DNA from: Candidatus Competibacteraceae bacterium
Lineage (GTDB): Bacteria > Pseudomonadota > Gammaproteobacteria > Competibacterales > Competibacteraceae
Direction of reading: 5' to 3'
DNA: 42,909 bases
Assembly: GCA_007695245.1 (NCBI GenBank)
Contig: REEE01000270.1
Coordinates: 1 to 42,909 of the forward strand
Of this stretch, positions 1-42,909 are shown one piece after another; position 1 is the stretch's first letter; each line of letters starts with the position of its first letter. The notes beneath the pieces are model-generated. The model was not told the origin of the DNA. It ran no database searches and worked only from the letters and a program-made list of their open reading frames with translations. The position numbers were made by a program, and so were the translations under genes.

Positions 1-217
1 GCTGGCCCGAACGTCGCTCCCGCATTATGCTTTAATAATAGCGAACAAGCGGTGGATTCGAGCGCCGGAGTTGCGCGATCGGGCGGCGGCGGCCGTGCCC
101 GGGCGAACCGGTTCCCTGCAAACAATTTATCATCGTGATGGATTTCCAGTGGAACAAGGATTGCTAACTGTGAAAAAATACTATGAATCATTTATTGCTG
201 ACTATTCGGTTCTCACC

Positions 218-1069
218 GTGATTGATTCGGAGGGTTTTCGGCCTAACGTCGGCATCATCCTGTACAACGCGGAAGGACGCCTGTTCTGGGCGAAGCGGAT
301 CGGCCAACATTCCTGGCAGTTCCCCCAGGGTGGCATTCAATGGGATGAGTCGCCGGAGCAGGCCATGTTTCGCGAGCTGACCGAGGAAACCGGCCTGCGG
401 CCCGAGCACGTGCAAGTGATCGGCTGCACCAAGGGCTGGTTGCGCTATCGCTTGCCCAAACGGCTGATCCGGCGCGGCGGCAAACCGCTCTGTATCGGTC
501 AGAAGCAGATCTGGTTCCTGCTGCGGATGTTGGGCGGAGAGGACGCCGTGCGGCTGGATCAATCCGAACGCCCCGAATTCGATCACTGGCAATGGGTGGA
601 TTATTGGTATCCGCTGCGAGCCGTGGTCCCGTTCAAGCGGCATGTTTACTGGCGGGCCTTGCGCGAACTGGCCCCGCTGCTGCTCGGCGACTGCTTGCCG
701 GAAGTGACCTCGGCCGGCGTCATCGGACCCCGTTTCCACGTTCTGGAAACGCCCGACCGCGGCCCCGCGCCGCTGCCCGTCCGGTCGCCGCGAACGGGCG
801 CGGCGACACCGACGACCCGCGAGCGGTGGTCAGAGCCAGCGCGATCCGCCGCCGCGGGCAAGCCGGTGGTCGTCTTGCCGCTACGACGCAAGGAAATCGG
901 CCAGCACCCCGTCATCACCCGCATGGTGGTGGCGACGCGGCGCCGGGAGCTGCTGGATACGGCGATCCCGACGCCAGCGCTGGAATCTCCAGTGACGGTC
1001 GCGTCTTTGGACGAGGTTCGGTCGCCGCGCGCCGCCGCGCCGGACCCCTACCGCCTGTCCCGGCGCTGA
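218..1069 (+). CDS. rppH: RNA pyrophosphohydrolase RppH (Nudix), long C-terminal tail
   Basis: RppH removes pyrophosphate from 5'-triphosphorylated RNA and so starts mRNA decay in the cytoplasm. Residues 1-155 match the family closely: it begins [12 protein letters not shown], and a full Nudix box (Gx5Ex7REUxEExGU) spans residues 38-60. The GTG at 218 is chosen because family members start just before this segment. A GTG at 170 has a better ribosome site (AAGGA at 156-160) and would add 16 residues. At 283 aa the protein is about 110 residues longer than the E. coli enzyme; the extra part is Pro/Ala/Arg-rich and low in complexity. It lies 42 bases before ptsP, a conserved gammaproteobacterial pairing. 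Confidence 0.9.
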
Positions 1070-1111
1070 TCCTTTCCGCCCCGCCACCGGTTGCCTGTCG
1101 AGGACGGTCTC

Positions 1112-3376
1112 ATGCTGGATACCCTGCGGCGCATCGTGCAGGACATCAACGCCACCCGCGACCTGGATGAAGCCCTTCACCTCATCGTCGCCGAAGTCAA
1201 AGCCGCCATCCACACCGATGTCTGCTCGGTCTATATGGCCGATCACACGCGCGGCGAGCACGTGTTGATGGCGACCGACGGCCTGCGTCCGGGAGCGATC
1301 GGCAAGGTGCGGCTGAAGTTCGGGCAGGGTCTGACCGGGCTGGCCGCCAGCCGCGCCGAACCGGTCAACGTCGAAAACGCGCCCGCTCATCCGGCTTTCC
1401 GCTACATCGCCGCCACCGGTGAGGCGCCCTTCCACGGTTTTCTCGGCGTGCCGATCATCCGCCGGCGCAAGGTGCTGGGCGTGCTGGTGGTGCAGCAGCG
1501 CGAGCAGCGCAAGTACACCCCCGATGAGGAATCCTTCGTGGTGACGCTGGCCGCGCAACTGGCCGGCTGCATCAATCAGGTGGAAATCCGTCAGTCGCTG
1601 GAGCGGCTCGACGACGATGTGCTGTCGGACACACTGTTTCTGGAAGGCGTGGCCAGCGCCCGCGGTCTGGCGCTGGGCGAGGCGGTGGTGGTCTTTCCGG
1701 CCACCGCCATGGGTCTGGTGCCGGATAAGGACATCGACAATCCGGAGACCGAGGCCTCGCGCTTCCGGCAGGCGGTGGCGGCCGAACTGGCCGAATTGCA
1801 ACGACTCAGCGAGCGGATGCGCTTGCTGCTGTCGCCGGGCGACCGGGCGCTGTTCGACGCCTACGCCATGCTGTTGGGCAGCGACAGCCTGGTCAATGGC
1901 ACTCTGGAACGGATTCAGGCCGGCAACTGGGCGCCCGGCGCGCTGCGGGCCACCGTGCTCGAATACGCCAACATCTTCGCGGAGATGGACGACCCCTATC
2001 TGCGGGAGCGCGCCGCCGACATTCTCGATCTCGGGCAGCGTCTGCTGGATCGCCTGCAGGAAGCGCAGGCGGTCAACCGGCATTACCCGGATCACGTCAT
2101 CCTGATGGGCGAGGAGATCAGCGTTTCGCAACTGCTGGACGTGCCGCCCGAGAAACTCAAGGGTCTGGTGTCGGTGCGCGGCACCGGCACCTCGCACGTG
2201 GCCTTGCTGGCCCGCGGCTTGGGAGTTCCGGCGGTGTTCGGCGTCAGCAACCTGCCGCCGGGTCGTCTGCACGGCCGCGAGGTGGTGGTGGATGGGTACA
2301 CGGTGCGGGTGTGCATCCAGCCCAGCCCGGCGTTGCGCCAGGAATACCAGAAGCTGATCGCCCAGGAAGCCGAGCTGTCGCGCGATTTGCAACACCTGCG
2401 CGATTTACCGGCGGAAACTCCAGACGGTCATCGGCTGGAGTTGCACGCCAATTCCGGGCTGTTCGCCGACATCGCCGCCGCGCGCAACAGTGGGGTTCAG
2501 GGGGTGGGACTTTACCGCTCGGAACTGCATTTCTTTTTACGCGACCGCTTTCCGGGCGAGGAGGAGCAGGCCACCCTTTACACCCGGGTGCTGCGGATCA
2601 TGGACCCGCATCCGGTGGTGCTGCGCACCCTGGATATCGGCGGCGACAAGCCGCTGCCCTATTTCCCGATCAGCGAGCAGAACCCGTTTCTGGGCTGGCG
2701 CGGCATTCGCATCAGTCTGGATCAGCCCGATCTGTTCAAGACCCAGTTGCGCGCCATGCTGCGGGCCACCGTCGCCTATTCCAACCTGTCGATCCTGCTG
2801 CCGATGATCAGCAGCGTCGGGGAATTACGCGAGGCGCTGGAACTGCTGCGCTGCGCCGAGGCGGAGCTCCGGGAAGACGGCGTGCCGATCCAAACCCCAC
2901 GGGTGGGCATCATGGTGGAGGTGCCGTCGGCGGTTTATCAGATCGATACTTTGGTCCGGATGGTGGATTTCGTCTCCATCGGCAGCAACGATCTGACCCA
3001 GTATCTGCTGGCGGTGGACCGCAACAACGACCGGGTCGCCAAGCTGTACGACCCACTCCATCCGGCGGTGCTGATGGCGATCCGCTATGTGATCGAACGG
3101 TGCCAGGTCGCGGGCCGACCGGTGAGCGTCTGCGGCGAAATGGCCGGCGATCCAGCGTCGGCCCTGGTGCTGATGGCGATGGGAGTGGATAGCCTGAGCA
3201 TGAATCTGGGCAGCGTGCTCAAGATCAAATGGCTGATCCGCAGCATCCGTTACGAAGCCGCCCAGGATTTTTTGGCCGAGGTAATGACCCTGGACCATGC
3301 CGCCATCATCCGCGAACGCGCCAACGGCTTCCTCGACCAGCATGGTTTGAGCGGGTTGCTGCGGGTGGGAAAGTAG
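1112..3376 (+). CDS. ptsP: Phosphoenolpyruvate-protein phosphotransferase PtsP (EI-Ntr)
   Basis: PtsP is enzyme I of the nitrogen phosphotransferase system. It autophosphorylates from PEP and passes the phosphate to NPr and then EIIA-Ntr. The N-terminal ~165 residues form a GAF domain (CSVYMAD, FLGVPIIRRRKVLGVLVVQQRE). The phospho-His is His362 in GTSHVALLARGLGVPAV. The C-terminal PEP-binding barrel carries SIGSNDLTQYLLAVDRNN and the active-site Cys674 in VCGEMAGDP. Its 754 aa is typical for the family. The ATG at 1112 follows AGGA (1101-1104) and matches the family start; a TTG at 1091 is less likely. No ptsN or ptsO lies in this window. Confidence 0.95.
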   Translation: MLDTLRRIVQDINATRDLDEALHLIVAEVKAAIHTDVCSVYMADHTRGEHVLMATDGLRPGAIGKVRLKFGQGLTGLAASRAEPVNVENAPAHPAFRYIAATGEAPFHGFLGVPIIRRRKVLGVLVVQQREQRKYTPDEESFVVTLAAQLAGCINQVEIRQSLERLDDDVLSDTLFLEGVASARGLALGEAVVVFPATAMGLVPDKDIDNPETEASRFRQAVAAELAELQRLSERMRLLLSPGDRALFDAYAMLLGSDSLVNGTLERIQAGNWAPGALRATVLEYANIFAEMDDPYLRERAADILDLGQRLLDRLQEAQAVNRHYPDHVILMGEEISVSQLLDVPPEKLKGLVSVRGTGTSHVALLARGLGVPAVFGVSNLPPGRLHGREVVVDGYTVRVCIQPSPALRQEYQKLIAQEAELSRDLQHLRDLPAETPDGHRLELHANSGLFADIAAARNSGVQGVGLYRSELHFFLRDRFPGEEEQATLYTRVLRIMDPHPVVLRTLDIGGDKPLPYFPISEQNPFLGWRGIRISLDQPDLFKTQLRAMLRATVAYSNLSILLPMISSVGELREALELLRCAEAELREDGVPIQTPRVGIMVEVPSAVYQIDTLVRMVDFVSIGSNDLTQYLLAVDRNNDRVAKLYDPLHPAVLMAIRYVIERCQVAGRPVSVCGEMAGDPASALVLMAMGVDSLSMNLGSVLKIKWLIRSIRYEAAQDFLAEVMTLDHAAIIRERANGFLDQHGLSGLLRVGK

Positions 3377-3401
3377 CGCTCGAGCGTGGCGGATGAGCCG
3401 G

Positions 3402-4475
3402 TTACTCGTCGCGTAGCTCCGGCGGCAGTAACTCCTCCGGCACGGTCAACCCCCGTTCGCGGTAGTAGCGCACCGCGCCGGGATGGAACCATACCAGGTG
3501 GTTATGCCGCAGGTTCTCGGCGCGCATTTCCTTGGCCGAGGGGTGGATGGCCTCCATGAGTTCCGGGTGATCCAGAGTCAGCGTCATCAGTTCATAAACG
3601 AGGTCTTCCGGGAGGTCTTTGTGGGCGATGCCAAAATTCCAGAAGGCCACGGACGCTTGTGGCGTGTCTTGCGTGGCGTAGGCACCCGCGGGGATCACGA
3701 TGGGCTCGACGCCAAATTTCTCCACCAGCAACGCCTGCTGCGATTCGTCGAAGGCGAATAGATTCACTTCGTGGCGTTGGGCGATCTGCTGAAAAGCGCG
3801 GATCGGCACGCCGGCGCAGAAGGCGAAGGCGTCGATGAATCCGTGGGTGAGGTGCGTGGAGAGTTCGTTGGCGTTGGCGTAGCTCACCTGTACGTCGTCC
3901 ACGTCGAGCGCCTCGAAAAAGCGCGGCCAATAGCCGGCGCAGGTGCCGCCGGTCGGCCCGACACCGACGCGCTTGCCCGCCAGATCGGCGATTCGGGAGA
4001 TTCCCGAGCGCTTGAGCGCCACGACCTGAAACGGGGTGCGGTACATGGGGAAGAGCGCCCGCACGTCGCGCATCTGCTGGCCGGGCAGCACGGGACTGCG
4101 CCCGTTCCACGACTCCTTCGCCGGTCCCAGGGTGGTCATGCCCAATTCCACGTGTCCGCCCTGCACCAGGGCAAAGTTGTGATAAGGACCGCCCGTGCCC
4201 TGCGGCGTGGTCATGATCCCCAGTTTCTCGTTAATCAGTAGCGCCAGGCCGTCGCCGTAGACCACATAGGTACCGCCGATCGACGCCGTGCCGATCCGCA
4301 AGGTCTCGGGCCAGTTCGGGTGTTGCTCTCTGAGGGAGTCTTGAGGATGTAAGCCATGGAGAGCAATCCGCAGGGTCTCGGGCCAGCCCGAGCGTTGCTC
4401 CGCGAAGACGGTCGATGCGCCCGTCATGCCGACCATCACTATCAGGGCCAGCAGGAGTTTCAGGGTCCTCTTCAT
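3402..4475 (-). CDS. TAXI-family TRAP transporter solute-binding protein
   Basis: This is a periplasmic solute-binding protein of the TAXI type, which feeds fused TRAP membrane subunits. It has a cleavable signal peptide (MKRTLKLLLALIVMVGMTGA, probable cut after VFA). The mature domain opens RIGTASIGGTYVVYGDGLA and includes TTPQGTGGPYHN, RVGVGPTGGTCAGYW and LTHGFIDAFAFCAGVP, all typical of TAXI proteins. The ligand cannot be read from sequence. The ATG at 4475 follows a strong GGAGGTG site; an upstream ATG at 4487 is possible. It converges on ptsP with a 25-base gap. No TRAP permease gene is adjacent, so it is an orphan here. Between signal peptide and domain, WPETLRI occurs twice. Confidence 0.87.
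   Translation of the reverse strand: MKRTLKLLLALIVMVGMTGASTVFAEQRSGWPETLRIALHGLHPQDSLREQHPNWPETLRIGTASIGGTYVVYGDGLALLINEKLGIMTTPQGTGGPYHNFALVQGGHVELGMTTLGPAKESWNGRSPVLPGQQMRDVRALFPMYRTPFQVVALKRSGISRIADLAGKRVGVGPTGGTCAGYWPRFFEALDVDDVQVSYANANELSTHLTHGFIDAFAFCAGVPIRAFQQIAQRHEVNLFAFDESQQALLVEKFGVEPIVIPAGAYATQDTPQASVAFWNFGIAHKDLPEDLVYELMTLTLDHPELMEAIHPSAKEMRAENLRHNHLVWFHPGAVRYYRERGLTVPEELLPPELRDE
4294..4400 (-). repeat. In-frame imperfect direct repeat in the TAXI gene
   Basis: Two near-identical 35-base copies lie at 4294-4328 and 4366-4400, offset by 72 bases (24 codons). Both encode a WPETLRI segment, once just after the signal peptide and once at the true domain start. The sequence between the copies does not repeat. 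It looks like a partial segmental duplication that extended the mature N-terminus. Confidence 0.8.
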
Positions 4476-4945
4476 AAGCACCTCCATAATCAGTGAGTAG
4501 GAAATCCAACTCTCCACAACCCAGCCACCCGCAGCGGCCTCCGGCGGAGTGGCGGTCGCGCCGTGGAATGCGGGGGAATTCCAAGATCCAGCGTGCATCC
4601 TCGGCACGCCCATGCACAGGCCCCCATGGATTATTTGAGTATAGAGGAAAGCATCACCATCGCTACACGCACCAGGTCACCAGACCCTCACAAGGCGCGG
4701 CGCGATGGGTAGAGCTTCAGATGAAAGTATCCGTGAATTTTCGCGGTTCGGTTTTCGTTTGGATTCCTGGTTCTCAGAGGCTGTAGCTTCTGATAGTTGA
4801 TGAGCGAAACGACCGTGGCATGCAGACCGGTTAAGCTTTGGCGACAATCCGACGACGTGCGCCGATCCCTGCGATTCACGGTCGTCATGTTACAATGCGC
4901 GCCTGATTGCCAAACGACTGTGCGAACCGTTAACAACCGTCTTTC
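4476..4945. other. Divergent intergenic region, TAXI gene / rsmG
   Basis: No convincing gene lies in these 470 bases. A TACAAT hexamer at 4891-4896 is a plausible -10 box for rsmG, but no good -35 sits at the right distance. A perfect 9-base inverted repeat (ACGACCGTG at 4809-4817, CACGGTCGT at 4877-4885, 59-base loop) ends six bases before that -10. On the minus strand TATACT (4638-4643) is a weak -10 candidate for the TAXI gene, with no clear -35. mnmG, the usual neighbour upstream of rsmG, is absent. Confidence 0.4.
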
Positions 4946-5587
4946 ATGAGTATCGAACGAGCCATCACCGAAGGGTGCGAACGGCTGAATATTCGCCCGC
5001 CGGCCGGGGCCGTCGCGCGCATGGCCGCTTATCTGGCCTTGCTGGAGCGCTGGAACCGCGCCTATAACCTCACCGCCGTGCGCGAGCCGGAGGCCATGGT
5101 GGTCCGGCATCTGCTGGACAGCCTGTCCATTCTGCCCTGGCTGGAAGGGCCAAAAGTGCTGGACGTGGGCAGCGGTGCCGGCTTGCCAGGCATTCCGCTG
5201 GCCCTCGCCCGACCGCAAGAGGAATTCTGCCTGTTGGATAGTAACGGCAAGCGGACCCGCTTTTTGACTCAAGCCGTCGCTGAGTTGCGGCTGACCAACG
5301 TCAGCGTGGTGCGCAGTCGGGTCGAGGATTATCAACCGGCGACTTTATTTAATAGCGTCGTGTCGCGGGCGTTCGCGACCCTGGTGGATCTGGTGGCGGA
5401 CGCCGGGCGGCTGTGCGCGCCGGAGGGCCGGTTGCTGGCCATGAAAGGCATCTTCCCCGATGACGAACTGGCCCGTCTGCCGACCGGCTATCGCGTGGTC
5501 GGCGTTTACCCCTTGCAGGTTCCCCATCTGGACGCCGAACGCCACCTGGTTCACCTGGCGCCCGTATCCCCCGCCGCTGGAGGTTGA
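4946..5587 (+). CDS. rsmG: 16S rRNA (guanine527-N7)-methyltransferase RsmG
   Basis: RsmG methylates N7 of G527 in 16S rRNA using SAM. The 213-aa protein shows the family hallmarks: WNRAYNLTAVREPEAMVVRHLLDSL near residue 37 and the SAM-binding motif VLDVGSGAGLPGIPLALARP. FCLLDSNGKRTRFL and VVSRAFATL follow. The length is normal. The ATG at 4946 has no strong Shine-Dalgarno site but matches the family start. The stop sits just upstream of the parA start, and rsmG-parA-parB is a classic conserved arrangement near chromosome origins. Confidence 0.95.
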   Translation: MSIERAITEGCERLNIRPPAGAVARMAAYLALLERWNRAYNLTAVREPEAMVVRHLLDSLSILPWLEGPKVLDVGSGAGLPGIPLALARPQEEFCLLDSNGKRTRFLTQAVAELRLTNVSVVRSRVEDYQPATLFNSVVSRAFATLVDLVADAGRLCAPEGRLLAMKGIFPDDELARLPTGYRVVGVYPLQVPHLDAERHLVHLAPVSPAAGG

Positions 5588-5595
5588 GTTTCCGC

Positions 5596-6393
5596 GTGGC
5601 TACCATCATCGCCATCACCAACCAGAAAGGCGGCGTGGGCAAGACCACCACCGCTGTCAACCTGGCCGCCTGTCTGGCGGCGCTGCGGCAGAATGTGCTG
5701 CTGATCGATCTCGACCCGCAGGGCAACGCCACCATGGGCTGCGGCGTGGACAAGCACACCGTCCCCGCCACCAGTTACGACGTGCTGCTGGGCGAGGCGA
5801 CCTTGACCGACGCCCTGCAATGGATCGAAAAAGCCCAGATGCAACTGTTGCCGGCCAACGGCGATCTGACCGCCGCCGAGATCAATCTGCTGGAAAAGGA
5901 AGACGCGCCGGGCCGCCTGCGCGACGCTCTCGCCCCGGTGGTCTGGAATTTCGACGTGATTCTGATCGATTGCCCGCCGGCGCTAAACATGCTGACGGTC
6001 AACGCCTTGACCGCCGCCCAGTCGGTCATCATTCCCGTGCAATGCGAGTACTACGCCCTGGAAGGCTTGTCGGCACTGTTGGACACCATCGAGAAAGTGC
6101 GCAAGTCCACCAATCCCGGCCTGCGCATTGAGGGATTGGTGCGGACCATGTTCGATCCTCGCAACCGGCTGGCCAACGAAGTATCGGGCCAGTTACTGGA
6201 GCATTTCGGGGCGACGGTGTTCGAAACGCTGATCCCCCGCAACGTGCGCCTGGCCGAAGCGCCCAGCTACGGCCTGCCGATCATCCATTACGACGACAGT
6301 TCGCGCGGCGCGCAAAGCTATCGGGATCTGGCCAGGGAAGTGAGGAAACGCTTGCGGCGACCCGCCGGCGGTCAGGTGGAAGCGCGCGCATGA
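5596..6393 (+). CDS. parA: Chromosome-partitioning ATPase ParA/Soj
   Basis: ParA is a nucleoid-associated ATPase that, with ParB, positions and segregates the chromosome origin. The start IIAITNQKGGVGKTTTAVNLAA contains the deviant Walker A motif at about residues 10-18. LLIDLDPQGNATMG (Walker A') and VILIDCPPALNMLTVNAL (Walker B) follow. The GTG at 5596 gives 265 aa and lies 12 bases after GGAGG (5579-5583). A TTG at 5584 is the alternative, but it sits directly on that site. The stop overlaps the parB ATG as ATGA, so the two are probably translationally coupled. Confidence 0.93.
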   Translation: MATIIAITNQKGGVGKTTTAVNLAACLAALRQNVLLIDLDPQGNATMGCGVDKHTVPATSYDVLLGEATLTDALQWIEKAQMQLLPANGDLTAAEINLLEKEDAPGRLRDALAPVVWNFDVILIDCPPALNMLTVNALTAAQSVIIPVQCEYYALEGLSALLDTIEKVRKSTNPGLRIEGLVRTMFDPRNRLANEVSGQLLEHFGATVFETLIPRNVRLAEAPSYGLPIIHYDDSSRGAQSYRDLAREVRKRLRRPAGGQVEARA

Positions 6394-7268
6394 TCAAGAA
6401 AAAAGGAGGTTTGGGCCGGGGTTTGGACGCCTTGCTGGGGGCCGCCTCGGCGGCGCGGGGCGAAACCGTGCCGGATCTGGCCATCGCCGAGACGCTGCGG
6501 CAACTACCGGTCGAGCAAATCCAGCGCGGTCGCTACCAGCCGCGTCAGGATTTGCGCGAGGACACCTTACAGGAGCTGGCTGAATCGATTCGCGCCCAAG
6601 GTGTGGTGCAGCCGGTGGTGGTGCGGCCCATCGGAGAGGATCGTTACGAGTTGATCGCCGGCGAGCGGCGCTGGCGAGCGGCGCAACTGGCCGGATTGCG
6701 CGAAGTGCCAGCCGTGGTTCGCAAGGTGTCCGATCGGGCAGCCATCGCCATGGCGCTGATCGAAAACATCCAGCGCGAGGACCTCAATCCCTTGGAGGAA
6801 GCCACCGCCCTGCAACGGTTGATCGCCGAGTTCGAATTGACCCACCAGCAGGCCGCCGAGGCGGTGGGGCGGTCGCGAACGGCGGTCACCAACCTGCTGC
6901 GCCTGCTGGAACTGGGCGAGGACGTGCGGCAGCTGGTGCGGGATCGCAAGCTGGACATGGGTCATGCCCGCGCCCTGTTGTCCCTGCCGATGCCCTTGCA
7001 GCGGGAGGCCGCCCATCAGGTTCTGTTGCGTGGCCTGTCGGTGCGGGAGACCGAACGGCTGGCGCAGCGCCTGCAACAACCGCCGGATGCCGCGCCCGCC
7101 ATTTCGGAGAAACCGCTCGATCCCGATGTTCGCCTGTTGCAAGAGAGTTTGGCGGAACGCCTTGGCGCGCGGGTGCGAGTGCGTCATGCGACGTCCGGCC
7201 GGGGCAGCGTGGTCATTCACTACAATACACTGGACGAACTGGATGGCATCATCGCCCGGGTGAAGTGA
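6390..7268 (+). CDS. parB: Chromosome-partitioning protein ParB/Spo0J
   Basis: ParB is a CTP-dependent DNA clamp that loads at parS sites and partners ParA. The N-terminus KKGGLGRGLDALLG is typical. The CTP-binding nuclease-fold region includes LRQLPVEQIQRGRYQPRQ and GERRWRAAQLAG. LIENIQREDLNPLEEA and a helix-turn-helix (HQQAAEAVGRSRTAVTNLLRL) follow, and a C-terminal dimer domain ends the protein. Its 292 aa is normal. It overlaps parA by 4 bases. I found no clear copy of the usual parS palindrome in this window. Confidence 0.95.
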   Translation: MIKKKGGLGRGLDALLGAASAARGETVPDLAIAETLRQLPVEQIQRGRYQPRQDLREDTLQELAESIRAQGVVQPVVVRPIGEDRYELIAGERRWRAAQLAGLREVPAVVRKVSDRAAIAMALIENIQREDLNPLEEATALQRLIAEFELTHQQAAEAVGRSRTAVTNLLRLLELGEDVRQLVRDRKLDMGHARALLSLPMPLQREAAHQVLLRGLSVRETERLAQRLQQPPDAAPAISEKPLDPDVRLLQESLAERLGARVRVRHATSGRGSVVIHYNTLDELDGIIARVK

Positions 7269-7282
7269 CGCTGTGATTTTCG

Positions 7283-7312
7283 TTGACCCCGCGCCGCCAA
7301 ATTCCCTATAAT
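7283..7312 (+). promoter_or_regulatory. Sigma70-type promoter of the atp operon
   Basis: TTGACC (7283-7288) and a perfect TATAAT (7307-7312) are separated by 18 bases, between the parB stop and atpI. The predicted start is near 7319, leaving an AT-rich leader of about 150 bases before atpI. Confidence 0.75.
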
Positions 7313-7471
7313 CAGTAACACCTCTACACGGCTTGGATAATCCGGAAAAAGAATTTCAAACAGGGATTTGGGTCTGCGTTAAAGTAAAAACCACAACCAG
7401 AACAAACCCGTAAACCTAGACTCATGCCCGGCACATTGCTGTGCCCAAAACAATTAAAATCGACACAAGCC

Positions 7472-8652
<1,181 letters not shown>

Positions 8653-8738
8653 ACGATTGCGGATCGGGTGTCGGCCCGCGCCACGGCGGCCGACTCGGCC
8701 CTTTCAAATCGCTTTTCATCCACAACCCCAACCTCTAA

Positions 8739-9041
<303 letters not shown>

Positions 9042-9092
9042 TCGTCCGGGATTTTCCGACGCGTTCGTCCCGTTACCCGAGGAGGTAATCGC

Positions 9093-9563
9093 GTGAACTT
9101 CAATGCCACCCTCATAGGGCAGATGATCACGTTCGGCCTTCTGGTGATCTTTACCATGAAGTTCGTGTGGCCACCGATCATGGAGGCCATGCAAGAGCGC
9201 CAGAAACGTATCGCCGACGGCCTGGCGTCCGCGGAGCGCGGCATGCGCGAACAGGAGATAGCTAAGACCAAATCCGCGCAACTGCTCAAGGAAGCCAAAC
9301 AGCAAGCCGCCGAAATCGTCGCCCAAGCCCACAAGCGCGCCAACGAAATCGTCGAGCAATCGAAATTGGAGGCTCGCACCGAAGGCGACCGCCAGCTCGT
9401 CGCCGCCAAGGCTGAGATCGAGCAGGAGGTCAACCGCGCCCGCGAGCAACTCCGGAGCCAAGTTGTCAGTCTCGCCGTCACCGGTGCCAGCATGATCATC
9501 CAGCGCGAGATCGATGAAGCGGCTAACGCCGCCCTGTTGGATGACTTGGTCGCGCAGCTATAA
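9093..9563 (+). CDS. atpF: ATP synthase F0 subunit b
   Basis: Subunit b is the peripheral stalk that ties F1 to F0. The 156-aa protein has one N-terminal membrane helix ([20 protein letters not shown]) followed by a long charged coiled coil ([21 protein letters not shown] onward), as in E. coli. The GTG start at 9093 is fixed by a near-perfect AGGAGGT site (9080-9086). Confidence 0.97.
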
Positions 9564-9578
9564 CCACGGATCACGCTA

Positions 9579-10154
9579 ATGGCTGAAACGACAACCGTCA
9601 TCCGCCCCGCCGCCGCCGCCCGGCCCTACGCCCGCGCTGCGTTCGAGGATGCTCAGACCGCCCAAGCGCTGCCGCTCTGGTCGGAACTGCTGATGGTCGC
9701 CGCCGTCGTTGCGACGGACCCGGCCATGCGCCGCCTGCTGGGACCCTGGAATCCCCAATTGCGCGGCCCACAGAAAGCCGATCTGGTGACCGGATTATGC
9801 CGCGATATCCGCGCTGGAGAGGAAGTGCCGGAAGCGTTCGTTACTTTTCTGCGACTGCTGGCTGAAAACAACCGCCTGCACCTGCTGCCGGGCATTGCCG
9901 TCCTGTTCGAGCGGTTGCGCACGGAGGCGGAAAGCGTCCTGCGCGCCGAGTTGATCAGCACGACCGTCGTGACCGAGGCCCAGCGCAAGCGCGTGACCAA
10001 GGCGCTGAAGGCAAAGTTCAAGCGCAAAATCGTGCTGGACTGCAAGACGGATGAGTCGCTGATCGCGGGCGCGGTGATTCGAGTCGGCGATCTGGTGATC
10101 GACGGTTCGGCGCGCGGCCGGCTGGACAAACTTGCCACGGCCTTGAGCCAGTAA
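9579..10154 (+). CDS. atpH: ATP synthase F1 subunit delta
   Basis: Delta joins the top of the alpha3-beta3 head to the b-subunit stalk. The 191-aa protein has RPYARAAFEDAQ near the N-terminus, FLRLLAENNRLHLLPGI in the middle, and a C-terminal DESLIAGAVIRVGDLVIDGSARGRLDKL, all family signatures. It is about a dozen residues longer than the E. coli protein. It lies 15 bases after atpF and 15 before atpA. Confidence 0.96.
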   Translation: MAETTTVIRPAAAARPYARAAFEDAQTAQALPLWSELLMVAAVVATDPAMRRLLGPWNPQLRGPQKADLVTGLCRDIRAGEEVPEAFVTFLRLLAENNRLHLLPGIAVLFERLRTEAESVLRAELISTTVVTEAQRKRVTKALKAKFKRKIVLDCKTDESLIAGAVIRVGDLVIDGSARGRLDKLATALSQ

Positions 10155-10169
10155 GGGGAATACCGCTTT

Positions 10170-11729
10170 ATGCAACTCAAACCATCTGAAATCAGCGATC
10201 TGATCCGGCAGCGCCTGCAAGGTTTCCAGGCCACCGCCGAAGCGCGCACCGAAGGCTCCATCGTCAGTCTGGCCGACGGCATCGCCCGTCTCTATGGGCT
10301 CGACAACGCGATGCAGGGGGAAATGATCGAGTTCCCGGCACCCCGGGAAGGCGATCCCGTGACCTATGGTCTAGCTCTGAATCTGGAGCGAGACTCGGTC
10401 GGCACGGTGATCCTGGGCGATTACGAGCATCTGGCGGAGGGCGACAAGGCCCTTTGCACCGGCCGCATTCTGGAAGTGCCGGTCGGCGAAGCCCTGCTGG
10501 GGCGCGTGGTTAATACTCTGGGTCAGCCCATCGACGGTAAGGGGCCGATCAAGTCCACCCAGTCCTCGCCCATTGAGGTCATCGCCCCAGGCGTGATCGA
10601 ACGGCAGTCGGTCAGCCAGCCGGTGCAGACCGGTCTGAAAGCCATCGATGCCATGGTGCCGATCGGTCGCGGCCAGCGCGAATTGATCATCGGCGACCGC
10701 CAGACCGGCAAAACTGCGGTGGCGATCGATGCGATCATCAACCAAAAGAGCACGGGGGTTAAATGCATCTATGTGGCGATCGGCCAGAAGAACTCCTCGA
10801 TCGCCAACGTGGTGCGCAAACTGGAAGAGCACGGAGCGATGGATCACACCATCGTGGTCGCCGCCAGCGCCTCCGAATCGGCGGCGATGCTGTATATCGC
10901 CCCCTACTCCGGCTGCGCCATGGGTGAATACTTCCGCGATCGTGGCGAGGATGCCCTGATCGTCTATGACGATCTGTCCAAGCAGGCGGTGGCCTATCGC
11001 GAGGTTTCGCTGCTGTTGCGCCGACCGCCGGGCCGTGAGGCCTTCCCCGGCGACGTGTTCTACCTGCACTCCCGCCTGCTGGAGCGGGCCTCGCGCATCA
11101 ACGCCGACGAAGTCGAACGCTTGACCGACGGCGCGGTGAAAGGCCAGACCGGCTCGCTGACCGCGTTACCGATCATCGAAACCCAGGCCGGCGACGTGTC
11201 GGCGTTCGTGCCTACCAACGTGATCTCCATCACCGACGGGCAGATCTACCTGGAAACCGACCTGTTCAACGCCGGCATCCGGCCCGCCATCAATCCGGGC
11301 CTGTCGGTTTCCCGGGTCGGCGGCGCCGCCCAGACCAAGATCGTCAAGAAACTCGGCGGTGGTGTCCGCCTGGCCCTGGCTCAGTATCGCGAACTGGCGG
11401 GATTCGCCCAGTTCGCCTCCGACTTGGATGAGGCTACCCGCAAGCAACTCGAGCGCGGCCAACGCGTGACCGAGTTGATGAAGCAGAAGCAATACTCGCC
11501 GATGTCGGTCGCCGAGATGGCGCTTTCACTGTTTGCCGTGGATCGAGGTTACCTGGACGATGTCCCGTTGAATCAGATCGGGCACTTTGAAGCCGAGTTG
11601 CTGGCGCACGCTCGGTCTCGGCAAGGCGAATTGCTCGACCGGATCAACGCGACGGGCGATTACAACGACGAAATCGAAACCGGTCTGAAAAAGACCGTTG
11701 AGGATTTCAAGGCCCACTACGTCGGTTAA
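10170..11729 (+). CDS. atpA: ATP synthase F1 subunit alpha
   Basis: Alpha is the non-catalytic nucleotide-binding subunit of the F1 head. The 519-aa product carries Walker A GDRQTGKT (175-182), [34 protein letters not shown], and [17 protein letters not shown] with the conserved Arg near the catalytic interface. Length and order are standard. The ATG at 10170 follows a purine-rich AGGGGA. Confidence 0.98.
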
Positions 11730-11741
11730 ACGGGTGACAGC

Positions 11742-12671
11742 ATGGCAGGCGCCAAAGAGATACGAAGCAAAATCAAGAGCATCCAAAGTACGCAGAAGAT
11801 CACCAAAGCCATGGAAATGGTGGCGGCGAGCAAAATGCGCAAGGCCTTGGAACGCATGCAGGCGGCTCGACCCTATGCGATCAAGATTCGTAATGTCATC
11901 TCACACTTGGCCCATGCGCACACCGATTATCGCAGTCCGGGGCTCGTGGAGCGTGAGTTGAAGCGGGTCGGACTCATCATTATTTCCACCGATCGTGGCC
12001 TGTGCGGCGGCTTGAACAGCAATCTGTTCAGAATCACCATCGGCGCGATGCAGCAATGGCGCGTCCAAGGGGTTGAAGTCGATCTTTGTGTCGTCGGGAC
12101 CAAGGCGTTTCAGTTCTTCCGCCGGTTGCGAGGCAACATCGTCGCTCACATCGCCCACTTGGGCGACGCGCCCCGCTTTGAAGATGTGCTCGGACCGGTG
12201 AAGATCATGGCCGACGCCTTTACCGAGGGGCGCATCGATGCGATCTACCTGGTGTACAACGAGTTTGTCAACACCATGAGCCAGAAGCCCAGGATCGAGC
12301 GACTGTTTCCGGTGACGTCGGAGGTGAAGGGGACCGCGCCCCGGCACAGCGATGACACCTACGAGCCCGATATCACGAGCAGAATACCGGCCGGGACGGT
12401 ACTCCCCGCGCACCCTTGGGACTACATCTACGAGCCCGCGCCCGAGGAACTGATCGAGTTGTTGCTCCGCCGCTATGGCGAGTCGGTGGTGTACCAGGCG
12501 CTGGCGGAGAACGTAGCCTGCGAGATGGCCGCTCGGATGGTCGCCATGAAGAGTGCGTCCGACAACGCGGGCACGCTCATCGACGAACTGCAACTGATCT
12601 ACAACAAGGCCCGACAGGCGTCGATCACGCAGGAGTTGGCCGAGATCGTCGGAGGCGCCGCGGCGGTGTAA
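11742..12671 (+). CDS. atpG: ATP synthase F1 subunit gamma, with an insertion
   Basis: Gamma is the rotating central shaft. The N-terminal coiled coil ([34 protein letters not shown]) and the C-terminal helix ([21 protein letters not shown]) are fully conserved. The protein is 309 aa, about 20 longer than E. coli gamma. The extra residues lie roughly at 192-225, between ERLFPV and WDYIYEP, in a Pro- and Asp-containing stretch on the globular domain. The gene lies 12 bases after atpA. Confidence 0.97.
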
Positions 12672-12701
12672 GGTCGCCAAGGTTGCGAGGTCGCCGCGGA
12701 A

Positions 12702-12724
12702 GCCCGTTTCCGCCGGAAACGGGC
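12702..12724 (+). other. Perfect 10-bp stem-loop between atpG and atpD
   Basis: GCCCGTTTCC (12702-12711) and GGAAACGGGC (12715-12724) pair perfectly around a GCC loop in the 86-base atpG-atpD gap. No T-tract follows, so it is not a terminator. A role in mRNA processing or stability between the two cistrons is inference. Confidence 0.7.
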
Positions 12725-12733
12725 GCCAGTTGA

Positions 12734-14134
<1,401 letters not shown>

Positions 14135-14205
14135 TGGGGTGGCGCTCCGGGAGCCAGACTCTTCCCGGCGCGCGTTCCATTCGCAACCGATCGAGGAGAT
14201 ACATC

Positions 14206-14634
14206 ATGGCCATGACGCTGCATGTCGACATCGTCAGCGCGGAGAAAGAGTTGTTCTCGGGACCCGCGGAGATGGTGGTCGCGCCAGGCGAGCTCGGGGA
14301 GCTGGGGATTTTGCCTCGCCACAGCCAGTTACTGACCCGGCTCAAACCGGGGCAGGTTCGAATACGGTTGCTGGGCGGCGAAGAGCAACTGTTTTACGTT
14401 TCGGGCGGGTTGCTGGAAGTGCAGCCGCATGTGGTCACCATCCTGTCCGATACCGCCGAACGGGCCAAGGATCTGGACGAGTCGGCGGCGCAGGCGGCCC
14501 GGCAGCGCGCCGAGCAAGCGATCGGCGATCATCGGAGCGAATTTGAGTTCGCCAGGGCCAAGGCCGAGTTGGCTGAGGCCATCGCCCAGTTACAAGCCAT
14601 CGAGAAAATGCGCAAGTTGCGCAAATCGGGCTGA
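14206..14634 (+). CDS. atpC: ATP synthase F1 subunit epsilon
   Basis: Epsilon couples rotation to the c-ring and can inhibit hydrolysis. The 142-aa protein starts [17 protein letters not shown] and has the beta-sandwich motifs [19 protein letters not shown] and [27 protein letters not shown]-terminal two-helix hairpin follows. The ATG at 14206 sits behind GAGGAGAT. It is the last gene of the operon; a terminator follows within 36 bases. Confidence 0.96.
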
Positions 14635-14669
14635 TCCGGCTAATAATAATAACGATCTCGACCCCGCTG

Positions 14670-14698
14670 GGCCGTGACCAAGGTCACGGCCTTTTTGT
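14670..14698 (+). terminator. Intrinsic terminator of the atp operon
   Basis: GGCCGTGACC (14670-14679) pairs perfectly with GGTCACGGCC (14682-14691). It is followed directly by TTTTTGTTT. It lies 35 bases after the atpC stop. Confidence 0.92.
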
Positions 14699-14794
14699 TT
14701 GCGGGACTTTTTGTTTTGGGGATTGGCACGGCCCGCCATGCCAGGGCTCGCGTTCGGTACAATAGCTTGAGAAAGTATGGGAGGATTGGCGATC

Positions 14795-16171
14795 ATGCAA
14801 CAGCTTTCGGTGGTGATCCTGGCTGCGGGCCAGGGTAAGCGGATGGTTTCGGATTTACCCAAGGTTCTGCACCCGGTGGGCGGCCGGCCGTTGCTGGCCC
14901 ACGTCCTGGCCACAGCCAGAGGGCTGGAGGCGACCGCGCGGCTGGTGGTCTACGGCCATGGCGGCGCGGCGGTCAAGACGGCGTGCTCCGGTGAGGACGA
15001 GGTGCTGTGGGTCGAGCAGGCCGAGCAGCTCGGCACGGGTCATGCGGTGGCGCAGGCGCTGCCGTTGCTCGACGATGCCGGCGTGACGCTGGTGTTGTAC
15101 GGCGACGTGCCGCTGATCCGCGCCGAGACGCTGCGGCCGCTGGTGGTCGCCGCCCAACGGGGCAGCCTGGCGGTGCTGACGGTCGAGTTGGCCGATCCCG
15201 CAGGCTATGGTCGCATGATTCGCAACGAACAGGGCCAGGTCTGTCGGATCGTCGAGGACAAGGAGGCGACGGCCGAAGAGCGGCGCCTGCGCGAGGTCAA
15301 TACCGGGATTCTGGCGGTCTCGACCGCGAAACTGCGCGGGTGGGTGGCCAGTCTGGACAATGACAACGCCCAAGGCGAGTACTACCTGACCGATACGGTC
15401 GCGCTGGCGGTGCGCGACGGGACGCCGGTCGAGGCCTTTACCGTCGCTGACCCCGAGGAGGTGCAGGGTGTCAACGATCGCCGGCAATTGGCGCACTTGG
15501 AGCGCATCTATCAGCGGCGGCAGGCCGAACGGCTGATGCGCGAGGGTGCGACCTTGCTGGATCCAGCCCGGGTGGACGTGCGCGGTACGGTGACCACGGG
15601 TAAGGATGTGCTGATCGATGTCAACGTAGTGTTCGAGGGCACGGTGCAACTGGGCGATCGGGTCCGGATCGGACCGTTCTGCGTGCTGCGAAATGCGGTC
15701 ATCGGCGACGATGTCACCGTATTGTCGCATTCCTGGATCGAAGAGGCCGAGATCGGCCCCGACGCGAAGATTGGCCCCTTCGCCCGGTTGCGGCCGGGGA
15801 CGCGCCTGGCGGCGGGCGTCCATATCGGTAACTTTGTGGAAACCAAAAAGGCGAGCATTGGCTCCGACTCCAAAGTCAATCACCTGGCTTATATCGGCGA
15901 CGCCGAGATCGGGGCCGAGGTCAACATTGGCGCCGGGACCATCACCTGTAACTACGATGGCGTTAACAAACACCCCACCACGATTGGCGACGGTGCTTTC
16001 ATCGGCTCCAACACCTCGCTGGTAGCGCCGGTGCGGGTGGGCAAAGGGGCGACGGTAGGCGCGGGGTCGGCCGTCAGCCGCAACGTGCCCGATGGCAGTC
16101 TGTGTTTGACCCGCGCCCCGCGCAAGGAAGTCGCGAACTGGTTGCGACCGGTCAAGCAGACCAAGGATTAG
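14795..16171 (+). CDS. glmU: Bifunctional GlmU: GlcN-1-P acetyltransferase / UDP-GlcNAc pyrophosphorylase
   Basis: GlmU makes UDP-GlcNAc for peptidoglycan and LPS. The N-terminal uridyltransferase domain has [21 protein letters not shown] (from residue 9), [16 protein letters not shown] and NTGILAV. The C-terminal left-handed beta-helix acetyltransferase carries [20 protein letters not shown] and [17 protein letters not shown]. Its 458 aa is normal. The ATG at 14795 lies 9 bases after GGGAGGA (14779-14785); the ATG at 14777 precedes that site. atpC-glmU adjacency is conserved in gammaproteobacteria, but here a terminator separates them. Confidence 0.97.
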
Positions 16172-16209
16172 GATTTTTCATACAACCCCTTTACGTATCA
16201 GGAACCGCT

Positions 16210-17628
16210 ATGGCCAAGACCCGTTTCGCCCCCAGCCCCACCGGTTACCTGCATGTCGGCGGCGCCCGCACGGCGCTGTTTTCCTGGCTGTACGCCCGCC
16301 GGCACGGCGGTCCCTTCGTGCTGCGCATTGAGGATACCGATCTGGAGCGCTCCACTCCGGAGTCGGTCAACGCCATCCTGGAGGGGATGAACTGGCTGGG
16401 ACTCGATTACGATGAAGGACCGTTTTATCAGACCCAGCGTTTCGGACGCTATCGGGAAGTATTGCAGCAATTACTGCGCGAGGGCCAAGCCTATTACTGC
16501 TATTGCACCCGGGAAGAACTGGAGGCGTTGCGCGCCGCCCAGATGGTCCGGAAGGAGAAGCCGCGCTACGACGGTCGCTACCGCGATTACGAGGGTCCGC
16601 CGCGTCCGGACGTAGAGCCGGTGATCCGGTTTCGCAGCCCCCTGGATGGCGAGGTGGTGGTGGACGATCTGATCCGTGGCCGGATCGTCATCCGCAACAG
16701 CGAACTGGACGATCTGATCATCGCCCGCGCCGACGGCAGCCCCACCTATAATTTCTGCGTGGTGGTGGACGATCTGGACATGGGCATCACCCATGTCATT
16801 CGCGGCGACGACCACATCAACAATACGCCACGCCAGATCAATATCTTCCAGGCGCTGGGAGCGCCGCCGCCGCAGTACGCGCACGTACCGATGATTCTGG
16901 GCGCGGACGGCAAACGGTTGTCCAAACGGCATGGCGCGGTCAGCGTCATGCAGTATCGCGACGACGGTTTCCTGCCGGAGGCGTTGCTGAATTATCTGGC
17001 GCGGCTGGGGTGGGCGCACGGCGACCAGGAAATCTTCAGTCTGGAAGAACTGGTGCAATTGTTCGATCTGGCCGCGGTCAACAAGGCGGCTTCCGCGTTC
17101 AATCCCGACAAGTTGCTGTGGTTGAACCAGCATTACCTGAAGACCGGCGATCCGAACCATGTGGCCCGCCATCTGAGTTGGCACGTCGGCCGGTTGGGCA
17201 TCGACCCGACCGCGGGACCCGCGCTGACTGAAGTGGTCAAGGCGTTTCGGGAGCGGGCTAAAACTCTCAAGGAGATGGCCGAAAACAGCGCCTTCCTGTA
17301 CCAGGAATTTGTGGATTACGACGAGAAAGCGGCCAGCAAGCATCTTAATGCCGTCGCCAAGGCACCGCTGCGGCGGCTGAGCGAGATGCTGGCCACGCTG
17401 CCGGAGTGGCGCGCCGAAGCGATTCATGCGGCGGTGGCTCAAGTCGCCACGGAGAGCGATTTACCGCTCGGCAAAGTCGCGCAGCCGCTGCGGGTGGCGG
17501 TGGCGGGCACGGCGGTGTCGCCACCGATCGACCTGACCCTGGATCTGTTGGGACGGTCCAAAACCCTGGCCCGGATCCAGCGGGCGCTAGACTATCTCCA
17601 GCAGCAGTCCCAGCATGGCTCGACTTAA
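16210..17628 (+). CDS. gltX: Glutamyl-tRNA synthetase
   Basis: GltX charges tRNA-Glu with glutamate. The class I signatures are HVGG (residues 15-18, the HIGH motif) and KRLSKR (235-240, the KMSKS motif). [25 protein letters not shown] is highly conserved. The 472-aa length is normal. In E. coli a zinc is held by Cys-x-Cys and a later Cys-x-His. Here Cys97 and Cys99 remain, but the second pair is Tyr124 and Asp126, so that zinc site is probably lost. The ATG at 16210 follows AGGA. A tRNA-Glu gene lies about 180 bases downstream. Confidence 0.97.
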
Positions 17629-17633
17629 AAAAG

Positions 17634-17662
17634 TTGACAGAAACAGCCAGGTCTTTTAAATT
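17634..17662 (+). promoter_or_regulatory. Promoter of the tRNA-Ala/tRNA-Glu pair
   Basis: A perfect TTGACA (17634-17639) lies 17 bases upstream of TAAATT (17657-17662), just after the gltX stop. The predicted start near 17669 leaves a short leader before tRNA-Ala at 17680. Confidence 0.65.
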
Positions 17663-17679
17663 GCCTGTCTCCAATAATT

Positions 17680-17755
<76 letters not shown>

Positions 17756-17804
17756 CCCTTCACCGAGTCCGGTAGTAGGGTTCTTTAGTTTTAACCTGCC
17801 TAAG

Positions 17805-17880
17805 GTCCCCATCGTCTAGAGGCCGAGGACACCGCCCTTTCACGGCGGTAACAGGGGTTCGAATCCCCTTGGGGACGCCA
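17805..17880 (+). tRNA. tRNA-Glu (anticodon TTC)
   Basis: This is a 76-nt cloverleaf with encoded CCA, nearly identical to E. coli tRNA-Glu. The acceptor arms are GTCCCC/GGGGAC. The anticodon stem CCGCC/GGCGG frames loop CTTTCAC, with TTC at 17839-17841. It lies 49 bases after tRNA-Ala and is probably co-transcribed. Confidence 0.97.
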
Positions 17881-17939
17881 ATTCAATCAGTCCGTTACGA
17901 ACCGCTGGTCGGGTTTTCCCAACGGTTGTCCGATCTTGG

Positions 17940-18896
17940 TCAAGCTTTGATCTCGAACAGGGCCAGAGTTTCCAGGCAGCGGCGGCGGTGGGCGTTGCCG
18001 TGGGCCGGTGGAATACGCACGCCCGGTAGATACAGACCGTACTTCCGACCCTCGTTCTCGGCCTTCAGCACCCACTGACAGAGTTGCGCCAGACGCGGTT
18101 CGATGTGGTCGATCCCCAGCAGTCGCCAGTCCAGCCACAGTTCCGGCCGGGCCTGATCGGTGAAATTCTTGACCAATAGCTGCTCGGTGCGGGTCGTGGC
18201 CTTCCAGGCGATCCGACGCGGCGAATCGCCCCGCGCGTAGGAACGAAATCCGGCGTAATCCTCACTGCCCGATCCTTGTTCGCCCAAGCCGCTACCCGCG
18301 CCGCTCGGCAGCGCGGCCGGCAGCGGCCGCCGGCCGCGCGGCGCCGGATAGACCAGGCAACCCCGCTCGAATTCCACCCAACTCCACGACTGCAACAGAC
18401 CCAGCGGATAGCGGGTCAGCACCCGCACCCTCCCGACTCGCAGCCAACCGCGCCGCTGGGTGGGAATCCGCAGGGTGACGATCGCCGCGCCGTTCGCCGG
18501 GAGATCCACGTACTGGGGCGGCTGGTCGAGCCATTGCAGGGCGATGCCGTACCGGGGTTTGGGATCGGGATTTTCCAGCCGAAACGTGAACCGGACCTCC
18601 TGGCCGACGAACACCGGTTCGGTGCCGCCGGCGTGGACGATCAAGCCCAGCAGGTTGTCGTGCGCCTGCCACATGCTGTTGTGGGCGACGGCGACCAGCA
18701 GGAACGTAAAGGCGAATCCCATGCTGTTGCTGTAATTGATCGACCACAGAAACAATACGAACAGCAGCATGGCGAAGGCGTAGCCCTGCCGGGTGGGCAG
18801 AATATAGATGCGGCGGCGCTCCAACCGGACCGGGCCGCGCACCGGCTGCTGGCCGCGGGTGACCCAGGCTTCGAACCGTCGCCACAGCCCGTGCAT
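17940..18896 (-). CDS. DUF58 domain protein (MoxR-associated)
   Basis: DUF58 proteins usually sit beside MoxR ATPases and are thought to take part in assembly of complexes at the envelope. Their biochemical role is not settled. The 318-aa product has two adjacent hydrophobic segments near the N-terminus (YAFAMLLFVLFLWSIN, SMGFAFTFLLVAVAHN), a beta-rich middle, and the DUF58 signature GFRSYARGDSPRRIAWKAT. The ATG at 18896 lies 11 bases after the moxR stop, with no clear ribosome site, so translation may be coupled. No von Willebrand or transglutaminase partner genes follow. Confidence 0.85.
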   Translation of the reverse strand: MHGLWRRFEAWVTRGQQPVRGPVRLERRRIYILPTRQGYAFAMLLFVLFLWSINYSNSMGFAFTFLLVAVAHNSMWQAHDNLLGLIVHAGGTEPVFVGQEVRFTFRLENPDPKPRYGIALQWLDQPPQYVDLPANGAAIVTLRIPTQRRGWLRVGRVRVLTRYPLGLLQSWSWVEFERGCLVYPAPRGRRPLPAALPSGAGSGLGEQGSGSEDYAGFRSYARGDSPRRIAWKATTRTEQLLVKNFTDQARPELWLDWRLLGIDHIEPRLAQLCQWVLKAENEGRKYGLYLPGVRIPPAHGNAHRRRCLETLALFEIKA

Positions 18897-18907
18897 GATT
18901 GGGGAGG

Positions 18908-19837
18908 TCAGACTGGCACCGCCACGCCGGCGCGCAAAAAGCCAACGAGATCGGCGGACGACTGTTCCAGATGATCCTCGCCCGGATGCAGGCGATGGCC
19001 CACCACGACGGGCAAGACGGTCTGCACGTCTTCCGGCAAGACATGGCCGCGCCGGTGCAGCAGCGCCCAAGCGCGCGCCGCGCGCAGCAGCGCCAGCCCG
19101 GCGCGCGGCGACAACCCACCGCGAAACTGGTTGGACTGGCGGGAGAACGCCAGCAGTCCCTGGAGGTAGTCCAGCAGCGGCGGCGCGACGTGAATCCCGG
19201 CCACCCGGCCCTGCGCCTCATGCAACTGCGCCGGGGTCATGCCGACCGGTAGGCGCGCCAGCACTTCGCGACGGTCCTCCCCTTCCAGCAACAGTCGTTC
19301 GGCCTGAACATCGGGATAGCCCAGTTCGATCCGCATCAGAAACCGGTCGAGCTGCGATTCCGGCAGCGGGAAGGTGCCGATCTGATAGGCGGGATTCTGG
19401 GTGGCGATGACAAAGAACGGCTCCGGCAACGGGCGGGTCTCGCCCTCGATGGTCACCTGGCCTTCTTCCATGGCTTCCAGCAGGGCGCTCTGGGTTTTAG
19501 GCGTGGCGCGATTGATCTCGTCGGCCAGGATCAGTTGCGCGAAGATCGGGCCGGGATGAAACACGAAGGTCTCGCGCTGGCGCTCGTACACCGCCGCGCC
19601 GAGAATATCGGCCGGCAGCAGGTCGCTGGTGAACTGAATGCGCTGGTATTGCAAACCCAGACAGCGGGCCAGGGCGTGGGCCAGGGTGGTTTTGCCCATC
19701 CCCGGCAAATCCTCGATCAGCAGATGACCGCGCGCCAGCAGACAGGCCACGGCTAACCGAATGGCGCGCTCCTTGCCGAGAATAGTCGAACCGACCTGCT
19801 GGATCACCTGCTCCAGACGGTCTTCCAGAGCGGCCAC
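18908..19837 (-). CDS. MoxR-family AAA+ ATPase
   Basis: This is a chaperone-like AAA+ ATPase. Walker A is EDLPGMGKTTLAHAL (about residues 42-56) and Walker B is LILADEINRATPKTQSALLEAM. The sensor and pore regions FVIATQNPAYQIGTFPLPESQLDRF are typical of MoxR. The 309-aa length is normal. The GTG start at 19837 is three bases from the stop of the upstream yrdA-like gene, indicating one minus-strand transcript yrdA-moxR-DUF58. Confidence 0.9.
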   Translation of the reverse strand: MAALEDRLEQVIQQVGSTILGKERAIRLAVACLLARGHLLIEDLPGMGKTTLAHALARCLGLQYQRIQFTSDLLPADILGAAVYERQRETFVFHPGPIFAQLILADEINRATPKTQSALLEAMEEGQVTIEGETRPLPEPFFVIATQNPAYQIGTFPLPESQLDRFLMRIELGYPDVQAERLLLEGEDRREVLARLPVGMTPAQLHEAQGRVAGIHVAPPLLDYLQGLLAFSRQSNQFRGGLSPRAGLALLRAARAWALLHRRGHVLPEDVQTVLPVVVGHRLHPGEDHLEQSSADLVGFLRAGVAVPV

Positions 19838-19840
19838 CGG

Positions 19841-20365
19841 TTAAGCCTGCGGGCGCAGGTTGCGTTTGAAGCGCTGGAAATTTTCCACATAGCGGGCGGC
19901 GGACAACCGCAAGCCGTCGATTTCCTGAGCGCTCAGCGCGCGCACGATCTTGCCCGGCGAGCCCTTGACCAGCGAACCGTCCGGGATGGTCTGGCCCTCG
20001 GTAATCAGGCTGTTGGCACCGATCAGACAGTTCTTGCCGATGGTCGCCCGGTTCATGATCAGGCTCTTGATGCCGATCAGGCTGCCGTCGCCGATGATGC
20101 AGCCGTGCAGCATGGCCAGGTGGCCGACCGTGACGTCGCGACCGATGGTCAGCAGGATGCCGGGGTCGGTATGCAGGATCGCCCCGTCCTGGATGTTGGA
20201 ATTTTCGCCGATGGTGATGACGTCGTTATCGCCACGCACTACGGCGTTGAACCAGATGCTGGCGTTCTGCTCGAGCACCACCGAACCGATGACGGTGGCG
20301 TTGTCGGCGATGAACCAATCGTCGCCGTGAAATTCGACCTTGCGGTCGCCAAGGGAATAGATCAC
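19841..20365 (-). CDS. yrdA: Gamma-carbonic-anhydrase-like hexapeptide protein (YrdA family)
   Basis: This is a left-handed beta-helix trimer of the gamma-carbonic anhydrase superfamily; YrdA relatives bind a metal but their activity is often uncertain. The 174-aa product shows [28 protein letters not shown]. Three likely metal-binding His lie in ILHTDPG and [10 protein letters not shown], followed by [11 protein letters not shown]. The GTG at 20365 follows a strong GGGAGGAG site. Upstream on this strand TATACT (20413-20418) is a possible -10 without a good -35. It heads the moxR-DUF58 operon. Confidence 0.88.
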
Positions 20366-20483
20366 CGGCTCCTCCCGATTAGATGATGAGGCGGACTGAT
20401 GGAAACCGGGGCAGTATAACCGAGATCGAACGGCGGGCAGCGAGGCTGGCGGGAAACCCGGCGAGGGCTGCGGCGGTATCGGA

Positions 20484-20518
20484 AAGAAAAACGCCGAACT
20501 CCAGAGAGAGTTCGGCGT
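20484..20518 (-). terminator. Intrinsic terminator after the Cache-domain gene
   Basis: A perfect 10-bp stem pairs 20509-20518 with 20491-20500 around an 8-base loop. On the minus strand it is followed by TTTTTCTTT. It lies about 32 bases past the stop of the 20551-21012 gene. Confidence 0.88.
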
Positions 20519-20550
20519 GGCTGAATGATTGCGAACCGCCAAACGCGGCT

Positions 20551-21012
20551 TTATTGCTTGTAGTACCCAACGGCGCAGACTTGATCACCGACCTTGGTGA
20601 CATAGGTCACCTTTTCGGTAGGTTCTTCTTCACCCGGACGCGGCCACATGTAATCGACCTCGGCAATCTCGCCTTCCTGGGCCGTCGCGTAGATCTCCTC
20701 GCCGAGCGCCTTGCCGGCTTTGTCTTGCAGATCCTTCAAGCTCACGCTCAACAGCGCCTGATTGGCGCCATGCGCGGTGAACATTCCGTCGGGACCCCCG
20801 CAGAAGACGTATAGATCGCGATCTTTGAATCCCTCCGCGCCTTCGTTGAACGCGGCCAGGGCGCTGGCTTCATCGGCCTGCATGGCGGTGATGGCTCTTT
20901 CCAACATCGCCTTGGCTTCTTCAGGCGAGCCAAAGTCGTTAGCCCAGACACTGCTGGACAATCCCATAAAGCAGAGTGCGGCTATGCCATTGATCAGTAG
21001 CTTCTTCATCAT
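20551..21012 (-). CDS. Secreted single-Cache-domain protein
   Basis: This small periplasmic protein probably folds as a free-standing single Cache (sCache_2-like) domain, the ligand-binding module usually found on chemoreceptors. A signal peptide ([20 protein letters not shown], probable cut after VWA) precedes about 130 residues. These include [35 protein letters not shown] and [18 protein letters not shown], as in Cache proteins. The ligand is unknown. The ATG at 21012 lies 7 bases after AAGGAG; a second ATG follows at 21009. It is monocistronic with its own terminator. The two cysteines could form a disulfide. Confidence 0.82.
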
Positions 21013-21328
21013 CCTCGATCTCCTTGGGGTCTTATTGATTTGAACTTGCTTTCCGCCGCTGCGGGGCAGCGGCGTCCATAAACTGTAGACGGTGAATTCC
21101 AGGGGAACAAGGTGTTGGCGCAAAATTTTAGAGGGTTTTGACCCGTCTATTTCCCTGAAGCTTGACCGAGGCGTCGGCTCGTTGGCTCGGGTGGTTTTTG
21201 TTTTTGTCCTTAACCAGATACTCTGTTATCATTTTTTATAAAGCGTATGAATTCAACAACAACCGCCAACCAAAAATAACGACCGAGATCAATCCGACGC
21301 TCGAAGCGATGGCCGAGAGGGCAAAGTT
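21013..21328. other. Divergent intergenic region, Cache gene / SDR gene
   Basis: This 316-base gap holds the promoters of both neighbours and no gene that I can see. The minus-strand leader of the Cache gene contains a perfect 9-bp hairpin with a 3-base loop (21054-21062 with 21066-21074) but no T-tract. A weak minus-strand promoter (TTGTTC, 17 bases, TACAGT) lies upstream of it. Confidence 0.45.
21204..21232 (+). promoter_or_regulatory. Probable sigma70 promoter for the SDR gene
   Basis: TTGTCC (21204-21209) and TATCAT (21227-21232) are 17 bases apart, about 100 bases upstream of the ATG at 21329. Confidence 0.5.
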
Positions 21329-22066
21329 ATGTTGAACGACAAGAGCAGCAAGCCCGTGGCGGTGGTCACGGGCGCCAACCGCGGCCTGGGACTTGAAACC
21401 GTCCGGCAACTGGCCCGGCGCGATATCCGAGTGATTCTCACCAGCCGCAACGCCGGGAAAGGCGCACTGGCGCTGGAAACGCTGCGGGCCGAAGGTCTGG
21501 ACGTGCTGTTTCAACCGCTGGATGTCACTGCGGAAAGCAGCATCGCCGAACTGGGCACCTTCATTCACAGTCGCTGCGGCCGGGTAGATATCCTGGTCAA
21601 CAACGCCGGGGTGTTTCTCGACCGTCACGGGAGCGCGGACGCCAGCGCCACCAGCGTCCTGACCGCCAGCTTGGAGACCCTGACCGCGACGCTGAAAACC
21701 AACCTGTACGGTCCCATCCTGCTGGCCCAGGAACTGGTGCCACTGATGAAGCAACAACGCTACGGCCGCATCGTCAATGTGTCTAGCGGCATGGGTCAGT
21801 TGAGTGAAATGGAAGGAAGATCGCCGGCCTATCGGATTTCCAAGACCGCGCTGAACGCCCTGACCCGCATCCTGGCGGCGGAAACCCAAGGTTACAATAT
21901 TCTGGTCAACTCGATTTGTCCCGGTTGGGTGCGCACTGAAATGGGCGGGCACAACGCCGAGCGGACGGTCGAGGAGGGCGTGACCGGCATCGTCTGGGCC
22001 TCGACGTTGCCGGATGATGGACCGAGCGGTGGCGTCTTCCGGGATGGCCTGCCGATCCCTTGGTGA
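21329..22066 (+). CDS. Short-chain dehydrogenase/reductase (carbonyl-reductase-like)
   Basis: This is a classical NAD(P)-dependent SDR of 245 aa. The cofactor motif is TGANRGLG (residues 14-21). NNAG follows near residue 91, and the catalytic Ser and YxxxK are in VSSGMGQL and YRISK. The pattern (GANRGLGLETVRQLA, CPGWVRTEMGG) resembles carbonyl reductase and menthol-dehydrogenase-like members, which prefer NADPH. The substrate cannot be inferred. The ATG at 21329 follows a purine-rich GAGAGGG. It precedes the betaine genes, but the 494-base gap argues against co-transcription. Confidence 0.88.
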   Translation: MLNDKSSKPVAVVTGANRGLGLETVRQLARRDIRVILTSRNAGKGALALETLRAEGLDVLFQPLDVTAESSIAELGTFIHSRCGRVDILVNNAGVFLDRHGSADASATSVLTASLETLTATLKTNLYGPILLAQELVPLMKQQRYGRIVNVSSGMGQLSEMEGRSPAYRISKTALNALTRILAAETQGYNILVNSICPGWVRTEMGGHNAERTVEEGVTGIVWASTLPDDGPSGGVFRDGLPIPW

Positions 22067-22560
22067 CTCGGGTGAGTCCAATACAACGGCACCAGACAAT
22101 CCAGGTCTGAATTCCTTTGTTTGTGGCTAAGATTATGAAAAATATACATTAATATCAAAAAAACTGAATAAGCCTTGCATTTTACCCATCATCTGTTAAC
22201 TCTAGGGGTCTGCGGTAAGCTCAAGTCGATCCGAGCGCGCCGCGGAGGGGAGGAGGTTGCGGTCCGCGTGGGCGCTCAGGGTCCTTGGCCGAAACCGTTG
22301 TTCGCAAAAGTGTAATTCGTCAATCCTTGCCTGCCACCAGGCGTCGCCAGGCGCCGTCAAGTAACGCGAGTCCTCATGGTCCGCAATAAGTCAGTTTTCG
22401 TGTGATCTCGGTTTTTATCGGCATGTCTTCTTAGGCGTATCCGAAAAAAGTCAGACGCCCGCCCATCCTGGGGGCGTGTGCTCGCGCGCGGCGGCATCCA
22501 TGGCTCGACGTTCCCCTCAACAAGATCTGGCATTTTTGCCTGCATTGTAAGGAGTGTGTG
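22067..22560 (+). promoter_or_regulatory. Long leader and control region of the betaine-synthesis genes
   Basis: This 494-base non-coding stretch precedes GSMT. It starts AT-rich (22120-22200) and then becomes GC-rich and structured. A tentative promoter is TTGTGG (22121-22126), 16 bases, TATACA (22143-22148). A two-part stem pairs GAGCGC (22233-22238) with GCGCTC (22272-22277) and CGCGGA (22241-22246) with TCCGCG (22263-22268). Its 16-base loop holds GGGGAGGAGG, a strong ribosome-site-like run. GTG at 22268 could open a 15-codon peptide ending at 22315. I recognise no known riboswitch. Osmotic control is inference from the downstream genes. Confidence 0.45.
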
Positions 22561-23406
22561 ATGGAAAAACAGATGACGCAGCATTTCGGGGAAGATCCCA
22601 TCAAGACTCGGGAATCCGATCACTTTCGCGCGGAATACGTTCACGGGTTCGTGGACAAGTGGGACGAGTTGATCGACTGGGAAGCCCGCGCGAAAAGTGA
22701 AGGTTCGTTTTTCATCGATTACCTGAAAAAAATCGGAGCCCGGCGCGTGCTCGACGTCGCAACCGGCACCGGCTTCCACTCGGTGCGCCTGATCGAGGCG
22801 GGCTTCGAAGTGGTCAGCGCCGATGGTAGCCCTGAAATGTTGGCCAAGGCTTTCGAAAACGCGCGCCAGCGCGGTCACGTGCTGCGCACCGCCCATGCGG
22901 ACTGGCGCTTCCTCAACCGCGATATCCTCGGCCGCTACGATGCCGTGATCTGCCTCGGCAATTCCTTCACGCACCTGTTCAAGGAACGTGATCGACGCAA
23001 AGCGTTGGCCGAATTCTACGCCGCGCTTTGCCATAATGGCGTACTCATCATCGACCAGCGCAACTACGACGCTATGCTCGATAGTGAGTTTAAAAGCAAA
23101 CACACTTTTTACTACTGCGGCGAAAATATCAAAGCCGAACCCGCGCATGTGGATGACGGTTTGGCGCGCTTTCAGTATTCCTTCCCCGACGGCAGCCTTT
23201 ATCACCTGAACATGTTTCCGCTGCGCAAGCATTATCTACGCCGTCTGATTCACCAGGCTGGCTTTCAGCGCATCAAAACATTCGGCGACTTTCAGGAAAC
23301 CTATCATCAGGACGATCCAGACTTTTACATTCATATCGCCGAGAAAACCTACGATGCGTCCATTGATTTCGAAGATGTGGACCTGCGGGAAGAAGAGGAG
23401 GTTTAA
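22561..23406 (+). CDS. gsmt: Glycine/sarcosine N-methyltransferase (GSMT)
   Basis: GSMT uses SAM to methylate glycine to sarcosine and then dimethylglycine, the first two steps of de novo glycine betaine synthesis. The 281-aa protein closely resembles the halophile enzymes: FVDKWDELIDWEARAKSEG, the SAM site RVLDVATGTGFHSVRLIEAG (from residue 62), VVSADGSPEMLAKAFEN and VICLGNSFTHLF are visible. QRNYDAMLDSEF and NMFPLRKHYLRRLI also match. The ATG at 22561 lies 6 bases after AAGGAG (22549-22554); a GTG directly before it is less likely. The acidic tail (DVDLREEEEV) is notable. The SDMT gene starts two bases after its stop. Confidence 0.94.
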   Translation: MEKQMTQHFGEDPIKTRESDHFRAEYVHGFVDKWDELIDWEARAKSEGSFFIDYLKKIGARRVLDVATGTGFHSVRLIEAGFEVVSADGSPEMLAKAFENARQRGHVLRTAHADWRFLNRDILGRYDAVICLGNSFTHLFKERDRRKALAEFYAALCHNGVLIIDQRNYDAMLDSEFKSKHTFYYCGENIKAEPAHVDDGLARFQYSFPDGSLYHLNMFPLRKHYLRRLIHQAGFQRIKTFGDFQETYHQDDPDFYIHIAEKTYDASIDFEDVDLREEEEV

Positions 23407-23408
23407 GC

Positions 23409-24236
23409 ATGGCGCAATATAGCGAAGCCGTGGAAACCGCGCGCGATTATTACAACAGCGAGAGTGCTGATAATTTCTACTTTACGGTTTGGGGCGGCGA
23501 GGACATTCACATCGGCCTCTACACCGCTGCGGACGAACCCATTCTCGACGCCAGCCACCGCACCGTCCGGCACATGGCCGCCAAACTCGCCTTGACGCCG
23601 GAGACCCGCGTGCTCGACATCGGCGCGGGTTATGGCGGGGCGGCCCGTTATCTGGCCCGTGAATTCGGCTGCCGCGTCGATTGTTTGAACCTCTCGGAGG
23701 TGCAGAATCGCCGCAACCGCGCCATGAATGAAGCGCAGGGACTGACCGATCGGATCGCGGTCGTCGACGGCGATTTCGAGAACCTGCCGATGGAAACATA
23801 CGAGTATGACATCGTCTGGTCGCAGGACGCCATTTTGCACAGCGGGCGTCGCGCCCGTGTCCTCGCGGAAGTCGATCGGGTCCTGAAACCCGGCGGGACG
23901 TTCATCTTCACCGACCCGATGCAAGCCGATCACGCGTCGCGCGAGGCGCTGCAACCGGTGCTCGACCGCCTTCACCTGGATACGATGGGGTCAACGGGCG
24001 TTTACCGGAAGGCGCTGGGCCAACTCGGCTTCACCGAAGTTGAGTTTGAAGAGATGACTCATCAACTCGTCAATCATTATGGCCGCGTGCATCGGTCCAT
24101 TGAGGAGAATTACGCGGAAGCCGTCAAGACCTGTTCGCAAGATTACATCGAACGCATGAAGACAGGTCTGTTGCATTGGGTTGACCGTGGTAAAGCCGGC
24201 GATCTCGTCTGGGGCATCTTTGTCTTCAGGAAGTAA
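23409..24236 (+). CDS. sdmt: Sarcosine/dimethylglycine N-methyltransferase (SDMT)
   Basis: SDMT performs the later SAM-dependent steps, sarcosine to dimethylglycine to betaine. The 275-aa product has the family N-terminus (ARDYYNSESADNFYFTVWGGEDIHIGLY) and a SAM motif VLDIGAGYGGAARYLAREFG (from residue 68). CLNLSEVQNRRNR, VWSQDAILHS and LKPGGTFIFTDPMQ follow. The ATG at 23409 is preceded by GAGGAGG with 7-base spacing, inside the end of the GSMT gene. The two genes form a tightly coupled pair, as in Ectothiorhodospira-type halophiles. Confidence 0.94.
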   Translation: MAQYSEAVETARDYYNSESADNFYFTVWGGEDIHIGLYTAADEPILDASHRTVRHMAAKLALTPETRVLDIGAGYGGAARYLAREFGCRVDCLNLSEVQNRRNRAMNEAQGLTDRIAVVDGDFENLPMETYEYDIVWSQDAILHSGRRARVLAEVDRVLKPGGTFIFTDPMQADHASREALQPVLDRLHLDTMGSTGVYRKALGQLGFTEVEFEEMTHQLVNHYGRVHRSIEENYAEAVKTCSQDYIERMKTGLLHWVDRGKAGDLVWGIFVFRK

Positions 24237-24335
24237 GCGCGTTCTCGTCCGATGAATCCTCACGCCTGAGGGGTCGGCATCCAGCCGGCCACCTTGACCT
24301 CACTTCTACTTGACCCAGCTTCCAGAGGAGTCCCC

Positions 24336-25268
24336 ATGGCCGCCCTGATTTGCGGTTCCATTGCTTTCGACACCATCATGGTCTTTCACGACCGCTTCAA
24401 AAACCACATCCTGCCGGACAAGGTGCATATCCTCAACGTGTCCTTTCTGGTGCCGGACCTGCGCCGGGAGTTCGGGGGTTGCGCGGGCAACATCGCCTAT
24501 AACCTGAAACTGCTGGGAGGCGAACCCACCGTGATGGCCACGGTGGGTGCCGATTTCGCGCCCTACGCCGACTGGCTGGACCGGCAAGGCATCGATCGCC
24601 GCCACATCAAACAATTAAACGATACTTATACCGGGCAGGCGTTCATCACCACCGATCAGGATGATAACCAGATCACCGCGTTCCACCCCGGCGCGATGAG
24701 CTTCTCGCATTTCAACCATGTGGGAGAGGCCGCCGATGTTCGCGTCGGCATCGTGTCGCCCGACGGGCGCGAGGGCATGATCCAGCACGCCGCCCAGTTC
24801 GCCGAGGCGGGTATTCCGTTCATCTTCGATGTGGGCCAGGGGCTGCCGATGTTTGGCGGAGATGACCTGCTGCGCTTTCTCGATCAGGCCACCTACGCCG
24901 CCTTTAACGATTACGAGGCGCAACTGACCGCCGAACGCACCGGCCTCGCGCTGGAACGGTTGGCCGAACGGGTCGAGGCCCTGATCGTGACCCGGGGCGG
25001 GGAAGGTTCGCGGATTTACACCGCGGGGCAGTGTATCGAGATTCCAGTGGTCGCGCCGGCCGCCGTGGTCGATCCGACCGGCTGCGGCGATGCCTACCGC
25101 GCCGGCTTGCTGTATGGACTGGAACGCGGCATGGACTGGGCAACCACCGGACGCATCGCCGCTTTGCTGGGATCGATCAAGATCGCCAGTCCGGGCACGC
25201 AGAATCATCGCTTTACGGTGGATGAGTTCGCCGACCGGTTCGAGAAGGCCTTCGGCTATCGCTGCTGA
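24336..25268 (+). CDS. PfkB-family kinase, probable adenosine/nucleoside kinase
   Basis: This ribokinase-fold sugar/nucleoside kinase has 310 aa. The first signature is GGCAGNIAYNL (from residue 47). The phosphotransfer motif is DPTGCGDAYRAG (from residue 246), with catalytic base Asp252. DDNQITAF, FDVGQGLPMF, and VEALIVTRGGEGSRIYT with IEIPVV resemble archaeal nucleoside kinases and adenosine kinases more than fructokinases. Placed 99 bases after SDMT, it plausibly phosphorylates adenosine freed from SAH, pulling methylation forward. Specificity is inference. The ATG at 24336 follows AGAGGAG. The HAD gene converges 12 bases away. Confidence 0.82.
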   Translation: MAALICGSIAFDTIMVFHDRFKNHILPDKVHILNVSFLVPDLRREFGGCAGNIAYNLKLLGGEPTVMATVGADFAPYADWLDRQGIDRRHIKQLNDTYTGQAFITTDQDDNQITAFHPGAMSFSHFNHVGEAADVRVGIVSPDGREGMIQHAAQFAEAGIPFIFDVGQGLPMFGGDDLLRFLDQATYAAFNDYEAQLTAERTGLALERLAERVEALIVTRGGEGSRIYTAGQCIEIPVVAPAAVVDPTGCGDAYRAGLLYGLERGMDWATTGRIAALLGSIKIASPGTQNHRFTVDEFADRFEKAFGYRC

Positions 25269-25280
25269 AGGTGTTAAGTT

Positions 25281-25991
25281 TTAAGGGGCAGATGCGGATA
25301 GGAAATCCAACTCCCAAACCGCCAGGACCGCTTCCAGCTCCGCCAGACTGACGATTTCCGCGTCCGCGCGCGGGCCGCCCGGCCACACGCGCCCGGTACG
25401 GTTGACCCACACCGTGCGGAATCCCGCCTCCCGGCCACCTCGCACGTCATGCTCGGGATCGTCGCCGACGTGGACGATCTGTTCGGGGCGCGCCGCCAGG
25501 CGCTGGCGGGCGGCCGCGAAGATCGGCGGGTCGGGCTTGGCCGCGCCGACCTCGATCGCGTTGAGCGAGAAGCTGAAGACGTCGTCCAGGCCGATCAAAC
25601 GCACGTCGGCGTTGCCGTTGGACAACGAGGCCAGGGTGTAGCGTCGAGCCAGCCGTTCCAGGGTCGGCCGTGCGTCCGCGAACAATTCCACGGCGTTGCG
25701 GGCGACGTAGAACACTTCGAAAGCCGTCTCTACATCGAATTCCACGTAATCGGCCCGTCGCGCCGCCAGCCACAACGCCTCCTTGCGGAGCAGGGTGCGA
25801 TCGTGCGCGATTTCAGGGCGCGCAACGACCACTTCTTCCGATAGATCCCGCAGTTCCAGCGCCGTGAATTGCTCCGAAATGCGCGGGTAGCGCGCCGCCA
25901 GCCAGTCGTGCAGCAACTGTTCGGCGCGGACCACCACCGGCCAAACATCCCAGAGCGTGTCGTCCAGATCGAAGGTGATGGCTTTGATCAT
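25281..25991 (-). CDS. HAD-superfamily phosphatase (YigB-like)
   Basis: This is a haloacid-dehalogenase-type phosphatase of 236 aa. The nucleophile motif is FDLDDTLWD (Asp8 and Asp10), motif II is SLSNGN, the Lys lies in GAAKPDP, and motif IV is HVGDDPEHDVRGGREAG. Overall it resembles YigB, which dephosphorylates riboflavin-pathway intermediates and FMN, but substrates of this family are broad. Its ATG (25991) overlaps the metZ stop by one base (TGATG), so translation is probably coupled. It therefore falls under the SAM-II leader of metZ. Confidence 0.85.
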   Translation of the reverse strand: MIKAITFDLDDTLWDVWPVVVRAEQLLHDWLAARYPRISEQFTALELRDLSEEVVVARPEIAHDRTLLRKEALWLAARRADYVEFDVETAFEVFYVARNAVELFADARPTLERLARRYTLASLSNGNADVRLIGLDDVFSFSLNAIEVGAAKPDPPIFAAARQRLAARPEQIVHVGDDPEHDVRGGREAGFRTVWVNRTGRVWPGGPRADAEIVSLAELEAVLAVWELDFLSASAP

Positions 25992-27229
25992 CAAAAACTC
26001 GCCTCTGCCCCGACGATGGAGAAGGATTGAGGGTGGGGGGAGAGTTGGCGCAGGCCGCGCTCCAAATCCCGCTGGATATCAGCCACGTCTTCCAATCCCA
26101 CTGAAATCCGCACCAACCCCTCACGAATGCCGGCTCGTTCGCGTTCCTGGGGAGTCAGCCGGCCGTGCGTGGTGGTGGCGGGATGGGTGATCGTGCTTTT
26201 GGCGTCGCCCAGATTGGCGGTGATCGAGATCAGCCGGGTGGCGTCGATCAGGCTCCAGGCCGCCGGCTGGCCGCCGCGCAGTTCGAAGGAGACGATGCCG
26301 CCGAAGCCGGTCTGTTGCCGCTTCGCCAGTTCGTGCTGCGGATGCGAGGGGAGTCCAGGGTAATAGACCCGCGCCACCGCCGGTTGGACTTCCAGCCAGC
26401 GAGCCAGTTGCAGCGCCGCCTCGCTGTGGGCGCGCATCCGCAGGCTCAGGGTTTCCAAGCCCTTGAGGAAGACCCAGGCGTTGAATGGGCTGAGGGTGGG
26501 ACCGGCGGTGCGCAGGAAGCTGAAGATATCGACACCGACCCGCTGCCGATCCCCCACCACCGCCCCGCCCACGCAGCGACCCTGCCCGTCCAGGTACTTG
26601 GTGCCGGAATGAATCACCAAATCCGCGCCTAATTTGAAGGGTTGTTGCAGGGCGGGGGTGCAGAAACAGTTATCCACCACCAGCAGAATATCGTGGGCGT
26701 GCGCCAGGTCGGCCAGCGTCTGAATGTCAGCCAGTTCCATCAGGGGATTGGACGGGGTTTCCAGATAGAACAACCGGGTTTCCGGACGGATGGCCGCTTC
26801 CCAGGCGGCCGGGTCGGATAGTGGCACATAGGTGGTATCGACGCCGAACTTGCTGAGATATTGATTGAATAGAGAAATCGTGGTGCCGAACACCCCGCTG
26901 GCCGAGACGAGGTGGTCACCGCTTTTCAACAACGTCATGCAGGTGGCCAGGATCGCCGCCATGCCGGACCCGGTGGCGATGCAGGACTCGCCGCCTTCCA
27001 ACGCCGCCAGCCGGTCCTGAAACATGCGCACGGTCGGATTGGTAAAGCGGGAATAAATGTTGCCCGTGCCGGTGCTGAAGCGGGCGGCGGCTTCGGCGGC
27101 GTTGGCGAATACGAAGCTGGAGGTGAGAAAAATCGGTTCGGCGTGTTCGCCTTCGTGAGTGCGCGTCTGACCGGCGCGCACCGCCCGGCTGGCGAAGCCG
27201 AGTTCGGGATGGTGATCAAGGTCGAGCAT
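25991..27229 (-). CDS. metZ: O-succinylhomoserine sulfhydrylase MetZ
   Basis: MetZ is a PLP enzyme that makes homocysteine directly from O-succinylhomoserine and sulfide, bypassing cystathionine. The 412-aa protein belongs to the Cys/Met metabolism family: YSRFTNPTVRMFQDRLAALEG, GSGMAAI and YLETPSNPLMELADI are visible, with the PLP lysine Lys211 in SGTKYLDGQGR. A SAM-II riboswitch upstream supports a methionine role over a cystathionine enzyme. The ATG at 27229 follows GGAG at 8 bases; a GTG at 27244 lacks a site. The product would supply methionine for the neighbouring SAM-consuming betaine genes. Confidence 0.92.
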   Translation of the reverse strand: MLDLDHHPELGFASRAVRAGQTRTHEGEHAEPIFLTSSFVFANAAEAAARFSTGTGNIYSRFTNPTVRMFQDRLAALEGGESCIATGSGMAAILATCMTLLKSGDHLVSASGVFGTTISLFNQYLSKFGVDTTYVPLSDPAAWEAAIRPETRLFYLETPSNPLMELADIQTLADLAHAHDILLVVDNCFCTPALQQPFKLGADLVIHSGTKYLDGQGRCVGGAVVGDRQRVGVDIFSFLRTAGPTLSPFNAWVFLKGLETLSLRMRAHSEAALQLARWLEVQPAVARVYYPGLPSHPQHELAKRQQTGFGGIVSFELRGGQPAAWSLIDATRLISITANLGDAKSTITHPATTTHGRLTPQERERAGIREGLVRISVGLEDVADIQRDLERGLRQLSPHPQSFSIVGAEASF

Positions 27230-27299
27230 GGCTGGGGTCTCCACGATGGATGGAACGGGTCATCGTCGCGGAGCCCGGCGCCGTCGGCGGGCGGGCATG

Positions 27300-27334
27300 A
27301 AAAAACCCGCTCGATGGGACGCCCCAGGCAGGTT
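27300..27334 (-). terminator. Intrinsic terminator in the metZ leader (attenuator)
   Basis: On the minus strand, AACCTGC (27334-27328) pairs with GCGGGTT (27310-27304) with one G-U. An inner TGGG/CCCA helix sits on top, and the stem runs into six T (27305-27300). It lies between the riboswitch and the metZ start. A competing CTCGA/TCGAG pairing (27338-27334 with 27313-27309) overlaps the terminator arms. Confidence 0.72.
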
Positions 27335-27337
27335 CGA

Positions 27338-27400
27338 GACCCGCTTTAGCGAAATTTGTTAAGCGCCCGCAAGCTGGAGGACTCAAATCGGCGCTGGGGG
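27338..27400 (-). promoter_or_regulatory. SAM-II (metA/metZ-type) riboswitch
   Basis: Read on the minus strand, stem P1 is AGCGCC (27395-27390) with GGCGCT (27367-27362), a perfect 6 bp. Directly after the first arm comes GATTTGA. GCTTGCG precedes the second arm, TTAACAAATTTC follows it, then GCTAAAGC (27350-27343). This order (P1, GATTTGA, CTTGC, P1', TTAA, GCTAAA) is the SAM-II signature. The predicted transcript start is 3-4 bases upstream of P1, and the next gene is metZ, a classic SAM-II target. Confidence 0.88.
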
Positions 27401-27405
27401 TAAAG

Positions 27406-27433
27406 CTTAGAGCGTTTGTCGGCATTCTGTCAA
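27406..27433 (-). promoter_or_regulatory. Sigma70-type promoter of metZ
   Basis: On the minus strand a perfect TTGACA (27433-27428) lies 16 bases upstream of TCTAAG (27411-27406). The expected start near 27399 places the riboswitch at the very 5' end of the transcript. Confidence 0.7.
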
Positions 27434-27548
27434 AAACCGCGGTTTCAGGTCGCAATACGGGTGCCATACCGGCGGGTTCTCCAGCGTCGGGGTCGACTGA
27501 CTCGGCCGCGCGGATGCGTTCCGACCGGCTATCCGTTATGCTGCGTGA

Positions 27549-28187
27549 ATGAACGAACCTGCTCCCAACGCCCTTATCGCCCGCCGCTTCCGAGGCTTTC
27601 TGCCGGTCATCGTGGATGTCGAGACCGGCGGCGTCAACGCCCAGACCGACGCCCTGCTGGAAATCGCCGCCGTGGTCGTGCGCATGGACTGGCGGGGCGA
27701 ACTGCGTCCCGCCGGCACGCTGGCCCATCACGTGCAACCGTTCCCCGGCGCGCGGCTGGACCCGGCCTCCATGGCGGTGAACGGCATCGACCCCGATCAC
27801 CCGTTCCGCTTCGCCGTTCCAGAAGACGAAGCGTTGGGTGCCATCTTTCAGGAAGTGCGTCGGGAAGTGCGCGACGCCGGCTGCACCCGCGCGGTGCTGG
27901 TCGGTCACAATGCCTTCTTCGATCTAGCGTTTCTAAACGCGGCGGCGGCCCGCGCCCGGATCAAGCGCAATCCCTTTCATCCGTTCAGCAGTTTCGATAC
28001 GGTGTCTCTGGCTGGATTGGCCTACGGGCAGACGGTGTTGTCCCGGGCGCTGCGCGCGGCGGGGATTCCCTGGGACGAACGCGAGGCGCATTCGGCCATT
28101 TACGACGCCGAGCGCACGGCGGAACTGTTCTGCCGGATCGTCAACCGCTGGAAAGACCTCGGCGGCTGGACGCCGGCGGACGATTAA
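27549..28187 (+). CDS. rnt: Ribonuclease T
   Basis: RNase T is a DEDD-family 3'-5' exoribonuclease that trims tRNA and other stable RNA ends. The 212-aa protein has IVDVETGG (Asp23, Glu25), VGHNAFFD (Asp125), FDTVSLAGLAYGQTVLSRAL (Asp150) and HSAIYDAERT (His181, Asp186). That is the complete DEDDh catalytic set. The ATG at 27549 gives the family start; no strong ribosome site is seen. It is divergent from metZ. Its TAA overlaps the stop of the convergent ygfZ gene. Confidence 0.93.
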   Translation: MNEPAPNALIARRFRGFLPVIVDVETGGVNAQTDALLEIAAVVVRMDWRGELRPAGTLAHHVQPFPGARLDPASMAVNGIDPDHPFRFAVPEDEALGAIFQEVRREVRDAGCTRAVLVGHNAFFDLAFLNAAAARARIKRNPFHPFSSFDTVSLAGLAYGQTVLSRALRAAGIPWDEREAHSAIYDAERTAELFCRIVNRWKDLGGWTPADD

Positions 28188-29230
28188 GCCGCTATCTCGA
28201 AAGCATACGGCAACGGCTCCAGCCGCAGCGCCGGCCCGCTGGCGTCGCCCAGCCGCAACGTCCCCTGCTCCGCGCACTCGATCAGGGCCACGGCGAGCAC
28301 GGCGTAACCACCGTCCGGATGCGGGCTGGCATCGGCCAGCCGACCGGCGCTCTGATTGGCGTCGGCTTGCGGGGAGAACAGCGGATCGCCGGGACCGGGC
28401 GGGGTCGGGCTGTCTATCCGCGCCAGATACATCCGCCGCTTCAATTTGCCCAGGTAATGGGTGCGCGCCACCACTTCCTGTCCGGTGTAGCAGCCTTTCT
28501 GCATGCCGATGCCCCCCAGCAGTTGCAGGTTGACCATCTGTGGCACGAAGGCGTCCATGGTCTCGGGGTACACCGTCGGGCTGCCGGCGAGGATTTCCAA
28601 CAAACGCCACGGTTCCGCGCCGACCGAGGTGAACTCAGAACCCAGCGCTTCCCATACCCTTTGGATGTCCGGGAACGCACCGTGCAGTTCATAGCGCGGG
28701 ACGACTCCGGGCAACCGGATGACCGTGAGGTTCTCCGCAACGACATCGTTCACCCGTTCCGGCACCCCGCCTAGAATGGCTTCGAGCGCGGCTGGCGCTC
28801 GCGGTCCCGCCAACCCCATCCGCGTCGACGCGTCGCTGGCCTCCACCAGTACGGTTTTGGCCCGCAGCACGTACTTGCGCAAGCGGCTCAGCGTCGGCTC
28901 CACCATCGCCTGAGGCAGTTCGAGCAGATAGACGTCTTCTTCCCGGAATAGCCGAAAACTGGCGAGCATCCGGCCTTTAGGACTGCAAAACGCGCCGAGC
29001 AGGCTGTGGTCTGGGGTCACTTGCCGGACGTCGCAGGTTAATTGCCCCTGCAGGAACAAATCGGTCTCGGGTCCGCGCGCGGCGATCAAACCCCAATGCG
29101 ACAAGTCGCAACGGACGTTGCCGGACAGCGCCGCGCGCGCCTCGGAATCCGGATGGCCGAAATTCGCCACCCCGTCAACCGCCAACACGGCGCCCGCTCG
29201 GGTGAGAAAAGCGCTCCACTCTGCATTCAT
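28184..29230 (-). CDS. ygfZ: Folate-binding Fe-S cluster/tRNA-modification protein YgfZ
   Basis: YgfZ is a tetrahydrofolate-binding relative of GcvT that helps maintain Fe-S enzymes, including those that thiolate tRNA. The 348-aa product has the diagnostic KGCYTGQEVVAR motif with the functional Cys, plus LTCDVRQVTPDHSLLGAFCSPKGRMLASFRL near the N-terminus. The ATG at 29230 is the first Met fitting the family start (MNAEWSAFLTRAG). The ribosome site is weak. ygfZ is commonly linked to sdhE and ygfX; here it is divergent from the sdh cluster that contains them. Confidence 0.9.
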   Translation of the reverse strand: MNAEWSAFLTRAGAVLAVDGVANFGHPDSEARAALSGNVRCDLSHWGLIAARGPETDLFLQGQLTCDVRQVTPDHSLLGAFCSPKGRMLASFRLFREEDVYLLELPQAMVEPTLSRLRKYVLRAKTVLVEASDASTRMGLAGPRAPAALEAILGGVPERVNDVVAENLTVIRLPGVVPRYELHGAFPDIQRVWEALGSEFTSVGAEPWRLLEILAGSPTVYPETMDAFVPQMVNLQLLGGIGMQKGCYTGQEVVARTHYLGKLKRRMYLARIDSPTPPGPGDPLFSPQADANQSAGRLADASPHPDGGYAVLAVALIECAEQGTLRLGDASGPALRLEPLPYAFEIAA

Positions 29231-29476
29231 CTCATTAAATCCCGTTATCTTTCGACTGGTTGAGGATAATCCACCCGCGGACTCCAGCCGTTCCCACCGC
29301 GCGGATTCGTTGCGTTCAGGCGGCGCGGCTGGCATAATAACCCGGCAAAATATGGTAAAAAAATCCCCATTGCCGCCAGGGTGCGACGCCTGAGAATCCC
29401 GGTGGTTCCATCGCCGGTGGGGACCAGGATGGTCGACCGCCGCCATCCCTCAATACACCTGAGTAATTGAGCTGTC

Positions 29477-29656
29477 ATGAATAAAAACGATCCGCAACCG
29501 GCGCTGCCCGCGCAGCCGCCTTTGGATTCCACAGCCTCCGACCCGCCTCCATCCGCCGAAGCGCCCCAAAAACCCAAGGAATTCGGCGGTCCCAAGGGAC
29601 TCGAACCCACCCGTTACGGCGATTGGGAAAAAGCCGGGCGCTGCATCGACTTCTAA
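29477..29656 (+). CDS. Succinate dehydrogenase assembly factor 4-like protein (DUF1674)
   Basis: This 59-aa protein has a Pro-rich variable N-terminus and the near-invariant DUF1674/SdhAF4 C-terminus GGPKGLEPTRYGDWEKAGRC. Mitochondrial SDHAF4 binds the flavinylated SdhA subunit and protects it before it joins SdhB. The bacterial role is by analogy. It sits 144 bases upstream of sdhC, which fits. The ATG at 29477 has only a weak ribosome site. A 6-base inverted repeat (GGCGAG/CTCGCC, 29670-29696) lies in the gap to sdhC. Confidence 0.85.
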   Translation: MNKNDPQPALPAQPPLDSTASDPPPSAEAPQKPKEFGGPKGLEPTRYGDWEKAGRCIDF

Positions 29657-29800
29657 CCGACCCGTTTCCGGCGAGGAGCGTGGCTTTAGGCTCGCCATTC
29701 GTGCGCCTCACCCCTGGAAACCCGATTCGCGTTCGACTCCGCCTTGCTGCATCCAAGAGCAAGCCCCCTTCTTTCGCCCCTGAATCACGAGGAGAGACGC

Positions 29801-30187
29801 ATGTTAGCCAAAAAGCGGCCACTGTCGCCGTTTATGATCGGCCCGTATTACCGCCCACAAATTACTTCGGTCCTGTCCATCACTCACCGCATCACCGGTG
29901 CCGCGCTGGTGGTCGGTACGCTCGTGCTGGTGTACTGGCTGGCCGCCGCCGCGCTCGGTCCCGAAACCTATGTCCGGGCGCAGATCGTACTGAGTTCGAT
30001 GCTGGGTCAACTCATGTTGTTCCTGTTTACCTGGGCGCTGTTTTACCACTTGGCCAACGGTATTCGCCACTTGGTCTGGGACGCCGGCCATGGTCTCGAA
30101 ATCGAGCAGGCCACCAAATCCGGCTGGGCCGTGGTGTGGTCCTCCATCGTCCTGACCCTGCTATGCTGGCTGATCGCCGCGCCCTGA
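29801..30187 (+). CDS. sdhC: Succinate dehydrogenase cytochrome b556 subunit
   Basis: SdhC is one of the two membrane anchors of complex II; it binds heme b and quinone. The 128-aa protein has RPLSPFMI, SITHRITGAALV and three membrane helices. The third conserved block is HLANGIRHLVWD, where His83 is the likely heme ligand. The ATG at 29801 follows AGGAGAG. The gene is 12 bases before sdhD. Confidence 0.94.
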   Translation: MLAKKRPLSPFMIGPYYRPQITSVLSITHRITGAALVVGTLVLVYWLAAAALGPETYVRAQIVLSSMLGQLMLFLFTWALFYHLANGIRHLVWDAGHGLEIEQATKSGWAVVWSSIVLTLLCWLIAAP

Positions 30188-30199
30188 GGAGAAGATCTA

Positions 30200-30586
30200 A
30201 TGAGTATCCGCACCCCGCTCGCCCGCGCCCGCGGTCTGGGCTCCGCCAAAGACGGCACCCATCACTGGTGGATGCAGCGCGTCACCTCCGTTGCCCTGGT
30301 CCCGCTGATCTTGTGGTTCACCATTTCCGTGATGGTTCTGGTAAGAGCCCACGACGCCGCGCATGGGGCCGTCCAGTCCTGGTTGGGCAATCCGGTTAAC
30401 GCCGGGCTGATGATCGCCCTGCTGGTCGCGATGTTCTATCACGCCAAACTGGGTGCGCAGGTCATTATCGAAGACTACGTGCATCCGGAATCGGCCAAGA
30501 TCGCCGCGCTGCTGGTCGTACAGTTCCTGCTGTTCCTGCTGGGCGCCATCGCCATCGTCGCCGTGCTCAAGATCGCGCTGGCCTGA
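30200..30586 (+). CDS. sdhD: Succinate dehydrogenase hydrophobic anchor subunit
   Basis: SdhD is the second membrane anchor of complex II. The 128-aa protein has the N-terminal HHWWMQRVTSVALVPL and three membrane helices. MFYHAKLGAQVIIEDYVH carries the probable second axial heme ligand, His81. The ATG at 30200 follows GAGGAG. Confidence 0.94.
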   Translation: MSIRTPLARARGLGSAKDGTHHWWMQRVTSVALVPLILWFTISVMVLVRAHDAAHGAVQSWLGNPVNAGLMIALLVAMFYHAKLGAQVIIEDYVHPESAKIAALLVVQFLLFLLGAIAIVAVLKIALA

Positions 30587-30613
30587 CGCCCACCATCGGA
30601 GGCTGAGTTTTTC

Positions 30614-32407
30614 ATGTCCACGAATAGCTATAAAATCATTCAACACACTTACGACGTGATCGTGGTCGGCGCCGGCGGCGCGGGCCTGCGCGCCACCTTC
30701 GGCATGGCGCAGAAGGGCCTGAAAACGGCCTGCCTGACCAAGGTCTTTCCCACCCGCAGCCACACCGTGGCGGCGCAGGGCGGCATGTCGGCGGCGCTCG
30801 GCAACATGGGCGAAGACCAATGGCAGTGGCATTTCTACGACACGATCAAGGGTGCCGACTGGCTCGGCGATCAGGATGCCATCGAATACATGTGCCGCGA
30901 GGCGGCGCCGGCGGTCATCGAACTGGAACACTACGGCGTGCCCTTCTCACGCACCGAAGAAGGCAAGATCTACCAGCGGCCGTTCGGCGGCATGACCACC
31001 AACTACGGCGAAGGCACCGCCCAGCGCACTTGCGCCGCCGCCGACCGGACCGGCCACGCCATCCTGCACACCTTGTACCAGCAGGCGCTACGGCACGACG
31101 CTGAATTCTTCATCGAGTACTTCGCGCTGGATCTGATCATGGACGACGAGGGGGCTTGCCGCGGGGTGCTGGCCTGGGATTTATCCGAGGGCACCCTGCA
31201 TGTGTTCCGCGGGCATACCACCGTGCTGGCCACCGGCGGTTACGGGCGCTCCTACTTCTCGGCGACCTCCGCCCACACCTGTACCGGCGACGGCAACGGC
31301 ATGGTGCTGCGCGCCGGGCTACCGTTGCAGGACATGGAATTCACCCAGTTCCACCCGACCGGCATCTACGGCGCGGGTTGTTTGCTGACCGAGGGCTGTC
31401 GCGGTGAAGGCGGTTATCTGACCAACTCCAGCGGCGAGCGATTCATGGAGCGGTACGCGCCCAACGCCAAAGATCTGGCTTCGCGCGACGTGGTCAGCCG
31501 GTCGATGACCCTGGAGATCCGCGAAGGCCGCGGGGTCGGCGAGCATAAGGACCATATCTTCCTGCATCTCGAACACCTCGGTCCCGAGGTGATCCACGAA
31601 CGGCTGCCGGGGATCGCCGAAACCGCCCGGATCTTCTCCGGGGTCGACGTGACCAAGGAGCCGGTGCCGGTGTTGCCGACCGTGCATTACAACATGGGCG
31701 GCATTCCCACCAACTTCTTCGGCGAAGTGGTCCTGCTCAAGGATGGCAACCCCGATCATGTGATTCCTGGCCTGATGGCCATCGGCGAGGCGGCCTGCGT
31801 GTCGGTGCATGGCGCCAACCGGCTGGGCTCCAACTCGCTGCTCGACCTGGTGGTGTTCGGGCGGGCCGCCGCCAACCGCTGCGCGGAAACGCTCAAGCCG
31901 GGAACGCCGCATCCGGCGCTGCCCGCGCGCCAGGTGGACGAACGCGTCGCCCACTTCGATCGGATGCGTCACGCCGACGGCGAACACTCGACCGCCAGTT
32001 TGCGGCTGCGGATGCAGCGGACCATGCAGAACCACGCCGCGGTGTTCCGCACCGGTGAGTCGATGGCCGAGGGGATCGGTCTGCTGGAGGACGTCTACTC
32101 CGGGTTCGAGCAGGTCAAGGTCAGCGATCGCAGCCTGATCTGGAACTCCGATCTGGTCGAGACGCTCGAATTGGAAAATCTGCTGGGGTGCGCGATGGTG
32201 TCGATCAAGTCGGCGATCAACCGCACCGAAAGCCGCGGCGCCCACGCCCGCGAGGACTACCCGGACCGCGATGACGACCAGTGGATGAAACACACCCTGG
32301 CCACGCTGGGACCCAAGGGTGAAGTCACCATCGACTACCGGCCGGTCCACACCTATACCCTGACCTCCGAGGTGGATTACATCCCACCCAAGAAGCGCGT
32401 TTACTGA
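30614..32407 (+). CDS. sdhA: Succinate dehydrogenase flavoprotein subunit
   Basis: SdhA oxidises succinate to fumarate with covalently bound FAD. The 597-aa protein has the dinucleotide motif [22 protein letters not shown] contains the FAD-linking His50. The active-site segments [23 protein letters not shown] and [20 protein letters not shown] are conserved, as is the C-terminal [10 protein letters not shown]. Length is normal. Flavinylation helpers (SdhE and the SdhAF4-like protein) are encoded in the same cluster. Confidence 0.98.
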
Positions 32408-32420
32408 GAGGGCGACACCC

Positions 32421-33197
32421 ATGGCTCAATTCAAGCTGCCGGCCAACTCGACCATCGGCAAGGGCAAGACCTACTATGCCGGCTCGAGCGCCAAGAACGT
32501 CAAGCGCTTCCAAATCTATCGCTGGGACCCGGACAGCGGCGAAAACCCGCGCATGGACACCTACGAGGTCGACCTGGACACCTGCGCCCCGATGGTGCTG
32601 GACGCGCTGCTCAAGATCAAGAATGAAATCGATCCGACCCTGACCCTGCGCCGGTCCTGCCGGGAAGGGGTGTGCGGCTCCTGCGCGATGAACATCGACG
32701 GCGTCAACACCCTGGCCTGCACCATGGCGATCAGCGACATCAAAGGCGATGTCAAGGTCTACCCGTTGCCGCACATGCCGGTGGTCAAGGATCTGGTGCC
32801 GGATATGACGCATTTCTACGCGCAGTATGCCTCGGTCAAACCCTGGTTACAGACGATCACGCTGCCACCGGAGCAGGAGCGCCTGCAATCCAAGGAGGAC
32901 CGCGCCAAACTGGACGGTCTGTACGAGTGCATCCTGTGCGCCTGCTGCTCGACCAGTTGCCCGAGCTACTGGTGGAACGGCGACCGCTACCTGGGTCCCG
33001 CGATTCTGTTGCAGGCCTACCGCTGGATCGTGGACAGCCGCGACGAGTTCACCGGCGAGCGTCTGGACAATCTGGAAGACCCCTTCCGGCTCTATCGTTG
33101 CCACACCATCATGAACTGCACCAAGACCTGTCCGAAGGGCTTGAACCCCGCCAAGGCGATCGCGGAAATCAAGAAGTTGATGGTGGAACGGCTCTAA
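32421..33197 (+). CDS. sdhB: Succinate dehydrogenase iron-sulfur subunit
   Basis: SdhB carries electrons from FAD to quinone through three Fe-S clusters. The 2Fe-2S ligands are Cys80, Cys85, Cys88 and Cys100. [12 protein letters not shown] (Cys170, 173, 176, 180) and [14 protein letters not shown] (Cys227, 233, 237) hold the 4Fe-4S and 3Fe-4S clusters. At 258 aa it is slightly longer than the E. coli subunit. The gene lies 13 bases after sdhA. Confidence 0.97.
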
Positions 33198-33281
33198 CTG
33201 TTTCAGTTGACCTTCCCTTGCTGGCCGGGACGCCAGCGACGGGAGGGTGGATCATGACGGTCTAACGAGGAGAAGCAAACA

Positions 33282-33527
33282 GTGGATGCGCAGTACAACA
33301 AGTTGCACTGGCGGTGCCGGCGCGGCATGAAGGAGTTGGATCTGCTGGCGTTGGGTTATCTGGAACGCTACTACCACGACGCGCCCGTAGAGGACCAGGA
33401 AGCCTTCGCCCGCTTGCTGGAGCTTCAGGACCCGCAACTGATGGGCTACATGCTCGGTCGGGAAACCTCGACGGACGCCGCGGAAGCTCGAGTCATCGGT
33501 GTCATGCGCTCCCTGCTTAATCCTTGA
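33282..33527 (+). CDS. sdhE: FAD assembly factor SdhE
   Basis: SdhE binds apo-SdhA and promotes covalent FAD attachment. The 81-aa helical protein has the key RGMKELD motif (residues 14-20, the RGxxE box) followed by YLERYYHDAPVEDQEAFARLLELQDPQLMGY. The GTG at 33282 follows AGGAGAAG. Its end overlaps the next gene by 29 bases. Confidence 0.93.
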   Translation: MDAQYNKLHWRCRRGMKELDLLALGYLERYYHDAPVEDQEAFARLLELQDPQLMGYMLGRETSTDAAEARVIGVMRSLLNP

Positions 33528-33948
33528 GCCCAGACCCTCGCGAATTTTGCTGCTCGGCGGCGGTTTCGGTCATTTTTTGGCCGGGGTCGCCGTTATGGTT
33601 TCCAGCCTGCCGTGGTGGGTTCAGGCGGTGTTTCTCGTCGGGATCGTGCTATCACTGATTGAGTTTGGCTATTGCTACGGCTACCGGCATGGCCCCGGCT
33701 TCATCGCCTGCATTGAGCTATTAGACGGGCGCTGGCGGCTGGAAACCGGCACCGGCGTTGTCTGTCGAGGCCAGTTGACGGGTGGTTACGCGCATCCGCT
33801 CCTGATGATTCTGAATTTCCGCCTGGAAGACGGCGGTCGGCGGTCGGTGACGCTGCTGCCCGACGCCGCCGATCCCGAGACGCTACGGCGCTTGCGCGTC
33901 TGGCTACGCACCCGGCGGGATGCAGAGGACGAATCGGAACCCCCTTAA
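33499..33948 (+). CDS. ygfX: YgfX/CptA-like membrane protein
   Basis: This 149-aa membrane protein has two adjacent hydrophobic segments (LLLGGGFGHFLAGVAVMVSS, WWVQAVFLVGIVLSLIEFGY) and a soluble beta-rich tail. The N-terminal EPRPSR and the position right after sdhE match the YgfX family. E. coli YgfX has been reported as the toxin of a toxin-antitoxin pair with SdhE; that function remains debated. The GTG at 33499 is the only start that keeps the EPRPSR segment. Sequence conservation in this family is low, so the call leans on topology and synteny. Confidence 0.7.
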   Translation: MSCAPCLILEPRPSRILLLGGGFGHFLAGVAVMVSSLPWWVQAVFLVGIVLSLIEFGYCYGYRHGPGFIACIELLDGRWRLETGTGVVCRGQLTGGYAHPLLMILNFRLEDGGRRSVTLLPDAADPETLRRLRVWLRTRRDAEDESEPP

Positions 33949-34080
33949 ATATAGAATATAGAACGTCTTGGTGCTGGATCGGATATTGATCTGAGCAAAT
34001 ATCCTATAATCATAGGGTTGTAAGTTATTATTGCCCTATCGAAAACACCGCGTGCCATCCGCGAGCATGGAGCCCAAAAC

Positions 34081-34476
34081 ATGAAACCCAAGAAACCCAC
34101 CGCCGGTGCCGGCAACCTGGATCGGATCGTCGCCGCCGCCCGGCAAAGCCGGGAGCAGCGCGAGCGCGACTACCGCGAGCAGGCGCTGAAAATGTACCCC
34201 TGGATTTGCGGGCGCTGCACCCGCGAGTTCACCCTCCAGAACCTGCACGAACTCACGGTCCACCATCGCGACCACGACCACGACCATAATCCGCCGGACG
34301 GCAGCAACTGGGAACTGCTCTGTCTGTACTGCCACGACAACGAGCACCAGCGTCGCGAGGAAGCCTTGCGCGGTGGCGCGGACGCCGCGGGTCGCCCGGC
34401 GAACGGCGCGACCTTCAACCCGTTCGCCGATCTCAAGGCCCTGCTGGAAAGCGGCAAAAAGAACGCCGGGCGATAG
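34081..34476 (+). CDS. yajD: HNH nuclease-family protein YajD
   Basis: This 131-aa HNH-domain protein is very close to E. coli YajD: REQALKMYPWICGRCTREF, LHELTVHHRDHDHDHNPPDG, SNWELLCLYCHDNEH and the C-terminal FNPFADLKALLESGKK are shared. CxxC and CxxC pairs probably bind zinc around the HNH core. Its cellular role is not established. Upstream, a perfect TATAAT (34005-34010) overlaps a small inverted repeat (CCTAT/ATAGG, 34003-34016), but no good -35 is present. Confidence 0.88.
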   Translation: MKPKKPTAGAGNLDRIVAAARQSREQRERDYREQALKMYPWICGRCTREFTLQNLHELTVHHRDHDHDHNPPDGSNWELLCLYCHDNEHQRREEALRGGADAAGRPANGATFNPFADLKALLESGKKNAGR

Positions 34477-34497
34477 CGTGTTCCGCCCGGCCATTTT
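34465..34497 (+). terminator. Intrinsic terminator overlapping the yajD stop
   Basis: GCCGGGCG (34465-34472) pairs perfectly with CGCCCGGC (34484-34491). The yajD stop codon is in the 11-base loop, and a short T4 run follows. The T-tract is weak, so termination may be partial before fdxA. Confidence 0.55.
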
Positions 34498-34585
34498 CCA
34501 GTGCCCAAACCCGTTGGATCGCGGTTAAGATAGCGCCCCTGTATTCTCAAATTTTCCCGTGTTTTTGTTTGCCAAGGGGTCGCCC

Positions 34586-34909
34586 ATGACTTTCGTCGTC
34601 ACCGAAAGCTGCATCAAATGCAAGTACACCGATTGCGTGGAGGTCTGTCCGGTGGACTGCTTCCACGAAGGTCCGAACTTTCTGGTCATCGATCCAGACG
34701 AGTGCATCGACTGCACCCTGTGCGTGCCCGAGTGCCCGGTCAACGCGATTTATGCCGAGGATGACGTCCCGGACGACCAGCAGCAGTTCCTGGCGCTCAA
34801 CGCCGAACTGGCCAGGGAATGGCCGGTGATCACCACCAAAAAAGATCCGCCGCCCGACGCGGCCGACTGGGACGGCAAGCCCGACAAGCTGCAATACCTC
34901 GAACGCTGA
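34586..34909 (+). CDS. fdxA: Seven-iron ferredoxin FdxA
   Basis: This soluble electron carrier holds one 3Fe-4S and one 4Fe-4S cluster. The 107-aa protein has Cys9, Cys12, Cys17, Cys21 ([17 protein letters not shown]) and Cys40, Cys43, Cys46, Cys50 ([12 protein letters not shown]). That is the Azotobacter FdI-type arrangement. The C-terminal extension ([20 protein letters not shown]) is typical. The ATG at 34586 follows AAGGGG. The electron partner cannot be told from context. Confidence 0.94.
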
Positions 34910-35029
34910 CCCGACGAGCGTCCTACATCCGCCGTCTCAACTTTACCCTGGTCACCCGGCCTGTGCTCCGAAGCTCGAACATGGCTGAATCCCGCCGCCG
35001 TCCGGCGCGGCCTTTGCGGATACCCGAAC

Positions 35030-35896
35030 ATGAGTGAATCACCCTACGTTTTCGAAGTCACCCAACACAATTTCGCTGAGGTGGTGGTGGAAAATTCCCA
35101 GCGCGTCCCGGTGCTGGTGGATTTCTGGGCCGACTGGTGTCAGCCTTGCAAGACGCTGACTCCATTGTTGACCAAGCTGGCGCAGGAGTCGCGCGGTGGC
35201 TGCATTCTGGCCAAAATCAACGCCGACGCCGAGCAGGCGTTGACCGGACATTTCCAGGTCCGCAGCCTGCCGACGGTGATGGTGGTCTGGCAGGGCCAGA
35301 TCGTCGATCAACTGGTGGGCGTCCAGCCGGAAGCGGTTTATCGCGAGGTCATCAGCCGCTTCCAGGTCCAACCGGTGGAAGATCCGGTTCTGGAGCAGGT
35401 CGAAGCGCTCTGGCAGCGCGGGCGCCATCAGCAGGCTCTCCATCTGCTACGCGAGACGCTGAAACAGGAGCCGGACAGCCTCGATTTGAAAGTGGCGCTC
35501 GCCGAAAAGCTCTTGCAACTGGACCGTGGCGAGGAGGTCCGGACGCTGTTGGAGAGTCTGCCCGCGGAAGAACGCGATCGCCAGCCGGTCAGCGGGTTGC
35601 TGGTGCGCCTGCAATTCGTCGATCTGGTTCGAGATGCCCCGGAACTGGCGGACCTGGTGGCGCGGGTGCGCGCCGATCCGGACGACCACGCCGCGCGCCA
35701 GCAACTGGCGGCCCGTTATGTGTTGGCCGGCAGTCATGAGGCGGCGCTGCAGCAATTCATGGATCTCCTGATCCGCGCGCCCCAATTTGAAGACGGAGCC
35801 GGGCGCAAAGGCCTGCTCGCGGTCTTCGAGATGCTCGGCAGCGACAACCCGCTGGTCACCACCTACCGGCGGCGGATGTTCTCGCTGCTGCATTAA
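35030..35896 (+). CDS. cnoX: Thioredoxin-TPR chaperedoxin CnoX
   Basis: CnoX (formerly YbbN) combines a thioredoxin fold with a C-terminal TPR-like domain. It protects substrates from oxidation and hands them to GroEL or DnaK. The N-terminal domain has VLVDFWADWCQPCKTLTPLL, with a full CxxC (Cys37, Cys40), unlike E. coli CnoX, which lacks the first Cys. The helical tail (ALWQRGRHQQALHLLRETLK, LAARYVLAGSHEAALQQFM) matches the family. 288 aa. The ATG at 35030 has a weak ribosome site. Confidence 0.9.
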   Translation: MSESPYVFEVTQHNFAEVVVENSQRVPVLVDFWADWCQPCKTLTPLLTKLAQESRGGCILAKINADAEQALTGHFQVRSLPTVMVVWQGQIVDQLVGVQPEAVYREVISRFQVQPVEDPVLEQVEALWQRGRHQQALHLLRETLKQEPDSLDLKVALAEKLLQLDRGEEVRTLLESLPAEERDRQPVSGLLVRLQFVDLVRDAPELADLVARVRADPDDHAARQQLAARYVLAGSHEAALQQFMDLLIRAPQFEDGAGRKGLLAVFEMLGSDNPLVTTYRRRMFSLLH

Positions 35897-36034
35897 ACAA
35901 AGGCCACGCTAATACTCTAAATGTTCTCCGGGAAGTACGACGATAAACGGTATTTGCAGGGCTAATCCAACCCTCTCGCCAGCGAGCAGGGCAGGATCGA
36001 AGTAACCGCGATCCAGCGAGGCATTGAATCCATC

Positions 36035-36868
36035 GTGCTGGGAAAACTGTTTGGTGGAGCCTTTGGCTTCATGTTTGGCGGACCGCTGGGCGCGCTGGTG
36101 GGCGCGATGGTGGGCCACAATCTCGATCAGGGCCAGCGTAAAACGGCCCCGGACGTCGGTTTGGCTAGCGACAACGAGCGGGTTCGGGCCGTGTTCCTCG
36201 CCACCGCGTTTCAAGTGATGGGTCACTTGGCCAAGGCGGATGGCCGGGTCTCGGAACCGGAGATCGCCGCAACCCGAGCCATCATGGCGCACCTGAAATT
36301 GAACGCCGGCCAGCAACAAGCAGCCATAGAGTGCTTCAATGAGGGCAAACAACCGGATTTCGCCGTGGATACCACGTTGGACGCCTTCCAGCGCGTCTGC
36401 CGCAGCCATCCGGCGCTGTTGCAACAACTGTTGGAGCTGTTTTTGAACATCGCCTATGCCGATGGCGACCTGCATTCGCAAACCCATGCCCGACTGCTGC
36501 ACGTCGCCGCGCGACTGGGCGTGCCGCGCTTGCAGTTCGAGGCCCTGCATGCGATGTTTCGCGCCCAGCGCTGGGCGCATCGGCAACAGCGGGGCGACTA
36601 TGGCGACGGAGCGCACGAACGGTCGCGGCAGGGGTCGCGGCCGACCACCGCCGTCAACTCCCTGGCCCAGGCGTATTCGATACTCGGGCTGAAACGCGAC
36701 GCCAGCCCCGAGGACATCAAGCTGGCCTACCGCCGCCTGATCCGACAACACCACCCCGACAAGCGAGTGGCCAGCGGCGCTTCATCCACGGAGCTGGCGC
36801 ACGCCACCGAAAAAACCCGCGAACTCACCGCCGCCTACGAGCGCATTCGGGAAGCCCGCGGGTTTTGA
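36035..36868 (+). CDS. djlA: Membrane-anchored DnaJ-like co-chaperone DjlA
   Basis: DjlA is a type III J-protein held in the inner membrane that stimulates DnaK. The 277-aa product begins with a Gly-rich membrane segment (GGAFGFMFGGPLGALVGAMVGH). A TerB-like helical domain follows (FQVMGHLAKADGRVSEPEI, AYADGDLHSQTHARLLHVAA), then a C-terminal J domain with HPD at residues 240-242. The GTG at 36035 gives the family start, without a clear ribosome site. The 138 bases upstream show nothing distinctive. Confidence 0.9.
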   Translation: MLGKLFGGAFGFMFGGPLGALVGAMVGHNLDQGQRKTAPDVGLASDNERVRAVFLATAFQVMGHLAKADGRVSEPEIAATRAIMAHLKLNAGQQQAAIECFNEGKQPDFAVDTTLDAFQRVCRSHPALLQQLLELFLNIAYADGDLHSQTHARLLHVAARLGVPRLQFEALHAMFRAQRWAHRQQRGDYGDGAHERSRQGSRPTTAVNSLAQAYSILGLKRDASPEDIKLAYRRLIRQHHPDKRVASGASSTELAHATEKTRELTAAYERIREARGF

Positions 36869-36947
36869 GCGAGAACCCACTCCAGGGAAAATCCATGGCG
36901 CCAACTGGAGACCCGTCCATCAATTTTCACCCGATTCAGGAGACAGA

Positions 36948-37928
36948 ATGACTGAAATCACCGTCATCGGCGCGGGAGTCGTGGGGCTCTGCGCGACCAC
37001 CGAACTGGTGGCGCGGGGGGTTCGCGTCCGGCTGGTGGATCGCGGCGGCGCGCCGGGCGCGCACGGCTGCTCCTGGTGGGCGGGCGGCATGCTGGCCCCG
37101 TTTTGCGAGGGCGAGAGCGCGGAGGAACCGGTAATCCGTTTGGGACAGGAAGCCGCTGGATGGTGGGAGACCCACGCCGGTGGGGTGACCTGCAACGGTT
37201 CTCTGGTGGTGGCGCTGGATCGCGACCGGGACGAGTTGGCGCGCTTCGCGCGGCGGACGGAACGCCATCAAGCGTTGGGAGCCGAGCAGGTCGCGGCGCT
37301 CGAACCCGATCTGGAATCTCGCGTCAGACAGGCGCTGTTTTTTCCCGATGAGGCCCATCTGGATCCGCGGCGCGCGCTCGGCGCGCTGGCCGCAAAGCTG
37401 CGGGAGCGGGGGATAGAGATCGAGCGCGCCACCGTCCGACCCGAGGGAACGACGATCGACTGCCGGGGCCTCGCCGCCCGGGATGTCTTGTCCGATCTGC
37501 GTGGGGTGAAAGGCGAAATGGTGGTGCTGCGCTGTCCGGACGTGCGGCTGACCCGTCCCGTGCGGCTGCTGCATCCGCGCCTGCCGCTCTACATCGTGCC
37601 GCGCGGCGACGGAGTTTATATGTTGGGGGCCACGGTGATCGAGGCGTCGGAACGGGGACGCGTTACCGCCCGCGCGCTGTTGGAACTACTCTCGGCGGCC
37701 TATGCTTTACACCCGGCTTTCGCCGAGGCCGAGATCGTGGAGATCGGCGCCGACGCCCGGCCCGCTTTTCCCGACAACCTGCCGCGCATCCGCCGACGGG
37801 GCGCGGTGATTTACGTCAATGGCCTCTATCGTCACGGTTTCCTGCTGGCGCCCGCTTTGGCGCGCCGGGTGGCCGATCTGGTGCTGGAGGGCCAACGCCC
37901 GGAGATGATGGATGAAGATCACGCTTAA
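36948..37928 (+). CDS. thiO: Glycine oxidase ThiO
   Basis: ThiO is an FAD enzyme that oxidises glycine to iminoglycine for the thiazole ring of thiamin. The 326-aa protein begins with the FAD motif VIGAGVVGLCATTELVARG and has CSWWAGGMLAPFCEGE. The C-terminal block VNGLYRHGFLLAPALARRVADLVL is typical of ThiO. The ATG at 36948 follows AGGAGA. It heads thiO-thiS-thiG-thiE-thiF; the next gene overlaps it by 17 bases. The 79-base leader holds a small inverted repeat (CTCCAG/CTGGAG, 36880-36910) but no TPP riboswitch. Confidence 0.91.
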   Translation: MTEITVIGAGVVGLCATTELVARGVRVRLVDRGGAPGAHGCSWWAGGMLAPFCEGESAEEPVIRLGQEAAGWWETHAGGVTCNGSLVVALDRDRDELARFARRTERHQALGAEQVAALEPDLESRVRQALFFPDEAHLDPRRALGALAAKLRERGIEIERATVRPEGTTIDCRGLAARDVLSDLRGVKGEMVVLRCPDVRLTRPVRLLHPRLPLYIVPRGDGVYMLGATVIEASERGRVTARALLELLSAAYALHPAFAEAEIVEIGADARPAFPDNLPRIRRRGAVIYVNGLYRHGFLLAPALARRVADLVLEGQRPEMMDEDHA

Positions 37929-38109
37929 CGGTGAGCCGCGCGAAGTGACGAGCGCGAACCTCACGAAAACGCTCGAAGAACTGGGTTTCGGCGCAGCCAA
38001 GGTGGCGACGGCGGTGAACGGCGCTTTCGTACCGGTCGCGGCGCGCGAGACCGCCCAACTGGCCGAGGGCGATCGACTTGAAGTCCTGGCCCCCATGCAA
38101 GGCGGCTGA
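37912..38109 (+). CDS. thiS: Thiamin sulfur-carrier protein ThiS
   Basis: ThiS is a ubiquitin-like carrier whose C-terminal Gly-Gly is adenylated and thiocarboxylated to donate sulfur to the thiazole. The 65-aa protein starts [12 protein letters not shown] and ends with MQGG, the required tail. The ATG at 37912 overlaps the thiO end; thiG begins right after. Confidence 0.93.
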
Positions 38110-38110
38110 G

Positions 38111-38875
38111 ATGCGCGATTTTTACGGAGTGCGACTCGACAGCCGCCTGATGCTGGGGACAGCGCAATACCCGTCGCCCGCAATCCTGGCCGAGGCGTTT
38201 CGCGCCTCGGGCGCCGGGGTGGCGACCGTCTCGCTCCGGCGCGAGCAGGGCGCGGGACAGGACTTCTGGGCGCTCATCCGGGAACTCGGCGTGCGCGTGC
38301 TACCCAATACCGCCGGCTGCTACACGGTCAAGGAGGCGGTGACGACGGCGCACATGGCGCGCGAGGTGTTCGAGACCCCGTGGATCAAACTGGAGGTCAT
38401 CGGCCATGCCGATACGCTGCAACCCGATCCCTTCGGGCTGGTCGAAGCCGCGCGGATCCTGGCGGACGACGGCTTCGCGGTGTTTCCCTACACCACCGAG
38501 GATCTGGTGCTGGCCGACCGCTTGATCGAGGCCGGCTGCCGGGTGCTCATGCCTTGGGGGGCACCCATCGGCTCGGGTCTCGGGCTGAACAACCGTTACG
38601 GACTGCGCGCGCTGCGCGCCCATTTTCCCGAGGTGCCGTTGGTGGTCGATGCGGGGCTGGGCCTGCCCTCCCAGGCGGCCGAGGCCATGGAACTGGGCTA
38701 CGACGCGGTGCTGTTGAACACGGCGGTGGCGAAAGCGGGCGATCCGGTGGCCATGGCGCGGGCCTTTGCGCTGGCGGTCGAAGCCGGCCGCCTGGCGTGG
38801 GCCGCCGACCCCATGGAGCCGCGCGACATGGCCGCGCCCTCGACGCCGGTGATCGGGAAAGCGTGGCTGACATGA
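38111..38875 (+). CDS. thiG: Thiazole synthase ThiG
   Basis: ThiG condenses deoxyxylulose phosphate, iminoglycine and ThiS-borne sulfur into the thiazole. The 254-aa TIM barrel has [15 protein letters not shown] and [24 protein letters not shown]. Lys93 in WIKLEVIG is the imine-forming lysine. [15 protein letters not shown] and [27 protein letters not shown] follow. The ATG at 38111 sits immediately after the thiS stop, matching family length. Its stop overlaps thiE as ATGA. Confidence 0.96.
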
Positions 38876-39468
38876 AGCTCGATCCGTTCTATCCCATCTT
38901 CGACCGCGCCGACTGGCTGCGCCGGACTTTGCCCTTGGGGGTGAAGCTGGTCCAGTTACGCATCAAAAACCGGACGGAGGCCGATACGCGGGCGGAAATC
39001 CGCGCCGGGCTGGCGCTCTGCCGCGCTTACGGCGCGGTGCTGGTGGTCAACGATTACTGGCAAATCGCCATCGACGAAGGGGCGGAGTTCTTGCACCTGG
39101 GACAGGAGGATCTGGAGGCCGCCGACCTGCCCGCCATCCGCCGCGCCGGGCTACGGCTCGGTGTCAGCACCCACGACCATGCCGAGTTGGATCGCGCCTT
39201 GACCGTCGGACCGGATTACCTCGCCCTCGGGCCGGTGTATCCGACCCTCCTGAAAACCATGAAATGGGACCCGCAGGGGTTGGCGCGGGTGAGCGAATGG
39301 AAACGGCGGATCGGGGATATTCCGCTTTGCGCCATCGGCGGGATGACGGTCGAGCGGGCTCGGGGCGCGCTGGAGGCCGGAGCCGATCTGATCTCGGTCG
39401 TGACCGATATCACGCTGAATCCCGCGCCTGAGGCGCGGGTTCGCCAATGGCTCGCGGTGACCCGATGA
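38872..39468 (+). CDS. thiE: Thiamin-phosphate synthase ThiE
   Basis: ThiE joins the pyrimidine diphosphate and thiazole phosphate to give thiamin phosphate. The 198-aa TIM barrel shows [59 protein letters not shown] and [11 protein letters not shown]. It is a little shorter than E. coli ThiE. Tight coupling at both ends (ATGA overlaps with thiG and thiF) marks one operon. The pyrimidine genes thiC and thiD are not in the window. Confidence 0.93.
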
Positions 39469-40457
39469 GCCGCTACGCCCGACAGATGATCCTGCCCGAA
39501 GTGGGGGCGGCGGGCCAAGCGCGACTGGCGGCGGCGACGGTGCTGGTGGTGGGCGCGGGGGGCCTGGGCGCGCCGGTGCTGCATTATCTGGTCGGGGCGG
39601 GGGTGGGACGGATCACGTTGGTCGATCCCGACCGGGTGGAGCGGGGCAATCTGCACCGCCAGCCACTCTACGGCGAACCGCATCTGGGGCGACCCAAGGC
39701 AGAAGCGGCGGCGGCGGTGCTGGCGGGGCTGAACCCGGATTGCCAGGTCCGCCCGCTGAGGGTCCGGCTGGATGCCGGCAATGTCGAGAGTTTGCTGGAA
39801 GGCGCCGACCTGGCGCTCGACTGCGCCGACAGTTTCGCGGTCAGCTATACGCTTTCGGATGTCTGCCAGACCGCGGGGCTACCGCTGATCAGCGCTTCGG
39901 CGCTGGGCCTCGGGGGCTATGTGGGCGGCTTTTGCGGGGGCGCGCCCTCGTTGCGCGCGGTGTTTCCCGACCTGCCCGATCGGGCGGCGAACTGCGCTAC
40001 CGCCGGCGTGCTCGGTCCCGTCGTCGGCGCGATCGGCGCGTTGCAAGCGCAGATGGCGCTGGCGGTGCTGCTGGAACTGACGCCTTCGCCGCTCGGCCAG
40101 ATGGTGACGCTGGATGCGGCCACCTTTCGTTTCGGCGGCTTTCGCTTCGACGCGGCGCCGGAGCCCGAAGGGCCGCTGTTCCGCTTTCTGGCACCCGACG
40201 CCATCGCGCCGACGGATTTTACCGTCGATCTGCGCGATGCGACCGAGGCACCGACCCTCGCCACTCCCACCGCGCTACGCCTGCCGGTCGAAGCCCTCGG
40301 CTCCGGTGGTCCTTGCCCCAAACCAGGGCAGCGCGCCGTGTTGTGCTGCCGCACCGGTCTGCGGTCGTGGCAGGCGGCCCGCCGCTTGCGAGACGTCTGG
40401 GACGGCGAGCTCGTGCTGGTGGCGTTGGGCGACGCGCCGGAGTCGAACGCCGATTAG
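39465..40457 (+). CDS. thiF: ThiF/MoeB-type adenylyltransferase fused to a rhodanese domain
   Basis: This protein adenylates the ThiS C-terminus. The 330-aa product has an E1-like domain (RYARQMILPEVG, GAGGLGAPVLHYLVGAGVG, DPDRVERGNLHRQ, CADSFAVSYTLSD). A C-terminal rhodanese-like domain has a catalytic-type Cys295 in CRTGLRSWQAARRL. The fusion would let one protein both activate ThiS and relay sulfur, as in MoeZ/Uba4-type proteins. The paired CxxC zinc motifs usual in this family are not visible. A MoaD-directed role is possible, but the operon points to ThiS. Confidence 0.88.
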   Translation: MSRYARQMILPEVGAAGQARLAAATVLVVGAGGLGAPVLHYLVGAGVGRITLVDPDRVERGNLHRQPLYGEPHLGRPKAEAAAAVLAGLNPDCQVRPLRVRLDAGNVESLLEGADLALDCADSFAVSYTLSDVCQTAGLPLISASALGLGGYVGGFCGGAPSLRAVFPDLPDRAANCATAGVLGPVVGAIGALQAQMALAVLLELTPSPLGQMVTLDAATFRFGGFRFDAAPEPEGPLFRFLAPDAIAPTDFTVDLRDATEAPTLATPTALRLPVEALGSGGPCPKPGQRAVLCCRTGLRSWQAARRLRDVWDGELVLVALGDAPESNAD

Positions 40458-40498
40458 GAAAGACCGGCGCGGGAGGCTCGGTAAGGAGAAAGCTTCCG

Positions 40499-41176
40499 TT
40501 ACAGAACGCCTCGCTCCGCCAGCGACACGACCTGGCTGTCGCCGACCACGATGTGATCCAGCAGGCGCACGTCTACCAGAGCTAATGCTTCCTTCAGCCG
40601 CACCGTGATCAACTCGTCAGCCCGGCTCGGTTCGGCGATGCCGGAGGGATGGTTGTGCGCGACGATGGCGGCGGCGGCGTTGTGGTAAAGCGCCCGTTTC
40701 ACGACTTGGCGAGGATGCACCGAGGAGCTGTCGATGGTGCCGAAAAACAGTTCCTCGTACTGGATCACCCGATGCTTGTTGTCGAGAAACAGGCAAGAGA
40801 ATACTTCGTGCGGATGGTGGCGCATGCGGACCATGAAATACCGGCGGGTGTCGGCCACACTCTGAATGGCGTCGCCGCGCTGCAAGATTTCTTCCAGATG
40901 GCGCCGGGCCAGTTCCAGCACCGCCTGCAACTGCACGTACTTGGCCGGACCCAGGCCATGCGTCGCGCAAAACGCCGTTTGATCGAGTTCCAGCAGCCGG
41001 CGCAAGCCGCCGTGCTCCTTGAGCATGTCGCGCGCCAGATCGACGGCGCTGCGGCCCTTGACGCCAACCCGTAGAAAGATCGCCAGTAGTTCGGCATCGG
41101 ACAGGGCGGAGGCTCCACGCAACAGCAATTTTTCGCGAGGGCGTTCGTCGTCGGGCCAGTCACGGATGGAAGGCAT
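40499..41176 (-). CDS. radC: RadC/JAB-domain protein
   Basis: This 225-aa protein has an N-terminal helix-hairpin-helix ([49 protein letters not shown]) and a JAMM metalloprotease-like domain. The metal motif is [15 protein letters not shown] (His174, His176, Asp187). RadC was once linked to DNA repair, but its function is unsettled. The length is standard. The ATG at 41176 is the family start ([18 protein letters not shown]). It converges on thiF with a 41-base gap and is divergent from coaBC, its usual neighbour. Confidence 0.93.
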
Positions 41177-41406
41177 CGGAGTTTCCCTGATTTTTTATCC
41201 GCGCCAAGCATGACCACGAATCCGGAATCGAGCAAGTTTCCCCTACATCCAAACCGCAGCCCGTGCCGCTGCTGGGAAAAACACCAAACCCGACGCCCCG
41301 TTCTAAGGCAGCCAGCGGCTTTTAAGCACCAGCATGAAGCGTAATGGGGGGCTTAAAAACCGTGTAGCGCAGTCAGAATAACGACTAAGATTTACAAAAC
41401 AATCAG
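41177..41406. other. Intergenic region upstream of radC
   Basis: No gene is seen. A perfect 8-base inverted repeat (TTTTAAGC at 41320-41327, GCTTAAAA at 41351-41358) has a 23-base loop. It could be an operator or a weak transcriptional barrier between radC and the RNA downstream. Confidence 0.35.
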
Positions 41407-41436
41407 TTGATAAAGTTGGCCGCTAATTTGCATTAT
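41407..41436 (+). promoter_or_regulatory. Candidate promoter for the RNA upstream of coaBC
   Basis: TTGATA (41407-41412, five of six consensus bases) lies 18 bases before CATTAT (41431-41436). An overlapping TTATAC (41433-41438) is an alternative -10. The predicted start is near 41443. Confidence 0.5.
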
Positions 41437-41442
41437 ACGCTA

Positions 41443-41573
41443 TCAAGGATTCGCGCCATCAAGCCTCTCCGACTTGAATGTTGTGCGAATCCGGGCGGCT
41501 AACGGGGGCCGCCGTCGCGGACTATGGCGTCCGATCACGGATCATCACGATGCGTGTTCGGACGCCCTTTTTA
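41443..41573 (+). ncRNA. Candidate structured RNA (three hairpins) upstream of coaBC
   Basis: About 130 bases with three successive strong hairpins and no open reading frame of note. Hairpin 1 pairs GGATTCGC (41447-41454) with GCGAATCC (41485-41492) and carries an inner TCAAG/CTTGA helix (41459-41463 with 41473-41477). Hairpin 2 pairs GGCGGC (41494-41499) with GCCGCC (41508-41513). Hairpin 3 is an intrinsic terminator. With a promoter-like sequence just upstream, this is either an independent small RNA or an attenuating leader for coaBC. I do not recognise the family. Confidence 0.55.
41526..41573 (+). terminator. Intrinsic terminator ending the candidate RNA
   Basis: GGCGTCCGA (41526-41534) pairs perfectly with TCGGACGCC (41558-41566), followed by CTTTTTATT. 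Inside the loop CACG/CGTG and CATC/GATG can also pair. It lies about 95 bases upstream of the coaBC ATG and downstream of no annotated gene. Confidence 0.82.
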
Positions 41574-41668
41574 TTGCCCGTGATTCCCACGAACCCGCCG
41601 GGTTTCGCGCTGGTCCGGGCTGCGTTAAGCTTGTTTGGAACCTCTCCTTCACCCCCGCGAGTTCCGCC

Positions 41669-42909
41669 ATGCCGCAACCTCTGGCTAATAAACGCATCCT
41701 GCTCGGCATCACCGGCGGTATCGCCGCCTACAAGAGCGCCGATCTGACCCGCCGGCTGAGCGAGGTGGGCGCCGAGGTACAGGTGGTGATGACGCCGGCG
41801 GCCACCACCTTTGTCGCTCCACTGACCTTTCAGGCGGTTTCCGGGCGGCCGGTGCGAATCGAGATGCTGGACCCCCAAGCCGAGGCCGGCATGAGCCACA
41901 TCGAGCTGGCGCGCTGGGCGGATTTGATCCTGGTCGCGCCCGCCACCGCCGATTTTCTCGCCCGGTTGGCGCACGGCTTGGCCAACGACCTGCTCAGCAC
42001 TCTGTGTCTGGCCACCGACCGGCCCATCGCCGTCGCGCCCGCCATGAACCGACTGATGTGGGAAAACGTCGCGACTCAGGACAATTGCCGCTTGCTGGCG
42101 CGACGCGGGATCGCGATCTGGGGGCCAGGCGTCGGCGAGCAGGCTTGTGGCGAGGTCGGCACCGGGCGGATGTTGGAGGCGCTGGAACTGCGCGATTTGG
42201 TGGTCGAACGACTCGGCGTCCGGGAAGGCGCGACCGAATGGCGCGTCGAGCCGCCGGACGCGCCGCTCACCTCGCACGACCTGCAAGGGCTGACCGTGCT
42301 GATCACCGCCGGTCCCACCCGCGAGGCGCTGGACCCGGTGCGCTTCCTCAGCAACCGCAGCACGGGGAAAATGGGCTTCGCCGTGGCCGACGCGGCGGCG
42401 GCGGCCGGCGCGCGGGTGCTGTTGGTCAGCGGTCCGGTGCATCTGCCCACCCCGACCGGGGTCGAGCGGATCGACGTGGAAAGCGCCCTCGACATGCACG
42501 AGGCGGTGATGCGGCGGGTCCGGGAAGCGCAGATCTTTATCGCCACCGCCGCCGTGGCCGACTACCGCGCCGCCGCCCCCGAGGATCAGAAAATCAAGAA
42601 GACCCATAACACCCTGCATCTGGAACTCGCGCGCAACCCCGACATTCTGGCGGAAGTCGCCGCGCTGAGTTCGCACCGGCCGTTCACGGTCGGCTTCGCC
42701 GCCGAAACCCACGAGGTCCTGCGCTACGCCGAGGACAAGCGCCGCCGCAAGAATCTGGACCTGATCGCCGCCAATCAGGTCGGCGTGGCCGGCAGCGGCT
42801 TCGAGAGCGACCAGAACGCATTGCACGTCTTGTGGGAGGGTGGGGAAAAGGTCCTGCCGCTGGCCGATAAAACCCTGCTCGGGCAGCAATTGGTCGCGCT
42901 GATCGCGGA
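41669..42909 (+). CDS. coaBC: Bifunctional CoaBC: PPC synthetase / PPC decarboxylase (3' end cut by window)
   Basis: CoaBC couples cysteine to 4'-phosphopantothenate and decarboxylates the product in CoA synthesis. The N-terminal FMN-dependent CoaC domain has [40 protein letters not shown] (catalytic His77) and [16 protein letters not shown] contains the active Cys. The C-terminal CoaB domain starts [20 protein letters not shown] and has [19 protein letters not shown] and ARNPDIL. 413 codons are present with no stop before the edge, so only a few residues are missing. No clear ribosome site precedes the ATG at 41669. Confidence 0.95.

Follow-up and report, generated by a model that had tools for sequence, protein, structure and literature searches.

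The leader of metZ in the window (the whole 42,909-nt stretch of Candidatus Competibacteraceae DNA analysed here) carries what is, judged by its sequence, a genuine SAM-II type riboswitch aptamer, of a gammaproteobacterial subtype with a short P2a and a GC-rich P1 that falls just under the Rfam threshold. With a probability of about 0.85, we read it as a predicted OFF switch acting on transcription of metZ and of the HAD-family gene coupled to it. This reading builds on the anatomy of the element, its homology to SAM-II, covariation of P1, and a promoter, terminator, and gene context that are conserved, each of which was observed in this analysis.

A SAM-II element just below the Rfam cut-off

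The RF00521 model (SAM_alpha, Rfam) gave a full-length match on the minus strand at 27404-27324 (model positions 1-79) of 35.0 bits, 1 bit short of the curated gathering cut-off of 36. The first-pass annotation had named a SAM-II riboswitch here and an RF00521 covariance scan as its check, and the match is indeed significant, with E-values of 1.8e-6 for the 331 nt searched and 5.2e-6 for the whole 4.08 Mb genome. An Rfam scan of the window at gathering cut-offs reported two tRNAs only and no SAM-II, because the score is 1 bit too low; read at that cut-off alone, the scan would have led to the element being wrongly dismissed. A separate covariance model, R1, was built from an alignment (A1) of 69 elements from the gammaproteobacterial class, none of them from the family of the window. 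It matched 27397-27333 as a single copy with 67.4 bits (E 3.3e-14, genome-wide), while the runner-up place in the genome scored 14.9 bits. Together, the two genome-wide E-values place the metZ leader element far above chance. Its assignment to SAM-II draws on the full-length RF00521 match, P1 covariation, the P2 pseudoknot, the core nucleotides, and the gene position with promoter and expression platform.

Several other matches were taken as chance: a second genomic RF00521 match (C10, 23 bits) with no R1 counterpart, a leader match to RF01726 (SAM-II long loop; 13.7 bits, E 6.1) too weak for membership in that family, and a glutamine riboswitch match at 27513-27557 (16 bits, E 0.73). SAM-V resembles SAM-II in its nearly identical pocket and fold and has a 2-bp P2a (PMC6061858), but unlike the window element it is translational and lies close to the start codon. 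A SAM-V identity was rejected, as the aptamer ends more than 100 nt from the ATG at 27229 with a terminator in between, and the SAM-V model gave no window match up to E 10.

The features of the locus, in the order of transcription, are as follows.

27428-27433, minus strand: -35 box TTGACA, from the sequence; kept in most family members
27404-27409, minus strand: -10 box TAAGCT after an 18-nt spacer, from the sequence; kept in most family members
27390-27395, minus strand: 5' strand of P1, AGCGCC, pairing with 27367-27362; P1 covaries in A1
27383-27389, minus strand: L1 core GATTTGA, third strand of the triplex by homology; nearly invariant in the 69 class elements
27369-27377, minus strand: 5' strand of P2, CC-A-GC-TTGC; TTGC pairs with GC-T-AA (invariant in A1) and CC can pair with GG at 27342-27341
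27374-27369, minus strand: core segment GCTTGC, from the sequence
27362-27367, minus strand: 3' strand of P1, GGCGCT, by covariation in A1
27362-27359, minus strand: TTAA, from the sequence
27341-27350, minus strand: 3' strand of P2, GCTAAAGCGG; GCTAAA (27350-27345) is invariant in A1
27339-27344, minus strand: predicted antiterminator 5' arm GCGGGT, overlapping the P2 3' strand; pairs with 27333-27328 in a leader shortened before the terminator 3' arm
27328-27333, minus strand: predicted shared arm ACCTGC (antiterminator 3' arm and terminator 5' arm), from folds; complementarity conserved across the class
27300-27333, minus strand: predicted intrinsic terminator ACCTGC..GCGGGT with inner TGGG/CCCA, -12.8 kcal/mol; terminator-like hairpins occur class-wide
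27310-27300, minus strand: second GCGGGT and six T (T run 27305-27300), from the sequence
27238-27242, minus strand: putative Shine-Dalgarno sequence GGAGA
25991-27229, minus strand: metZ, O-succinylhomoserine sulfhydrylase, ATG at 27229; NF006003 693 bits and TIGR01325 573 bits, both over cut-off
25281-25991, minus strand: HAD-family hydrolase (YigB-like), start ATG overlapping the metZ stop (TGATG)

Much of the first-pass annotation agrees with this map: its SAM-II segments follow one another in the order it gave, all on the minus strand at 27395-27345, behind the TTGACA promoter it had pointed out and ahead of metZ with its ATG at 27229. The identity of metZ, its coupling to the HAD gene through the TGATG overlap, and the gammaproteobacterial setting likewise held.

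Aptamer anatomy and ligand

All six P1 pairs form in the window element. Across A1 (n = 69), two-sided changes occur at 5 of the 6 P1 pairs with 97.3% of cells paired, and the whole structure has 49 two-sided cells, where shuffles have 16 and sliding the structure gives 12 at most. The core segments GAUUUGA, CUUGC, and GCUAAA are all intact in the window and are kept in nearly all A1 elements. P2b (UUGC with GC-U-AA) is present in the window and invariant in 69/69 A1 elements, and therefore yields no covariation evidence. P2a is short, with a C-G pair followed by UA, UG, CG, AU, or GC and some covariation at one pair in A1; it spans about 2 bp in gamma-type elements, and a 5-bp P2a is reported for 60% of SAM-II (PMC6061858).

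With the RF00521 SAM-II riboswitches of Agrobacterium metA and Sinorhizobium metA/metZ, the window element shares P1, the pseudoknot, and the GAUUUGA/CUUGC/GCUAAA core, as well as a promoter just before P1, a terminator, and methionine genes (PMC1273637, PMC9373788). It differs from them in P1 (GCGCC/GGCGC instead of CGUGG/CCACG), in its short P2a where those have a GGCC helix, and in its RF00521 score (35 vs. 50-88 bits). The short P2a and the GCGCC form of P1 are probably why gamma-type elements score low with RF00521.

The genes downstream place the element in a methionine/SAM regulon. A MetZ-like gene follows in 93 of 126 loci, five of these 93 being Cys/Met enzymes of only 36-41% identity, and other targets are metK (a cluster of 11 loci), metF (first gene in 5), metN, and metW. 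The short P2a and divergent P1 could mean that the same fold and switch type serve a ligand or selectivity unlike that of alphaproteobacterial SAM-II, for example with weaker SAH discrimination, and the SAM/SAH class consists of pseudoknot aptamers able to accept both ligands (PMC7367207). We consider this unlikely, given that the core is maintained in nearly all elements and that the targets are genes of methionine and SAM synthesis, not of SAH recycling. For the proposed OFF switch, SAM is the presumed ligand.

Expression platform and proposed mechanism

In most family members, TTGACA is followed by TAAGCT after 17-18 nt upstream of the aptamer. The promoter stops some 8 nt short of P1, and transcription would start a few nucleotides before P1. 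A consensus scan, too strict for this leader, found neither promoter nor terminator, because the -10 box TAAGCT is a weak one and the terminator has an interrupted stem. Relatives conserve both elements. Since the upstream rnt gene is divergent, the terminator can serve only transcripts reading towards metZ.

Predicted folds give two alternative structures. A leader ending before the terminator 3' arm folds as the antiterminator (-6.9 kcal/mol, six pairs), while the full leader folds as the terminator (-12.8 kcal/mol); with L1/P2 masked, the terminator persists. Across the class, a terminator-like hairpin lies within 150 nt downstream of the element in 102 of 125 loci, whereas control windows have one in 41 of 362 cases. 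The stretch preceding the terminator arm is complementary to the aptamer 3' strand over a mean of 7.5 nt (4.9 in shuffles). In many relatives outside the family, CUUUAGC lies opposite GCUAAAG in the predicted antiterminator, directly linking the pseudoknot strand to it. In most of the window's family this part is gone, and the antiterminator is reduced to GCGGGU/ACCUGC.

In the proposed mechanism, the RNA would start a few nucleotides upstream of P1. With little SAM present, the GCGGGU next to the pseudoknot strand would pair with ACCUGC as an antiterminator, and polymerase would read into metZ. Plentiful SAM would bind the L1/P2 pocket and hold the strand GCUAAAGCGG in the pseudoknot. The freed ACCUGC could then pair with the second GCGGGU, transcription would stop at the U run, and metZ and the coupled HAD gene would be switched off. 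Switching is thus envisaged as occurring during transcription. For Sinorhizobium metZ SAM-II, the predicted terminated RNA increases at high SAM (PMC9373788).

Alternatively, the terminator may be constitutive and the aptamer may act mainly on translation or through release of a short RNA. The predicted minimum free energy fold of the full-length leader already contains the terminator, and at S. meliloti metA a SAM-II switch stands together with a terminator for which no SAM response is predicted (PMC9373788). However, more than 100 nt and the terminator itself separate the aptamer from the start codon, and the complementarity between aptamer strand and terminator arm is conserved, so we judge this arrangement quite improbable. 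Points that count against the OFF-switch reading are the RF00521 score of 35.0 against a cut-off of 36, a P2a of only about 2 bp, an antiterminator of six pairs, and the dispensability of the switch.

Gene neighbourhood

Family members usually have the order purF-[promoter-switch]-metZ-HAD, and an SDR gene runs convergently to it. The HAD gene follows metZ in 7 of 9 relatives compared, at varying distance. In the window, the divergent rnt gene occupies the place of purF, and the switch stayed with metZ. Between the SDR and HAD genes, the plus strand at 22558-25268 encodes glycine/sarcosine and sarcosine/dimethylglycine methyltransferases and a pfkB-type sugar/nucleoside kinase, a cassette found at this place in this genome alone among the relatives compared. 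The betaine synthesis cassette is therefore a local insertion, convergent with metZ-HAD. The first-pass annotation had attached significance to the adjacency of betaine genes, but because the cassette is missing here in the relatives compared and faces the other way, regulatory coupling to these genes by neighbourhood was rejected.

Distribution in the family and class

Among 39 family genomes, 16 contain full-length RF00521 copies, and in six of these the copy exceeds the cut-off (36.2-39.1 bits). In 14 relatives, a MetZ homologue (65-88% identity) lies directly downstream of the switch, in some cases cut by the contig end. In thirteen family genomes metZ was matched but no switch was detected, which indicates that the switch is dispensable; some genera lack it, and in these metZ follows purF across a short gap. 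The purF-metZ pair, with the switch between or absent, recurs across named gammaproteobacteria. The wide distribution suggests that the missing switch in some family genera reflects loss rather than a failure to gain it. In G005 (L318 and L319), an aptamer with a mutated core is stranded behind purF (L318:3952-4015, minus strand), with metZ-HAD on another contig without an aptamer; at 49.9 bits with R1 the stranded aptamer is the lowest-scoring copy of the family, in keeping with the switch reading.

In an evenly drawn sample of 369 gammaproteobacterial genomes, RF00521 matched 112 at E 5e-4 or better, with only 30 passing the cut-off. R1 finds the element in 183 of the 369 (about half), a figure to be read as a prevalence estimate and not an independent test, since R1 was trained partly on sampled genomes. 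Among 80 named MetZ loci, the core pattern occurs in 27, compared with 0 of 80 reversed controls. R1 recovers these 27 loci with full matches ahead of metZ and adds a second copy in L040. These loci include Acidiferrobacterales (L030), Ectothiorhodospiraceae (L032), 'Muproteobacteria' (L040, L096), Nevskia (L070), Sinimarinibacterium (L093), and Novimethylophilus (L105). In two Solimonas genomes the element upstream of metZ is cut down to its first half (L034:5840-5870, L046:5838-5868; 21-22 bits with R1); these are perhaps decayed copies.

Occurrence beyond the Alphaproteobacteria is already published, though its extent was underestimated: Coxiella and Bordetella were listed by Corbino 2005 (PMC1273637), gammaproteobacterial cases by Barrick & Breaker 2007 (PMC2258182), and Meyer 2009 describes SAM-II as most common in Alpha-, Beta-, and Gammaproteobacteria (PMC2704228). 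Some alphaproteobacterial genomes of a phylum sample carry gamma-type copies (L307-L311), one of which, G410, also has alpha-type copies.

The first-pass annotation had suggested either transfer or a wider range. The wider range is real, if not new. A recent horizontal gain from Alphaproteobacteria, which would fit the patchy occurrence in the family (16/39 genomes) and the similar gamma-type copies in some alphaproteobacterial genomes, is very unlikely. The elements have their own gamma-type consensus, alpha-type elements differ in P1 and reach 38-48 bits with R1 where the window element reaches 67, and the position between purF and metZ is conserved in relatives, 14 of which have metZ downstream. 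The best 80 MetZ records bear gammaproteobacterial, betaproteobacterial, or unspecific titles, with one exception ('Phycisphaerales' bin) and none alphaproteobacterial; the closest named among them are Acidiferrobacterales, Ectothiorhodospiraceae, and gammaproteobacterial bins. The switch occurs in about half of the sampled genomes of the class, mostly below the Rfam threshold, and is hence not a rare transfer. Chance resemblance or a functionless remnant, as the sub-cut-off score and the decayed G005 copy might hint, is practically dismissed by the R1 E-value of 3.3e-14, the intact core segments, and the empty reversed controls.

Related elements and variants

In Leyn 2014 (PMC4239095), an Rfam profile scan places SAM_alpha in Rhizobiales and Rhodobacterales only, and a 'novel' betaproteobacterial metXZ element upstream of metX/metZ is described there without being named SAM-II. 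By that description, it resembles the window element in a pseudoknot formed by regions 1-4 and 2-6 and in a terminator with antiterminator. Novimethylophilus metZ is a clear R1 match (75.8 bits). RF02424 (Bp2_287 Burkholderia sRNA), whose authors proposed a cis element of methionine genes (PMC3521395), is in L292 the reverse complement of the SAM-II element and terminator upstream of metZ; its matches (L292:1823-1999 and L293:1768-1999, plus strand) run opposite to the SAM-II element and terminator in the metZ leader. Its strand in Rfam is probably wrong. RF02424 differs from the window element in being modelled on the opposite strand and in an extra small hairpin before GCUAAA, and it gave no match to the window leader. 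We infer that the metXZ element, compared by its published description, Bp2_287, and SAM-II are probably the same element.

Variant forms were also observed. A SAM-II-like variant with GAGTTAA for GATTTGA, together with CAACTTGC and GCTAAAGCG, occurs in L294-L302 (e.g. L294:1896-1965, minus strand), L324, and L326; it lies upstream of metK where tested, and an Rfam scan of three examples gave no family match at that place with E up to 0.05. Tandem arrangements in L322, L323, L327 (G150), and G274 place a second SAM-II-like core (GATTTAA, CAACTTGC, GCTAAAGCG) about 110 nt after a terminator-type SAM-II, with 9 to 10 matches in total in G274. Further SAM-II-like cores (GATTTAA or GATTTAT, ACTTGC, GCTAAAGCG) in L303-L306 have no recognisable methionine gene within the next 500 nt.

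We somewhat favour the view that the window element belongs to a large terminating SAM-II branch, which would be a standard sensor for metZ (also metK, metF, and metN) in about half of gammaproteobacterial lineages. This branch would be split in the records as 'SAM_alpha', 'metXZ element', and misoriented 'Bp2_287 sRNA', and would include a GAGUUAA/GAUUUAA form, located in front of metK or in tandem pairs, that may have a different ligand selectivity.

Discussion

With its present model and cut-off, Rfam overlooks most copies of the element in a bacterial class that ranks among the largest. The finding may also bring together two elements that were each reported as new. The wider interest of the finding lies in how common the gamma subtype is. 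The family offers natural comparisons, since its members share a gene order whether or not they have the switch, and in one genome the aptamer is decaying after metZ moved away. For metZ, the element would provide a predicted SAM feedback route outside the Rhizobiales and Rhodobacterales, the SAM_alpha range given in Leyn 2014.
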